Assembly (NCBI RefSeq): GCF_022539665.2
Contig: NC_081331.1
Location: forward strand, 10,137,534 to 10,201,533
Direction: 5' to 3'
Length of the DNA stretch: 64,000 nt
Source: Daphnia carinata
Lineage: Eukaryota; Arthropoda; Branchiopoda; Diplostraca; Daphniidae
Positions 1-64,000 of this stretch are shown one piece after another. The position numbers and the translations under genes were made by a program. A model generated the notes under the pieces. The model saw only the letters and a program-made list of their open reading frames with translations, was not told where the DNA came from and made no database searches. Numbering within the stretch: the stretch's first letter is position 1; the number at the start of each line of letters is the position of its first letter.

Positions 1-315
1 GAGCAATCCCTTGTAAAAGCCTCTCACCCTCTCATGCCTGAAATTAACAGAAGAAAAAGCTGTAGGTCACTCCATGCCACTTTCGGAATCTACACTACCT
101 CACAATAGATACAAGGTGATCGTTTCCTCACGAAAATGACAAAACTAGGCCACAAGACGGACAATGCGAGATTCGTTATTGATCTTAGTATGTACAGGAA
201 ATTCCAACTAAAATTAGCCCGGCCGAACGGGCCGTACACAAACAAGAGGGAGGGATTCGATTGTACTCGATTCTGCGCAATTTTGCTTTCATTTGTTTTA
301 TGAATCAAGGGGACA

Positions 316-1509
316 TCACCGTTCGCCAGTGCACATTTCATAAATAAGGAAGACCAGACAAATATTGGGCGTGACGTGGACCATGTAGGGCGACAGGCCT
401 TTATAAAATCCGCGGACACCTTCGTACCTCCACGTCTGCGATATCACATCCATGACGCCCTTGTAGTCGCGGTATTGATCCTGCAATCGGGCTCGAACTA
501 CTTGATAGGGGTAAGTAGCAGTGGCGGCAAACAATTTTGACAGGGCGGCAAATGACAGGTACTCAGACGTGGCCTAGATTCAGATTATGAAATTGATTTT
601 ATACGAAAACCTACATAACGGGGATAGACTAAATGGTTTTTGACTCACCAATTTGGTGTCGATAGGTAAATTTCGGTAACTATTGTAACTATTTTTCATT
701 TCCTCATAAGCCATAAACTGAAGTGCACCGTGTGAGACGCCAAAGATTCCTGGCACGAATCCTTTGTACAAACCACGAATGCCTTCATAGCGGTACATCT
801 TGACTAGAGCATCAATCATTCCCCTGAAAAGACTATCATTAGTATTCCAACATGCAAGTTACTGTAGGAAATAAATCTTACTTGTATCTCTTTTCATCTG
901 AGAGATGAACTGTTTCTGGACCATATTGCAGACAAAGACGAGTTTTCACGACCCATATAGGATTTGTCAAGATTTGGGTAGCTACACCTGCTTCAGCGGC
1001 CGCTAACATATGTTTGGCGGGACTCAGCGCTACGGTTGAATCTCCACTTTGCATTTCTACTTTGATGGCATTGTAACTGTTCAAATACGACGAATAGACA
1101 ACAAGGAATCCTCGGTAATGAACAGTAAGACACCTACAAAAAGAAATAGGACCCCCACGCAAATCCTGCACCACAAACATTGGGCGCTACACCTCTGTAC
1201 AGACCACGAATTCCTTCAGTTCGAGTTATGCTGCAAACGGCGTCATACAATCCAGAATACTGAGGTCGTATACTCAACTGACCGTCACTGACTGAAATGA
1301 TGAAATGCGTTATAATATTGTCATCCCTGAATTCGTATAGACATACCTGCAAATCTGATTTTGATCAAGTCCAAAGGATGAAGAATCAATGTGGATGCAA
1401 CTCCACCTGATATTCCTGCTATAAGATGTTCATACCTCATGTTTGATAAAAATATGGCCACTCGTGTGCTGGCATTGGGCATGCCAAGGCTAGGGTTTGT
1501 CTTTGCCAT
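316..1509 (-). CDS. SLC25A32: Mitochondrial folate/FAD carrier, SLC25A32 family
   Basis: Inner-membrane solute carrier of the mitochondrial carrier family; SLC25A32 proteins carry folate or FAD into mitochondria. Five coding exons fit: 1509-1347, 1291-1138, 1076-882, 823-649 and 573-316, all with GT-AG introns of 46-75 bases. They total 945 bases, or 314 residues, the usual family length. The three signature repeats are visible: PLDLIK in exon 1, PIWVVKTR in exon 3 (the PIW form is typical of this subfamily and its FAD/pyrimidine relatives), and PYQVVRAR in exon 5. Each is followed by the second-helix motif ([27 protein letters not shown]). I chose the ATG at 1509 for its context (AAAATGG); another in-frame ATG lies 15 bases upstream. 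The 3' UTR would lie in bases 1-315. Family assignment is firm; the substrate is inferred from the family. Confidence 0.92.
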
Positions 1510-3695
1510 TTTTGTATGTTGCATGTATAACGAATAAAAGCAAGTGAAGTGTCAGAGACAGCACATCCTAGAAATGGAAGAAAAAAATTAGTTAATAATT
1601 TTATCAAATAAAAATATGCCCTATACAAAAAGATTTTGCATACAACACTTCTTTACAGGACAATTGCATTTCCCCTTCCCCTATGGTTTGTGAATTAATC
1701 TTCGGCATTAAGCTTCCAAATCAGAATGTAACAACATACCCATGAACCACGATCAGTATAAGACAGAACCACCATAAAGTTTTTCAGCCAAAGCATTACA
1801 CGAAATCCACAAAACAAATATTACAATTGATTAAGACAGTTACCTAAACCAAAATAGCAAATTGCTGAAAATACTTTTGTTTTTACTTTGAGCAATGTGA
1901 TTTCTTAAACACACTTAGAAAATGTGTACACAAGTGCCTGGTTGAACAAGTTAATCAAAAATACAGGATGCTAGAATAGTTTCTATGTATGAAAAACTAA
2001 ATGCCTTTATCCAAATCACCTTTCACTATGAAATCAAAGAAAGTTCTACAGAAATGCTTTCTTTCCAATTCCCGATTTGAAACAAACTCCGTCTTTCACG
2101 AATGGCTCAAGATTAGGAGACCCAATTTTTTATTAAGTTCACGAATACTTTTAGAAAATGTGATCAGGTTATGCAGTGATGCAACTCGTATCATGTTACG
2201 AAACAAAACGTGACTGGCGATTATATGATCATATGGTATATACCAGACAAAAAACTAAAATATGTACAGCTAGAACTAGGACTAGGACGGTTGATACCTG
2301 AGAAAAATTGACACCAGGCACAATGACACCTTGAAGAAAGGCTGTGACGAGATTAAAATGTTACAATCTGGTTATCAAATGGTAACGGCCTTGGGTAAGT
2401 TCCCCTGTACAAAGCGTAACGTTTCACTAGAAATACGATTCGCCTGTGGGTCAAGGACTTAGCGTTCATCAAATACACATGCACAGAAATAATTGCTAAA
2501 AAAAGCCGCCGTCTGCTCATCCGCTGTTGCCAATTTATTAAGCCAGCAGCTGGCACTAGGGCTCGGCCCCGATCGTCTTTGATCGGGGCAAAGCGCGGTT
2601 TTTTCATTAAAAAATCGTCAAACCGTCGGTACGCTTTAGCCAATTTTGCCTGAGGTTTGGCTTTCGGCTTGTAACTGGCCAAAACCGGTTTGAACCGCCA
2701 TTAAAACTTTTTTTTGAAATTTTGCTGAAATTCCAAATCAAGTAATTATCACTTATTGTTGTGAACGTAATGGCGGTCAACAACTTGTTATAAATCAAAT
2801 TTCCGATCGAACTTGTCATCGCGATCGAAAATTGGTCGATCTCTCCGCCATCTAGCGACAAAGTCTGTTACTGATGTAATTCCTATGCAAACCGTAAATC
2901 CACGGAGCAAACCCTAAAACCGCGGTGCAAACCGTACAAAATCGGGTTGTAAAGCCCGCTTAGGCAACCTTTTCAAAACCTGACGAGGTACGGTTCGAAA
3001 TAAAAGGACGACCCGGCACTTGTCCGATCCGCCCTGAAAATCTAAATGACCTGCCCGATCAGTAAAAATATCGAACAGATTAACGCGAGGCCAAGCCCTT
3101 TCGTAGCCTCGCAGCACTGAGAAATTATTCTGAAAATAGGAATGGTTTGTTTCGTAAATTATCTCATTTGATGTTATGCATATCTTGGCCGTAGTCTGAT
3201 GCTGCACGTAAAAAATTGCATTGCTAAACCGTTATCCCACGGAGGCCTGTATGTTGTGTAAGTAGGACATGGCCTGGCTTTTAGAAATCAAAGAGATGAA
3301 AGACCTAAACAAGTGTTTAAACAAAACAACAACGTGAGCGATAACACAACAATCCCGAAAAATATTTTTTATTTGACTAACAACACGTGAGACACACTTG
3401 AAAATGGTTTCTGTCCGATTTTGACACAATATTAGGAATGAATTGCTAGACGAACATGCAAAAAAAAGGGGCGGGGGGGGGGTAGAAAAACCACTCATTC
3501 CGTCCATACCTAAAGTAATATGCTTATTGGATAAGCAAAATTTGCTAGGACAATTGGTTACGATAGACGAATATTATATTAAACGCTAGTCAAACACACA
3601 TTTTGGAATTAAGCACACTTAGAATGAAGAACACAACTATAATGGTGGATTTGAACTAATTTTCGAAACTCACTACGCGATCTGTTTTTAAAGAT
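1510..3695. other. Intergenic region between SLC25A32 and the P5 ATPase
   Basis: I see no supportable gene. It should hold the 5' UTR and promoter of SLC25A32 and the 3' UTR of the ATPase. A minus-strand AATAAA at 3368-3373, about 320 bases past the ATPase stop, is a candidate poly(A) signal. CGCCATCTAG at 2846-2855 is a motif that recurs upstream of HGH1. A run of G and a purine tract lie near 3465-3482. Open frames here have no recognisable domain. Confidence 0.5.
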
Positions 3696-6600
3696 TTAAA
3701 GTGACAAAATTTCACTTGTACTGGCTTGACCCAGCGGTGGCCAGTCCTTTTCCGTGGCTAAGTCCAGCTCTACCTTCTTGTACTTGTTCTTTGGTTCAGA
3801 GTTGCGAGGATCATTTGCTGGACGCTGAATGGACTCGTTTTCAGCGACCAAATTTTCAATATAAAGAGCCACAGAAAGGTGCAATATAACTAGAAGTATC
3901 AGACAGCTGCGGAACAGGTACATGTTGTCGTCGTCATCAGTCCTTGTGGAACCAACAGGAATCCCACCGTCATCCTCTGAGTACCAGTGAAAAGGATTCA
4001 CGTTGATCCCCATCACTTGGAAAAAGTCGGCCAGCGGCCCGATCGGCAGCAATGTCAGGACTAGAGAGAATGCCGTTAGGACAATCAGGGCGAAGAGAAA
4101 AAGTTTGTTGGTATAAAATGGCTGTCGATAAGGAGGTCCGTAGGAAAATGCAAGCGCAAGAATAAGGTATTGAAATGAACTTATCGAGAAGATGACGGTT
4201 ACTTCCCAACACGGAATAATGACTTCATCGCCGTCGGGATGTATAGGGTGATACCAGGGCTGCAGCATTAAGAGCAACAGGGCACCGAGTTGTATGGCCG
4301 CCGTCAAAGCTATTTGCATAACTAAAGACAGCATATTTGAGCTGGTAAGAAGCGACCCTCTAGGGCGGTGAACCACGAGGTTTGGGTAGGGATCAGTGTG
4401 TCCCATTAGAACGGCAACCGTTGTCGTGATGAACAGGTCATGATAGAGAAACATATAGTCGCCAAGAGTTGTGCGTAGCGAGTATAGGATCAGTACGGAT
4501 ATGAACTGAATCAAGCTGTAGAGTGCCATATACTTAAACACCCCGAAACTGGTGACTAAGGCACAACGACCTTCACGGACGATAGTCGGGACACATGAAA
4601 TGTTTCCAGCTTTAGCAGTGAAGGGAGCAGCCACGGATGCCTCAGCATCCGACAAAGAAATGCCTACATGAGCTGCTTTAAGAGCTCCGCAGTCATTAGC
4701 TCCATCCCCGCAAAATCCAACAGCGTAACCAAGTTCTTGAAACTCTTCCACCACCTTATGTGGCATGTAAAAGGAATTAGTAAACGTACATGCATTATGG
4801 AAAACCATGACAAGAATTACTTTTGTTTTCTGATCAGGTGTCATCCGAGCTAGAATGGTTGCTCGCACAAGGATTCTTTGCAGTAAATGAGGAAAATGTT
4901 TACGAATGACGTCTAGGGTTTTCCCCCCAAGAGCCAAATGTAATCGTGGAGTTAGATGGTTACTGTCCAATCCTCTTTCAGCATCGGAAACAAGAGCTTG
5001 TCTGCGCCACATACGCGATATGTTTTCCATTGGCTGGAATACCGAGTCTGGCCAGCTCTCAGTAAACATGGCATCTGACTCTGACGACGACAAGACACCA
5101 CTCTCTTCTAAATCCCTTTCATACATTTCAGCCAATGAATAGGTAATGGATGCACGGGTAGTACCCTTCGGTGAAGTAGCTGTAACAAGTATCACTTTTT
5201 CTCCTACAGGAAGCATGTCACAATCTCTTCCCACATTAATTGCAGTTAGCAGGTTGTCACCTAGATGAAAAAGTTAGAGAATTACTGAAAATTACCAGAA
5301 GCGCAAGATTTGTATTTGAATGAAACCTACCAGTAACCATAACACATCGAATGCTAGCGTTACGCAATTGTCGAACAACTGGGGTCGTTTCGGATTTGAG
5401 AGTATTATGCATAACGAGTAGACCAAGGAAGTTCAGATTGCATTCCATTTGTTCTCGCTTCATGCGGTGCATTTGGTGCCAGGTCAATCGTCGATCTAAT
5501 ACGCGATGAGCTAATGCAAGTACACGGAAACCACGCATTGTGAATGATCTTAGAACTTTGGCAAAATTTGCTGGCACGGATGCCTCCACGCAAAGTGTTC
5601 GAATCATTTCAGGCGACCCTTTACATAGCAGCTCCATGTGAGCGCTACCTAAAGTTCGGACAACTACCGACATTCTTTGTAGGCTGGAGCTGAATGGAAA
5701 CTGGCGTACGATACCCACTGCATATGGTATCTTCAAGACAATATGGATTATTAACCTTAAACGATTACTCAATATTTTCAAATTGTACTTCGAATCCCGT
5801 TTCAGCGAAATCAAAACCATGAACACCCAGGAACGTATCGCGAGTGACGGGTTTGACAACAATAGGAGCCATAACATCGTAACGAGTTATATCTGCTCCC
5901 GGTTCTTCCAAAATCCATTGAGTTGATTTGAACATTTCCAGTTCTAAAGGGTCACCGATCAATTGACCTAAGAGAATGTTTTTGTTTGTTTGTTTTTTTT
6001 TCCAGCGATTTTCATGGACAATATCTAAAGCAAGCAAAGTGGAAAGGTAAAAACCTTCGATTCGGGTAAGAGTATGGCACGCCGCGAGAGTTACTAAAAC
6101 TGGATCATCTTGTTTCAGTTGAAGTGCTGGATCACGAACAAGATCAGCAAAAACATTTTCATCTTTTGATCGCGGTGCCACTCCGCAAAATTCGAGACCA
6201 CCTTCTGTCAGGGTTCCTGTCTGGAAACAAGTAAAAATTGACATTAATTAACCATTGATATGAAATAATTTTTTTTTAGATTTTTGCTTTTTCAGCCTTC
6301 CTACTTTATCGAAGCACATGAGCTTTAATTTGCCACACACATTGATGCGTGGTGGCGAAATGCAAAAGATGCCGTTACGGCGCAAACGTGACTGAGCGTA
6401 CACTGTTCCAACCGTCATTGCGGCGGGCATGGCGGGCGGAACGACGATTGTTAGCATATCACAAGCACGTATGACAATTTCCCAAAGCGTAGCCTAGAAT
6501 AAATATTATATAATCAGGAGGTAAACATTGTACATGTAAAAAAAACAAATATATTCCTTACCCCTTTCGTGATATAAACGTAGACGCAATAGGTAATGCC

Positions 6601-8217
6601 ACAAAGGGCCACGCCGAAAAGTAACAAGACGAATTTGAGCGAGTCGATATAAAACTTGAAACCTATAGGCTTCGGGTATAAGATCGAGCGGACTAACTCG
6701 CCCTTAGCAGTAGTGAAACCCGTCCTAATTACAACTGCCAAGACTTTATCTTGGCCATAATAGCGCGTTTGAAGAATTTGTGTACCACAGAAGAGCGTGT
6801 GCCGTTTGTGAATATCGGTACAATAGGGTTCGTCCAGATCAGGAACAGGCGTTTTTGTCTCGGGCGCACTTTCACCTACTGGGAGAAAAAAAGAATACAG
6901 TAATTTTGTTCGCAAAGGCAATACCATGTCAATAACCAACCTGTCAAGACACTTTCATTCACAATACCTGTATTTGATTAAGCAATAATACTTCGCATTA
7001 GTAAAAAAAAAAAAATGTATCATTTATCTATGATATTTAATTACATGTTCCCGCCACGAGGACGGCATCGCAAGGAACCAAGAAACCCGTCGGAGGTATA
7101 ACAATAACGTCTCCAGGTACCAACCGGCTGGCATAAATATTTTCATAAACTTGGAACAAATTACTATGAGTCTCGATCAAGGAATATTAAATTTAATACA
7201 AAAGATTACCTTCTCCGCCACGAGAAACGGTAACCATGGAAGATATGTGGGCTGCTGTCATATTTTTCAATGTTGAACTTTGCTGCAGAAAGAAATTAAT
7301 ATTTGTATTGCTGGTTATCAGTCATGTACGAAAAGTTGAATTACCCTGCGAATTTCGTAGAGGGCAACGCCTACGGATATAATCGATACCACAAAAATGC
7401 ATCCGGCATAGTAAATATAATCATCGACTGTCCAAACCACGCAACTAAAGATCTCAAAAAGGTAAAATGGATTGAGAACTTCATCTATTAGCAAACGCCA
7501 ATAGGACTTGACGTCCACGGACATTGTGTTGAAGCCGTGTAACTGTAGCCTACGATCAATGAAACCAATGTTATTATTTGTATTGAAAATTGAAGTGAGT
7601 ATTCATACTTTGCTTCCTGAATTTGCACTGATTGCCCTTCGAAAGTGTGAAAATCGCAAAGCTGAATGCCTTGTTCGATTCCCGTAAGCATTTGAAATCG
7701 CTGGTACCTTTTGCTCCACAGGTACTTGACATGTTGATGGACAAAATAACGCGAGTAGGGCACAGAATCTTCTTCAAACAATTTACTGGTTTCAGAATCT
7801 TCCTCTCTCTCTGAATCATCCTTTGATAGCAGAGAGTATTCATCAGGAAAGTAATCCCCAACAATTTCTTGGTGCACTTTTGCAATATATGTTTGCCCAT
7901 GGACATCCTTCACAAAGGAAAATCTCATTATTAACTTTACACAAACGAACAACATTGTAAACACTAGATCATACCTCTAACACCAAGACTTGAGATTCAT
8001 CTATAGGGCAGCGAACATACTGCCAACGGATTCCAAAAACATTGTGCCAGTAGATAAGAACATATGGCAAGCCTATGCATAGTAATGCTATACAGTGGAA
8101 GACGAAGGTCTTGAGATAACTTCTTGTGTATCCAACCGCAGTAAGTTGCTCTTTACTGCCATCATCTATCACTGTTGAATTGGGCTTGATATTTAAGTTC
8201 ATGTAAGCCCCAACCAT
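3696..8217 (-). CDS. ATP13A3: P5B-type ATPase (ATP13A family, polyamine-transporter type)
   Basis: Endolysosomal P-type ATPase; characterised P5B members export polyamines from the late endosome or lysosome lumen. Thirteen exons fit: 8217-7975, 7907-7609, 7549-7345, 7282-7210, 7149-7045, 6967-6941, 6875-6562, 6493-6305, 6220-6055, 5967-5789, 5730-5331, 5260-4821, 4754-3696. They total 3699 bases, 1232 residues, close to human ATP13A3. Visible motifs in order: actuator TGES at 317-320, PPAMP in the M4 helix at 441-445 (P5B signature PPxxP), phosphorylated Asp484 in DKTGT (split by the exon 8/9 junction), KGSPE, MTPDQK, and the hinge [11 protein letters not shown] near 896-906. Six hydrophobic C-terminal helices follow. 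Asp484 and the TGES loop are intact, so it looks catalytically competent. P5B is certain; the choice of ATP13A3 over ATP13A2/4/5 is not. Confidence 0.92.
6941..6967 (-). other. 27-base microexon of the P5B ATPase
   Basis: Exon 6 of the ATPase. It is flanked by AG on the upstream side and GT on the downstream side and encodes IVNESVLT plus the first base of the TGES glycine. Without it the conserved segment leading into TGES is missing, yet the frame is kept because 27 is divisible by three. It is therefore both needed for the motif and easily missed by gene predictors. Confidence 0.85.
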
Positions 8218-8966
8218 CTCACTGTAGGCGCCATACAAATAAAATCTAAACAAAAAGTGAATGTAATGAAGGATTACAAACTTTATTATGCTGAGATAAA
8301 TATAGAATCTACAGGAATGTTTCATATGTTTTTCACCAACAAACATCAGACTCCTATCATGCCAGGACAGTTTTGTTTGTTGGTAGAACAACTTCCAACC
8401 TTGTTCTATATCATGCCATCTAAACTTTCACTCACAACAAACAACTTAAGTTCTATTATTCAAAGTACATCCTGAAAGCATAACTAAATAACACACAATA
8501 GAAATAATATTACCAATGAACTAATACAATTAGAGCCAACTAACAACAATTTTATCACCTTCAGAAAATGCTAGAGTAGGGTAGATTTTCAAGATTTCAC
8601 TTTTCTTCTTTTGTGTTTTCTGTTTACTATTGACTTTCAATCCTTTCATATGAAATCCATTGCGTTGCCAGATAGTTTTAGTAGCATAGCGCGATTTTTG
8701 GCCAAAAATTCTCTTTATTCTTCAGAGCAAGTGTCCAAAAATGACGATTCATTATAAAACATAAGTGTTCAACAATAGGTGAAATAATTTTATTTGCCAA
8801 TTATTTATTTGTATCATGAACTTTAACAAATCACGCAAACTCTACCGGTTAATGTGGTACATTGAGCGATTAGCTTGCAATCGCGTGTTACATTGGGAGA
8901 ATTATCGCAACCGAACTTGATATTCTTCGGCATTGTTTTCGAACAATAATGGGTTTATTGAATATC
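8218..8966. other. Intergenic: ATPase 5' region and lysozyme 3' region
   Basis: A good splice acceptor (TTTGTTTAG) lies about 30 bases upstream of the ATPase ATG, so part of its 5' UTR is probably in an upstream exon in this gap. For the lysozyme, minus-strand AATAAA copies lie at 8954-8959 (8 bases past the stop), 8804-8809 and 8789-8794. No other gene is seen. Confidence 0.5.
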
Positions 8967-9861
8967 TTAGACAGAAGCAGGTTTATCTCTGCATTCGCGG
9001 AATACCCTATAGAAGGGCAAACCTTCCATTTTAGCAAAACATGAGTCCGATTTCCCTAATACGTGAATACGTGCAAAGTCTTCGCAATCTATGACACCAT
9101 CTTCGGTACAATCCTAATGTTAAAAAATATCATTACAAAAAACCTATTTTATCTGTCATAACACAGTCTGTCAGTATTACCTGTGCGAATTCTGTCATGT
9201 ACGAACGAACTGTCTTTTTGGCACATTCCAGGTCTCGCGCGCATGCCTCGAACGCTATTAAACTTAATATTCAAGAAGGTAGTTATTATCATTTGCTAGG
9301 TATATTATCACAACCTCCATTGGGATCTTCGTCTGGCGTAAGCATAGGTTGTCCTGCATCTGCCCAATAGTTAACTCCCATTAGGAAAGGACCACATAGA
9401 TACTGTGAACCAGTAGTGCACGGAGCAGTCAAATTGCAGTAGGAGCTTGCTTCACACAAGCATTGCATGCAGTCATCCGGTATTACAATTTCAGCGAGTT
9501 CTTCCTCTTGACCTGAAACATCAGATCAAACGTAGCACCATTAACTGATAATTTAGGTATAAAATTTAAAAATCCAGCAAGTAATTGGTGGAACCTTACA
9601 TCACCCATAAGAAGCAGTGCAAAACGATCGTTTAAACGAAGATCAGGATTTAAATACAGAAATTACTCCGGTTTACGTTTCGTAAAGACATTGAACAAAC
9701 GCGGTATCTCTCAGCGTTATAAAAATGGTGTGACTGTGCTGTCGCCTTTAGCAAAATGTTTTACCTTGAATTGTAGGAGAAAATACGAATACAGCGACTA
9801 AAAGGTAAGCAGCAGCGAGGCTGTTTAACATTCTTTTATCTTGGGAGCAGAAGAGCAACAT
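8967..9861 (-). CDS. Secreted i-type lysozyme / destabilase-like protein (copy 1)
   Basis: Secreted cysteine-rich protein of the invertebrate-type lysozyme family. Four exons: 9861-9765, 9512-9315, 9254-9181, 9113-8967, totalling 516 bases, 171 residues. Exon 1 encodes a signal peptide (hydrophobic AAAYLLVAVFVFS) ending near TIQG; an alternative start at 9831 would give a more compact one. The mature part shows the family pattern CMQCLCEASSYC, then YLCGPF, YWADAG, AFEACA and a C-terminal region with DCTEDG. Where muramidase-active members carry the catalytic Glu (CxxCxCxxExxC), this protein has Ser, and the nearby catalytic Asp is also missing. It is therefore unlikely to cut peptidoglycan by the standard mechanism. 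Isopeptidase (destabilase) or binding roles are possible. Same strand and same exon layout as the copy at 11 kb, so a tandem duplicate. Confidence 0.88.
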
Positions 9862-9915
9862 TGTTTTGCTTCTGGCTGGAGCTGGTGTTTCTGAATCAGT
9901 GGACCGGCGCTCTAA

Positions 9916-9923
9916 CTTATATA
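9916..9923 (-). promoter_or_regulatory. TATA box of i-type lysozyme copy 1
   Basis: TATATAAG on the minus strand, 55 bases upstream of the ATG at 9861. An initiator-like TTCAGA lies about 25-30 bases downstream, near 9890. This spacing makes the long upstream reading frame untranslated and supports the start at 9861 (or 9831). Confidence 0.65.
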
Positions 9924-11026
9924 GACGCACGGACCAATCATCAAGTGACATTGAGGTAACCTGAAATAAATTCGTGATATGGCCTTTTACGGGAAAGAAG
10001 GGCGGCTGTTTCTAGCAAGCGCTTTGCTTCCTGTTTTCTCTTAATTAATGCCACGCGCCTCGGGAAGTTGCTGGACGACAAAGCAGTACGTTTCCAAAGA
10101 CAAGGTTGCTAGCTCAGAATTTTTTTTCAATTTATTTTACCTCTAGGAATGAATTGGGATGCATTTGTCTGAAAATACATTGTGTGGGATATCTAAGATT
10201 TTTCGTTCCCCTATAAATGGCAATTATTCCAGCAACCAAACAAGAATATGTTGTTTTGAATCTTTTAATACAAGCATGGTTAATTTACATCTTACTTTAA
10301 CGATCTGCAGGCAATGACAGGAGAAAAAAAATAATAATGCGATAATTTACGTTTAATGAATAAAAATTATTGATCGAGGTAGTCTTGGAAATTCATAAAA
10401 CCATCGTGAGTTTAATTAACATTCAGAAAATTATGTGCCAGACCGTAACGAGGCAGAAAATATTAAGCTTAATTAATTGTGCTTAATAACACATCTCAAA
10501 TCTAAATAAATAAGGAAACAGAGAGAGAGAGAAAGCTACACTGACCCATTTGGCATCCCACAATTGCGACACACATGTGTTGATTCGTGCAAGTGGGAAA
10601 TTTCCCGTGACATGAGCTGCAAACATGTACCACCTTGACACAATGGCTCGTTTTGTAGTTGCAAGACGTTGGGTTTCCTGACTGGAATTTAATGGCGAAC
10701 TTTCCTTTCAAGACATCATTTTTGCGGCTAACCTCGTTTATTCTTGTTTTGACAAATTTCGCGTTTTCGCTAAGCTAACATCACCATATTTCTCTTGCGT
10801 GGAGTAATTAACTCCTTGTGTTCAACACATGCTTACCATAAAAAAAGCTTGATTGTTATCGTGGACGACACTACCATTTCGTGGCCAATCGTGTATTTAA
10901 TAATCAATCGATGAAAACCCATCAGCAATTCCTATTTTTTCGTTTAAATAACTAAATCCCACAGGACTTTTAATACAATGTAAGACACTTTTTCGGCTAG
11001 CAACAGCGATAAGTTACGATCAAAAA
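9924..11026. other. Intergenic region between the lysozyme copies
   Basis: No gene that I can support. A cysteine-rich stretch at about 10540-10700 is open on the minus strand but lacks a recognisable domain or clear splice sites. A short GA/CT tract lies near 10520-10534. Confidence 0.4.
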
Positions 11027-12027
11027 TCAACCCGACAAAGACTGGACTGTGTTTCTACATGCGAGATAACCTTGGTAGAAAGGCGTCTGGGCAACTGGTG
11101 CGTTGCAGCCGAATCCGCCCAAAATGTGGAGGTGCGCGTAGTCATCACAGTTAATTACTCCATCTCCGTTGCAATCCTAGAGACATAAATTACGAGACAG
11201 TAAATAATTATATCAATGATGCTAAAGTAATATCAAAAATTAATAAAATACCTGTGCAAATTTTGCCATGTATCCACGTACAGTTTCTCCAGCACACACA
11301 GCATCTTGGACACACGCCTCGAAAGCTATTTTTACAATTCGTTAAAATATTCTTAGACGTTTCCCCAATTGAGGTGGGAATAAATATTGGACGTACCTCC
11401 TTTCCGTTCAGGGTCGTCGTTCGCTAGAACGAATTTGCCTGCGTCTGCCCAATAAGCCCAAGAAATAAGGAAAGGGCCACAAAGGTATTGGTGACCAGAT
11501 GTGCAAGGAATCGTCATGTTACAACCTGTACTGGCCTGGCACAAACATCCCAGGCAATCCTCTGGGACTACAGATGCTACCTGACCTGAAAACATAATTA
11601 TTAGGGTAGACAAAAAATTGTAAGAGAATCATTCGGATTCACTTTTATTCATGGTAGTTGAAATACTTTAAGTTGTGTTTCAAACCTTATTGACCAAATT
11701 TATTGGGCATTTTTAGCTTATTTGATATTTAGGTTTTTGCCAACGCAATTTTAATGGAAATTGTACGAAGCTTACGTCAGAATACAAAGATTGGTATTTG
11801 CCCTGCAGGTTATCACAGGATACTATTGACCTAGGCATTTTACAGTCGCAAAAGCTTAGACATTTTTCTACCTCATTATTTTAAAGCAAAATATGGTTTC
11901 GAGAAACTTTTAAATTTGCGTACTAACACTCTGTAACTAAAAATAGAAAGGCAATATTACCTTGGGTGAACGGGGAAAATGTAGCCAAAAAAGCAAAAAG
12001 GCAAACAGCAGCGATCTTGAGCAGCAT
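11027..12027 (-). CDS. Secreted i-type lysozyme / destabilase-like protein (copy 2)
   Basis: Four exons: 12027-11961, 11585-11397, 11325-11252, 11176-11027, 480 bases, 159 residues. Intron positions and phases match copy 1 exactly, and exon 3 has the same length (74 bases) in both. The signal peptide is MLLKIAAVCLFAFLATFSPFTQG. The mature protein shows CLGCLCQASTGC, YLCGPFLISWAYWADAG, AFEACVQDAVC and DCNGDGVINCDDY. As in copy 1, Ser replaces the catalytic Glu position and the downstream Asp is absent. The family is clear from the cysteine spacing. A digestive or immune role is possible but only inferred. The acidic DCNGDGVINCDDY loop resembles a cation-binding loop but could be coincidental. 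Confidence 0.88.
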
Positions 12028-12166
12028 CTTATAACACTGGCGACAGGAGAACGACTCAAGGTGGGCGATGGTACCTAACCCGGGTTGTGTTGGGTAACCG
12101 TTCCTACGTGTCAGCTGTTGACTATCGCTAGTTGGAAGTCGACTCAAAAAAAGGTATATCCATGAG

Positions 12167-12175
12167 TTTTATATA
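12167..12175 (-). promoter_or_regulatory. TATA box of i-type lysozyme copy 2
   Basis: TATATAAAA on the minus strand, about 140 bases upstream of the ATG at 12027. It parallels the TATA box of copy 1, as expected for an inducible secreted-protein gene. No strong initiator is evident at the expected distance. Confidence 0.5.
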
Positions 12176-12776
12176 AGCTCATTGTATGGCCGAAAGGCGT
12201 TCTAACCACAAAACAATTCATAATAAGCAATTCCGGACTGAAGATTGCACAAGTCGTAATCAATGTCACCGGAAGACCCAAACGAATTTTGAGACACAAA
12301 CAGTGACCTTCAGCACAGCAGCAATCTTAAGTCTATAGACACTAGATTCCAGGTAGTTTCCTAAGGGTTCTCGTTGTCATGGTCAATGTAACAGTATTCT
12401 TGCGGAATATCATTTAACCACACCCAAACGAAAAGTTCCGGATTCTTTTGTTGTAGCTTCTGAAGTTAGCATAGTGGATAATTTTTTTTTAGTGTGACCT
12501 CTGTAAACATTCAGTAGAAACTTAAAAACATCAATCTGTACCAAATACATTACTGGTTGTTCTCCAGCCTTAAGAGAAATACCTGCCAATCAAACCTCCA
12601 GAGTAAGAAACTGACCAGAATAAGAAATAAACAATAAAAAAAAAAACTTGGACAAATTATCGTGACAGGCAACATTGCATGAATTCATAGTCTGCTACTA
12701 GTATTTGGAAATTGAAACCCTGATACTGCGATTTTGACGTAAATCTCAATTCCTTTTTACACCTGTATACCTTGAA
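12176..12776. other. Divergent upstream region, lysozyme copy 2 / LZIC
   Basis: About 600 bases between the lysozyme TATA box (minus) and the LZIC start (plus). It probably holds both promoters. I see only AT-rich sequence and homopolymer runs (T10 near 12482, A-run near 12635). Confidence 0.4.
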
Positions 12777-13608
<832 letters not shown>

Positions 13609-16600
13609 AAAGGAAAAACGGTGAACTAACTTGACGGAGCATCATGGAATCTGTGTCCTGTTGCCAAAATGTAAGCAGCAGCACTTCTATCCATATGTAA
13701 ATAGTAACACGGGCTAATACTGGGAAATTTAATGGTGTTGCCCAATTTCATTTTCCCATACAAAGACGAATTATTAATGCGAATAGAAATTCCGTGAGTA
13801 AGGAAATTATACAAGACAATTTTTGTTCTGAAAATCTGAATAAATCTAACCGCGCAAACAATATTTACGTAATACCGCTAGATGCCTCTTAGGGTTTTCA
13901 TGGCGATGTAAGTACACATTTCAAACAACTTAACATATTTTAAATTTTTTTTTTACAAAAAAAAAAAAAGTAATATTTGATGATTTCACTTTCAATTCAG
14001 ACTATAAGAACAAGTGAGTTTCGATTCATCCACCAGTTATCAGTTGGAGAATAGAGGTCTCCAAAGAGATTATTATAAGCTCAGCGGACATGGCGAGAAC
14101 ATACTGTTGCAATACCGTATAACCAAAACAAATAGGTTAATTCCAGCACATCATATTATACGGAAGAAGAACCTAATTCGCATCGAATGAAACAAATACC
14201 CACTATACATGAAAGAAGGAGTCACCACCGACAATGAGAGTACTAGTTATCTTCTATCCGCACAGATAGTTGATATAGTGCAACAGCTTCAGCCAACGAG
14301 GTTTCGACGCGGCTGCTTTTTAGTCGTTTGCCATTGGTTCGTGAAAGCTTATCCTCGATATTCACTTTCACACACAACTACACTTTACACACCCTTTTTT
14401 TTTAGTTTTAGTTGGAGGAGAGAGATCCGCCCCCGGCACACAGGATGTACGATTTCATCCATATTTCGATCCGCTCAATGAGCTTTGCACGCGAATACCA
14501 TGGCGACTCCCTCGCGCACGTAATAATAAAAGTAGTAATGATGAATATCCTAGAATGATGTTCTATTTCCTCACATTAATGTAATTCTTAGTAATTTTAG
14601 TCTTTTTACTGAAATCGAGTTTCATTTTGAATCTGTGTCGAGTGCAAAAAGCAACCGAGGAACTTTAGAGAGCCATGCCACTGTTTCATTCAAAAGACGT
14701 GACTCAGATTGATATCGCAAATTATCGACAGAAAGATTGATGGGTTGCTGTTCTGCCCTGGAAGAAGGAATCGTAAGCTTTGCTAAGCTACAAGAGACGC
14801 TCTTCTGCTTTCAGTTCGCCGATGCATAGCATTTGCAATATATCAAGTCCAAGCTGCCGGCCAACTAAGTTGTATATCACTCCATTACGAGTGTGCGTTT
14901 AACCGACTCTGTAACTGGGCTGGGCGAATAAACATCAGGGCAAGTTCTCTCAACGTCTGGATTTCTCGATAAGCAGCCAGACCCCGGCCAGCGATACTGC
15001 CAAGTTGGACTCGATTCGCTCTGAAAGTTGAAACGAGGCAGGCGCCATTGATCCTTCTTACACTAGCGGGTTCATTCCAAAGTCCAAAGTAGGCAACTAA
15101 GTATTTTATTTATTTGTTAAATTAAAGAAATTGAAATTTCAACTGGAGGTAACCCGCGTTCGATTGGTTAGACATCCTATGACGAAAGGCGATGAATAGT
15201 GGCGATGACAGACAATATCTACTCATCGTATGCCCTCAAATAGATGTATTTACACGTCAGAAAAACGGAGAGCTACGAAGGAAAACAGTTTGTCTTACTT
15301 AGTTCTTGTTTTGTATGGATTAATGGCATTGCTAGATTCCTTTATGATGAAAAACGAGAAGATTTTTGACACCATGTGTGGCGTGTTAGTAAGTTGTTGA
15401 TTTATGCGACGATCGGTTGAAGGGAACTGGGCAAACGATTCACCGGACTTTTTCTATTGCGAGTTAAAACGGAGCAACGGAATTCGGGTCATAAATAGAA
15501 GGGAATCAAATCCAATCTGTTATTGCTTATTGAGTCAATATTGACTTGTTATCGAACACGACGATCTAGTTAATACTATAAGAAAGATGACGCCTCCTGC
15601 AACGGGTCAGACTACATACCATTGGTAGAAACGCATTCGATGCCGTTAGATTGGGCACTCTCGATGGTGATGGATCAGTGCGTTTGACTCCATACACAAT
15701 TCCAAATGTACACGTCTCAAACAGCACGAGTCGCAGCTGCTTTTTCCTGTTTAGTCTCAAAGGCGAACGTCGTTTTCTTTTACATTGCATAGCGATATAT
15801 ATATACGGTCGCTTCTAATGGGTCAATCGCACAAGCCAAAATGTTATCGAACCCGATTTAGACTTTTGAACACCTGACACGCTCTCCACTTGATCCGATT
15901 TCTTTGTAGCATATCAAAACGCACGACGCCATTTGATAACGAGTGCGTGTGCATCCCATGGCCAAAAGATATAGCAATGCACACGGAGTACGGTTTAATG
16001 ATGGCAATAGTAATCGAGCAGATGAGCATTCAAGACTTACAATCTATCATTCGTAGGGACAACCTCGAATCGAGCAAAGCAACCCATTACGATATAATGA
16101 GCACCTTTGGAAAGCTGCTGGGGAATTTATGAAATTGGCTCGACCGATATGAACAGTTTTAATTATTTATTGCTATAGAAAATGGGAAGAGCAAACGAAC
16201 TCGCTGGGAGGGAATGGTGGGCGGATACGAACATGTTAAGTTATCGATGAATGTGCTGATTGTGCTGGGCGGCCCGAGGTCGCATTTTTTTTTTGCAAAG
16301 CTCGCAAGACATTTTTTTTTTTTTTTGGCATTCGAGGCCAAAAAATTCATTCCATATTCTTGCCGTGAAATGGTAAAGAGCAGCGCGACGACCGAGTGCA
16401 GAAAAATAATTCGATCCAGTCGTCATTGTCATCCGACTTTGGCTGAGAATATTGCGGTTTGGGGCGGCGAGTGCTACAGTATCTGAGGGTGCAAACAAGG
16501 GCGAAATCAACACACGTCTCTCCTACATTTGCGCAACTCTCGTCAGCCAACTGCTGCGAATACGTAAACTGACATTCATGTCGTGTTCAAACATAATAAC

Positions 16601-19298
16601 AAACACCCAGCGACTCCTCCTACTTCTTATAAACCTCGAGCTTCATTCGATTACGTCGGATGAAGCAGCTGCCGTGGCAGCAGGAAACGGACGCAGCAAC
16701 TACACAAAAAAAAATACGGGATACGCGCAATTTACAGCGTAGTCGACGTTATTCAAAAAGGGAAAAAAATAAAATGAAACTTTTTCTGTTGTTCCTTGTG
16801 TTGCACGCGCATATTTGTATATATACGAAGGGGTTTGGTAGCTCTCGCCGGAACAATTGGCAATTTAACAAATGCAGCAGGGTTGGCCAAACAAAAATAA
16901 ATCAACTTGAGGGACTGTGCAGCGTTGAGAATAAATTGTCCGTACACCCATCCGCGCCGCCGTAACAGACGGAGCCATATAAGTGATGAGATCACCATGT
17001 GTGCACCATGAAAAATCATAATTTCAATAACCAAAAAAAGGAAAAGAAGAATAAGACGAAACAAATGAAATGCGTTGGATAAATTTCTCTTTCGCAAAAA
17101 GAAAAAAAATATGATAAAACGGAGACAGAGAAAGCAAGAAGATGCACAATGAAGCGTCTATCAAGGTTCGCTCTCAACTCTGTGCTGAATTATGGATAAA
17201 GGATGACGATTGATTTCCCAAAGGGATCAAGGCTGTAAGTTGTCACCTAATACGTTCGGCTGAGCAAGGAGAGATACTACGATGCTTCAAGGGTTCCGCA
17301 ACAGCTGTTGTGGTTGGGAAGACTAGGCCAGCAACTGCACCAACATAAATGTGAGCCAGCTTTCAGGGGCAATTTTAAACTGATGGAGAGGGGAGGAGGA
17401 CGATCACACAAGGAAATGGGTCTTTTGTATCACAGGCGCCAACCAAATGATTGATACTTGTTTCTAGGACTCCATATATAAACTGAAGGAGGTTGTCATG
17501 CAAACAAGAAACAAACGAGGGTCGGTCCCGATACAACAAGGTACCGCATAAGCAACTACGTCTCACATGTGATTGAAATAAAACAACAGACAAATATAAA
17601 AAAAAAAAAAAATAAATAAAATAAAAGCGAAAGAAAATGATTTGATGGCTGCAAGTGGTATGGGTCTCTTTTTGGCTACGAATCTTTCCGCTTTTTATTG
17701 GCTGACATCCAATAAGTCGTAAGGACGGATCTTCGTTGAAAGGACGAAGAAAGAGAAGGAGACAGCCCGCATGACGGGCACAATGTTGTGCACAAGACAT
17801 GGAGGAAACCATCCGTCTTTCCAGCTTCCTTCGAGAAAGGAAGAAGCTCGGTCGAATAGATATAACCGGTGGCCCGGACATTATTCTTTTTTGATGTGAC
17901 GGACGCGCATCGCATACGACCACGTCAACCTGACAATCCTTTGCGGGGCTTCCTAGTTGTAGAGTATATATATATAGTACACAAGAATGTCACCCTTTTC
18001 TTACATTAGTTTTTTTTTTCTATTTCTGGTTTTCTTTTAGAAAAGCAGCTGTAATTTATACGAGAAACTGCATTCAACCAGAACACGTTTTTCTTACTCA
18101 CAATCAATTGATTATCTACTAAAACAAAATCGTCTTTTAAAAGATTTAGACAAAAACGATCATCCCTTTTCGTGATTGTACTGTTAATGAGCTCTAACGC
18201 TGTCAACACATAATGCTGCCAGACATGACTGTTTTAACATATATAGTCAATGATCAAAGGGTGCTAGTACTCGATTCCCACTGTTGCTGTACATGTCCTG
18301 ACGTTTATATTGTCTGGAGGAAGCAAACACACTGTGGCCCGCGTCAAGAAGACCACGCCGGCTATTGTCAGATGAATGGACAAGGACTTGTTATCGTAAG
18401 AGGCGGAAGCGGATGGGAGGTTGAATAGTGGGGTTGGTGAGAGTGGAAAAGAAAAAAATAAAAAAAAAATAAGTTGGTGACTCGCAATGGGTACTTGCTC
18501 TCCCTCATTCCAACTAGCCACATCCAGCTCGTACTCTATCATTTTTACTTATACATTACTCGCGCCGCCTTTCTTGGCATCACTGGCTCACGTATGCACG
18601 CTGCTTTTTTACTAGTCCACCAGAGACAATCATATACACGATCTGTTATTAGCCTTCACGAGACTACAGTGGGCAAAGTCCAGAAAATCGCGGGACCAGC
18701 GCCAAAGTCACAATAGCTCTAAGCATAAGGGGGTCTTTGGGTATGAGCTGATAGGTTTGTATGCCGTTTCACCAATTAAAAATATTTCCATGGTGTGGTG
18801 AAATGAGTATGCGTGCCTAGAAGCAATAAATTGCGTCGCTCTCTCTTTCCCTACCCCGTGCGAGTCCGTTCCAGCGTCAGAGTTATTCATACGTGAAAGA
18901 TGCAAACGTGTGCCTTTGCGTAGCAACCAGAGGCATTTTTCAGTCGACTGTCTAACTTTTAGCGAAACAAGAAATATGTCCAGCAATAGAAGAAAGGAGC
19001 TTTGGCATTCGCCAAATGGGAACTTAACATTACGATTGACGATGGCGCAATGGCCATCAAACTTGGATAGCCTCTAAAAATTGAGAAAGGTAGCGGCAAT
19101 ATTTTGACAATTACACAGTTTTTCAACATCACACAGTTATGACGATTTTGCCTGTGAAAATCGCACCTATTATATTATTCCCTCTTATTGAAAATTTAGC
19201 GCGTTCACAAACGTTGCGCAACTCGCATGACGTCTCATTTGATAAAGGCGTATTAACTAATCTCCTATACGACCCGGAAAATTATTTTTAACGTGCAT
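13609..19298. other. Long gap between LZIC and the doublesex cluster
   Basis: About 5.7 kb without a gene that I can support. Open frames are short and mutually overlapping, with no domain. It holds homopolymer runs (13949-13970, 16289-16326, 17597-17612), TATATATA stretches near 15796 and 17966, and a palindromic TTACGTAA at about 13867 (PAR-bZIP-type D-box, possibly by chance). A non-coding RNA or distal enhancer cannot be excluded. Confidence 0.4.
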
Positions 19299-19304
19299 TT
19301 TATT
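19299..19304 (-). terminator. Candidate poly(A) signal of the DM-less doublesex paralogue
   Basis: AATAAA on the minus strand, about 405 bases past the stop codon and 170 bases past the conserved 28-base element. It would place that element inside the 3' UTR. Confidence 0.4.
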
Positions 19305-19474
19305 CGGAAAACAAGAAAAAGTACAGGCAACCGCTACAACGTGTAAGTTAATAATGAAAAGAACACAAAATACAATAATTGAACACTTTCGAAAAAAAAG
19401 AATTAAAAGCCTTAAAAAAGTGATAAAAAAATGTAAAAAGACAAAAAATTTTTAGAACTCGTTATGAGGTTCCA

Positions 19475-19502
19475 GTTTTCAAGTCATAGAAATCGCCTCG
19501 CA
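19475..19502 (-). promoter_or_regulatory. Conserved 28-base element downstream of the DM-less dsx gene
   Basis: Plus-strand core TTTTCAAGTCATAGAA followed by a TCGCCTCGCA block. The same element, 26 of 28 bases identical, lies at 37612-37639 downstream of dsx1 in the same orientation. It starts about 207 bases past the stop. The most likely place is the 3' UTR, so an RNA-binding-protein or small-RNA site is the first hypothesis. Confidence 0.7.
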
Positions 19503-19708
19503 AAAAATTGTGCCGAAATGTTTTAACATCCCGTTTTTTAAGGGTTACCCCACCTCCCACACGCAAAAGAGACTCAGCTAACTATACGTTCCAATAGAGC
19601 GGTAACTTAGAGGAAAAAAGAATCGACTACATGTAATCGCTTAAAATGGAGCAGTATGGCAGTGAGACGTGAAACGAAGGTACTGTAATTTCAAAATTCA
19701 AAACAATT

Positions 19709-20494
19709 TTAATGCGCAGGCTGCGCATTGTATGGAACGCAACTCTGATCGGTAATACCTACAGGGTTCCTCCTGTCAGTTAACTGCTCCGGATAGGGAT
19801 AGACATAAAGATGGGAAGGATATGGATACGTAGCCGTGGGAGTTAGCGGAAGTAGCAAACTATTTCTCAATTCGTGAAACGAATGAACAGGGGGACCTGC
19901 TGAATTCGCCGAATGAAAAGGAGGACCCGAATTAGACGAATGAAAAGCTACGTGTTCATGTGGAATTTGCTCTTGCAATTCCCTCTGAAAATCATTCAGA
20001 GGCACTGCAACCTTTTCCATCAGGACTTCTCTCGCCTTTTTGACATCGTGAGTAAGAGTTTGTAATTCGACAACAGACAAGTCGGGCTTTGACAAAGCGT
20101 CTTTTAGTAATAACAGGTATCTCTTCAAAAGCGAACACTCAACGAGAATATTCTCCCCCAAAAGAATAGAATAGGGTTTACAATCGGCCAGATTGGGACT
20201 GAACGAGGTCGGAGGGCCATTCAAACTCAACATCGCAGGCGTCAAAGAATTGCTTTCCCGTTTGGCCGCCGACTGGCGTGACGGCCGAGCCACGACATGT
20301 GAAACTGACGGCCCAGGATTGCCCAATGATTGTGCCATTATTGTACTCGAAGACGCTCCATCCGCGATCGGAGTCTTTTTGGAGGCAACCAGCTTTTCGT
20401 ACACTTCCCTTTTCTTGTAACTGCTCTCGCGATGCAGTTGAAAAGCGGAAACAGGGTGCCCATCATCCACAGTCAATTCTTCGCTCTCCGACAT
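19709..20494 (-). CDS. Doublesex paralogue lacking the DM domain, oligomerisation domain kept
   Basis: Intact single-exon frame of 261 residues. The N-terminus MSESEELTVDDGHPVSA is clearly related to that of DSX1 (MSDSDAEELSVGAPSPISA). The two zinc modules that should follow are absent. What follows is KKREVYEKLVASKK near 27-40, which resembles the tail/recognition-helix region of DSX1 (KKRKINAEQVALRRAQ), and then a Ser-rich GASSSTI stretch also seen in DSX1. Residues about 109-178 match the C-terminal oligomerisation domain of DSX1 and DSX2 (ILLGENILVECSLLKRYLLLL ... LNDFQRELQEQI). The tail has an HSxNSxGPP repeat (185-204) and aromatic YPYP motifs. No zinc-binding cysteine pattern exists, so it cannot bind DNA like DSX. 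It may pair with DSX1/DSX2 and modulate them (inference). An acceptor (TTTACGCAG) at 20515 puts a 5' UTR intron upstream. A decaying pseudogene is the alternative, but the open frame argues against it. Confidence 0.85.
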   Translation of the reverse strand: MSESEELTVDDGHPVSAFQLHRESSYKKREVYEKLVASKKTPIADGASSSTIMAQSLGNPGPSVSHVVARPSRQSAAKRESNSLTPAMLSLNGPPTSFSPNLADCKPYSILLGENILVECSLLKRYLLLLKDALSKPDLSVVELQTLTHDVKKAREVLMEKVAVPLNDFQRELQEQIPHEHVAFHSSNSGPPFHSANSAGPPVHSFHELRNSLLLPLTPTATYPYPSHLYVYPYPEQLTDRRNPVGITDQSCVPYNAQPAH

Positions 20495-20514
20495 TGTCGC
20501 TCGGTCAAACAATT

Positions 20515-22809
20515 CTGCGTAAACAAACAATAGTAAGTCAAAAATAAATTTCGAAATTGCTTGAAGAAGAAAAACTATTTTCGACCTATTAAGAAATAGA
20601 AAAGCGTAATCGCTGCAGCGAAAGGCAACAATAGAAAGCTGATTGAAATTCTGTACGAGTGTCACATGCGATTCTTAGAGCGAGCGCAGAGTTAATCTAC
20701 TAGTTCCAAGAGCCAAACGTTCGAAAAAGTATTTCAAAAGTAACTTGAAAGTGGTCGCAGCGAGAGCAACTTTTTCGACTTACTTTGTCACACACCAGGG
20801 GGAAACTAGTCAGTTACGACTTTGAACCTTGCCGAGAACCCTCTGTTACCATGTTGCAAGCCGTCGTGCACACGACCGAGCGCTGAAGGCAACAGAACGC
20901 TGCGCTAACAGCGAATATCTTACTCGCTCGACTTTACGCTTGGCTACGAGTATCCTGAACGAACAGCAAAAAATAAAACTCCTTTTTTCTCGTGTCGTTA
21001 TTTTGAATACGAAACGAGATGGATTCCAATATGAGCTAAAATTGCACGTCTTCAAGTGAAACAAGAAAAGTACTGAAAATCGAAGGGTAACATGGTAGAA
21101 ATGAAAAAGTAGCCACGTTTCACGCACTGACAGATATTGCATTTTTGGAAGACCCGCGTTGCAAAAAATATAAAGCGCAAAACAAAACGCTGAGAATCTT
21201 GCCATCTCTGGTTGGAGTCCTGCATATTCAGATTCCATTTCAAGTCTATAAAAAGAAAATGCAATCTCCTTAAGGAAAAAAAAAGCCGTCTTCTATATCA
21301 TTACGAGTCCCACAGTTTGATTACAAAGCATCAAAGTCAAATCTACGCTGACAAAGCTATCGTCTGAACTGGCCCGCCTTTAGTGAACTCGTTGACGTTG
21401 TGTAGCCGTGGGCCCAATCGAGCCACGCACAAAGTAGTTGGGCCGCAGTCACGCAGTCATGTGAGATTAACGCAAGTCAACGATTGCCTTAATCGAGTGT
21501 TTTTAATCTTATACGTAGCCGCCGGCGACAAAATCAACTTCAACCACATTACATCCATGTCATTTTAAAGATGGGCCGTTCTCTATTTCTCAGCGCATTT
21601 GGACACTGACGCGAGTTGGGTTCGGCCTCTTAAAAGAAAACGAACCACGGCATCTTTAACTCCCGTAATTAAAACAATTACTTGTTGTTTTAATTTTTTT
21701 TTCTCTCTGTTCTGTCTTACGTACCCATCAAGGTCGCTTGCATAGTTTCTTTCACCGTACAACATTCACTGGCGGTAAAGATGAGTTGGAGCGAGAAAAA
21801 GAAAACGCGCGTGCCGAAGAGGTTTCTACCGTGACAATCGTTATGGGAAAAAAAAAAAAAAAAAAAAGAAATTGTAGTTTAAGTTGGACGAAAGATTGTT
21901 TACCAGAGGGAGGGGAAAGTAACATACAATATATCCTACGTTATTGCACTGACAGAGTAACTTGAAGCAAAGCTCAAGCAAAGAGTCACGAGCTCGACTC
22001 GTTGCGAAGAGCACGAAACTCTGTTGCCAAGGTCCGCGGGCTCGCAAGAAGCACCACACACACACACAAATCGAAAAGATTTGCTTCAAAATTCTTTTCT
22101 TCGTCAGGATTTTCCTATTCAAAGATGGCGATACTCTGAATGTTTTGACAATCGAAAGATCAGTCACACCCCACAATCGATGATGTTGCCAGCGTATAAA
22201 CAGACGAAGTCAACGAGTAAATATTGTGATTCTATCGACGATTTTTTAAATGTCGTTCAGCGGATGCCAACTGGACCGAAAAGAAACTAAAAAAATCGCC
22301 AATGAATAATTTATGGATTGAAAAATAATAGATGGTATCATCGCGGCAAGAGCCGCATTTCAATCGAGCATAATTTTCACAATAGCTCTCGACTTCCAAT
22401 TAGGAGTCCACGAGACGGATCGAGGTTGGCGAGAATTCGTTGTCTAAAACGACAGCATTGCGATGAAAAGAGTTCTGACTTTCAAAGAGAAAGGAAGAAA
22501 CGCGTCACTCACTAGTTCCCACTCCATCGCCATCTCAATCACAGGGTCGACAAGACGGAACAACGGTTGAAGTAGACGAGACCCAGAAACTCCAACCTCA
22601 CTCCCCCCACTCCCTCCTCAAATAAAAAGAAAGAAAAGAAAACACTCTCCACCAAGCCTCGAACTCTCCTACGCTCGAAAAGAATGATCAGATTGAATTC
22701 GGTAAAGAATCTTACATTTCGAACGGAAAAAAAAAGCCAATACATAAATTCTGCTACAGAAGCCGTTGGTAGGTGGAAGCCCATTACACATTGACTGACA
22801 GGGACTTAC
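20515..22809. other. Probable 5' UTR intron and upstream region of the DM-less dsx gene
   Basis: No coding gene seen. The minus-strand acceptor at 20515-20516 and the donor after 22810 make most of this stretch a plausible intron. A long A-run lies at 21847-21866 and a plus-strand AAAGATGGCGAT at about 22122. Confidence 0.4.
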
Positions 22810-22929
22810 CTTGAAATGAATATTAAAATGACTGCATCTATCCATTTGGTATGGTGCGTTGGGAATGAGAATGTTGCTTCCGACTGGTCAAACTCCTCAC
22901 GGCTTTTTTCGGCTCATCCAAGAAATAAT
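22810..22929 (-). other. Candidate 5' UTR exon of the DM-less dsx gene
   Basis: Bounded by a good acceptor (TTTTTTTTATTAG, T-rich tract) and a near-perfect donor (TTTCAAG|GTAAGTCCC). No long frame inside. It lies on the right strand, with no other minus-strand coding exon between it and 20494. Membership in this gene is inferred from position only. Confidence 0.45.
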
Positions 22930-25420
22930 CTAATAAAAAAAATACCAGTTATTATTTAAGGTGTTAAAAAAACATCCACTAGCAGTTGCAAAGCATTAGG
23001 TACATAAAATTGGTAACACCAATTCTAGCAGAAACAAGTGATCATTAGTTACGTCATTAGAAATTGCATTGGGCGGGACAAGATGGAATGGTCCTTCCCT
23101 CAGTCGACATAACGAAGCAACCAATGTGGATGCATTCAACGTAGCATAACTATGAGACCGTTCGCCAAATGCGGTTCTCAAACTCTTCCATGAAATATTC
23201 AAGTGCTGGTGGAGGAGGGGTGGCCGACCACACAATTCTATCAGAATGACGGTAATCAGCGTTTCATGACAGACTGCAGCGTGTACAGTTCCGGTCCGGT
23301 TAAAGTTTGTTTATTTTTTATTTTCCAAAAAAAAAAAAAGGAAGCCGTTCAAAATGGGGTGGGAAGGTTTTAGAGGAAGTTTTGCAAAACCTAGACGTTC
23401 ATTATAAACCCTTCGTTCCTATTGGTCAAACTAGAGTTTTCGTTCTAAATTTCACCCGTTACATTTTGACGTCTTTTCTTACACCCCTTCCACCATTCCA
23501 TTTCATGCTCTTGACATTGTAGACACATATACACGTTACCATGCGCCATCTTTTTGTTTGAAAGCTTAAAAAAGAGATACTTGTCAAGGCTCATAATTTC
23601 AATTCAGATATAAAGTAGTCTGATTTACTGTAGACATAGCAATACATCAGTGTCGTCAGAGACATCAAGTACGATCGTACGAGTTTCTTACCAGACATAA
23701 CTAACCCTTATAAACCGTAGAAATATACAGTTCAAAGTTTAACGTATCGCTACTTAAACCAAAACATCGACTTCACAAGAGAACAAGAAGGCAAAGAATT
23801 AAATAATAAACATAAAATCATCTACTAAATTTTTCCAAACAAAAACAGTGTTACACAATATGCATCTTCCAACATAACATTGGTTATCAAATCCTCTCCA
23901 CCACCATTGCCAACATGCCCGTCTTGTGGCAACTTGAGAGAAATGTATCAATAGTTGTGCAGCCTTAAATGCGAAGGCGGCTTCACATGAGGGGAGATTT
24001 ATGACCCATACCGCTGCTTTAGGCCGTCAAACGTAATCGCTACATTCAGTTGCCGCTGCTCAAAATGAAGAATCGGGGCGAATCCATCGAATCGGATGAA
24101 CTCACCGTCATGGTCGCCTTAGCAGTGAGTCAGAGTCATCTCTCTTTCTTTGACTTTCTCAAAAGAGGCCGTTGTCTGGAATGAGGCAGTTGAACCGACT
24201 GGGCAACAGTCGTGACATCGGAGCCATTCTTTATACACAAAATGTGGCTTGCCCACGATAGGTTGGTAATTTCCGTTTGTTTTGTTCCCCCAACTCCCAC
24301 ATTTCGACATGACCAACTACTCTTTACCAAAAGTCTCACATTTCTCCAAACGACGTCGACTCAAAACACGCTCCATTCCCTCAAGACGTTTGCATCTATG
24401 GATCTATGGCGACACGACGCCCAAAGTTTTCTTCCCTGAACCGAGTTTGACCCATACCTAGATCATACTGTCATCCTTCGTGTTGGGGGGAAATAAACGG
24501 GCTGATGTTAAAAAGAATGACGGTAATGATAACATACATAAGTATAAACAAGGTTCAACTTTCCACTCCAATATTGTATAGCAAAATCCTGATGCTTCGC
24601 CTTATTTAATATTTACATATTTGTGACTAAAAACTGTATCAGGACATTGCATACTTTATTGAAATAACCTTTACTTTCCTATTTTACAAAACTCTCTGTA
24701 TACTGGGATTCAACATCACAAAGTCACACAGCTTGGTATTAAAAATAGGCTAGAAGAAAATATTCATGAAGTCTTTCAATGTAAAGTTACAACATGAATA
24801 TTGACTTTCAAGGAGAAAAACTATCCTTTTGCAACATTTCAACTACCTCGAAAAATTGGTGGGTGTGTATGCCAAGTAATCGGGCTTAGTTATATGGAAA
24901 CAAACCAAACCACAGAGCACATATGGAAAAGGTAACTGCCTGAAATGATTGGCAAAGGCCATGTAAAACTGAAGTTATCCAACTAGGAGTTATTTTAAAG
25001 TAATGAAAAATAGCATTTGTGAGTACTTTGTTAAAAACGGTAACAAAATTTCCCACATCTGAATTTGGAATTCCCAAATGGTAATCTATCAGTTTGGAGT
25101 TCTTGGGTTTTTAACTTTTCTATAATTAATGAACACAAGATTGGACAAGCATCATTAGAGTAAAATAATTCCTATTAATACTAAATACCAGATTGGAAGA
25201 AATCGTGGAAAACTTCTTAGTCTGACGGTAAGCTACACAGTGTGCAGTATTTTTCTTTACTTTAAAACATTATTAAAGTTCTAAAGCCTAGGACATCTTC
25301 TTGAAGCCACACATTTGCTATGCAAAGTAACACTATTCCTACAATTTTGTTCTTACTTTAATTCCTGCTACACAACATGAAGCCCTGCTAAGTTTCATAA
25401 GCTGTATATGACTTATTTAC
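22930..25420. other. Gene-free region upstream of the DM-less dsx gene
   Basis: No supportable gene. Further minus-strand donor-like sites occur at about 23690 (TCTG|GTAAGAAAC) and 24105 (ATGACG|GTGAGTTC). They could belong to alternative non-coding exons. Confidence 0.35.
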
Positions 25421-25570
25421 CTTGAATCGACGTGGATAAGGTGATTACACTTTTGCCTTCGCAGGATGCTGGAGCGGATAATTTCATAGCATTTTTCAAT
25501 CTAGAGACGTCGATAATTCACACGCTTTTCAGCATGCAATAAGTCAGCCATCTTTAACGAGGTTTTGATG
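25421..25570 (-). promoter_or_regulatory. Candidate first exon/core promoter, DM-less dsx gene
   Basis: Minus-strand AAAGATGGCTGAC (25543-25555), a YY1-like core-promoter motif, is followed 122 bases later by the donor TTCAAG|GTAAATAAG (last exon base 25421). The upstream boundary is a guess. A short frame inside (MKLSAPASCEGKSVITLS...) runs open into the donor, so a coding exon of an unrecognised gene is an alternative. Confidence 0.4.
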
Positions 25571-26364
25571 ACAAGGTCGACTGCCCGTAAATTTCTGCTG
25601 AGCTAGAATCGGCTGATGGTTGCCAAGTTTCTATTATCGAGCGAGTTGCTACTTTTTGGGGGTAATTTTCAATTAAATAAATTGCAGGTAATTTTATTCG
25701 CACAAAATAATGTACCATTCCTGTTTTTCTCCAACGCTGTGACGACGTATATATTTGATTTGTTTTTAAAGATTTTGACTTTGCCGAGGGGGGGACACAT
25801 TTGCGATGAAAGAACTTAATAAATCCGCCAGAAGTTGGGTAAAATAACTTTGTGACGCTCAAATTAAATTGTTAAAAATGTAACCTAACGTTAAAACCAT
25901 TTGACGGTACCCAAGGCCCGCTCCCCTTCCAGTCGTTTGGGTGGAACTAATCGTCCACAGTTTTCCCAATAATTAATGGTACTTTAAATAGGCGTGACAT
26001 TGTCCAATTGTCTGTTTGAATGGCCAATAACCAACCTTAACGACGGTGTATGGAACTATTCAGTTATCAGTTTGAGCAATAATTCGCCACGCTTTAAAAA
26101 TAACAAAATACGTCAACATATTTCTTGTTGGGGGTTTAGTGTATTCAGTCAATATATTCGATTTTTTTTTTCAATCGACATCCAGATTACAGAAAGGGCC
26201 GCATAAAGATATTACACACTCATCACAGATAACTGCAAAAATTAAAACCAGGAAGAAAACGAAAACGCCAAGCCAATGGAATTAATTAGAAAGGGGAAAA
26301 TTACAGGAAAACAAGGTTTTTCTTGTTTGATTAAACTTTCGTTTATAAATACCTTACGGCCCAA
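25571..26364. other. Region downstream of dsx2
   Basis: Probably the dsx2 3' UTR plus intergenic DNA. I did not find the 28-base element present downstream of the other two doublesex-type genes. A minus-strand AATAAA lies at about 25692. No gene seen. Confidence 0.4.
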
Positions 26365-27312
26365 TCATTGATTAACATAGGGATACATAGGAAGAGAAAG
26401 ATGACGTGGTGGGCAAATGACGGTGTTTCGGCTGGCGTGACCGTATAGTTGAGCTGCGCTAAACGCATCTTCCGACGTCGCTCGATTGGACTGTTCCGAA
26501 AGGATTGCAAACTGGTTGGCAATGTATGGTGGAACAGCCAAAGTGGATTTCGCACTGGCATTAGAAATCTGTTCCCGCTGCAATCTATCGATAAGATATT
26601 GATAGATATCGTTCAATTGAGTAGAGACCTCGTCTCGAATGATACAAATCGCCGTACAAACGTCATTATCAAGATAAGCCAAGTGCTCGACGGTAAGTTT
26701 CGAATCACGCAAAGAATTTACTAGTAGAGAAGCTCTCCTGCCTAGCAGGAAGCATTCTAGTGCCATGTTTTTCCCGAATTCTTGAGGCCCACTGCCGGGA
26801 GCGTAATGAGATGGCATGTATTGAGTCGTATTAGGCTCTGATAACGGACGATCCACGTCTAAAGCTGATCTAGTCGAGTTTCTTCCCAAGTCGGATGGCG
26901 AAATAGACGAAGCGAAAGTCCTTGGCGTTGTCGAACCGGAAGAAGTATTAGGCTGCATTGTGGGCCTATCGATTCCCAGTTCCCTGTCTTGTTGCTGAGC
27001 TCGCCTGGACGCTACCTGAGATGCGTTGATTTTCTGCTTCTTGCGAGTGACTCGACACAGGTCGCAACTGCAACGCCCAAACGGACAGTAACGCTTATGA
27101 CCTTTTAAAGGACTATTGATGCCGTGATTTTTGCACAGGGCACAAGTTGGATTGCGACAGGATGCTCCTTTTCCTGTGCCGAACGACGTTGGACTACTTT
27201 TTAACTCGTCATCTTCGTCCATGTGTTCAACATCAATCGTCTCTGAATGATCAAACTGGTTTAGCGAGGACGGAGATAACATTTCGAAGGATTCTTCATT
27301 GTTGAAGGGCAT
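26365..27312 (-). CDS. dsx2: Doublesex 2, DM-domain transcription factor
   Basis: Nuclear zinc-module DNA-binding protein, 315 residues from one coding exon. The DM domain spans about 55-110, with the full ligand set: C57, C60, H63, H72, C76, C81, C83, C86 (CALCKNHGINSPLKGHKRYC and CSCDLC), and the tail helix INASQVASRRAQQQDRE. The DSX-type oligomerisation domain lies near 179-249. The N-terminus is acidic and the tail ends in PMYPYVNQ. Compared with DSX1 the first zinc module has GINSP in place of QTIST and the tail helix has Ser and Gln changes (VASRRAQQQD). An acceptor TTTTGTTTTCAG at 27342 places a 5' UTR exon upstream. In Daphnia magna the dsx2 gene lies in tandem with dsx1 and, unlike dsx1, has not been shown to drive male traits (published knowledge). 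Assignment to dsx2 rests on order and sequence. Confidence 0.9.
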   Translation of the reverse strand: MPFNNEESFEMLSPSSLNQFDHSETIDVEHMDEDDELKSSPTSFGTGKGASCRNPTCALCKNHGINSPLKGHKRYCPFGRCSCDLCRVTRKKQKINASQVASRRAQQQDRELGIDRPTMQPNTSSGSTTPRTFASSISPSDLGRNSTRSALDVDRPLSEPNTTQYMPSHYAPGSGPQEFGKNMALECFLLGRRASLLVNSLRDSKLTVEHLAYLDNDVCTAICIIRDEVSTQLNDIYQYLIDRLQREQISNASAKSTLAVPPYIANQFAILSEQSNRATSEDAFSAAQLYGHASRNTVICPPRHLSLPMYPYVNQ

Positions 27313-27713
27313 CTATTTCGGCCAAGGAGATCAGCGTAGAGCTGAAAACAAAATCAAAACTTTAAAATTCAACTAGGACGTTGGGTGCAGAAACGGTGAC
27401 CGAATTCTGCACAACAGCGGAATGTTAAAACTGGAAATCAACAAACTGCGCAAAAAAAACAGATATTTTTTTTCGAGAAAGTTTATGATGGCTAAAATGG
27501 CAAAAAAGACTTTTAATTCTGAGTTACATTCCATCAATACGACAGGAAAAAAAAGTGCTTAAATGCATAGTTTCTACTTTAGATAAAAACTGAAAAACAG
27601 AACGTATCTAACCAGATTAAGCCACTAACCAATAAAAGTCAGACACTGGAGTGCAATCTTGGATATAAAAAACTTGAAAAATAAGACGTAGAATCTAAAA
27701 GCCATAGACTTAC

Positions 27714-27870
27714 TTGGGAAAGGATATACGACCAAACTGTCCGCCACTAGCTCGACTTAGTCACTGCTTCTGTGTTGCCATGTGAGACCAGGAACTACAC
27801 ACATACCACCACTACGGGGCGAACGAAAAAGCCTTGGGATTAAGGCAGCCATGTTTTCCATTGCTGCAAG
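27714..27870 (-). promoter_or_regulatory. Candidate dsx2 first exon and core promoter
   Basis: Minus-strand AAACATGGCTGCC (27844-27856) precedes a donor CCCAA|GTAAGTCTATGG whose last exon base is 27714. The dsx2 coding exon begins at the acceptor at 27341, giving an intron of about 370 bases. The exon could encode a 31-residue upstream frame starting MAALIPRLFRS, which ends before the donor, so it would be an upstream ORF. The same 13-base motif occurs at about 45951-45963. Confidence 0.5.
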
Positions 27871-30800
27871 TCTTGCCTGAGTTGTAGTATAGGACACACG
27901 CACAAGCCACTCAGATTCGGTCGAAGTAGTATGGATGGGAAACCCACAAACCCCTAGGGTTTGTGAAGTCCTAACTATTAACATTTCTGAAGAACTTATT
28001 GACATGTCTCCTCCTGCATCTCCTAAAAAGCTGAACCTGGACAAGATCAATGGAAAACACAGAGTGCTGTTGATTGAAAAATACTGTTAGACAATTTATT
28101 CACAAAAAAAGGAGGGGGAGAACGAAGCTGTAGATACTGTTTCACCTCTTTTCTGCACTTGTGCTACAATCGCACAATCAGCATGACGAACCAAAGTTCG
28201 CATGTAGACCATCCGTCCTATTTGTTCACGGCAAATGGAGGGCTATTAGAAAAGTTTCTTCTCTTCCTTTTGCTAAATGCCGTTTGATCGATTTATCTCG
28301 GAGAAAAAAAAAATTGACGAACTAGGCTATGGACCTTCACAAACCACACGCATTCACTACGAGATTAGCAGTTTTTCATAGTGTCATGTCAAAATCAACT
28401 GCAAGTCAGCATCTGCGTGTCCGGTGAACCGGTCCGATATGCTTGTGATAAACGTCTTTCGTCCTTCGATGCCCTTGCCCCCCTCCTATCTCCACTGTTG
28501 TCAAGGTCTCTGAAATCCAAGAAATCCAATTAAATCATCATTCCCCAAATTTAAATAGAATGAAAACAAAAAATAAATCCTGGTAAAAATATTTTTCCCC
28601 TTTCCAACGTTTAAAAGAAGCCCACGTCAAAAGCATTGGAACGTTACACAAGGACTTCGTACCGCTCCGTCCAAATGAGACTGGAATCTGACTTGACAAC
28701 CCACCGGGCATGCATGTGACAAGCGTTTCCACCGCAGATGGTCATGGCATCAACTGCACAACAAAAAAAAAAAGAAAGAATAAAAAAAAGTGACTAAAAA
28801 TGGAAAATAAAAATGGTGAAGATACATCTTAGGTCAAAGGCAGCCTACTCGGAATTCAATTCTTGGGTATCGTTGAAAAGAAGAACAGAGTCAAATGTTC
28901 ACCCTGAAAGAAAACGAGCCAACGGTGCAAGATAATTTATAGCCTGAAATGATGGAGGAACGATAAGGGGAGGAGGGAGAAGAACAGAAAGAGTTTGCTC
29001 TTTTCTCAAACTTGGAGCGAGACGGGCGAAAGTCCGTGTGTGCGCACGTAGAACACCGCCTTCTAATTTGGGAGCTTGAGAGAGAGAACTGCCGCATGAA
29101 TTGGAATAACTTTTGTCCAGCTTCTTCATTATACACAAGATAACCTTCTTTGACTCTGTTCGCGTTGATTGTTAACCGAGTTCACATACACACAAAGCAA
29201 TAATCTATTATAGACAGAACGTCAGCCGCGAGAGACTTTGAAACAACACGGCAAATAGAACGAAACAGGAAAAAAGCCATATCGAAAAAAACAAAAAAAA
29301 AAACAAAGAACGATTGTATTTTACAAGACACACGGTCAATCAACACGAAGTTAGAAGCATAGCCTTCAGTAAACATCGCCAGTGCCTCTTAGTTCGCAAA
29401 GTCAAGAGTAAACCACCACATCTCTGCTGCTCACCTAATTAACAAATTGGATGTTGGTTAGGTACAGCCACGCTTAACCTAGATTTTCGTGAGCGAATAT
29501 TTCCGAAAACCAGGTCACGTAACATCTGATTGCTTGTCAAGCCAAAGGATCGCGAGGGATCAATGATGTACAACAGTATACACACACACAAGTTGATGTT
29601 AGATTTCATGACTTGGGGGCAAATGGCTTGTCACTTTGGTGTAACCCAACAGGATCACACACGAAAAAGAGTCATGTTCTTCTACGATTCAAAACTGGCA
29701 GCATGTTTTTCTACGCCAGTGGAAGAGATTTAAATGCACGTCGTACCATTAGTTTTAAGATCGTATCACAATGATGTAAAAGTCAACACAAAATAAGTTA
29801 TGCAATAAATATGTTCCCATTTCATAGTGTGATTTATTCATGCTTTCAACCCATACGTTGAAAAGTTACGAGAACTATAACACCGCTATAACGGTTCCAG
29901 ATTGTCTATGGATGCGGTCGATAGCGCAGTCACTGTCGGCTAACATTGCCATTCGAAACCGTCATCAGCGGGGTTGGGTAGTACAATGACATGCCTTCTT
30001 TTTTTTTTATCGGTTCCCGCACGCGCCTCTGGTCCCTGGACTGAAGCCAACTTTCTGTACACACGCAGGCACAACACACAAAGGTGGTAAAAATGCACGC
30101 TACGGTAAAAAAAAAAAAAAAAAGGAAATAAATAAACGGCAACTTTTTGCGTCCAGAAACTTGGTATTGCAATCTCGAAGGGACCAAAAAGGGAGAACCG
30201 TGACGGAAAAAAATCAACATGAACAAAAAAAGGGGTACGAAGAAGAGGTGGGTTTCGCCGATTTTCTCTCTGTCGTTTCGCGTGCTGATAGAACATTAGA
30301 CTGCGGCAATTTCCTATATCACGTCAAGGGCGCGCCAGATCAAACAGCAGAGATCAATATATAGAAACCTAGGCGGCCATCGCAAAGTGATGTAAGCAAT
30401 AATATCCGATCACACGTCGTAAAATAGCCGCCACCAATATATATAGTCTAGTGTAGGGAAGTAACGCAAGGTGAGAATCGAACCAACGCAAACAACCGTC
30501 ATAAAAAAAACGAAGGTGCAAATCGGGCTTACAGGAACCCATTTGGGAAAAAGAATAAAACATAAGATGGTGGACTGGAGGTTACCAGTTTCAAATTGGA
30601 TAGGCGGCGAGTTGATGGGTAAAAGAGCAACTTGCCATGACCGCCAAACCTTACCCTCCCCTCGCTAGTAACCTACCCCACTTTCTGTCGTTTGCCATAA
30701 ATCACGAAACTGGTCTTTTTAACAGAGAAAGTTTTTTTTTCCTTTGTTCCTTTCTTAAATAACTAAAATAAGAAAGTTTTTTTTTGGTTCTCAACTGGGG

Positions 30801-32396
30801 TAGATCATTCTACAAATGTAATTAGTGCCAAATGGCGGGGATTCAAGCCAAAAAACGAAAATCCCCACTATATTAGATGATGCAATGTTTTCAACATATT
30901 GTTGAAATCGATTGTCAAAGCTATTATTTAACTACTCAGCTAACCACAAAATATGAAGAAAACCGAGAAAAAAAATTTATAGTGAGATAGTCCTTGCTTA
31001 TATTGTATTAAAAAATAAATAAATAATAATCGTGTCAGGGACAACACGCATATTTGTACCGTCTCCAGGAAATCCAGTAAAATGATAAAAGAATTGTTGG
31101 ACAATAAAACAAAAATTCTTCAGCGACAGGCCGATGTCCATGAGGTATCAATTTTAATTTAAACTTGAAACTAAAGATATCTAACATGGTGTATGTAGTA
31201 AACACTAACGTTTTTCATTGTAGGGACGAGTGTATACTCAACAAGGGTCATAAAGAAAACTACCTAATTTTTCATTTCCCATCACATTTTACAGCTTTTC
31301 CATCATCACGAGCATTGGTGCAATATTTCCTAGTACGAGCGAGATAAAAATCGAAACCTCGCGAAGTTGTTGCGGTATTCTCTTTGTTAAAAAGTCGAAT
31401 TCTTTTGGAATATTCTAAAGTCCGTCTGAAAGCAATCTCGTCGACCAAGATATGGATCTTTGGGTATATGGGAATGCTCAAAAATGCGTACATAAACGAG
31501 ATAGCAATCTCTCCGGTAGTCACGTCAAGAAAAAGGCCATCGACATTTCGACATCGTTTTTTTTTTTTTTTGACACATGAAAACGCTACAGTACATCGTA
31601 CTAACATTTTCGCTGTACATCATTTCCCACAAAATCGTTAAACCATACCCCACTGCAATTTTTAAATCGTAAATTTGCGCTATGGTTTGGGTCAAGTGAG
31701 TATGAAACTCAAAAACAAATATACTAGACATTCTCTTATCAATAAAACCTTAAACCAATAACAGAATATCAGTCGCAATGGCAAAGAATGATAAAGAACC
31801 AGCAGAATAAAAACTTTATACTGGGGTTGAGATTGACAAGCATACACTGAGAAATATGATACCTAGACAAATAGTTTACAGTACGTCTGAATGCTTGCAA
31901 TCTATCCAATCAAAATTTAGGTCAGACGCTTATCAAAAGAAACTGTTTGAATCCGCAACAAACCCTGCCACCATGAACTGCTGATGTTGACATCTTCTTA
32001 CCCGATATTACTATCCTAACCTCCATTAGACATCTTCTTTGGTTACAATTTAAGCAGGCTAAAGTTTCAGCAATATCTCAATTATATTTTCTGTAATAAC
32101 AAAACTCTTCAAGCTCTTAGCGTAAACATGGTTTTCAATGTTCATACCTGATGACCTGTGATAGGTGAGACCTTAAGGTAACAAACCGGCCTTGCTGGCC
32201 CCGAATCTAGTAATCGAATTGTAAGGATTTTTCTTACGAAAACATCTAAAGAAACTTATAGGATTACTTCACAGGATTCAATGCTATTAAAACTAAAGTG
32301 TTTTCTGGTAAATTACTAACTGAAGCGGAATGAAACTACAGAGCAAGAAGAAAATCAAAGTTTTATAGGTTTAGAAGTGATTTAGGGATGAATTAC
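27871..32396. other. Gene-free region upstream of dsx2
   Basis: No supportable gene. Contains A/T homopolymers (28308, 28762, 30001, 30104), a minus-strand donor-like site near 29431 (TTAATTAG|GTGAGCAGC) and a TATATATA stretch at about 30438-30446. Regulatory DNA of dsx2 is the likely content. Confidence 0.35.
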
Positions 32397-32485
32397 CTGA
32401 ATTTCTTCAACAGAGTTCACTTGGCACAAGCAAAATATATTTAATACTTTGTTTAGGCGGCGGCCATTTTCGTATGTCAAAGTAC
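32397..32485 (-). promoter_or_regulatory. Candidate alternative first exon
   Basis: Minus-strand AAAATGGCCGCC (32459-32470), a YY1-like motif that gives the tiny upstream ORF M-A-A-A-stop, followed by the donor ATTCAG|GTAATTC with last exon base 32397. The same 12-mer occurs at 47535-47547. It may serve dsx2 or a non-coding RNA. Confidence 0.35.
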
Positions 32486-35400
32486 ATGGTTGCCAACAGC
32501 GCACGGAAAAGCACGAAAGAAATATTAAGAAGTTACGTTCGCAGTAGTTGCCAATAATGTTTTTTTTTAACTCAGCATGTATTAGAAAAACTGTGTCTTT
32601 ATTTCTCACATTTCTGTTTATCGTATTCCTTTGGCAATTATTCTGTCGGGCTAAACACTCTTGCGTGAAAATAGCTTCGCGTGAAACGTGTTATTTAAGG
32701 CCGACATCGTCTCTACCTAAACAAACTTGTAACCGCAGAAGAAATAAATGCAAGTGCAATAAAGGCTTTGAAAACAAAAAAAAAACAAAGAAAAAAAAAA
32801 ACCGGCGCGTGATCAATCGGAAAGACCTCGTGTTGAAAATAAATATACAAACGTCTGAACATACCCCTGTGGCAAGACTATTAACAGTCTACAATGTTGG
32901 ACGCTTTACGAATTATCAAGGTAAGTGGAGTAGAAGTCCAGAAGGTGTTGACGGAACAGTTTCATCCGTCGTAAAATCCACGATATAGGGTTGCGTTGAA
33001 TAGTTTAGCCTTTTTTTCTTTTCAAGTTGTCGTTGTATGGGGCGGTTAGCCTATAACAATCGCCAAGTATGGTTCCCCTCCATTTCAAAGTAGGCTGGAC
33101 GCGGTGGGAAACCCGGCTTAGGATAAACAAGCGGCAATTTCTCGGTCCGGAATGGGCCCATTGATCCTCCCATTGAGCGATGCCTATGCAAACCTAGAGG
33201 TAGGTTCAACAGCTTAAGTTAATGCTTTTGCTCGCTCACTTTACCATAGTCCCACACACATAGTGAATTATAGAAAACCTTACAAAGACTTCCCAATAGA
33301 AACTTCGGGTTTACCTATTCACTTTTCTTAATTGCCTAAGACGAGCTTGTAGCTTTTCCATGTATGAAAATGTGGAACAAAATTATTCAACTTTTATTAT
33401 GTGTACGGAAAATTGCGGTCCATGAGCGTTAGCAACTGTGACGTAGCTTCAAGCTTGTCTTAGAGCCAGCTATCCTCCGGGATTGCACATTATGAAACGG
33501 AACTCAACCCATGTAGGCGGAGGTCGTATATCTGTCCGAAATGGGTAATTGAGCTTTCACAAGCGTTCTGTTGCTAAGGGAAACTGTAAGATGACGGAAT
33601 TGCTAGCCAACAGTAACAAAAAAATTCGGCTATAGTTACAAAGAAGCCTAATAAATAATATTTGGGCCTATAAAGTAGATGTGTATACAACCAATCAGAA
33701 ACATTTCGCTTTTAGACAAAAATTTATTAATTTCATTTCCCAACATTCAAATTTCAATAGGCCGTCGTAATGACTAGGCTCCAAGGAGGTGAACAGCCAT
33801 TTGTTATTACGTGCTGCACGACGGTATTTACGATTGCATTTATTCAACTATGAACCTCTTAGTGATTAGTTACTGGCCCGATTTCTGAACAGATAGATAG
33901 GTCTACTTGATTGTTAGTCATCCCTGTACAATATCGTAAATATAAAATGTACAGCCAAGTTATTTTGTGCACAAGCACATTTTTTTTCTCTCTCCCTCCC
34001 TTATTTTTTGTAAACTGTTTTTAGAAGAAGCAAATGTTTGAAACTAAATACGTACTGGAAGTTTGCCGAATTCAAAGCGAAGCAGCATGCACATACACAC
34101 AAGGACAAGCTAATTTATGGCATGAAATCATAGGTTGGGTGTTGTGGCTCGAAGGCAAAAAAAAAACGAACACGCTACACGAAGAAGGGTTCTTCTCAGT
34201 TCACTTTGAACGGGTTTTGCACGAAACGAAACACGCCTCCTAATTTGGAGACCAGTACGAGATTGAGGCTTTCTAACGTCGGGCGCATAAGGAAAGAAAA
34301 AAAAAGATGGTTCCTCTAGTCCAGTGTCGAGTTGCAAGACTTTGAAGCCGATTGGTTAGATATGCATTTTTATTTTCATGTCAAGTAAAAAAAAACCACA
34401 GCGGCTGGAAAAAAAAAAATGTGGAAAATTTCTTGACTCGTTTTTTTTCGTGTTATCACGATTTTTTACAAGTTTGTTCAACTTTGTTGGCCGATAAAGT
34501 ATCGGGTCTTTTTCACTCTTTGTTTCAGGTAAACGGAATAGTCTCATCATCAGTTATCATTCAAAGTCACCTAGACACAAAATGTTCATTAGAAGGCGAT
34601 CAATCCGCTTCATAAATAACGTAATCCTGATGGATCGAGTGTAAAGAAACCGCACATTGTCTTCTTCCTTTCACAAAGAATTTTTCGTTACGTCAGACGC
34701 AGCCGTAGTTTTTTTTAAGGTGCGGTAAAAGTGATGGTGACAGCCAATGTTTAATTTCAATTGCCTACATAAATTCAAGCTAACTTCTGTTTTTACACCA
34801 AGTTATTTAACAAGTCCTATTATACGGAAGCGTGGTTTAAAGCATGACGTCACAGGCTGCCTGTATTGGGTGTGAATGTTCCGATTATGAACAGCTATAC
34901 ATGCCTCCCTCTTACCGCGTGGAATCCCCCGCTATCATTCCATTTCTACGTATCCTGTATATCTAACCCATCACACCACAAGAAGAAATGGGCGACAGGC
35001 AAAAAAGCTTTTGTGCTTGCTTGCTTGCTTGCTTTGTCCCCCCCCCCCCCCCCCAAGACCTTAAGGGCATAAAGTAGCTTATAGAAGGATGGTAAAGCAA
35101 AGTACTTCTTACAAGTTGCAGGTCATAGGAATAACCGTTTGAAACAATAAGTTTCGGGTAGTACAAATTATAATGTGAACTCTACGAACAACCCCGTTGT
35201 TCAACCCCCCTCACATAACGTGGCCTAAGCACGCCTTTTATTTTTTTTCCGTTTTGACAAAACCCAACGTTTTTATACTGGTGAGATGAAACATACACAA
35301 TTGTAATTTGGGTGTTTAGAAAACATGGTTAGGCCTAAACTACATAGCACTAGAGCGATAAATCACTAACCTGACGTTCTGTGTGATCCAATAATACGTC

Positions 35401-37611
35401 CGACGTTCAATGCAGTCAAAATTCGTCTGCACTTTTTTTCCGAGACAAAAAAACTTGCAATTGCGGGATGGGAGATGACCTTGACAACATTTTTAGGCAA
35501 ATTAGTCTGCGAGAAAGAACTAGAATGTTTTAAAACGAGCCTATTTTGTGGTAGAAAAACGACGACCTTATACCTCCATTTTTATTCATGGGCAATGAGG
35601 GGGTGGGCAAGGAAACATAAAAGGAATGACTTTGTTCGCGCCGTTTGGGTTAGACACAGTATATTTTAAGCATGTTCAGAAATACATTTCAGTTGAACTT
35701 TTCCTGCCATCAGCCAAAAACATTGTGTAATAATAATTAAAAAAAAAAACGGAGATTTGAAACTCCAAAATTGATCCATTAAATGGATTAGAAGCTAACA
35801 TTGATAGTACACATTATTAAAATCTATAGGCCTATCGAAAAATGACGCGTAAAATTGAAAATTAGAAACAAAACAAAAATGCTAAGCCATTGCTCTTCGA
35901 GTTATAATGAATCATCTCTTAACAAGACGGTTAGACCATCAGAGACAAGTCGTACTCACAGCACATCTGTCTTCCAATTAAAAGATGTTTTAGGGGGTGA
36001 CATAACGATCACCACGTGAAACAAAATCAATTAGCTAACGATTATTTATGAACGTTAGACCCCTTCGAATAGTCCCTTTGTACGTAGATACTGAAGGTAA
36101 CAACCCTTGGAAAGGGATAAACTATACCCCCCACCCTCACATCCCTTGCTCATCTTGACGCATTTCTTTTTACGACCACTGGTTCAGCTTTTTTTCTTTT
36201 AGAAAGATAAAAAAAAATTCAATTGTTGTTCGATTTAATGGAGTGCGAAATTTTAACGTTATGCATTGTTGAGCTTCTTTTCATCGAAAGGTTCAAGATT
36301 TTTAACTGCAACGCCTCAACAATTTTATATCGTATACTGGCATGATATAAATATTTTTTTTGTAACAATAAAAAAAACATAGCCTGTCAAGAGACGCCTA
36401 GTCGTACAACTTCGAAAGTAATTCTCTTTTTTCCGTTTGTTTACTATATTTCAATTTTGAAGCAAATAGCTGCTGATTATGTGTAATGTCACCTATAGGC
36501 CTGAATGTTTTTAATGCTAGTTACCTCCAGCTGCTTGATGTCTACATTTTATCTGCTGCCTCCAATAAAGGATGTTGTTCAAAAATGGTCATAGCCTAGT
36601 ACAATCTTTTTTAAAAAAGGGACATTGTTCAAGGGCAATGAAACGATAAGACGGTGAGCGACAAAGTTGCAACTAAATGACGACGACACTTTTAGTACCG
36701 ACAATCTATTCTCATATTGAAACAGTAATGCAACGATATAAAATTGTTACCGTCGCTTTTCGGAAACTTAATGTACTGCCTTTTTGTGCTTAGCACCAAC
36801 ACAGGCCTACAAGATTTTTGTCTCGTTATAATGCGTACATTTACGAATTTCAGCGGTCTTTTTTTTTTGTTTTTGCGGCGGATGAAAGTTTTTATTTTTG
36901 GGTCCAACTACATCGTGATTCAAGATTTCAGTATGGGAGATAGGGATTATAACATACTTTTATGCAAAGGAGAGAAAATATTAGCGGTCGAAATGGTTAT
37001 AAAAAAAATTGAATAGCTAGTTTTTTTCTGTAGCGAATTGTTAGATTGCAAACAAAAAAATGGGAGGGTCTAAAAAAACTGTTGGAAAAAGCACAACAAA
37101 ATCTTATTTTTCCCTATTTTTTGTTAACTAAAATTATGTCCCTTAGTGAAAAAAAAAAACTAATCTGATGCTAGATTGATATCAACTTGTTAGGTACCGG
37201 ACTATTATTTCTATTATAGAAATTGGGAACGACAAGTGCTGTAACTACGAAACGATTCGTAGGCCTACTAAACAAAAATAATTCCAGAAAGACAGAGGTC
37301 TATTATCAGGTCTCTTTTTATCAGTTGTTCGATCCAGAAATATTTTTCCTAGCTCAAATCCTTACATTTCTCGATCAAAGGCCTCGATAATACAGTACGT
37401 TTTCCTTCGCGGGTATCAAGCAATTGTATAACTTGGCAAAATACATTCCCTTCCAATTTAGTTTATCCTAACTTTCCTCTATCAATTCCAATTAATGGCG
37501 GGTTGTGTGCCGGTTCCATAACAAACAAACAACTGGCTCTTCTCTTTGCGCTTCGCTTTAGCTAAAATTCTAAACGTTCGTCTTGTGCCATCCAGCACGG
37601 GCAGTGCAACC
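32486..37611. other. Gene-free region between dsx1 and dsx2
   Basis: About 5 kb with no gene that I can support. It holds a cluster of TAGGCCTA palindromes (35330, 35827, 37260 and near matches), a (GCTT)5-C17 low-complexity block at 35015-35054, and AT-rich sequence. The less AT-rich block at 33030-33200 looks compositionally different, but I could not identify it. Confidence 0.35.
35015..35054. repeat. Low-complexity (GCTT)5 and C17 tract
   Basis: Five tandem GCTT units at 35015-35034, a short spacer, then 17 consecutive C at 35038-35054. Likely length-variable. Confidence 0.95.
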
Positions 37612-37639
37612 GTTTTCAAGTCATAGAATTCACCTCGCA
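37612..37639 (-). promoter_or_regulatory. Conserved 28-base element downstream of dsx1
   Basis: Partner of the element at 19475-19502, differing at 2 of 28 positions. It starts about 479 bases past the dsx1 stop. Same orientation relative to the gene as in the DM-less paralogue. Flanking bases do not align, so the match is a sharply bounded block. Confidence 0.7.
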
Positions 37640-38117
37640 CAAGACCACAACTCCATCACAGATTTTTGCAGTTCAAAGATTCACATCGATCGGTCAATTT
37701 CAATGGGATTTAAAAATAAATCACAATATCAGTCAAATTCCAAAAAAATATACCCATCAAGTTTTTCTTCCTTCGGGTGACAAGCTCAGGTGGTAATCAT
37801 CGCACACTTAACAATCACTTGGAGGATGTTTTCATCAGGCTGTGTGAAAAATAGACATGTAAATCGTTCGGTTACTATAAAGATCAATCAAAGCAAAAAG
37901 GGGGATTTTCGTTGGCAGATTGGAATTTTTCACTAATTTCAACAATAAAAGAGTGCGAAGAAAGGATGCCATAAAGAAGCAGAAACGATATAAATTCAAA
38001 AAAAGAAATGAAACAACATCAAATGTAAGGGAAAAAAACAAACAAATAATCTAAAATAATATCCCTTGCTAGCAAGAAGAAATCAATGAATAATAATAAT
38101 AATTTAAAAAAAAACAA

Positions 38118-39110
38118 TCAATTGGGATATAAAGTTTGGTGTAGGGAAGGATGGGGGCCGTTAATGACGGTCGCTCGAAACTGAGTCTGAAAAGATGAGG
38201 GGATTTGGTAATTATGAATGGATACTGGAGGCGCTGGATTTCCTTTTTGAAGTTGATCTTGACCATACACCAGATTTGGATTGGGTACAAAATTTACATT
38301 TCCGGAATGAATCTTGATTTGAATTTCATGATGAATTTCGTTGAGTTGACAAGAGACCCTATCAATCTCCGCTTTGACGTCTTGAATTATCCGGAAGAGG
38401 AAACCCAACATTTCGAAGCCTAACCGTTTCTCGCAAACAGAGTGCCTCAGTAAGGAGACATTCTGGCCCATGAGAATGCTGCCAAGTGATAATTGTTGCC
38501 CAAAGACTACGGGACTCGATTGGTGGCATCCCGCGGCCGGTGTAGGCCGCGCTGGTGCATCGATTTTCACTTTTGGCGCCCTTTCCTCTCTGCCCGGCAT
38601 CGAGTGTTGATGCTCGGAGCGAGACGGCCTCGCTTTCCCACAATCGGGCGAAGGCGATTGTTGGATAGAAGAGGGTGTAGTGATTGTTGACGCTGAGGAG
38701 CTTGAAATCCTTTCGAGTTGCTGAATAATTCCTTTTTTGCGCAGTTCTTCGTCTTGGGCTTGAGCTCGTCTCAGCGCCACTTGCTCCGCATTGATCTTTC
38801 TCTTTTTATTGGTGCCGTAGCACAACTCGCACATACATTGTCGCCAGGGACAGTATCTCTTGTGGCCTTTGAGTGTGCTTATCGTTTGGTGATTCTTGCA
38901 GAGGGCACAGGTTGGATGCCGCTGTGACGCACCATTGCTGTCATTCATCGCGTCCACTCCTTCGTTACGGATACGAAAACTTGAAACGCTGCTGGATCCT
39001 TCTTCATCGCCATCCATGATAATCATGTTAGAAACGTGGTGATGGCGCTCTTTAGCTGAAATCGGCGACGGTGCCCCAACGGACAATTCTTCTGCGTCGC
39101 TATCTGACAT
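38118..39110 (-). CDS. dsx1: Doublesex 1, DM-domain male-determining transcription factor
   Basis: Nuclear DM-domain transcription factor, 330 residues in one coding exon. DM domain at about 66-120 with all ligands visible: C68, C71, H74, H83, C87, C92, C94, C97 (CALCKNHQTISTLKGHKRYC, CMCELC), and the recognition helix INAEQVALRRAQAQDEE matching the metazoan consensus. The oligomerisation domain lies near 202-268 (ILMGQNVSLLRHSV ... CQLNEIHHEIQIKI). In Daphnia magna this gene is switched on in males and is sufficient for male traits; control is transcriptional and through the 5' UTR, not by sex-specific splicing of coding exons. The uninterrupted coding exon here agrees with that. An acceptor (AAACATTAG) at 39131 joins it to upstream 5' UTR exons that I cannot place with certainty. 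Confidence 0.93.
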   Translation of the reverse strand: MSDSDAEELSVGAPSPISAKERHHHVSNMIIMDGDEEGSSSVSSFRIRNEGVDAMNDSNGASQRHPTCALCKNHQTISTLKGHKRYCPWRQCMCELCYGTNKKRKINAEQVALRRAQAQDEELRKKGIIQQLERISSSSASTITTPSSIQQSPSPDCGKARPSRSEHQHSMPGREERAPKVKIDAPARPTPAAGCHQSSPVVFGQQLSLGSILMGQNVSLLRHSVCEKRLGFEMLGFLFRIIQDVKAEIDRVSCQLNEIHHEIQIKIHSGNVNFVPNPNLVYGQDQLQKGNPAPPVSIHNYQIPSSFQTQFRATVINGPHPSLHQTLYPN

Positions 39111-39853
39111 TGATGTCTAATGAAAAGCACCTAATGTTTCAAGAGATAAAAAACAAAATTTGGGTTTAGATTTTCTTTTTTGCTTCATGCCGAAAACAAG
39201 TTGAAAAAAAAAACGGGTTTGCTTAATGACGGGCATAAAAAAAAATAAAAATGGGCCGATGTCTTAGATAAGCCGAGATTAGGCAATCGATGGTAACTGA
39301 TCGTGATGTAAGCACCACTTTGGTTGCGTAGGCATGGACTCTTCAACGCACGTCATCGAAATTCTTTAACAAACTAGTTTTTCTTTTCGTTTTTCACAAC
39401 AAGAATATTTGAAACACACATAATTCTTTTTTTAAAAATCATACATTTAAAACGTATTAAAATTACCTATATATTGAATAAAAAAAAAGAACGTCAACAC
39501 ACACACACACGACGAAAACGAGAGGAAACTGTGCGACAAAAACACGAAGAGCCAAAAAATTCGAGATTCGAGAACGAGCCAACTTACTCGGTAAGGCACC
39601 AAAAGGGAACTAAGCAGTGGTTCTACGATATTTTTTCGGTACGAAGCTTTTCCTTCGCGCGGGGATCATGCACTGTTGGTGGTATGGCAATGGCAAGGAC
39701 ACCAAACACAGCAGTCGGATCGTTTTACCCCTTCGACTTGCGAGCCCGGAAAACAAGCTGCTTTTATTTTGGCTTTGACAGAAGTATACCCATACCGATT
39801 TGCGCCCCCCCCCCCGCCTCGTTCATCTGAACCGGAAGGGTAGTAGTAAGTTG

Positions 39854-39890
39854 TAGTAGTAGTAGTAGCAGCATACACACACACACACAC
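39854..39890. repeat. Compound microsatellite (TAG)5 and (AC)8
   Basis: Five TAG units followed by a short spacer and eight AC units, about 740 bases upstream of the dsx1 start codon. Confidence 0.95.
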
Positions 39891-42174
39891 AAATTCTGCG
39901 CACACGAAACGAAAATAGTCTTTTCCACAACTCGATATGCATATATATATAAATATGTGTGTATAATTACACCCCACAAGTTCACCAAGTCTGCCAGCTT
40001 AAATGTGATTGATCGCAACAGAGGCCAATAATGTTAATCGCAAAGTATGTCAAGCCAAACTTTCGAATATACGATACAATTTTTTTTTTTTTTGGAAACA
40101 ACACAAATTACGTTGGACAAGATTTTAGAATCTACGCAGCCAACTGGGCGAAACATTTTTCGAGGGTTAAACAAACATTTTGATCAAATTACACAGAGAT
40201 TACCATTTCTACAACTGATACACTTGTTTAGTCTACATGTCTCTTCAAGGCACACGTCTATAAATATTCAAGCACGTCCCTGATCTACCTCTCCGAAATG
40301 AAAATTGTGACTCTCACAAGAGGTACGCCTTTCCAAAGAGTTTAATAAATCCTAAAGGCCTATAACTTTTGCTAGGTGTCGGCCAAGATTTTCTTTTTTT
40401 AAATCACCATAATTTTTACCGAAACAGTCGTAAGGTTTCCCCAATCTGCTTTTTTTTCTTTTTCTTTTTCGCTCGTGTTAATAACCCATGAGGTCCGTAC
40501 CATCGTTGTTGTGTCGATGAATCCCCCCCCTATTTTTTTCGCTCTCCCTTTAATCACCAAATTGCTTTACAAAAGGGACTAAACGAAAAATCGATTCATT
40601 TCACGTGCGTAACTAAATCACCAAGTTTGACGTGAACGCGTTGCCTCTGTCGTAGTTAATGAAAAAAATCCGTCAACTGCTTTGCCGAGCGGAAGATGGA
40701 ACGATTAAGGTCGGGTTAAGAAAGATCACGACGATTCCCGCAGCGAAACAAAATGCTTTTTAAAAGAAAAGAGAAGAACAAACTGCCCACCCCCGACTGC
40801 GTTGCATACATCAGCCATTTTCGGCCGAACAATAATAAAAAATGAAATAAAATAAGAAGAACAATGTCAGTTCGGGAGAAGGGGGGGGGGGAGAAAAGAG
40901 AAAATAGGGATATCAAAGTCGTACGGAAACTAGACTAACTACACTGTGGAAGAACACTACTACCTAGAAAGATGATGAATTCTACTGAATGCACAAGACA
41001 ATAAAACAAAAAAAAAAATGAAAATGCGGGTTTTTTACTGTTGTATACACTTGGCGAAAAACAAAAGAGAAGCGGAATAGTGCAGGGATGGTAACAAAGT
41101 ACGGCCAAAAAAGAAGGGCGGCAGCCATTCGGATTGGGTACACAAAGCAATGAGCTGCGGCCCTCAACGCTGTTGCTAGGGTCCTATAAAACCCTGAAGG
41201 CCAACACGGTTGGCAGCCATCCAAAAAAGCTCGAGGGGAAGATTTTCGCCAAAAAGACAAACAAAACGGGAAAATAAAATAGAAAAAAAAAAAAAGGAAT
41301 TTGCGACTGACTCTAGCCTAGCGGACACGTCGGATAATGTCTATAGAATGCGCGATCTACGGAGAAAAAAAAAAAAAGAAGAAAGAAACAAAACAGAAAA
41401 AAACCTTCCCATCAATCTGACCGCGTCTTATTGCCTTGAAGGGACAAGGTTAGCATCACAACAATAGCTCGGCAGTGGCTTTATATATAGTCGCGTGGCG
41501 GTCGATATGGATGGGAAAGTCTTCTTCTACCCAAATAGAAGAAGACGCTGAATCTGTTTCTTCAACATCGGTGTGAGATTTATGACAAGAGATTGTGGCA
41601 TTAGAAAAAAAAAAGGGGGGGGGGGGGACCCGACAATGCCGAAAGATCGAAATAGATCGAAAGTACCTCTCTAGAGACGGTGTGTGTAGGTAGGACCAAA
41701 ATAGTCAATGTGTGCCATTTACTTTTTTTTTAGCCTGTTCCAATTTTTGATACTGTCGCCTCAATGTCCCGTTCCAGCGAAAAACACACATTGCATATCG
41801 CAAAAAAAAAAAAAAAATTGTTTGAGTCTGTTGTCAGCAGTAAGAAATGAAAATGTTTTGAAGGATATCTAAAAGGTTAAGGGCAATAACGGATTCGGTT
41901 TTTTGGGTAGGTGCCCAGAAAACAATCACGCAACGGTGTGAAACAATGACGGAATCACTCAAAATGCAGCTTACTTTTTCCCCAGTGTGCGTTTTTTTTC
42001 GTGTGTGTCTTGCGCATATGCAAAATAGAAGTTGAAGCCATCAATAAAATCAGTACAGTATGTGTGTTCGCACACGCGAAAAGACACAAGGTTGCCAGTT
42101 ATGGCCTTATATAGTTTTTCTTTTTTCTTGCGGTCTCAAGTTACCCAGCTGTCAATACACTAGCCCGCGTAGAC

Positions 42175-42195
42175 CACACACACACACACACACAC
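42175..42195. repeat. (CA)10 microsatellite
   Basis: Uninterrupted CA dinucleotide repeat. Confidence 0.95.
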
Positions 42196-42612
42196 TCTTC
42201 GTTAGAAAGTAGATAGTTGTCCACAAGTCAAACAAAGTCGGATGCAATTGATTATTTCATCTCCCGCAACCACACGCTGCTAGCAAAACAAAGAAAAAAA
42301 GAACGATTGATACACCATTTATCACCGTCTCGAACAGAAAAAAACAAAAAAAAAAAAGATACTCGAACGGAATTTCAAGTGAAGGCACACACACACACGA
42401 GTCACGCTTCGAATCCCTCGAGCTATTCGACCGCATTCCCCTAAAAATATATATATATATTTGCATGGCTCGAGGCTATAGAAAAATAAACGCACTATAT
42501 TCCAATGATAATAATAATAATATCCGGTAAACTTTCTTAACCATTACACATTTTATTATTATTTAACCCTTCAAAGTGAAAAAAAAAACCAACAAAAACA
42601 AAAATAAATAAA

Positions 42613-42821
42613 GATGCTAGTAGAGCGGTTCGTGCGTAATACCGTAGTATAAAAAATCAAAAGAGCTAACATGAAAAGAAAGAAAAAGGAATCAAATTTC
42701 GCCATTGGTTCATCCGGCGACCAATAGGCGAAATGGCACATCGGTTTGTGTTGTTGTTCGGGAGGGCTCCCCTATACGCTGTTTCACGTGACACGTGGAG
42801 AGACTAGTAGTCACGCAAATA
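42613..42821. promoter_or_regulatory. Composite regulatory module, copy A
   Basis: In plus-strand order: ATGCTAGT, a GAAAAGAAAGAAAAAG tract, an inverted repeat with two CCAAT boxes (ATTTCGCCATTGGT, 10-base spacer, ACCAATAGGCGAAAT; 42696-42733), two adjacent E-boxes (CACGTG at 42785-42790 and 42792-42797) and AGTCACGCA (42809-42817). The same blocks recur in the same order at 52238-52500. CCAAT boxes are NF-Y sites and CACGTG is a bHLH site (established). The target gene is inferred to be dsx1, the nearest gene on either side. Confidence 0.6.
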
Positions 42822-42858
42822 CATAACAAGGATCGCTGCTGTTTTGGCTTCTACTACT

Positions 42859-43068
42859 ACTACCCCCGGTGTAACATGAGCTGCAATAGCAACAACAAAA
42901 AAATGAAAAGCGAACCAATTCGGCTGGTCAATTTGTACAGAGAATACAATGATGAGGTTGACCAATTGAACTTATTCTTTTTTTTTTTCAAAATCACTGG
43001 TGCAGAAAGCTTGACATTGACAAAACTTCCACAATATCGTTCTATTAACTTTCTACACCGGGGGTAGT
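42859..43068. mobile_element. Short element with 15-base perfect inverted termini (MITE-like)
   Basis: ACTACCCCCGGTGTA at 42859-42873 is the exact reverse complement of TACACCGGGGGTAGT at 43054-43068. The 210-base unit has no coding capacity. Size and termini suggest a miniature inverted-repeat element, but no clear target-site duplication is seen and the right flank does not repeat the left. A structured non-coding element is the alternative. Confidence 0.45.
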
Positions 43069-46000
43069 GAGCGCAGTGTAGAACATAGATTCTAAAATGG
43101 CTACCTCCCTCCGAAAAAAAAGTGATGCGCTTCGAATTACAACCTGGTTGAAAGTAGGCGTGACCCACTGTATCTTTCGGAGTAGCTTTCACTCCGCCAC
43201 GGATGGCAGGTGCTTATTCGAAGGTAACTTTAAAAGAAAAAAACGAATAGAGCCACATCTTGTTGAGGGAGGTCGGCATGTCAAACCATCCCTTCGTTAT
43301 GAATACTATAGAAAAAATTGACAACGACCCTGACGGCATCAGCCTGACATTTCGATCAAATTCAAAGAAAAAAAAGAAAGAATAAAAAAAAAAGAAAAGA
43401 AAAAACATCACGCGATAGTAATGGGACCCCTATGGCCCCGTTTCCATTATAGTAGAGCTAAAGATATACGAGCGGCAACGCCACGGACGTAGTAGATTCG
43501 AATAAACAGTTTGAAAGCCGCTGGAAGGGAATGAAAATGAATTGGAATCGTCAACGATGTGCAGTAAATGGGTATATATATATGCAGCAGAAGCAGCCAC
43601 CACTCCCCCCGGTTAGCATAGGAAGAAACGCAAGGCTATTATAAGGGCGACGAGAGACAAGCTCAGTCGGCATTCCGACTTTTCAACTTCTCCTGGTCCC
43701 GTTTCTCTTATAAAACAACACACAGAGAGCGACGTGGCACAAATGAAGAGGAATGGTCGAGAAAACCTGATTGGTCGGCAACGAGAGAAATTTTTCTCTC
43801 ATAGAAAAAAAAAAACGACACAACTCTACGAGAAACAAAAAAAAAACGTCCATCGATTTTCTCGTTCTTTCTCAATGCCACGTCGTCTTTGTCTTGACGG
43901 TTGCCACATTCTCGCTGTCTTTGGCTGTTCCCCTCGTCCAAATGAATAGTTGTCGAGCAGGAAGAAATGTATGATTACAAACATAAAACCACCCGTGTGT
44001 CTGTTTCAACCGTTTGTTTGACAAACGGTATACAAGTTTTTTTTTCTTTTCTTTATCTTTTTTTTTTCTTTTTCCCAGATAACTTCCAGTTCCACGCGCT
44101 CGAAGTTACCCATCGGTGTAAACAGGAAAGGGAGAAATAAAAAAAGTGGCACGCACATATCCTATAAGTATGACTATGTTGTAGCCATATTGATGTAATG
44201 ACATGAATAAAGGGAAAATTGAAAAAAATAAAATAAAATAAATAAGGAAACGGAACCAATGCGAGAGTTTTCAATAAACAGAAGGTCGACGAGAGAGATT
44301 GTAAGCCCTTTGGCCTTCCAAAGTATTTTGTCTGCTATCACATCAAACACTGATCATGGGAAAGATATCAACAAAGCAGCAGGAGGGGTGAGCCTCACAT
44401 CTGCTGATGTAATCCGATCAAAGAAAAACTTTGAACCATAAAAGAAAAAAAAAAAAAAAGGAAACTCTTGCACGACAACAAACTACATCTACCCTGCCCT
44501 CGTTCGTCGACAAACTTGGCGCAAGAGCGTCAACAAGTTCACTCGTCCGAATAAACACTCGTGGAGGGTAGGAACCCCATTTTTTTTTCTCTCTTTCGTT
44601 CACGACCATTGAATCCAGTTTGGGGATGTTTCTTTTTTTTTCCCCTTCCCTTTCATGGCTCCCTCCGTTACAGATGGCGTGAAATCCTTCGCTCAAAGTT
44701 TCGAATGCAACAATACGGAGCAACACAAAATATCATTAGCGACGGTTCGCTTCCTGAATAATAATTAAAGGGATCAGATAAGGAACCTTTCGTGTGTCTG
44801 GTGGCAGGAATTTTCTTTCCACCACCTCCCGTCTTATATTTAAGAATACAATTTTTTTTTTTTGCTTTTCCTACGTCGTAACAATCAATGGCTTTAGCCC
44901 CGTAACCAATTCCAGGCGTGCGGCACATAACAACCACCTTTAAAGACCATCTGCACACACACACACAGGATGATCTAAACACCTTGGCGTAACCGCACGC
45001 ATGGCATACCTGGGATTGCGTTACGAGGCGCCAATAACAACAAAAGACGCACTCAGCGTTATTAACGTTATAACAATGTAGTTATATAACGATTTCCCCC
45101 CTGCCGCGCCTCTTTTCTTTTTCCTTCTATTTCTCGCTTCAGTTTCATTAAACAAACGTCCTAGTTTACGACCTCAGATTTCGTGACATCAATGAACCAT
45201 TTGAGTTTTTTTTTTTATTGATATAACTCATTCAGACGATAGGGGAGAGAAGAAAAAAAAACGGGAGCTCATTGGATGTTTTCGAATAGAAAAGTTGACG
45301 AATTGAAAAAAAAAATAATGTTTTATTTCTCTGCCCCCCTATTGTGCAACAAAAGTGTTTCGGCCCAACACTAATAAATAACACACAAGTTTACGCGTAT
45401 TGAACACTATCCCCAATTCCATTACAGCCCGCCCTTCCCGCCTCTTCCCTTTTGAACTTGCCGGAGAAACAACGTCTACAAAATAAAATTCAAAAAAAAA
45501 GCTTCAATTCTCTCCCCCCTTGTTTGAATGAGAAAGAATTCATTATCAACAAGCTCAGACTAGTCGTTATCGCCACGGCGACTAAAGAACCTCCAAGGAA
45601 ATAATCACCAACTAAATTATTTTTCCCCTCCCCACCAAAGTTTCTTTTTTTCCCGATGTCTTTCGAACGAAAAAGTTTATTTTTGAAAAGAACAACGAAA
45701 AATACAAAAAAATACAAACGAAACCCGAGGCTTTCGGGAGAAAACAGACTCGGGTCGTCGCCATTTTTCTTTTTGTTTTCTCCCGTACGGAAAGATGAGA
45801 TTTACCACGGAGAACGTGACGTAAGATCCCAATTCCAATCAAAATTCAACAATAATCTAATTACACTCACATTCGATTGGTCGCCACAGACGTGGTGGTG
45901 TCGTTTTCTATCCCAAAGTAATAGCGCATTTTCTATAAGCGTAGCCATGGCAGCCATGTTTCACCGTAGACTGTCGGGACTAAAGCCCCTACACACGAAT

Positions 46001-47421
46001 TTCTTCACGCTGCCTAAGGGGTCCCTATAGCATCAAAAAGAATTGACTTGGCGAAAAGGGAGAAAAAAAAATACTAGTCGCATCAAACGCCATCTGTATA
46101 TAGGCAACGACGTATAAAAACATCAAGGCCTAGGCCGACGCCATCTTGGTTGCAGCCTAGTAGTTTACTAATTTACGATCCAAGGGACACCTTCAGGGAC
46201 TTTTCCTCAATACAAAAATGATCATTTTTTTGTGTTTCAGACAAATTATAATGCATGTGATTAAACACGGATGTGACAAAAATATGCATTATTATCCACA
46301 GGGCATAGAAACATCTGTTTCAACGTTTCTTTTTTTTTAACGCTATAAAGAGGTGGTACTGTTGCTAGGCAAAGTAATTTGCTAAACCCTCCCCTTCTAT
46401 CGGGAAAAGAATCTCTTAGATTGCCATCACATGGGGATGTCAGGACTCTCTTGAATAATGTTTCAGCTTGATTGCCAGGGTGTCGTAAAGTTAGTTGTCG
46501 CCGTTTCCCGACTTTTTCCCATTTCTTTGTTCATCGCCTTTCTCATGTCTTGAGCAAAAAAAAAAATATAAAACAAAACGCCCGAAAAAAAGAGGGGTGG
46601 AAGACGTTGTTTCGTTAGATTCCCTCCCTTTGGCGACCATTTACTGAAATCTAAAAATAAATATATAGACACAGTGCAAAAAAAAAAAAAGGAAAAAAAA
46701 ATACCCTATGATTTTCAAGTTATCGCATTTTGCCAATTTTCTACACGCCTTTCCTTTTGGCAATGGACTCGATATGACGTAATAAGTGTTGATGGTTGAA
46801 AGACTACGTTTCGTAAATGTAAGAAACGTACACTTTTTGGCAAACCATGTCCCCCGCCGTAAAAAATTACGATAAAAGCAATGGAAAAGAATCGCTTTCG
46901 TAGAGTGGCTTGATAAAAGCGTAATAAATGTCGAAGAATATTTATATACGTAAAGCTTTGGCAGGTGAATTTTCACTCGAGTTTCGAAATCAGTAATGTG
47001 ATTGAGCCAAAAAAAAAGGGGGATTTAAGTAGACAACAAAATGTTCGTGCTTTGTATGTTTTTAGCAAAAAAAAAAACGTTAGCATGAAATTTGTGAAGG
47101 TAAATTGAATTCCAGTTTGGGTTTTTTTCTAAGAAAGATTTGCATGTTTCACGACGCAAAAAGACACCGCATTTCTTTTGTTTTTGACATTGTTATTGGA
47201 GCTCTTGTTCATGGTAACGAGCCTCAAAACGGATGAAATAAAGAGAAAAATGGCAATAAAAAGTCAACTGATGCCAATTTACCATAAAGCCAAACGAAAC
47301 GTCGTTTGAGACACGGACTAGTTTAAAGGCAAAACTTGATACAGTTGGGCAGCCGTCGGCAAGCAAAGCTACGAGATTTAAGCCAATACGCGAAAATCAG
47401 AATAAAAATGTGTTGACTTAC
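43069..47421. other. Gene-free region upstream of dsx1
   Basis: No supportable gene. A plus-strand TATA/initiator pair (TATAAGGG 43640, TCAGTC 43663) could start an antisense transcript. Minus-strand YY1-like motifs occur at 45951-45963 and about 46138-46147. A donor-like CCCAG|GTATGCC lies near 45007. Confidence 0.35.
43640..43668 (+). promoter_or_regulatory. Candidate TATA plus initiator promoter, plus strand
   Basis: TATAAGGG at 43640-43647 and the arthropod initiator TCAGTC at 43663-43668, spaced 25 bases from the first T of TATA to the initiator A. No coding frame of note follows, so a non-coding transcript opposite in direction to dsx1 is possible. Chance occurrence is not excluded. 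Confidence 0.3.
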
Positions 47422-47560
47422 ATTTCGGTGTGAAACGACGTTCATTCAATTGGTCAACGTCATTTTTGCATAGCGACAGGATTGATTTTCGGTTGTTGAA
47501 CACGCGTACACACACAGATTTCGGGTGGCTCACTGGGCGGCCATTTTGGACGCCGCAAGG
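47422..47560 (-). promoter_or_regulatory. Candidate dsx1 first exon and core promoter
   Basis: Minus-strand AAAATGGCCGCCC (47535-47547) creates a four-codon upstream ORF (M-A-A-Q-stop) and is followed about 115 bases later by a donor CGAAAT|GTAAGTCAAC, last exon base 47422. The next coding exon on this strand is dsx1, 8.3 kb away. Confidence 0.4.
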
Positions 47561-50500
47561 AATGGGTGTAAACAGCAACCGTTGGCGAGAGCTATTCACC
47601 TAAAAAAGTTGGGTAGAAAAAGCTGTGAAAAACTTTTGAAGCAGTTTTCCTCCTTCACATTGATCACTCGACGCTATAAAAACCATTTGTCATATACGTG
47701 TTGTTGCTGTATCCCTTTTTATCGGCCATTAAATTGATAAAACTGAAGCTTATGGCTCTTTCCATAAAACAAAACAACAAAAAAAACGCAAGAAAATGAA
47801 TACTTCAGCCCTGTCAGTTGCTGTTTAGTATTCATGGCCCTGTGAAAAACAACTGAGAAACGGGACAAATGACTGCCGATTAGGCTGTTTAATAGTTTGA
47901 GTAACACAAGATGATGCTAATACGTTTCACCTTAGAGTATACAAATTTTTTTTTCGAAAAACCTGACACAGCCGTGAATGTTTGCACGTGTTGCCGACAA
48001 ACTCTCGCTTTGAACTTGCGACCCACACACACACATCGTAAACAGCAAGAATGTGAGAGACACTTGTCAATTTGCTAGTTTATTAATCACAGAGTACATC
48101 TTGCGGCCAAATGATTGGTATTCAATGCTACAAAACTCGGCGGCATTCTTTCCCTTTTTTCAATAATTATCGACTGCTGTATGCGATCGTGATGTGCCCT
48201 TTAAGCAACAGCCGGTTTTGTTCAAGTGCCACATTTTCCCAGATAATCTCCCGTGTTATCGTGTCTCTATGCCGTTCACGTGTACGCCATTATCTAAATA
48301 ACGCGCGCAAAAAGAAAAACGAAAAAACTTTGGGTGAAATCGTATTTTCCTCGCCTTTCACAGGTTTCCGTCGTGACGCTAGTTGTAACACCTTTCCCGT
48401 GTAGGCAAGTGGAAAAGATTCCACGTCTAGAAACTTTCAGTGGTTATACCTGGCCATAGATACATAAGCCCTTTGAGCTGGGAACGAAAACTTGCACATT
48501 TCGAAATGGCCGGGAATTTGTAACATTTTTTTTTTTGCCCCATTCTTTTTCTTTCATCGTGCAATTTTGACGATGTGCAAAAGTTACGACAAATCCGTGA
48601 GTCTGCGTGTACTTCACTTTGGGGAAAGCTATCTCAAGAATTTCCTTACATTTATGCTTGCCTATACCCAAACAGAAGTTAGACAAGGTATATTTATATC
48701 TGCTAAAAATTCTCCACATATGTTTGGCGAATGTAACTCACGTCAGCATTCCCCCTCCTTCTCGCACAGTGATTTACGGCCATTCAAAAAAAAAAAAAGG
48801 CCATCGTTGGCTTATATACACGGGAGAGAGAGAATGGCTTTTCTGTTGCTATTTGGGTTGTTTCAATCCCGGAGAGACCAGATGATAATTATCTTCCAAG
48901 AATCGGTGAGTACATCGGAAGTGTATGCAAATCAACTTTCTAAAAAAAAAAAAAAAAAAAGGTAATTCGATCCATACTTTTCAATATCAAAATTAAACAT
49001 GTTTCTCTTCAAAAGAGGAAAAATAAAATGGAGTCATAATGTTGTATGGGACTCGGTTACAGTCTATAAAAGATGTTATGGAAATAACCAATATTTGGCA
49101 CGTCTACATCCTTGAAGAACAACCAAATGACTCTAGTGAAAAGCCGTAAAGGTATATATCATTTGAAAAAAAAATTGTGGCTGTGTGTTCATCTCGTTCA
49201 GTGGAGCAGATGAATTACTGTGGATCACTGCAAGTAGCTCGCGCACATACGAAACTTCTTTGATTGTAGCAATAGCAAACAGTCCCACAGACACCGAGAG
49301 GCGAACATAATGAGATTGTTTAAAGAGCGATGCTTATTATGCAGGAGCAAATAATGGCCTAACAATTTCTTTTGTCAAGAAAACCACAGGAAAAACAAAG
49401 ACGTGGGGGCAATCAAAAAAGCAACGGTTTTGGGATACAATGCGGAAAAAGAATGCCACGGGTTCCATCAACGTATGTTGGCGGATTTGAGGATTTCATG
49501 TTGCTATGCAAACAAAATAACATATGGAAAAAAAAATAAAGAAAAAATGACGGAACCAGTCCGGAACCAAACGAAATAACACGTCAAAGCTCAAAAAGAA
49601 AATTTCTAAACAAAAATTAAATGGCTCTGAAATCGTGGCGAATTATGCAACTTCATGGTCTGTCATTTACATGATTATCGCAGTGAATTTTCCTAGCCAT
49701 TTTCGCCTATAAGCCACACAGAGATTTTAGCATTTAATTCCATCAAGTCACACCGTGAAACATTGACTAGCTTTTGCGTTTAATCCTTTTGATGGACGTC
49801 GTCTTTCGTTGGGTTTTGGATCCGCACGAACACCCTAGGCGCGTGTAAATGAACTCATCAGAAAGACTTTGCGCAACTCTCGCAATCGTTATAAACCCAA
49901 CCCAGGAAGCCAAACAGAAAACAGGTACATTGGCAAAATAAGAAAAAAAAACAATTTCATAAATTGCGCAAATGGATTGAAACTTGATTCATCTCATTTC
50001 CTCGGGCGTCGCAAAATCGGAGGAGTTGCAGGTAGCGGAGATTGAATCTTACGGCGCAACCCGATAGTCTCTTTGTTTCCTGCCATGAGCATCGGAAACT
50101 GAAGATGAACCTGCCAACCGAATGCGTCACTCGATACTATGTGTTCACTTCAAGGTGAAACTCTTGTTTCTATACAATTCATGACGTCTAAGAGAGACAC
50201 GTAACAAGTGCTCACACGAGCATAATCGAACAGTTTCGTATACCTATAAAGAAAAAAATGATGAAAGCGTTCACCATTCAAACGAAACCAACTAACACAT
50301 GCACAGCCCATTTAACACGGCTGTGGGGGTTTTTAGCAAAATGATTTCCTTTTTCGTTACCTCGATTCACGCCGACTTCCTCAATGCTAAAAAACTTCCA
50401 TTTTTTCGATTTTGCGCTGCACGCAAAGCGATAATCTGATCAGCCCCCCATCACTCTCTCTCTCTATATAACATATAGACAGAAAAGGAAACAAAAAGAC

Positions 50501-52237
50501 GAATGTTTCTCGAAAATAAAGGGAGGGAAATATGACAGGCAACATCGGTCAATAAATTACGATGTATTTGCCTTTTTTTTATATATATTTCTTAGATAGT
50601 AGAGAGATACATTTTCTTCATAAAAACTGCTGACGCCAGCGGGGACAGCCGTGTGCAATAACTAATTCATGTTGATATTGTCTATCTTTCGGGTGAGGGT
50701 ATTCATTCTTTTTCTTTGTTCTGATGACAGCAACTCGAAGGAGAATTCAGGATCATGAAGGAAGAAAATAAAAATAAAGAGAACCTTGTGGAAGTCGGAC
50801 TCTTTTTTTTTTTTGAGGGATCTTACCGACCGGTTCCGCAACGAAAGGCGCATAACAGCAATGAATTCAGAGCCGTCGATAAGATCCTATATTCGTCTTT
50901 ACGAAGGCCAACGAATTGGCATGCATCCAAAATCCCGGGGATTGCGAATACATATAAAATAATAATAATCATAAAAAAAAGGCGAAAAATGGAAGGTGAT
51001 TTCACGCTAGTCTCCTGTCTGTCCCCGATAAAATTTAGATGCCTTGATTAACAACTATTCCCTAAAAATAAAATCCTAAAAGAAAACAGGATATTCGTCA
51101 GGTTTGTGCTGATGAGTGACAGTCATGATAATTAACAATGAGAAGCGTAGCACGTCTAGACACTGACCATATGGAAATCATTAGTAATGTATAAAAGCGG
51201 CAAAATCTTGATGCATTTAAAGAAAAAATATCACAAAAAAAAAACCATTTGACTCTGTCAAACTTATTTGTACCGCTCGGGGCAAACCATGAAAATAAAA
51301 TTCAAATAAAATTAAAAAAAAAAAAATATGGCGTGGTGCTGTTGCAAATTGATGACGCGGGTTATTGTTGAAAAATGCTACCAAAAACAATTCGAGAAAT
51401 TGCATACAAAACAGGAATGTTTCCAGATAGTCTCGTACCGACCGTAAAAAGAAAACAAATTTCTATTTCTCCTACGTCTTATCCTGAAAGGAATATAAAA
51501 TCGTCTCTTAAGCTTTTCTTTTTTTCTTTTCTCAGCCCAAGTCAAAGGTTCCACAAGCCGCTGCGAGGACACAACTGGTTTGTCAGTTGACTCAATGTCT
51601 GTCACGGTCTAAAAACGTCCAAAAAGGAGGGGAGAAAACGTACGAGATGCTTATCAACGACGAGTCAAACTCTGATTGGATGCAAGGTTCAAAAAGGAAA
51701 AAAATAAAAAACAAAATGCATGACTATGTTAGACATTATTTCTGCAACCAATCGATCGTATTGGGTCGACAACTGCGGACTGCTAACCAGATAAGATGGA
51801 GCCCCTTATCACCGGTCGGCAGAAGCGTCAACCAAAGACATTTCATACAAAGGACAATGTAAAAATGGGGGGAAAAAACGGGCATCACGCTATATTCCAT
51901 GCCATAAACGTCGGGAAAAGAAGAAAAAGATGTCGATTTTTCGATAGCGAACGGGAGGGTATTGGGATGCCACTTGACCCAACAAAGGATTGATATCATC
52001 AATTGAAAAGGAGAAAAAAAAAAAACAGGACCAAGTGGTTGGACGCGTTAAAACAATACAAGACCGACGAATCGCTTTTTATTGATCTTACAAAAAAAAA
52101 AAAGAAGAAAAAATCCACGATCGATTTCAATCTAATACTAACTGTTTGAATCCATGTTATTCTATCCCGATAATAAAATTGTAATGTCCAACACCAATAA
52201 AGGCCATATAAAACATACAAATAAAAAACGAAAAAAA
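47561..52237. other. Gene-free region upstream of dsx1
   Basis: No supportable gene. Contains an A19 run at about 48942-48960, a donor-like GGCCAG|GTATAACC on the minus strand near 48449, and AT-rich sequence. Confidence 0.35.
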
Positions 52238-52500
52238 AATGCTAGTTCCAAGATTTCGAGAAACGACGTGGTCCGTGGTAACGTTGGATACAACGGACCT
52301 TGAAAAGAAAAAGAAGCCGAGGGTCTCCTCCTCAAAAACGGCAAAATTTCGTCATTGGTTCTTAGGGCGACCAATGGGTAAAATTTCGCATGGGTGGGTG
52401 TCCCGTTCACGGCAGATTCCCTGCCCCTTTCCTCGCCACCCCTTTTCTCCCGCACGACACGTGGAGTGGCGGAAGTAGGAATTGCAGTCACGCACAGTAC
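52238..52500. promoter_or_regulatory. Composite regulatory module, copy B
   Basis: Second copy of the module at 42613: ATGCTAGT, GAAAAGAAAAAGAAG tract, the CCAAT inverted repeat (ATTTCGTCATTGGT, ACCAATGGGTAAAATTTCG; from 52345), CACGTG at 52458-52463 within GACACGTGGAG, and AGTCACGCA at 52486-52494. Several blocks of 8-12 bases are identical to copy A while spacers differ in length, the pattern expected of an old duplication held by selection on the sites. Confidence 0.6.
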
Positions 52501-55500
52501 ACACATGAAGAGAACCGGTACATGTCGACTTTCCAGTAGCAACAAAATGCGGCCAATCCGATTCTATTCCGTCACCTTTTGTAACTTCACACTGAATCAA
52601 CCAATTGCGAGTTGGATTCCTTTCATACCCTCAATTATTACTGTGTATGCATACACACACACAAAACCCCCTTCCATTTTTCCCCGAAAAAAAAAAATTA
52701 AAAAATGGGAACACAGTCGACGATTTGGCTAAACAGTTAGCGACTAGCAAATTACTAACTGCTGAGGAGGGGGGCGTCAGCTACGAGGCAGAGTACTTAT
52801 TTGAATTTGGCGACGACTATTGTGATGTGTGTTTCTTTTTAGCATCAAAATCAAATTGGGGCTCGTTTTCCAAATGCCTCAAAGGCAATTACGATGTGAC
52901 TGTCGGCGTGTTTCACCGGCAAAACTGCTGCCAGTCATCCAAATAATATCGCAGTCGACTCATCTCAATGGAGGACATGATTCCCAGGCTTTCTTTTGCG
53001 CAATTTCCGGACGACGAAAAAAAACTTTTATGTATAGTTCATTTGTAAACCGACTCACGAAAGGGAGTGGGGGAAAAAAGACTTGATTTTTTTAATGAAA
53101 AGCTAGTCCCCTTTTATTCAAACAATTTGCATCAAAACGCGTTTCAATCAACCAGATTCTTGTTCTTTTTTTTTTTTTCAAAGAGATTAATGCTTTTTTT
53201 TGAATCTGTGATTCAGATCAAAACAGTTTGCTAATTGCCTTTCTGTTCCTTTTAAGCTAGAAGGTCGCAAAAAAAAAGCAATCAATATCCGTTTTCAGTA
53301 ATTGGGGGTATGGATTAAACACTTAAAAGGCAGACTAGAAAAAACACAGCCTTAACTCCTACGAACGAAAATAAATAAATACACGAACAAAAAGAAAAAG
53401 CCTTGGGAGGCTCAATCTCAATGACCACATCCTTTCGTGTTGGATATCAGAAAGAAGTTGGGCGCATCAACAAATTCACCCGGCCATTAACAACAAACTT
53501 GCCATTTCCTATTGAAAACGTTTTTCGTTTTTTTTTTTTACATTCAGCCTTTCCTCCCGAAAATGCCGTGTTCTTCTGCACAGAGAGCTTTCCATATATT
53601 AAGAAATTCGCTGTCTCGCTTGAGGCACTTTCTCAGGACACGACTATCCCACAACGATAGAAACAGAAAAAAAAAATGCAAAAAAGATGGTGAGGCTGTT
53701 ATTTCGTGGTTTCGAGACGATGAGAACCTCCTCTTCATGAGCTAAAAGTGGCGTAAAATTTCCTCTTCCCGATAGAAAATAATCGATGGCCTTGGTTGCT
53801 AGGTCGTCGAGAGCACCACCGAGAGCTCACTACCCATGAGCGATCACGATCATTTAACTATTCAAACACCATATAACACAATTGCATAATAAGACAAGAA
53901 AAAATAGTATCGAGCTATAAATCCTTGTGTATCCCCCCCCAACAGTGTAACGACCATGTTCATTCCCCCCTTTAGTCAGCGCATAAAATCGATATGTATG
54001 TATAAAAAAACATACTTGTGTCATTACTTTCTCAAAGATTCTTTTTTTTTCGCCCATCACGTTGGATGTACTCTACTAGATACGAGGATAGTTAGCCCGG
54101 TTATTACGAGACTAAACGCAATAATCTCTTTTTTTTGCGGCGATACAAGAAAAGTCCCTGGGCAATCAAAGAGCAATCGTTTTCCCGGAAACTTTTTTTT
54201 ATACAAAAAAAAAAAAGCTACATGAATAAGTAATAAGTTTTTTTTTTTTTACTCTTGCAAGGGGCGATCATTGAATCAACAAACACTCTCGAGCAAAGTG
54301 TATTAAGCTTACTATATGTATAGCTCAATGACTGTACAAACAAAAGTGGAGGGAGCGTATCTTCTTACAAGACGCCAATATAAAGTAGAAGTTTACCATA
54401 CAAACAAGTGTGCCATAATTCCTTAATAACGTTCTCGGATAACTGGCCCCCAACGCAAATAAAGAGTTAAGACTACTCCAATTCCGACGGGCGAAATTTA
54501 TTGTGTAAACCACGTGTCAAAGTAATTGGAATCTTTTGAGTGAAACGAAGTTTCAAAAGAATTTTTCACAAGGCACTAAAACGCTAACGTCTTTTTCCCA
54601 AAAAAAGAAAAAAAGAATGTTAATCATTTCGTGTCAATACATTTTGAGAAGCCGATACATAAAAGCAACACAAAATGTAGGTAGGGGTAACACGAGCTGC
54701 CCTACCACATCCTCGACGACCCAAAGAGAATCAAAATTTCCAGGGAGAAAAAAACAAAAATCTCCTAGCCAACGCCATCTCTATATAGAAACTCTAAGGT
54801 TTCCCTACATTCCTATCGGTGAAACCCTTTCTTTCCAAATTCTCTATGGCCTCTATGATGGCAACAGTGGAATTATTTTTAAGCACAGTATATAGGGAAC
54901 CACTAAAAGCAAACAAAATTAAAAAAGAATCCACTGGGACATTTTCTCAAGTCGAAAGTTTTGCGCTAGCCCCAAACCCAATTGGTAGGCGTCGCACTTG
55001 ACATGCGTTCCTTTATTACTGGGGTCGTGTCGTTAAAAACACATTTCAAACCGAGCGAGCACTCTTTTTATTCAACCCTGTCAAACTTGTTGCTACGCGA
55101 AGGGGGCAAATTTATTGGACTCTGGCCCAATCCGACGGGGGCAAGAGGAAGAAGAAAAAAAACAAAATAGAAGTAAAAACTCAGATCGCCATTGGACACA
55201 AGACACTTTTGTTGGTCTCTCGTTCTGCTCCGCTTAATTGCTTGCCAGTCATAAAGTTGACGCGCATTTTTTTATATATTTTATTTTGTTTTGTTTTTAA
55301 ACAGCTGAAAACTTTCATAACCCAATCGTGCTTTTCCTTTCGTCTCCGACACCAATTTTTTTTGAGGAAAAGCAAAAAAATAAATCGCTTATTTCAAATT
55401 CCCCACCCCAACAAAACATTTTTTACTGGTGCGGCTGCCGTAAAAAATAAAATAACACATTGGGCAATACAAAACTGGTCGTGCCGCCATTGTGCAAAAA

Positions 55501-56289
55501 AAAAAAAGTTAAGCATGAAGACATTTTCCAATGAATTGGTAATAAGGTTTGGTCTGACCCCACGGGTGAGAGGTTCACACGTTACAAGCCTGAGGGTGTC
55601 GAAAGTTATGGCCGTTTGCAGAAACACGCCTTTTGTAATCCCAAGTCAAGAGGCTATGAACTATGATGGCCGCAAAAATCGTGTTTGCAAATCAATGTGA
55701 TCAATATTGATGGGATTTTAAAAGTCTCGTGATTTTTTTTTTAGTAAGGCGCCCTGTCAAGTCTTTGAAGTCCTCCCAAAAAGATCGTCTGCTAAAATGA
55801 AATGGGAAAAAAAAACAAGACGCGCCAAACCTATTTTCACGAACGACAAGGAAAAGGAGGCAAAGACTCCCAAGTTGAAATCAACTAGTGGTGTAACATT
55901 TTATATCAAGGACTATGTGATGAGCATGACGTGAGTTTTTTGCTTATGCAAATGAGCACGTGAAAAACGGTTATTTATTCCACGCAGACAAATATGGTTA
56001 GAATGCTTTATTGCCTTTGACTGTTGTGTTTTATAATGGTGAGAATGTCGGGACATTTTGGCCAAGAAAAAGAAGAAAAGGTTTCAAGCACAAAGAATCT
56101 ATTCACAGCATGTGAAAGAGGAAACGTGACCAGATCGCAAAAAATCTAATCAAGGTTGCAGAGAAAACCATTTATGAATTTTTGCAGCACAAACGAATCG
56201 TACGTGTCGAGTGAGATGCTTCAGAACATCTTAATCTTACTTACAACACGAATAAGGATAAATAGGGAATATCAAGGTTGCAAACTTAC
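52501..56289. other. Gene-free region upstream of dsx1, far end
   Basis: No supportable gene. AACGCCATCTCTATATAG at 54771-54788 matches 46086-46103 at 17 of 18 bases. The rest is AT-rich with many homopolymer runs. Confidence 0.35.
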
Positions 56290-56425
56290 CAATAGTTGGG
56301 GGTGCTGTTGATGATCAAAGATCACTTTCGATTGATGATAAGATAGCCTTTTGGTGAAACCAGCTTCAATGTTTACCACAAGTTTCTTTTTACTTTCTGG
56401 GTGCCGCCATATTAGGACCCCAATG
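56290..56425 (-). promoter_or_regulatory. Candidate most distal minus-strand first exon
   Basis: AATATGGCGGCAC (minus, 56401-56413), a perfect match to the YY1-type AANATGGCGGC consensus, precedes an excellent donor (CTATTG|GTAAGTTTG, last exon base 56290) by about 115 bases. The upstream ATG gives the five-codon frame M-A-P-R-K-stop. The first coding exon on this strand is dsx1, 17 kb away. It is divergent from HGH1, about 550 bases away. Confidence 0.45.
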
Positions 56426-56970
56426 AACCAATAGTACAAGGTTGCCATATGAAATGATCACATTTACGGTGAAATATTTCTGTCTGTTCTTGGAAGCTGT
56501 TTGTTGTTTAATTTCTGTTACGACAGCAGTTGTAACTTCTTCATGTTATCATTACTTGCAATCAATACTACGCATAAGCTGATGGGTTGGGTTTTTTAAT
56601 GAATGAGCAAAATTCCCAGGAATTACGTCAAGATGCTTCATATTAGCAACAAACAGGTCATAAATTAACAAGAATTTCAAAGAACTGTATACGATGTTCA
56701 TCAATAATGATAGCCATTTAAGAGACGTTACGCAATAGTTGTTTAAATTTGCCTTTTATTTGCCCTTTGGTCCTTGGACCATTTGCTAGTTGATTTTTCG
56801 TTTTGCGTTTTAGAAAAGCAAAGGCAATGGTGGTGTACCAGTTTTTTTCGTTAAAAACACGAATTTACGCCATCTAGTAGTTCTTTTTTGATTTGCATTG
56901 CAATCATGAAGATTCGTCTGCTACGGTTTAAAACTTTTGTAGGACTCATGTGGTTATTATTGACGTCAAA
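56426..56970. other. HGH1 promoter region, possibly bidirectional
   Basis: Lies between the candidate minus-strand first exon and the HGH1 start. CGCCATCTAG at 56868-56877, about 95 bases upstream of the HGH1 ATG, reads CTAGATGGCG on the minus strand. No TATA box at a useful distance. Confidence 0.4.
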
Positions 56971-58319
56971 ATGTCGGAAATTGAAGAATTATCGCAGTTT
57001 CTCGCTTTGGATATGCGACTAGATGTAAAGGCCCTAGCACTACAACAGACCCTAGGTAACTACTGAGTTTTTCATAAACTGTTTCAGTTACTTAATCTGT
57101 TTCCATACAGGATTGACAGGTACCACCGATGGAAGGCACCTTTTGATTAACACACCATGCATTGTTAAGAACCTCTGCCAACTTTTAAATGATAGCCAAA
57201 ACTCAGTTGCAAAAGATGCAAGCTTGGCGCTCATCAACCTTTCAGCTGACGAAGAAGTCATACCAGCTTTGCTTGCTGAAGCGACAAATATTGTCGAACA
57301 TATGTTGAAGATCATAAGCAATCCTGAACACAACCTTGCTGATCCTGCTTGTATGGTGTTGTCAAATCTTACACGGTCGAAACTTGGAAGTGAAAAAGTG
57401 TTTCAAAGTATGGATGGAAATTTAGACAAATATGTTGACATATTCTGCCAAGAAAAATACAACAAGAAAGGTGCACGGCTCCACTATCTTGCATCTGTAT
57501 TGTCCAATTTGAGCCAACTTCCTGCTGTGAGAAGGTATTTGCATTACTCACCGTATGCCAATTGTTAACTGCACTATTTTTTCTTTCTCTTAGTTATATT
57601 CTGGACCCATCTCGGTCATGCCTGCAGAGGCTAGTTTCTTTTACAGATTACAAGGATTCCATCAGTAGAAGAGGTGCTATTCTTGGACTGATAAAAAATT
57701 GCTGTTTTGAAACAGGTAAACTGTTGCCAGAATGCTAATATGATTCAATCCTGCAAAATTATTTCATTGCTGTGCAGACCACCACGAATTTTTACTGAGT
57801 GAAGCTGTCGACTTGCTCCCCAAGTTACTTATTCCTCTAGCCGGTCCCGAGGAGTTCGACGAAGAAGATAACGATAAGCTACCCATCGATTTGCAATATT
57901 TGGGTGAAGAGAAAACTAGAGAGCCTGATCCTGACATACGTAAAATGCTTTTGGAGGCATTGACCCAGGTATTCCTACTTATACTAGATTACTGTGACGC
58001 CGTAAGCTACCTCTCAATTCCTATAAAAGTTATGCGCCACTAAATTTGGACGTGAATACTTGCGCTCAAAAAATACTTACGTCATCCTCCGTGAGCTCCA
58101 CAAGTGGGAAAAGAACGAAAATGTTTTGGTAATTCTTGAACATTTGGTCAACATACTGATTAGGTAATATATAGCCTGTAATTATTTTTAACGTCACAGT
58201 TAATAATTGAATCCAAATAATGTAGGTTCGAGCACGAAATCGGCCACGACAATCTCAAAGAAGTAGAAATTCCGGATGAAATAACTGAAAAATTTAATGC
58301 TTTAGAGCCTGCTTTGTGA
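56971..58319 (+). CDS. HGH1: HGH1 homologue, eEF2-folding co-chaperone
   Basis: Cytosolic armadillo-repeat protein; yeast and human HGH1 deliver translation elongation factor eEF2 to the TRiC chaperonin. Six exons: 56971-57055, 57111-57534, 57594-57715, 57778-57968, 58030-58163, 58226-58319, totalling 1050 bases, 349 residues. Recognisable family segments include DASLALINLSAD, NLADPACMVLSNLTR, KGARLHYLASVLSNLSQL, RRGAILGLIKNCCFET, LLPKLLIPLAGPEEFDEEDNDKLP, and DIRKMLLEALTQL. The start ATG is the first in frame and gives MSEIEELSQFL. A plus-strand ATTAAA at about 58476 is a possible poly(A) signal. Complete and apparently functional. Confidence 0.94.
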
Positions 58320-58669
58320 TCCATTTTATGATACACACCAATATACTATGGTTTATCTTGTTATTTTATTGAGTTTTGAAACATAGGTTAAGACTGTACA
58401 TTTCATATAACTTTCTTAATTGCTATAGTTAAAAAGTTTTAAGAGGTTTTTTTTTTCACGAATCTTATATAAATTAATTAAACCGCTCCTCATCGACGTC
58501 TCTATACCTGGCCGTAGAGATGCGGGAGGCCCCGTTCTGTAAAACACCATTCCCTTTTTATTATCGTATTTTTTTTTTCTTTTTTATAAAGAGAGGAAGG
58601 GTTAATATCTTAGCTTAGGGTTAAGCATTTAGCAACAAAAGAAAGAGAAAGGTGTTTGTGGGAAACTTG
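58320..58669. other. Convergent 3' region of HGH1 and the PTB gene
   Basis: 350 bases between two stop codons pointing at each other. Minus-strand AATAAA copies at 58557-58562 and 58365-58370 are candidate poly(A) signals of the PTB gene. The 3' UTRs may overlap. Confidence 0.5.
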
Positions 58670-61600
58670 TTATGGAAGGTATCCCAAGGAATTTTCTAAT
58701 TCACTTCGCTTCGAGAAACCATTCTTATTGTTCCGGTTTGCGCCTCGAAAATGCATCGAGCTGTAAGCATCATCAGTGGAAAGCTCAGACGCCGTGTCTT
58801 CGGTTGCCTCACTGTCATCAATGACAATATCCGTGGTTTGGTTGAGCTTGATGTTGGAAAACATGGCCGCTATTTCGGTCGTCTTCTTAGCCGAAAGCGC
58901 ACCTTCTGGCACCGCCTTCGTGATGGAACGATGGTGGTGTTGACTGTGATGAGTCGATCCAGCTGATGAGGTTCCTCGGTAAACAACCTTGCCCTTGGGG
59001 TCCACTGCCGACACCATCAGAAACTGGAATAATAGGCTATTATTACAAGGAATCCAATCAAGGATAAAAAGAAACCAAAATAAGGAAAACAAAATCAATA
59101 AAAACAAATTCGTACTTTATTGCCACGAAACGAGTTTTGTGACTTTAGTGATCTATCGCTAGAGGAATTCGAATTCCTCCGGCCCTCGCTAACGGAACTC
59201 AGATTTTCCAAGCTGAAATTCCTCGATGTCCGTCCGCTGCTGCCCGTCGAATCATAACTTTGGTATCCGACCGATTCCGCTGGGCTGGTTTTACGCTGCT
59301 GTCGTTGCTGTTGGCTGGAAATCGAAACTGGACCGCGGACGAAACTGTTGCAACTCGTCGAATCCATTTCCGTCTCGCTTGATAAATACGAACTACGGCT
59401 TTTCCTGCGTAAAATCTCTGGCTGTTTAGCGAACGAACTTTTGCCGTTAGCCGACTTGTGGGCCGGCTCAGTCATGGCTACCACATCCGAATCTAATGAC
59501 GTGTCACTTAAATAAGAGCTTAAACTCTTTTGCCTCAAAGAAGATGCGCTGGACAACGTAAAGCGGGTAGATGGCGCGGAAGGCTTAGTTGTCGTTGCTG
59601 GAGCGGAATGTTGCAAATTAGCCGTATTTCTTCGCCAGGCAGTTAATGGAGACTCGGCTCCGGATAAAGCAGACCAGGACGTCATACTAGCCGATTTTCT
59701 TGCATAATTCGGACGATTCTTTGTAGGCTTAATGTGAGGTGGATGTCTGACGGCCGGTTCGGGCAAACTGTCGTGGCTTGTGTCTGTGTCATCAGAGTCG
59801 AGACGGATGCGATAAACTGGAGCCCCGCTCGACTTGCTGATTCTCTTTAACGAGCAGTAACATCGTTCAGCGTCGCTGTAATCAGTGGTGTCTTGCGACT
59901 GTGTTTCGTTGAATGAACAATAGCATTTATGTGAACACGATTCACTGTCATAGCCGCATTCAGAACAGGATGCACTGTAATCAGGCGCTTTGTTGACGAT
60001 GCTGTTCTTGTTGTTGGCGACAACAGACCTCGGTGGCAACGGCGTCTTGGGATTGAAATGCTTGGTTGGGAAAACCAATGGAGCCACGGAAACAATGGAG
60101 GGCTCCGGGCTCTTAATAATTTTAATGTTCTTAATTAGCTGAGGCTCGGATGCTTGTTTCTCTTCCTTGGTAACAGAGTAACCGGTGGATGCGGAGCGGG
60201 CAGCGCCCCATTTCGAGAAAGACTTTTTGGTGGCTCTCAAGACGCTACTGATGCGTGAAGAACTGGTACTGTGCTCAGCGTCCGAATCCCGTCCGGCCGA
60301 TTTATTGGTCCCGTTTCTGGTGATATCTGCTTTGGCTTTCGACTTGGTTTTGCTCAGATTACTCGTCTGGTGCCTCATTATGTTCTTGGAGCGCTGGAAC
60401 ATCTCGTCCTTGCTCAGTGTCAAGGCTAGTTTCATCAGCATCTCTTTGTAGGCCGGCGTCAAATCATTGAAAGACATTCGGTCTTTATTGACTATTGTTT
60501 TCAGGACATCGTCTACACTCCGAACACCTTCATGTTTCTGCGCAAAGTAAGAAATGCGAATATTAAAAAAAAAAACCGAACTTTAAATAGAATCATTAAA
60601 AATTGTACCTTTAATTCTTCAAAAAGTTCGGAAAAGGAGTAATTTTGTTGTGGAACGGTCATGAAACTCTTGCTTCGCGGAATGGCTACTTTGGTGAGTA
60701 TGTCTCCATTGTTACCGTGATCCGGCCCGTCCAACCCATCTGACGTTAATACCTCGCCCAAATGTCGCTCAGACACGCTACGTTTAACAACAACACGGCC
60801 GGTGTTACTCCGTTGGCTAGCGTTACGCATACTGCGACGTAAATTTGCTTTGCCTTGCGAAGATCTCGTTTTATTTTGACTTCGTCGGATACTCTTCCGT
60901 CTTTCAAGGCCTCCATCAAGAGGCTTTGAGGATTTCTTGCGTCGCGGCGGGCGAACGGGCTGCGTGAAACTTGAAGTGACTGAACTCTCGCTCCAATTAG
61001 AGACACTGGTCGAGGGCGAGTAGATGGGTTGAGCAATTTTGTTAACGGGAGTAGCAGATGTCGGCGGAGGTGGTGGTGCCTGTTGTTGCGGTGGTTGTTG
61101 CTGCTGTTGCGATGATTCATTGTTTTTCATATTGCGCAGCAGGGCCTGGTAGAGATTAGCTGCAATAACAATGGCGTCTTCGGGATTGTCGCAAACGAAT
61201 GCGTGACATTCCAAGTTCTTTGGAGCCTGCGTGTTGCGCATGACGCAGGTAAACAATGGCGGGTGGAAGGTGGGTGAAGTCACCCATTCTCCGTCATCAG
61301 CCGGGCTCAGCGGGTGGAAAAGATTCTGTTTGTCCTGATTCTCCGGATCGCAAATGAGCGGCAAAAAGGCAAACTTTCGCCCGCCGGGCTCGGAACGTGC
61401 CACAAACTTGACGGCCGCCCAAACGGCAATAGTGGGAAATGGGTTTAAGATCTCCTTAGGAACAGAGGGTCTACGATTGTCTGACAAATAGTATTGGATT
61501 TTCAAACCGGCTGGAGAAATTTCCATTGTACCGCGGTAGATTTTATTCCTGTTCGCATTTTCATGCTGCCGATATTGGCTATAAAGCTCTTTCAATGGAA

Positions 61601-62441
61601 ACTGGAGCGACTCCAGGCTTGTAGCTCGGCCTGGAAGGGATAACGAGCCAAGATAATCAACTTTGTACTGATTGGTATTGGTCATTGATGATGAGGAAGG
61701 CGGCGACGGTGGTGGCACGGCCGGAATCGGTGGAAGAGGAACATTTTGCTTGTTATGCACTGCTTTTTGAGTAGGTAACGGGTAGTCGGAACGGACATTG
61801 ATCACCGCTTTATGATTCGTTATGTTGATAACGGACGAGCTCGGATCATTCACGGTCGATGGTGACGACGTTGAGACGTGATGGTTCATCGCCGTTTTGT
61901 TCGATTGCTGGCCGTTGCTATTTGTTGATGCATCTTGGAACATCTTCTCAATTTGCGCTTGAACGGCTGTGCGGGCCTCGTTGAAACGCTGGGCTCGACT
62001 CTCAGGTGTTGAATCACGCATCAACGTGTGATTTACCTGATTGTTGACTTGAATGTACGTCGTCGAATTATTTTTGGAGGCCGGAGTGGCTGGAACAGGT
62101 GATGTGACGCTTCCGCGTTGTTCGGCCAAAACCTTTTGGAAATGCAGTTGCAAATGTTCCATGGTTGGTTCATCCACTGCCGCGTCATCTTCTTCCTCGA
62201 TGAGCGTCTTGTGGTTCTCGCTCGTGTGGCGGCGGAGATGTTGTTGCCGGAACAAGCTGTCGATTCTTTCCTTGTAGACGGAGCTGTCCAGAGTCGACGC
62301 ACCACTGTGATCAGATATGAGAGTTCCGGTTGGGCTACCGCCGTTCACATCACCGTTGTTGCCGTTGCTGTTCACCAATCGGAATGTGTAGCCCCGTTCA
62401 CCGGCTTCCGGGCGGTATCTCACCATTCCTTCTTCTTGTAC
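58670..62441 (-). CDS. Large PTB-domain adaptor protein (5' end unresolved)
   Basis: Three exons fit: 62441-60609, 60537-59116, 59023-58670. From the ATG at 62426 they give 1197 residues in frame. A phosphotyrosine-binding fold spans about 252-430: YKVDYLGSLSLPG (strand 1), the TMEISPAGLKIQYY segment, FPTIAVWAAVKFV, then CHAFVCDNPEDAIVIAANLYQALL (the C-terminal helix). It is flanked by long disordered, Ser/Pro/Gln-rich stretches, including a QQ/PP block after the domain and a basic RPPRRKKSSK segment. The exon 2 start (SVDDVLKTIVNKDRMSFNDLTPAYKEMLMKLALTLSKDEMFQRSKNIM) is a predicted-helical conserved-looking module that I do not recognise. The acceptor at 62442 is in frame with five more codons (VQEEG), so an upstream coding exon may exist. 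PTB proteins act as adaptors at membrane receptors; the specific role is unknown. Confidence 0.82.
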
Positions 62442-64000
62442 CTGTTAAGAAAAATAAACAACGAAAATGAACCAATTGAAAAGGAATTTTCTTCATCAAT
62501 TCCCAAGAACAAGACAGTTGAAAATAATGGCGAAACACTAAACAAAAAAAAAAAAAAAAAAAAACAGTTGAAGAAAGAAAGAAAAAAACAATTCCGGCTG
62601 AGATGAAAGAGTGCGCGGGAAACGATCACAGCTGGCAGGCGGCCAAGACTTGCCGGGGGTCTTGAATAGAAATAATAATAAAATATCGTAGTGAGTTAGC
62701 AAATATAGCACCTTTCCTTTTATCGTATAAGAAATCTAGATTCGAATATATGCGATTGGAGAACAACAGAATAGCATCTACGCAAAAAAGAATTAGTTGC
62801 CCAATCCCAATAGCACAAACCATTTTGTTGTGTCAATAGTTTATGGCATTCCCATTTTAAGGTAACAAGTCATCTGGAAAGATCGCCTTGATAATGAAAA
62901 CATAAGACCTGATAACCACCCATTTCAAAAAAATTTCCCATTTTGCTTCATTTTCACAGAACATTTTCTTTTCAAGGTCGATGGCTACTGCGAGTCCACT
63001 GAACTTCTTTCGTTTCTTTCTCTATTACACACTCGTTTGCCAGAAAAAAGTTTCTTCTTCTTCGGTGCCTATGGGATGTTGGCAGTGGGCACGGTGAGGC
63101 GGCAATCGGTGGCTGCCTCTTTAGTTCCAGACAACAGATGGTCTCTTACTTTTTCCTCGAGACCAATAGCCTTTCTCTACCCTCCCTCTCTGCACGCACT
63201 TACACTTTTTTTTCTTCCTGAGCCGAAATTCCCCCCACCAGGGCGCCTTCAGGGCGACATGTCTGAATAATTTGATCTAGTCTGCATTAACGTTTTTTCC
63301 TTTCTTTCTAGTATTTTCTGTTTCTTATAAAATATGGTATTTAAAAAGCAATCAGCTTCACACACACAAAAAAAGATACTTTCCGTACTTGAGTATACAT
63401 TCTCCCTCTTCTACCCTCAACTAGCACCTGCCCGCTTTGCTTTGATTAATAATTGCCCAACGGGACTAATCCATTACTATGAAATAGCCTTGCAGAGACG
63501 CATGTTTTGTTTTTTATTTTCTTAGCTTGTCGGCTTAAGGATACGTTCGATGGCTCCCAACTTCAGGGGAGGCATCATTTCGATGTCTTTGACCTTCACC
63601 CTACGTGTTGGGATCGTTTCAAATTGAGCGCCACCAGCACCTGCGCACTGCTCCCTATCACGTTACAAAATCTAGACGTTTATATTAAAAAGAGGCGACG
63701 ATCATCGCAATACCGCCTTTTTTATAACGTAATCGGCTACTCTTCGGTGTCACTCAGTGTCGTTGTAACGCATTGGGAGTGAGAGACGGAGCATTCGAGC
63801 GCGACACCGTGATAAATTTGAGTTGGGCGGGCATTGCTTGTCAGGAAAAATGGAAAGCGCTTGGCTGGTCAAGCGCATCCAAGAAGTTCTTCTTCTTCAA
63901 AACTGCCGCCCCAACTCATAGTACGGTTATGAATATTTGCACCGTATACGCAGAGAAAAATAAAAATAAATAACACAAAAGCAAACCATACGACAACGGA
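62442..64000. other. Upstream region or first intron of the PTB gene
   Basis: No coding exon that I can support. A donor-like minus-strand site (AAAAA|GTAAGAGACC) lies near 63150 and could end an upstream exon. A22 run at about 62541-62562. The gene may extend beyond the window. Confidence 0.4.

Follow-up and report, generated by a model that had tools for sequence, protein, structure and literature searches.

Within the stretch of Daphnia carinata DNA analysed here (64 kb out of a 108-Mb genome, hereafter the window), an intact frame of 261 codons plus stop on the minus strand (19709-20494) is almost certainly a doublesex (dsx) gene devoid of the DM domain. Judged from sequence comparisons, this frame, which we call the OD-only gene, appears to be a third dsx paralogue of water fleas, most similar to DSX2, and its product seems by homology to keep the dimer domain (the oligomerisation domain, OD) without the DNA-binding domain. 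The OD-only protein probably tunes the proteins of male development rather than switching genes itself. Taken as a whole, our best explanation, namely a third dsx paralogue whose product would serve as a regulatory subunit in males, is given a probability of approximately 0.5. The original prediction of a dsx paralogue that has lost its zinc modules and retained its OD is supported both by the absence of the DM domain and by the homology of the OD.

The OD-only gene within the dsx cluster

The three genes of the cluster lie on one strand, the order along the minus strand being DSX1, DSX2 and then the OD-only gene. DSX1, the male determiner (38118-39110, minus strand, 330 aa, DM and OD), was recognised by its Pfam DM match and is 97% identical to D. 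carinata Doublesex 1. DSX2 (26365-27312, minus strand, 315 aa, DM and OD), recognised by Pfam DM, is by BLASTP the paralogue most similar to the OD-only protein, the gene of which is located downstream after a gap of 5.9 kb. In each of the three genes, the coding part is a single frame with a probable 3' splice acceptor, located by eye, 20-30 nt upstream of the ATG, the AG positions having been checked (minus strand: 20515-20516, 20 nt upstream of the OD-only ATG; 27342-27343 for DSX2; 39131-39132 for DSX1). Since a likely acceptor precedes each ATG, upstream noncoding exons may exist in all three. Frame and coordinates thus confirm that an intact 261-codon frame stands in the dsx cluster on the common strand, whereas the intronless layout originally ascribed to it holds for the coding part and perhaps not upstream. 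This layout, common to the three genes, fits a tandem duplication of DNA, which the position of the OD-only gene in the dsx cluster makes its likely origin.

Pfam detected the DM domain in DSX1 (E 5e-18) and in DSX2 (E 3e-19), and the OD-only protein gave no match to it (PF00751) at E values up to 10. Approximately 75 codons of the DSX1 layout, including both zinc modules, are missing in frame from the OD-only gene, and the clean loss of the zinc modules that had been claimed is accordingly borne out. Genome-wide, PF00751 retrieved five loci, i.e. DSX1 and DSX2 in the window and three others; as these three fall outside the window, the search found no detached DM exon near the OD-only gene.

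Residues 108-183 of the OD-only protein are homologous to the DSX OD, a span that includes the residues (109-178) first aligned with the ODs of DSX1 and DSX2. Indeed, BLASTP aligned the protein with DSX2 at 32% identity over 85 residues (E 3e-10) and with DSX1 at an E value of 0.014 only, while profile-profile comparison of the OD-only protein and its 15 relatives with 18 DSX2 proteins reached 1.1e-14 (76 columns), and with 22 DSX1-type proteins 1.8e-13 (113 columns). For the domain as a whole (residues 108-186; 19937-20173, minus strand), AlphaFold2 predicts two helices (108-134 and 141-186) in a layout similar to that of DSX1 (200-226 and 232-268), with block-mean pLDDT of 75-88 across most of the OD. 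The remainder of the model is mostly of low confidence (mean pLDDT of the entire model: 56.5); Foldseek and VIA-align comparisons of this mostly low-confidence model with the PDB gave no match, nor did a PDB sequence search with the protein. The Pfam family DSX_dimer (PF08828) misses DSX1, DSX2 and the OD-only protein alike. Its silence is uninformative, because even DSX1 and DSX2 are missed, and Pfam annotation would therefore not name the OD-only protein.

Upstream of the OD, residues 25-40 (SYKKREVYEKLVASKK; 20375-20422, minus strand) are likely a remnant of the tail (recognition) helix of the DM domain, as had been proposed. A block of these 16 residues, built from nine representatives, was slid without gaps along 22 DSX1-type and 18 DSX2 proteins, and its best placement was the DM tail (TNKKRKINAEQVALRR and similar) in 22/22 and 18/18 of them, respectively, these 40/40 placements not being independent results because the tested proteins are mutually related. 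Column-permuted blocks equalled the real score in 1/5000 (four DSX1 proteins) and 2/5000 cases (three DSX2 proteins). Weaker support came from HMMs, for which 10,000 shuffled proteins served as the control: a model of the entire N-terminus placed 2/40 real proteins (8.7 and 8.0 bits, both at the tail) above the best shuffle (7.0), and with the tail alone no real protein exceeded the best shuffle (4.2 versus 7.2 bits). For the tail, the gapless block test is thus clearer than the HMM, and AlphaFold2 predicts a helix at residues 17-39 (pLDDT about 59-67). As for the very beginning of the protein, the alignment with DSX1 initially described is suggestive only: the block formed by the first nine residues ranks 1-3 in 15/20 DSX1 (rank 1 in four) and in 5/18 DSX2, two of the 22 DSX1 proteins, with no recognisable start, being left out.

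The window also holds genes outside the cluster. A Destabilase (i-type lysozyme) exon (11356-11613, minus strand, Pfam E 8e-15) separates the OD-only gene from exons coding for a cation-transporting P-type ATPase (3696-5877, minus strand; Cation_ATPase 6e-07, Cation_ATPase_C below the cut-off), and small minus-strand frames with signal-peptide-like stretches, as seen by eye, occur around 9.7-12.1 kb. A mitochondrial carrier exon (878-1180, minus strand; PF00153, 5e-07) and a DUF383 exon (57113-57568, plus strand; E 4e-18) were recognised as well, together with a 637-codon frame (60513-62426, minus strand) showing a weak PTB/PID match below the cut-off, after which comes a 460-codon frame without Pfam match.

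Conservation and place in the dsx family

Eleven relatives of the OD-only protein were found by protein search, and 15 in total after a profile search, all from a protein database in which broken gene copies would escape detection. Their identity ranges from 97% down to 39%, the whole query being covered in each. Among them are GHT06_009487 of D. sinensis (hypothetical, 97% identical) and LOC124314999 of D. pulicaria (uncharacterized), and the gene is already present in public annotation as uncharacterised. Constraint is unevenly distributed along the protein: on 12 representatives out of the 16 rows, mean pairwise identity (gapped fraction) amounts to 0.75 (0.00) in the tail, 0.69 (0.01) in the OD and 0.66 (0.06) in a C-terminal segment (residues 221-261, PYPSHLYxYP...AQPAH; 19712-19834, minus strand) for which no Pfam family matched, as compared with 0.44 (0.34) and 0.48 (0.30) in the two linkers and 0.53 (0.14) in the first 24 residues. 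Such a contrast between the three constrained parts and the gap-rich linkers speaks for purifying selection.

The pace of change was compared on the OD between the window and three protein sets, the matching of which across genes is provisional. Identities were 70/75, 48/76 and 42/76 for the OD-only gene, 73/76, 58/76 and 52/76 for DSX2, and 72/75, 69/75 and 68/75 for DSX1, the most telling set being the second (48/76 versus 58/76 and 69/75). On these provisionally matched sets, the OD of the OD-only gene appears to change at a higher rate than its counterparts in DSX1 and DSX2.

For comparisons within the family, the DSX set was drawn from the best 120 of 1720 matched proteins, 43 of which were grouped by eye as DSX1- or DSX2-type; with P0002 and P0003 from the window, it comprises 27 DSX1-type and 18 DSX2 rows. 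Five divergent DSX1-type proteins (P0042, P0052, P0053, P0056 and P0058) were left out of the tail tests and trees and kept in the interface-column counts. P0062, P0063 and P0069, the C-terminal half of which is not OD-like by appearance, were excluded, as was P0030, a DSX2 with a deviating C-terminus, from the DSX2 set. The latter is a predicted D. carinata isoform (NCBI ‘isoform X2’) that is identical to the DSX2 of the window over its first 218 residues and then leaves the DSX2 frame, inside the OD (26346-26561, minus strand), its new C-terminus being mostly another frame of the same exon. It is a possible DSX2 splice form without the full OD, i.e. the converse of the OD-only gene.

In an unrooted tree of 80 OD columns, the 16 OD-only (100/100), 18 DSX2 (98/94) and 22 DSX1-type (99/94) proteins each occupy one side of a branch, three groups among which an unrooted tree cannot tell the two sisters. 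The possibility that the OD-only gene is simply the DSX2 orthologue was rejected, the two sets of rows standing apart at these values. When the tree was rooted on four insect ODs (the OD pattern having missed 4/8 insect proteins for this tree, and 2/5 in a second set), the OD-only group joined DSX2 at 97/90, but the root fell inside the daphniid-like DSX1, an implausible placement that makes it unreliable. Three alternatives were tried: grouping the OD-only proteins with daphniid-like DSX1 gave a p-AU of 0.046, whereas grouping them with all DSX1-type proteins, or DSX1-type with DSX2, gave 0.16 each. In mean OD identity, the OD-only proteins stand closer to DSX2 (0.32) than to DSX1-type proteins (0.22-0.24). 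Tail helix (weaker as an HMM), cluster position and exon layout all support a common descent with the dsx genes.

Interface residues, probable male expression and possible partners

The DSX2 of D. magna is described as carrying Asp at two of three nonpolar interface residues, and as possibly unable to dimerise (Toyota et al. 2013, PMC3637828). From the description given in that paper, two interface columns were inferred. At the first, DSX1-type proteins have Phe in 18/27 cases and Glu or Asp in six, all 18 DSX2 have Asp, Glu or Asn, and the 16 OD-only proteins have Thr (13), Ala (2) or Ile (1). At the second, Ile or Val is found in 20/27 DSX1-type proteins, Asp or Glu in 18/18 DSX2, and Asp in 14/16 OD-only proteins (Glu in the other 2/16). 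At these two inferred columns, the OD-only protein thus seems to resemble DSX2 and not daphniid DSX1, which lowers the odds of its pairing with DSX1.

Six DSX1-type proteins (P0040, P0041, P0043, P0057, P0059 and P0064) have Glu or Asp at the position where daphniid-like DSX1 has Phe. An acidic first column may therefore be an old state and need not mean that pairing was lost, and the published idea linking the acidic residue to a loss of DSX2 dimerisation deserves a second look.

The OD-only gene has probably been published already, as a locus with male bias. Nong et al. (2020, PMC7458346) chose an ‘uncharacterized protein’ of D. magna, Dapma7bEVm007306, as downstream of Dsx1 and Dsx2, and a supplementary legend of that paper gives its expression as male specific. 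The sex bias of all eight chosen genes was confirmed by qPCR in 40-h embryos, Dsx1 and Dsx2 being male-biased too, and the number 007396 is also given in the legend to a gene of that region (PMC7458346). By position alone, Dapma7bEVm007306 is probably the orthologue of the OD-only gene, because no other recognisable gene intervenes between DSX2 and the OD-only frame; against this positional match, an i-type lysozyme gene and P-type ATPase exons are also located downstream of the OD-only gene. If the two are orthologues, then the OD-only gene is on in males, like Dsx1 and Dsx2. Such a likely male bias argues against a female-promoting antagonist, and not against a brake or partner acting inside males.

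In water fleas, one genome gives rise to both sexes, with DSX1 as the switch. The course of events that we propose would start with a tandem duplication in the dsx cluster giving rise to a third paralogue, from which the zinc modules would then have been lost, selection continuing to act on the tail helix, the OD and the protein's own C-terminus. Unable to bind DNA by itself, the resulting protein would act as a regulatory subunit present in males together with DSX1 and DSX2. The partner of its OD would be DSX2 or a second copy of the same protein, DSX1 being less likely, and pairing would alter which DSX complexes sit on DNA, these being damped or redirected. We regard this mechanism, a male subunit pairing through its OD and changing the DSX complexes on DNA, as tentative. 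Given the likely male expression and the DSX2-like OD, the role that reads best is nonetheless that of partnering or damping DSX2 (or the protein itself). The further suggestion that the male-expressed protein serves environmental sex determination by tuning the dose of DSX complexes, as a missing partner for DSX2, is speculative.

The main rival, rather doubtful in our opinion, is that the protein acts outside the DSX system, its tail helix and C-terminal segment binding partners of another kind for a novel function specific to males, for example in the gonad. Indeed, the longest invariant run shared by the window protein and its first 11 relatives (12 rows) lies in the tail (SYKKREVYEKL, 11 residues), constraint on the C-terminus almost equals that on the OD (0.66 versus 0.69), and with DSX2 possibly non-dimerising and the OD-only protein mostly polar at the inferred interface positions, the OD could serve another use. 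However, once all 15 relatives are aligned (16 rows), the longest invariant run is found in the OD (ECSLLK, six residues) and the tail keeps only KKRE; moreover, gaps are almost absent from the OD, and the gene still resides in the dsx cluster.

It was also originally proposed that the protein could behave as an Id-like antagonist, binding DSX1 through the OD, keeping it off DNA and thereby holding down the male programme. The homology of its OD to that of DSX1, the absence of DNA-binding modules and the similar predicted helix layout are what such a titration would call for, yet the two inferred interface columns mostly hold Thr and Asp instead of the Phe and Ile/Val of daphniid DSX1, identity of the OD to that of daphniid-like DSX1 averages only about 22%, and expression is likely to be male-biased (PMC7458346). 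Titration of DSX1 thus appears less likely than first proposed, and we consider it improbable. Finally, a decaying pseudogene or a chance frame is very unlikely, despite the faster change relative to DSX1 and DSX2 and a protein search that would not reveal broken copies, as the frame is intact, 15 full-length relatives carry blocks of invariant residues under uneven constraint, and only 0.0004 open stretches of such length are expected by chance in the window (crude base-composition model); the original reading of an intact gene is supported.

Comparison with known systems

The dsx surveys consulted here rest on the DM domain: the tree of dsx relatives presented in PMC9290531, for instance, is built on DM domains and would therefore miss the OD-only gene by design, as had been anticipated for DM-keyed searches. 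More generally, DMRT surveys keyed on this domain can miss family members that have lost it. In the literature among the matches listed, mostly open-access, neither a DM-less dsx gene with an OD as a separate conserved gene nor an account of the present gene as a dsx paralogue was found, in keeping with the suggestion that it may be undescribed.

Id proteins have kept a dimer domain and lost DNA binding, and their dominant-negative pairing is established. Their fold is unrelated to that of the OD-only protein, for which pairing with a blocking effect is hypothetical. Xenopus DM-W, a W-linked gene, belongs to a system of genetic sex determination; it keeps its DM domain and competes for DNA, whereas the OD-only gene has its DNA-binding half gone. 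DM-W, which is called a dominant-negative inhibitor of masculinisation (PMC12562212), is comparable as a DMRT paralogue that modulates its parent, as the OD-only gene may do. Another tandem truncated dsx paralogue is dsxB of Zerene cesonia, the expression of which is sex-limited; it is the mirror image of the OD-only gene, keeping DM and OD1 without OD2 (PMC8557438). With DM-W and Zerene dsxB, examples are known of DMRT paralogues that are sex-linked or sex-limited and retain the DM domain.

Closer at hand, Daphnia DSX2 (PMC3637828) is a neighbour on the same strand with a similar exon layout and the most similar OD. Like the OD-only protein, it is polar at the inferred interface columns, where it is mostly acidic; it differs in its C-terminus and in possessing a full DM domain, of which the OD-only protein retains no more than the tail helix. 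The D. magna locus Dapma7bEVm007306 is likewise uncharacterised, downstream of Dsx2 and male-biased, and the text of PMC7458346 consulted here mentions neither an OD nor dsx descent for it. The OD of DSX2 shares the changed interface, and the OD-only gene may explain the role of DSX2, so far unexplained. A putatively pairing-capable dsx protein without DM domain, kept in 15 relatives, would offer a testable way to set the DSX dose, and if it does tune this dose, it would be the reverse of both DM-W and Zerene dsxB.
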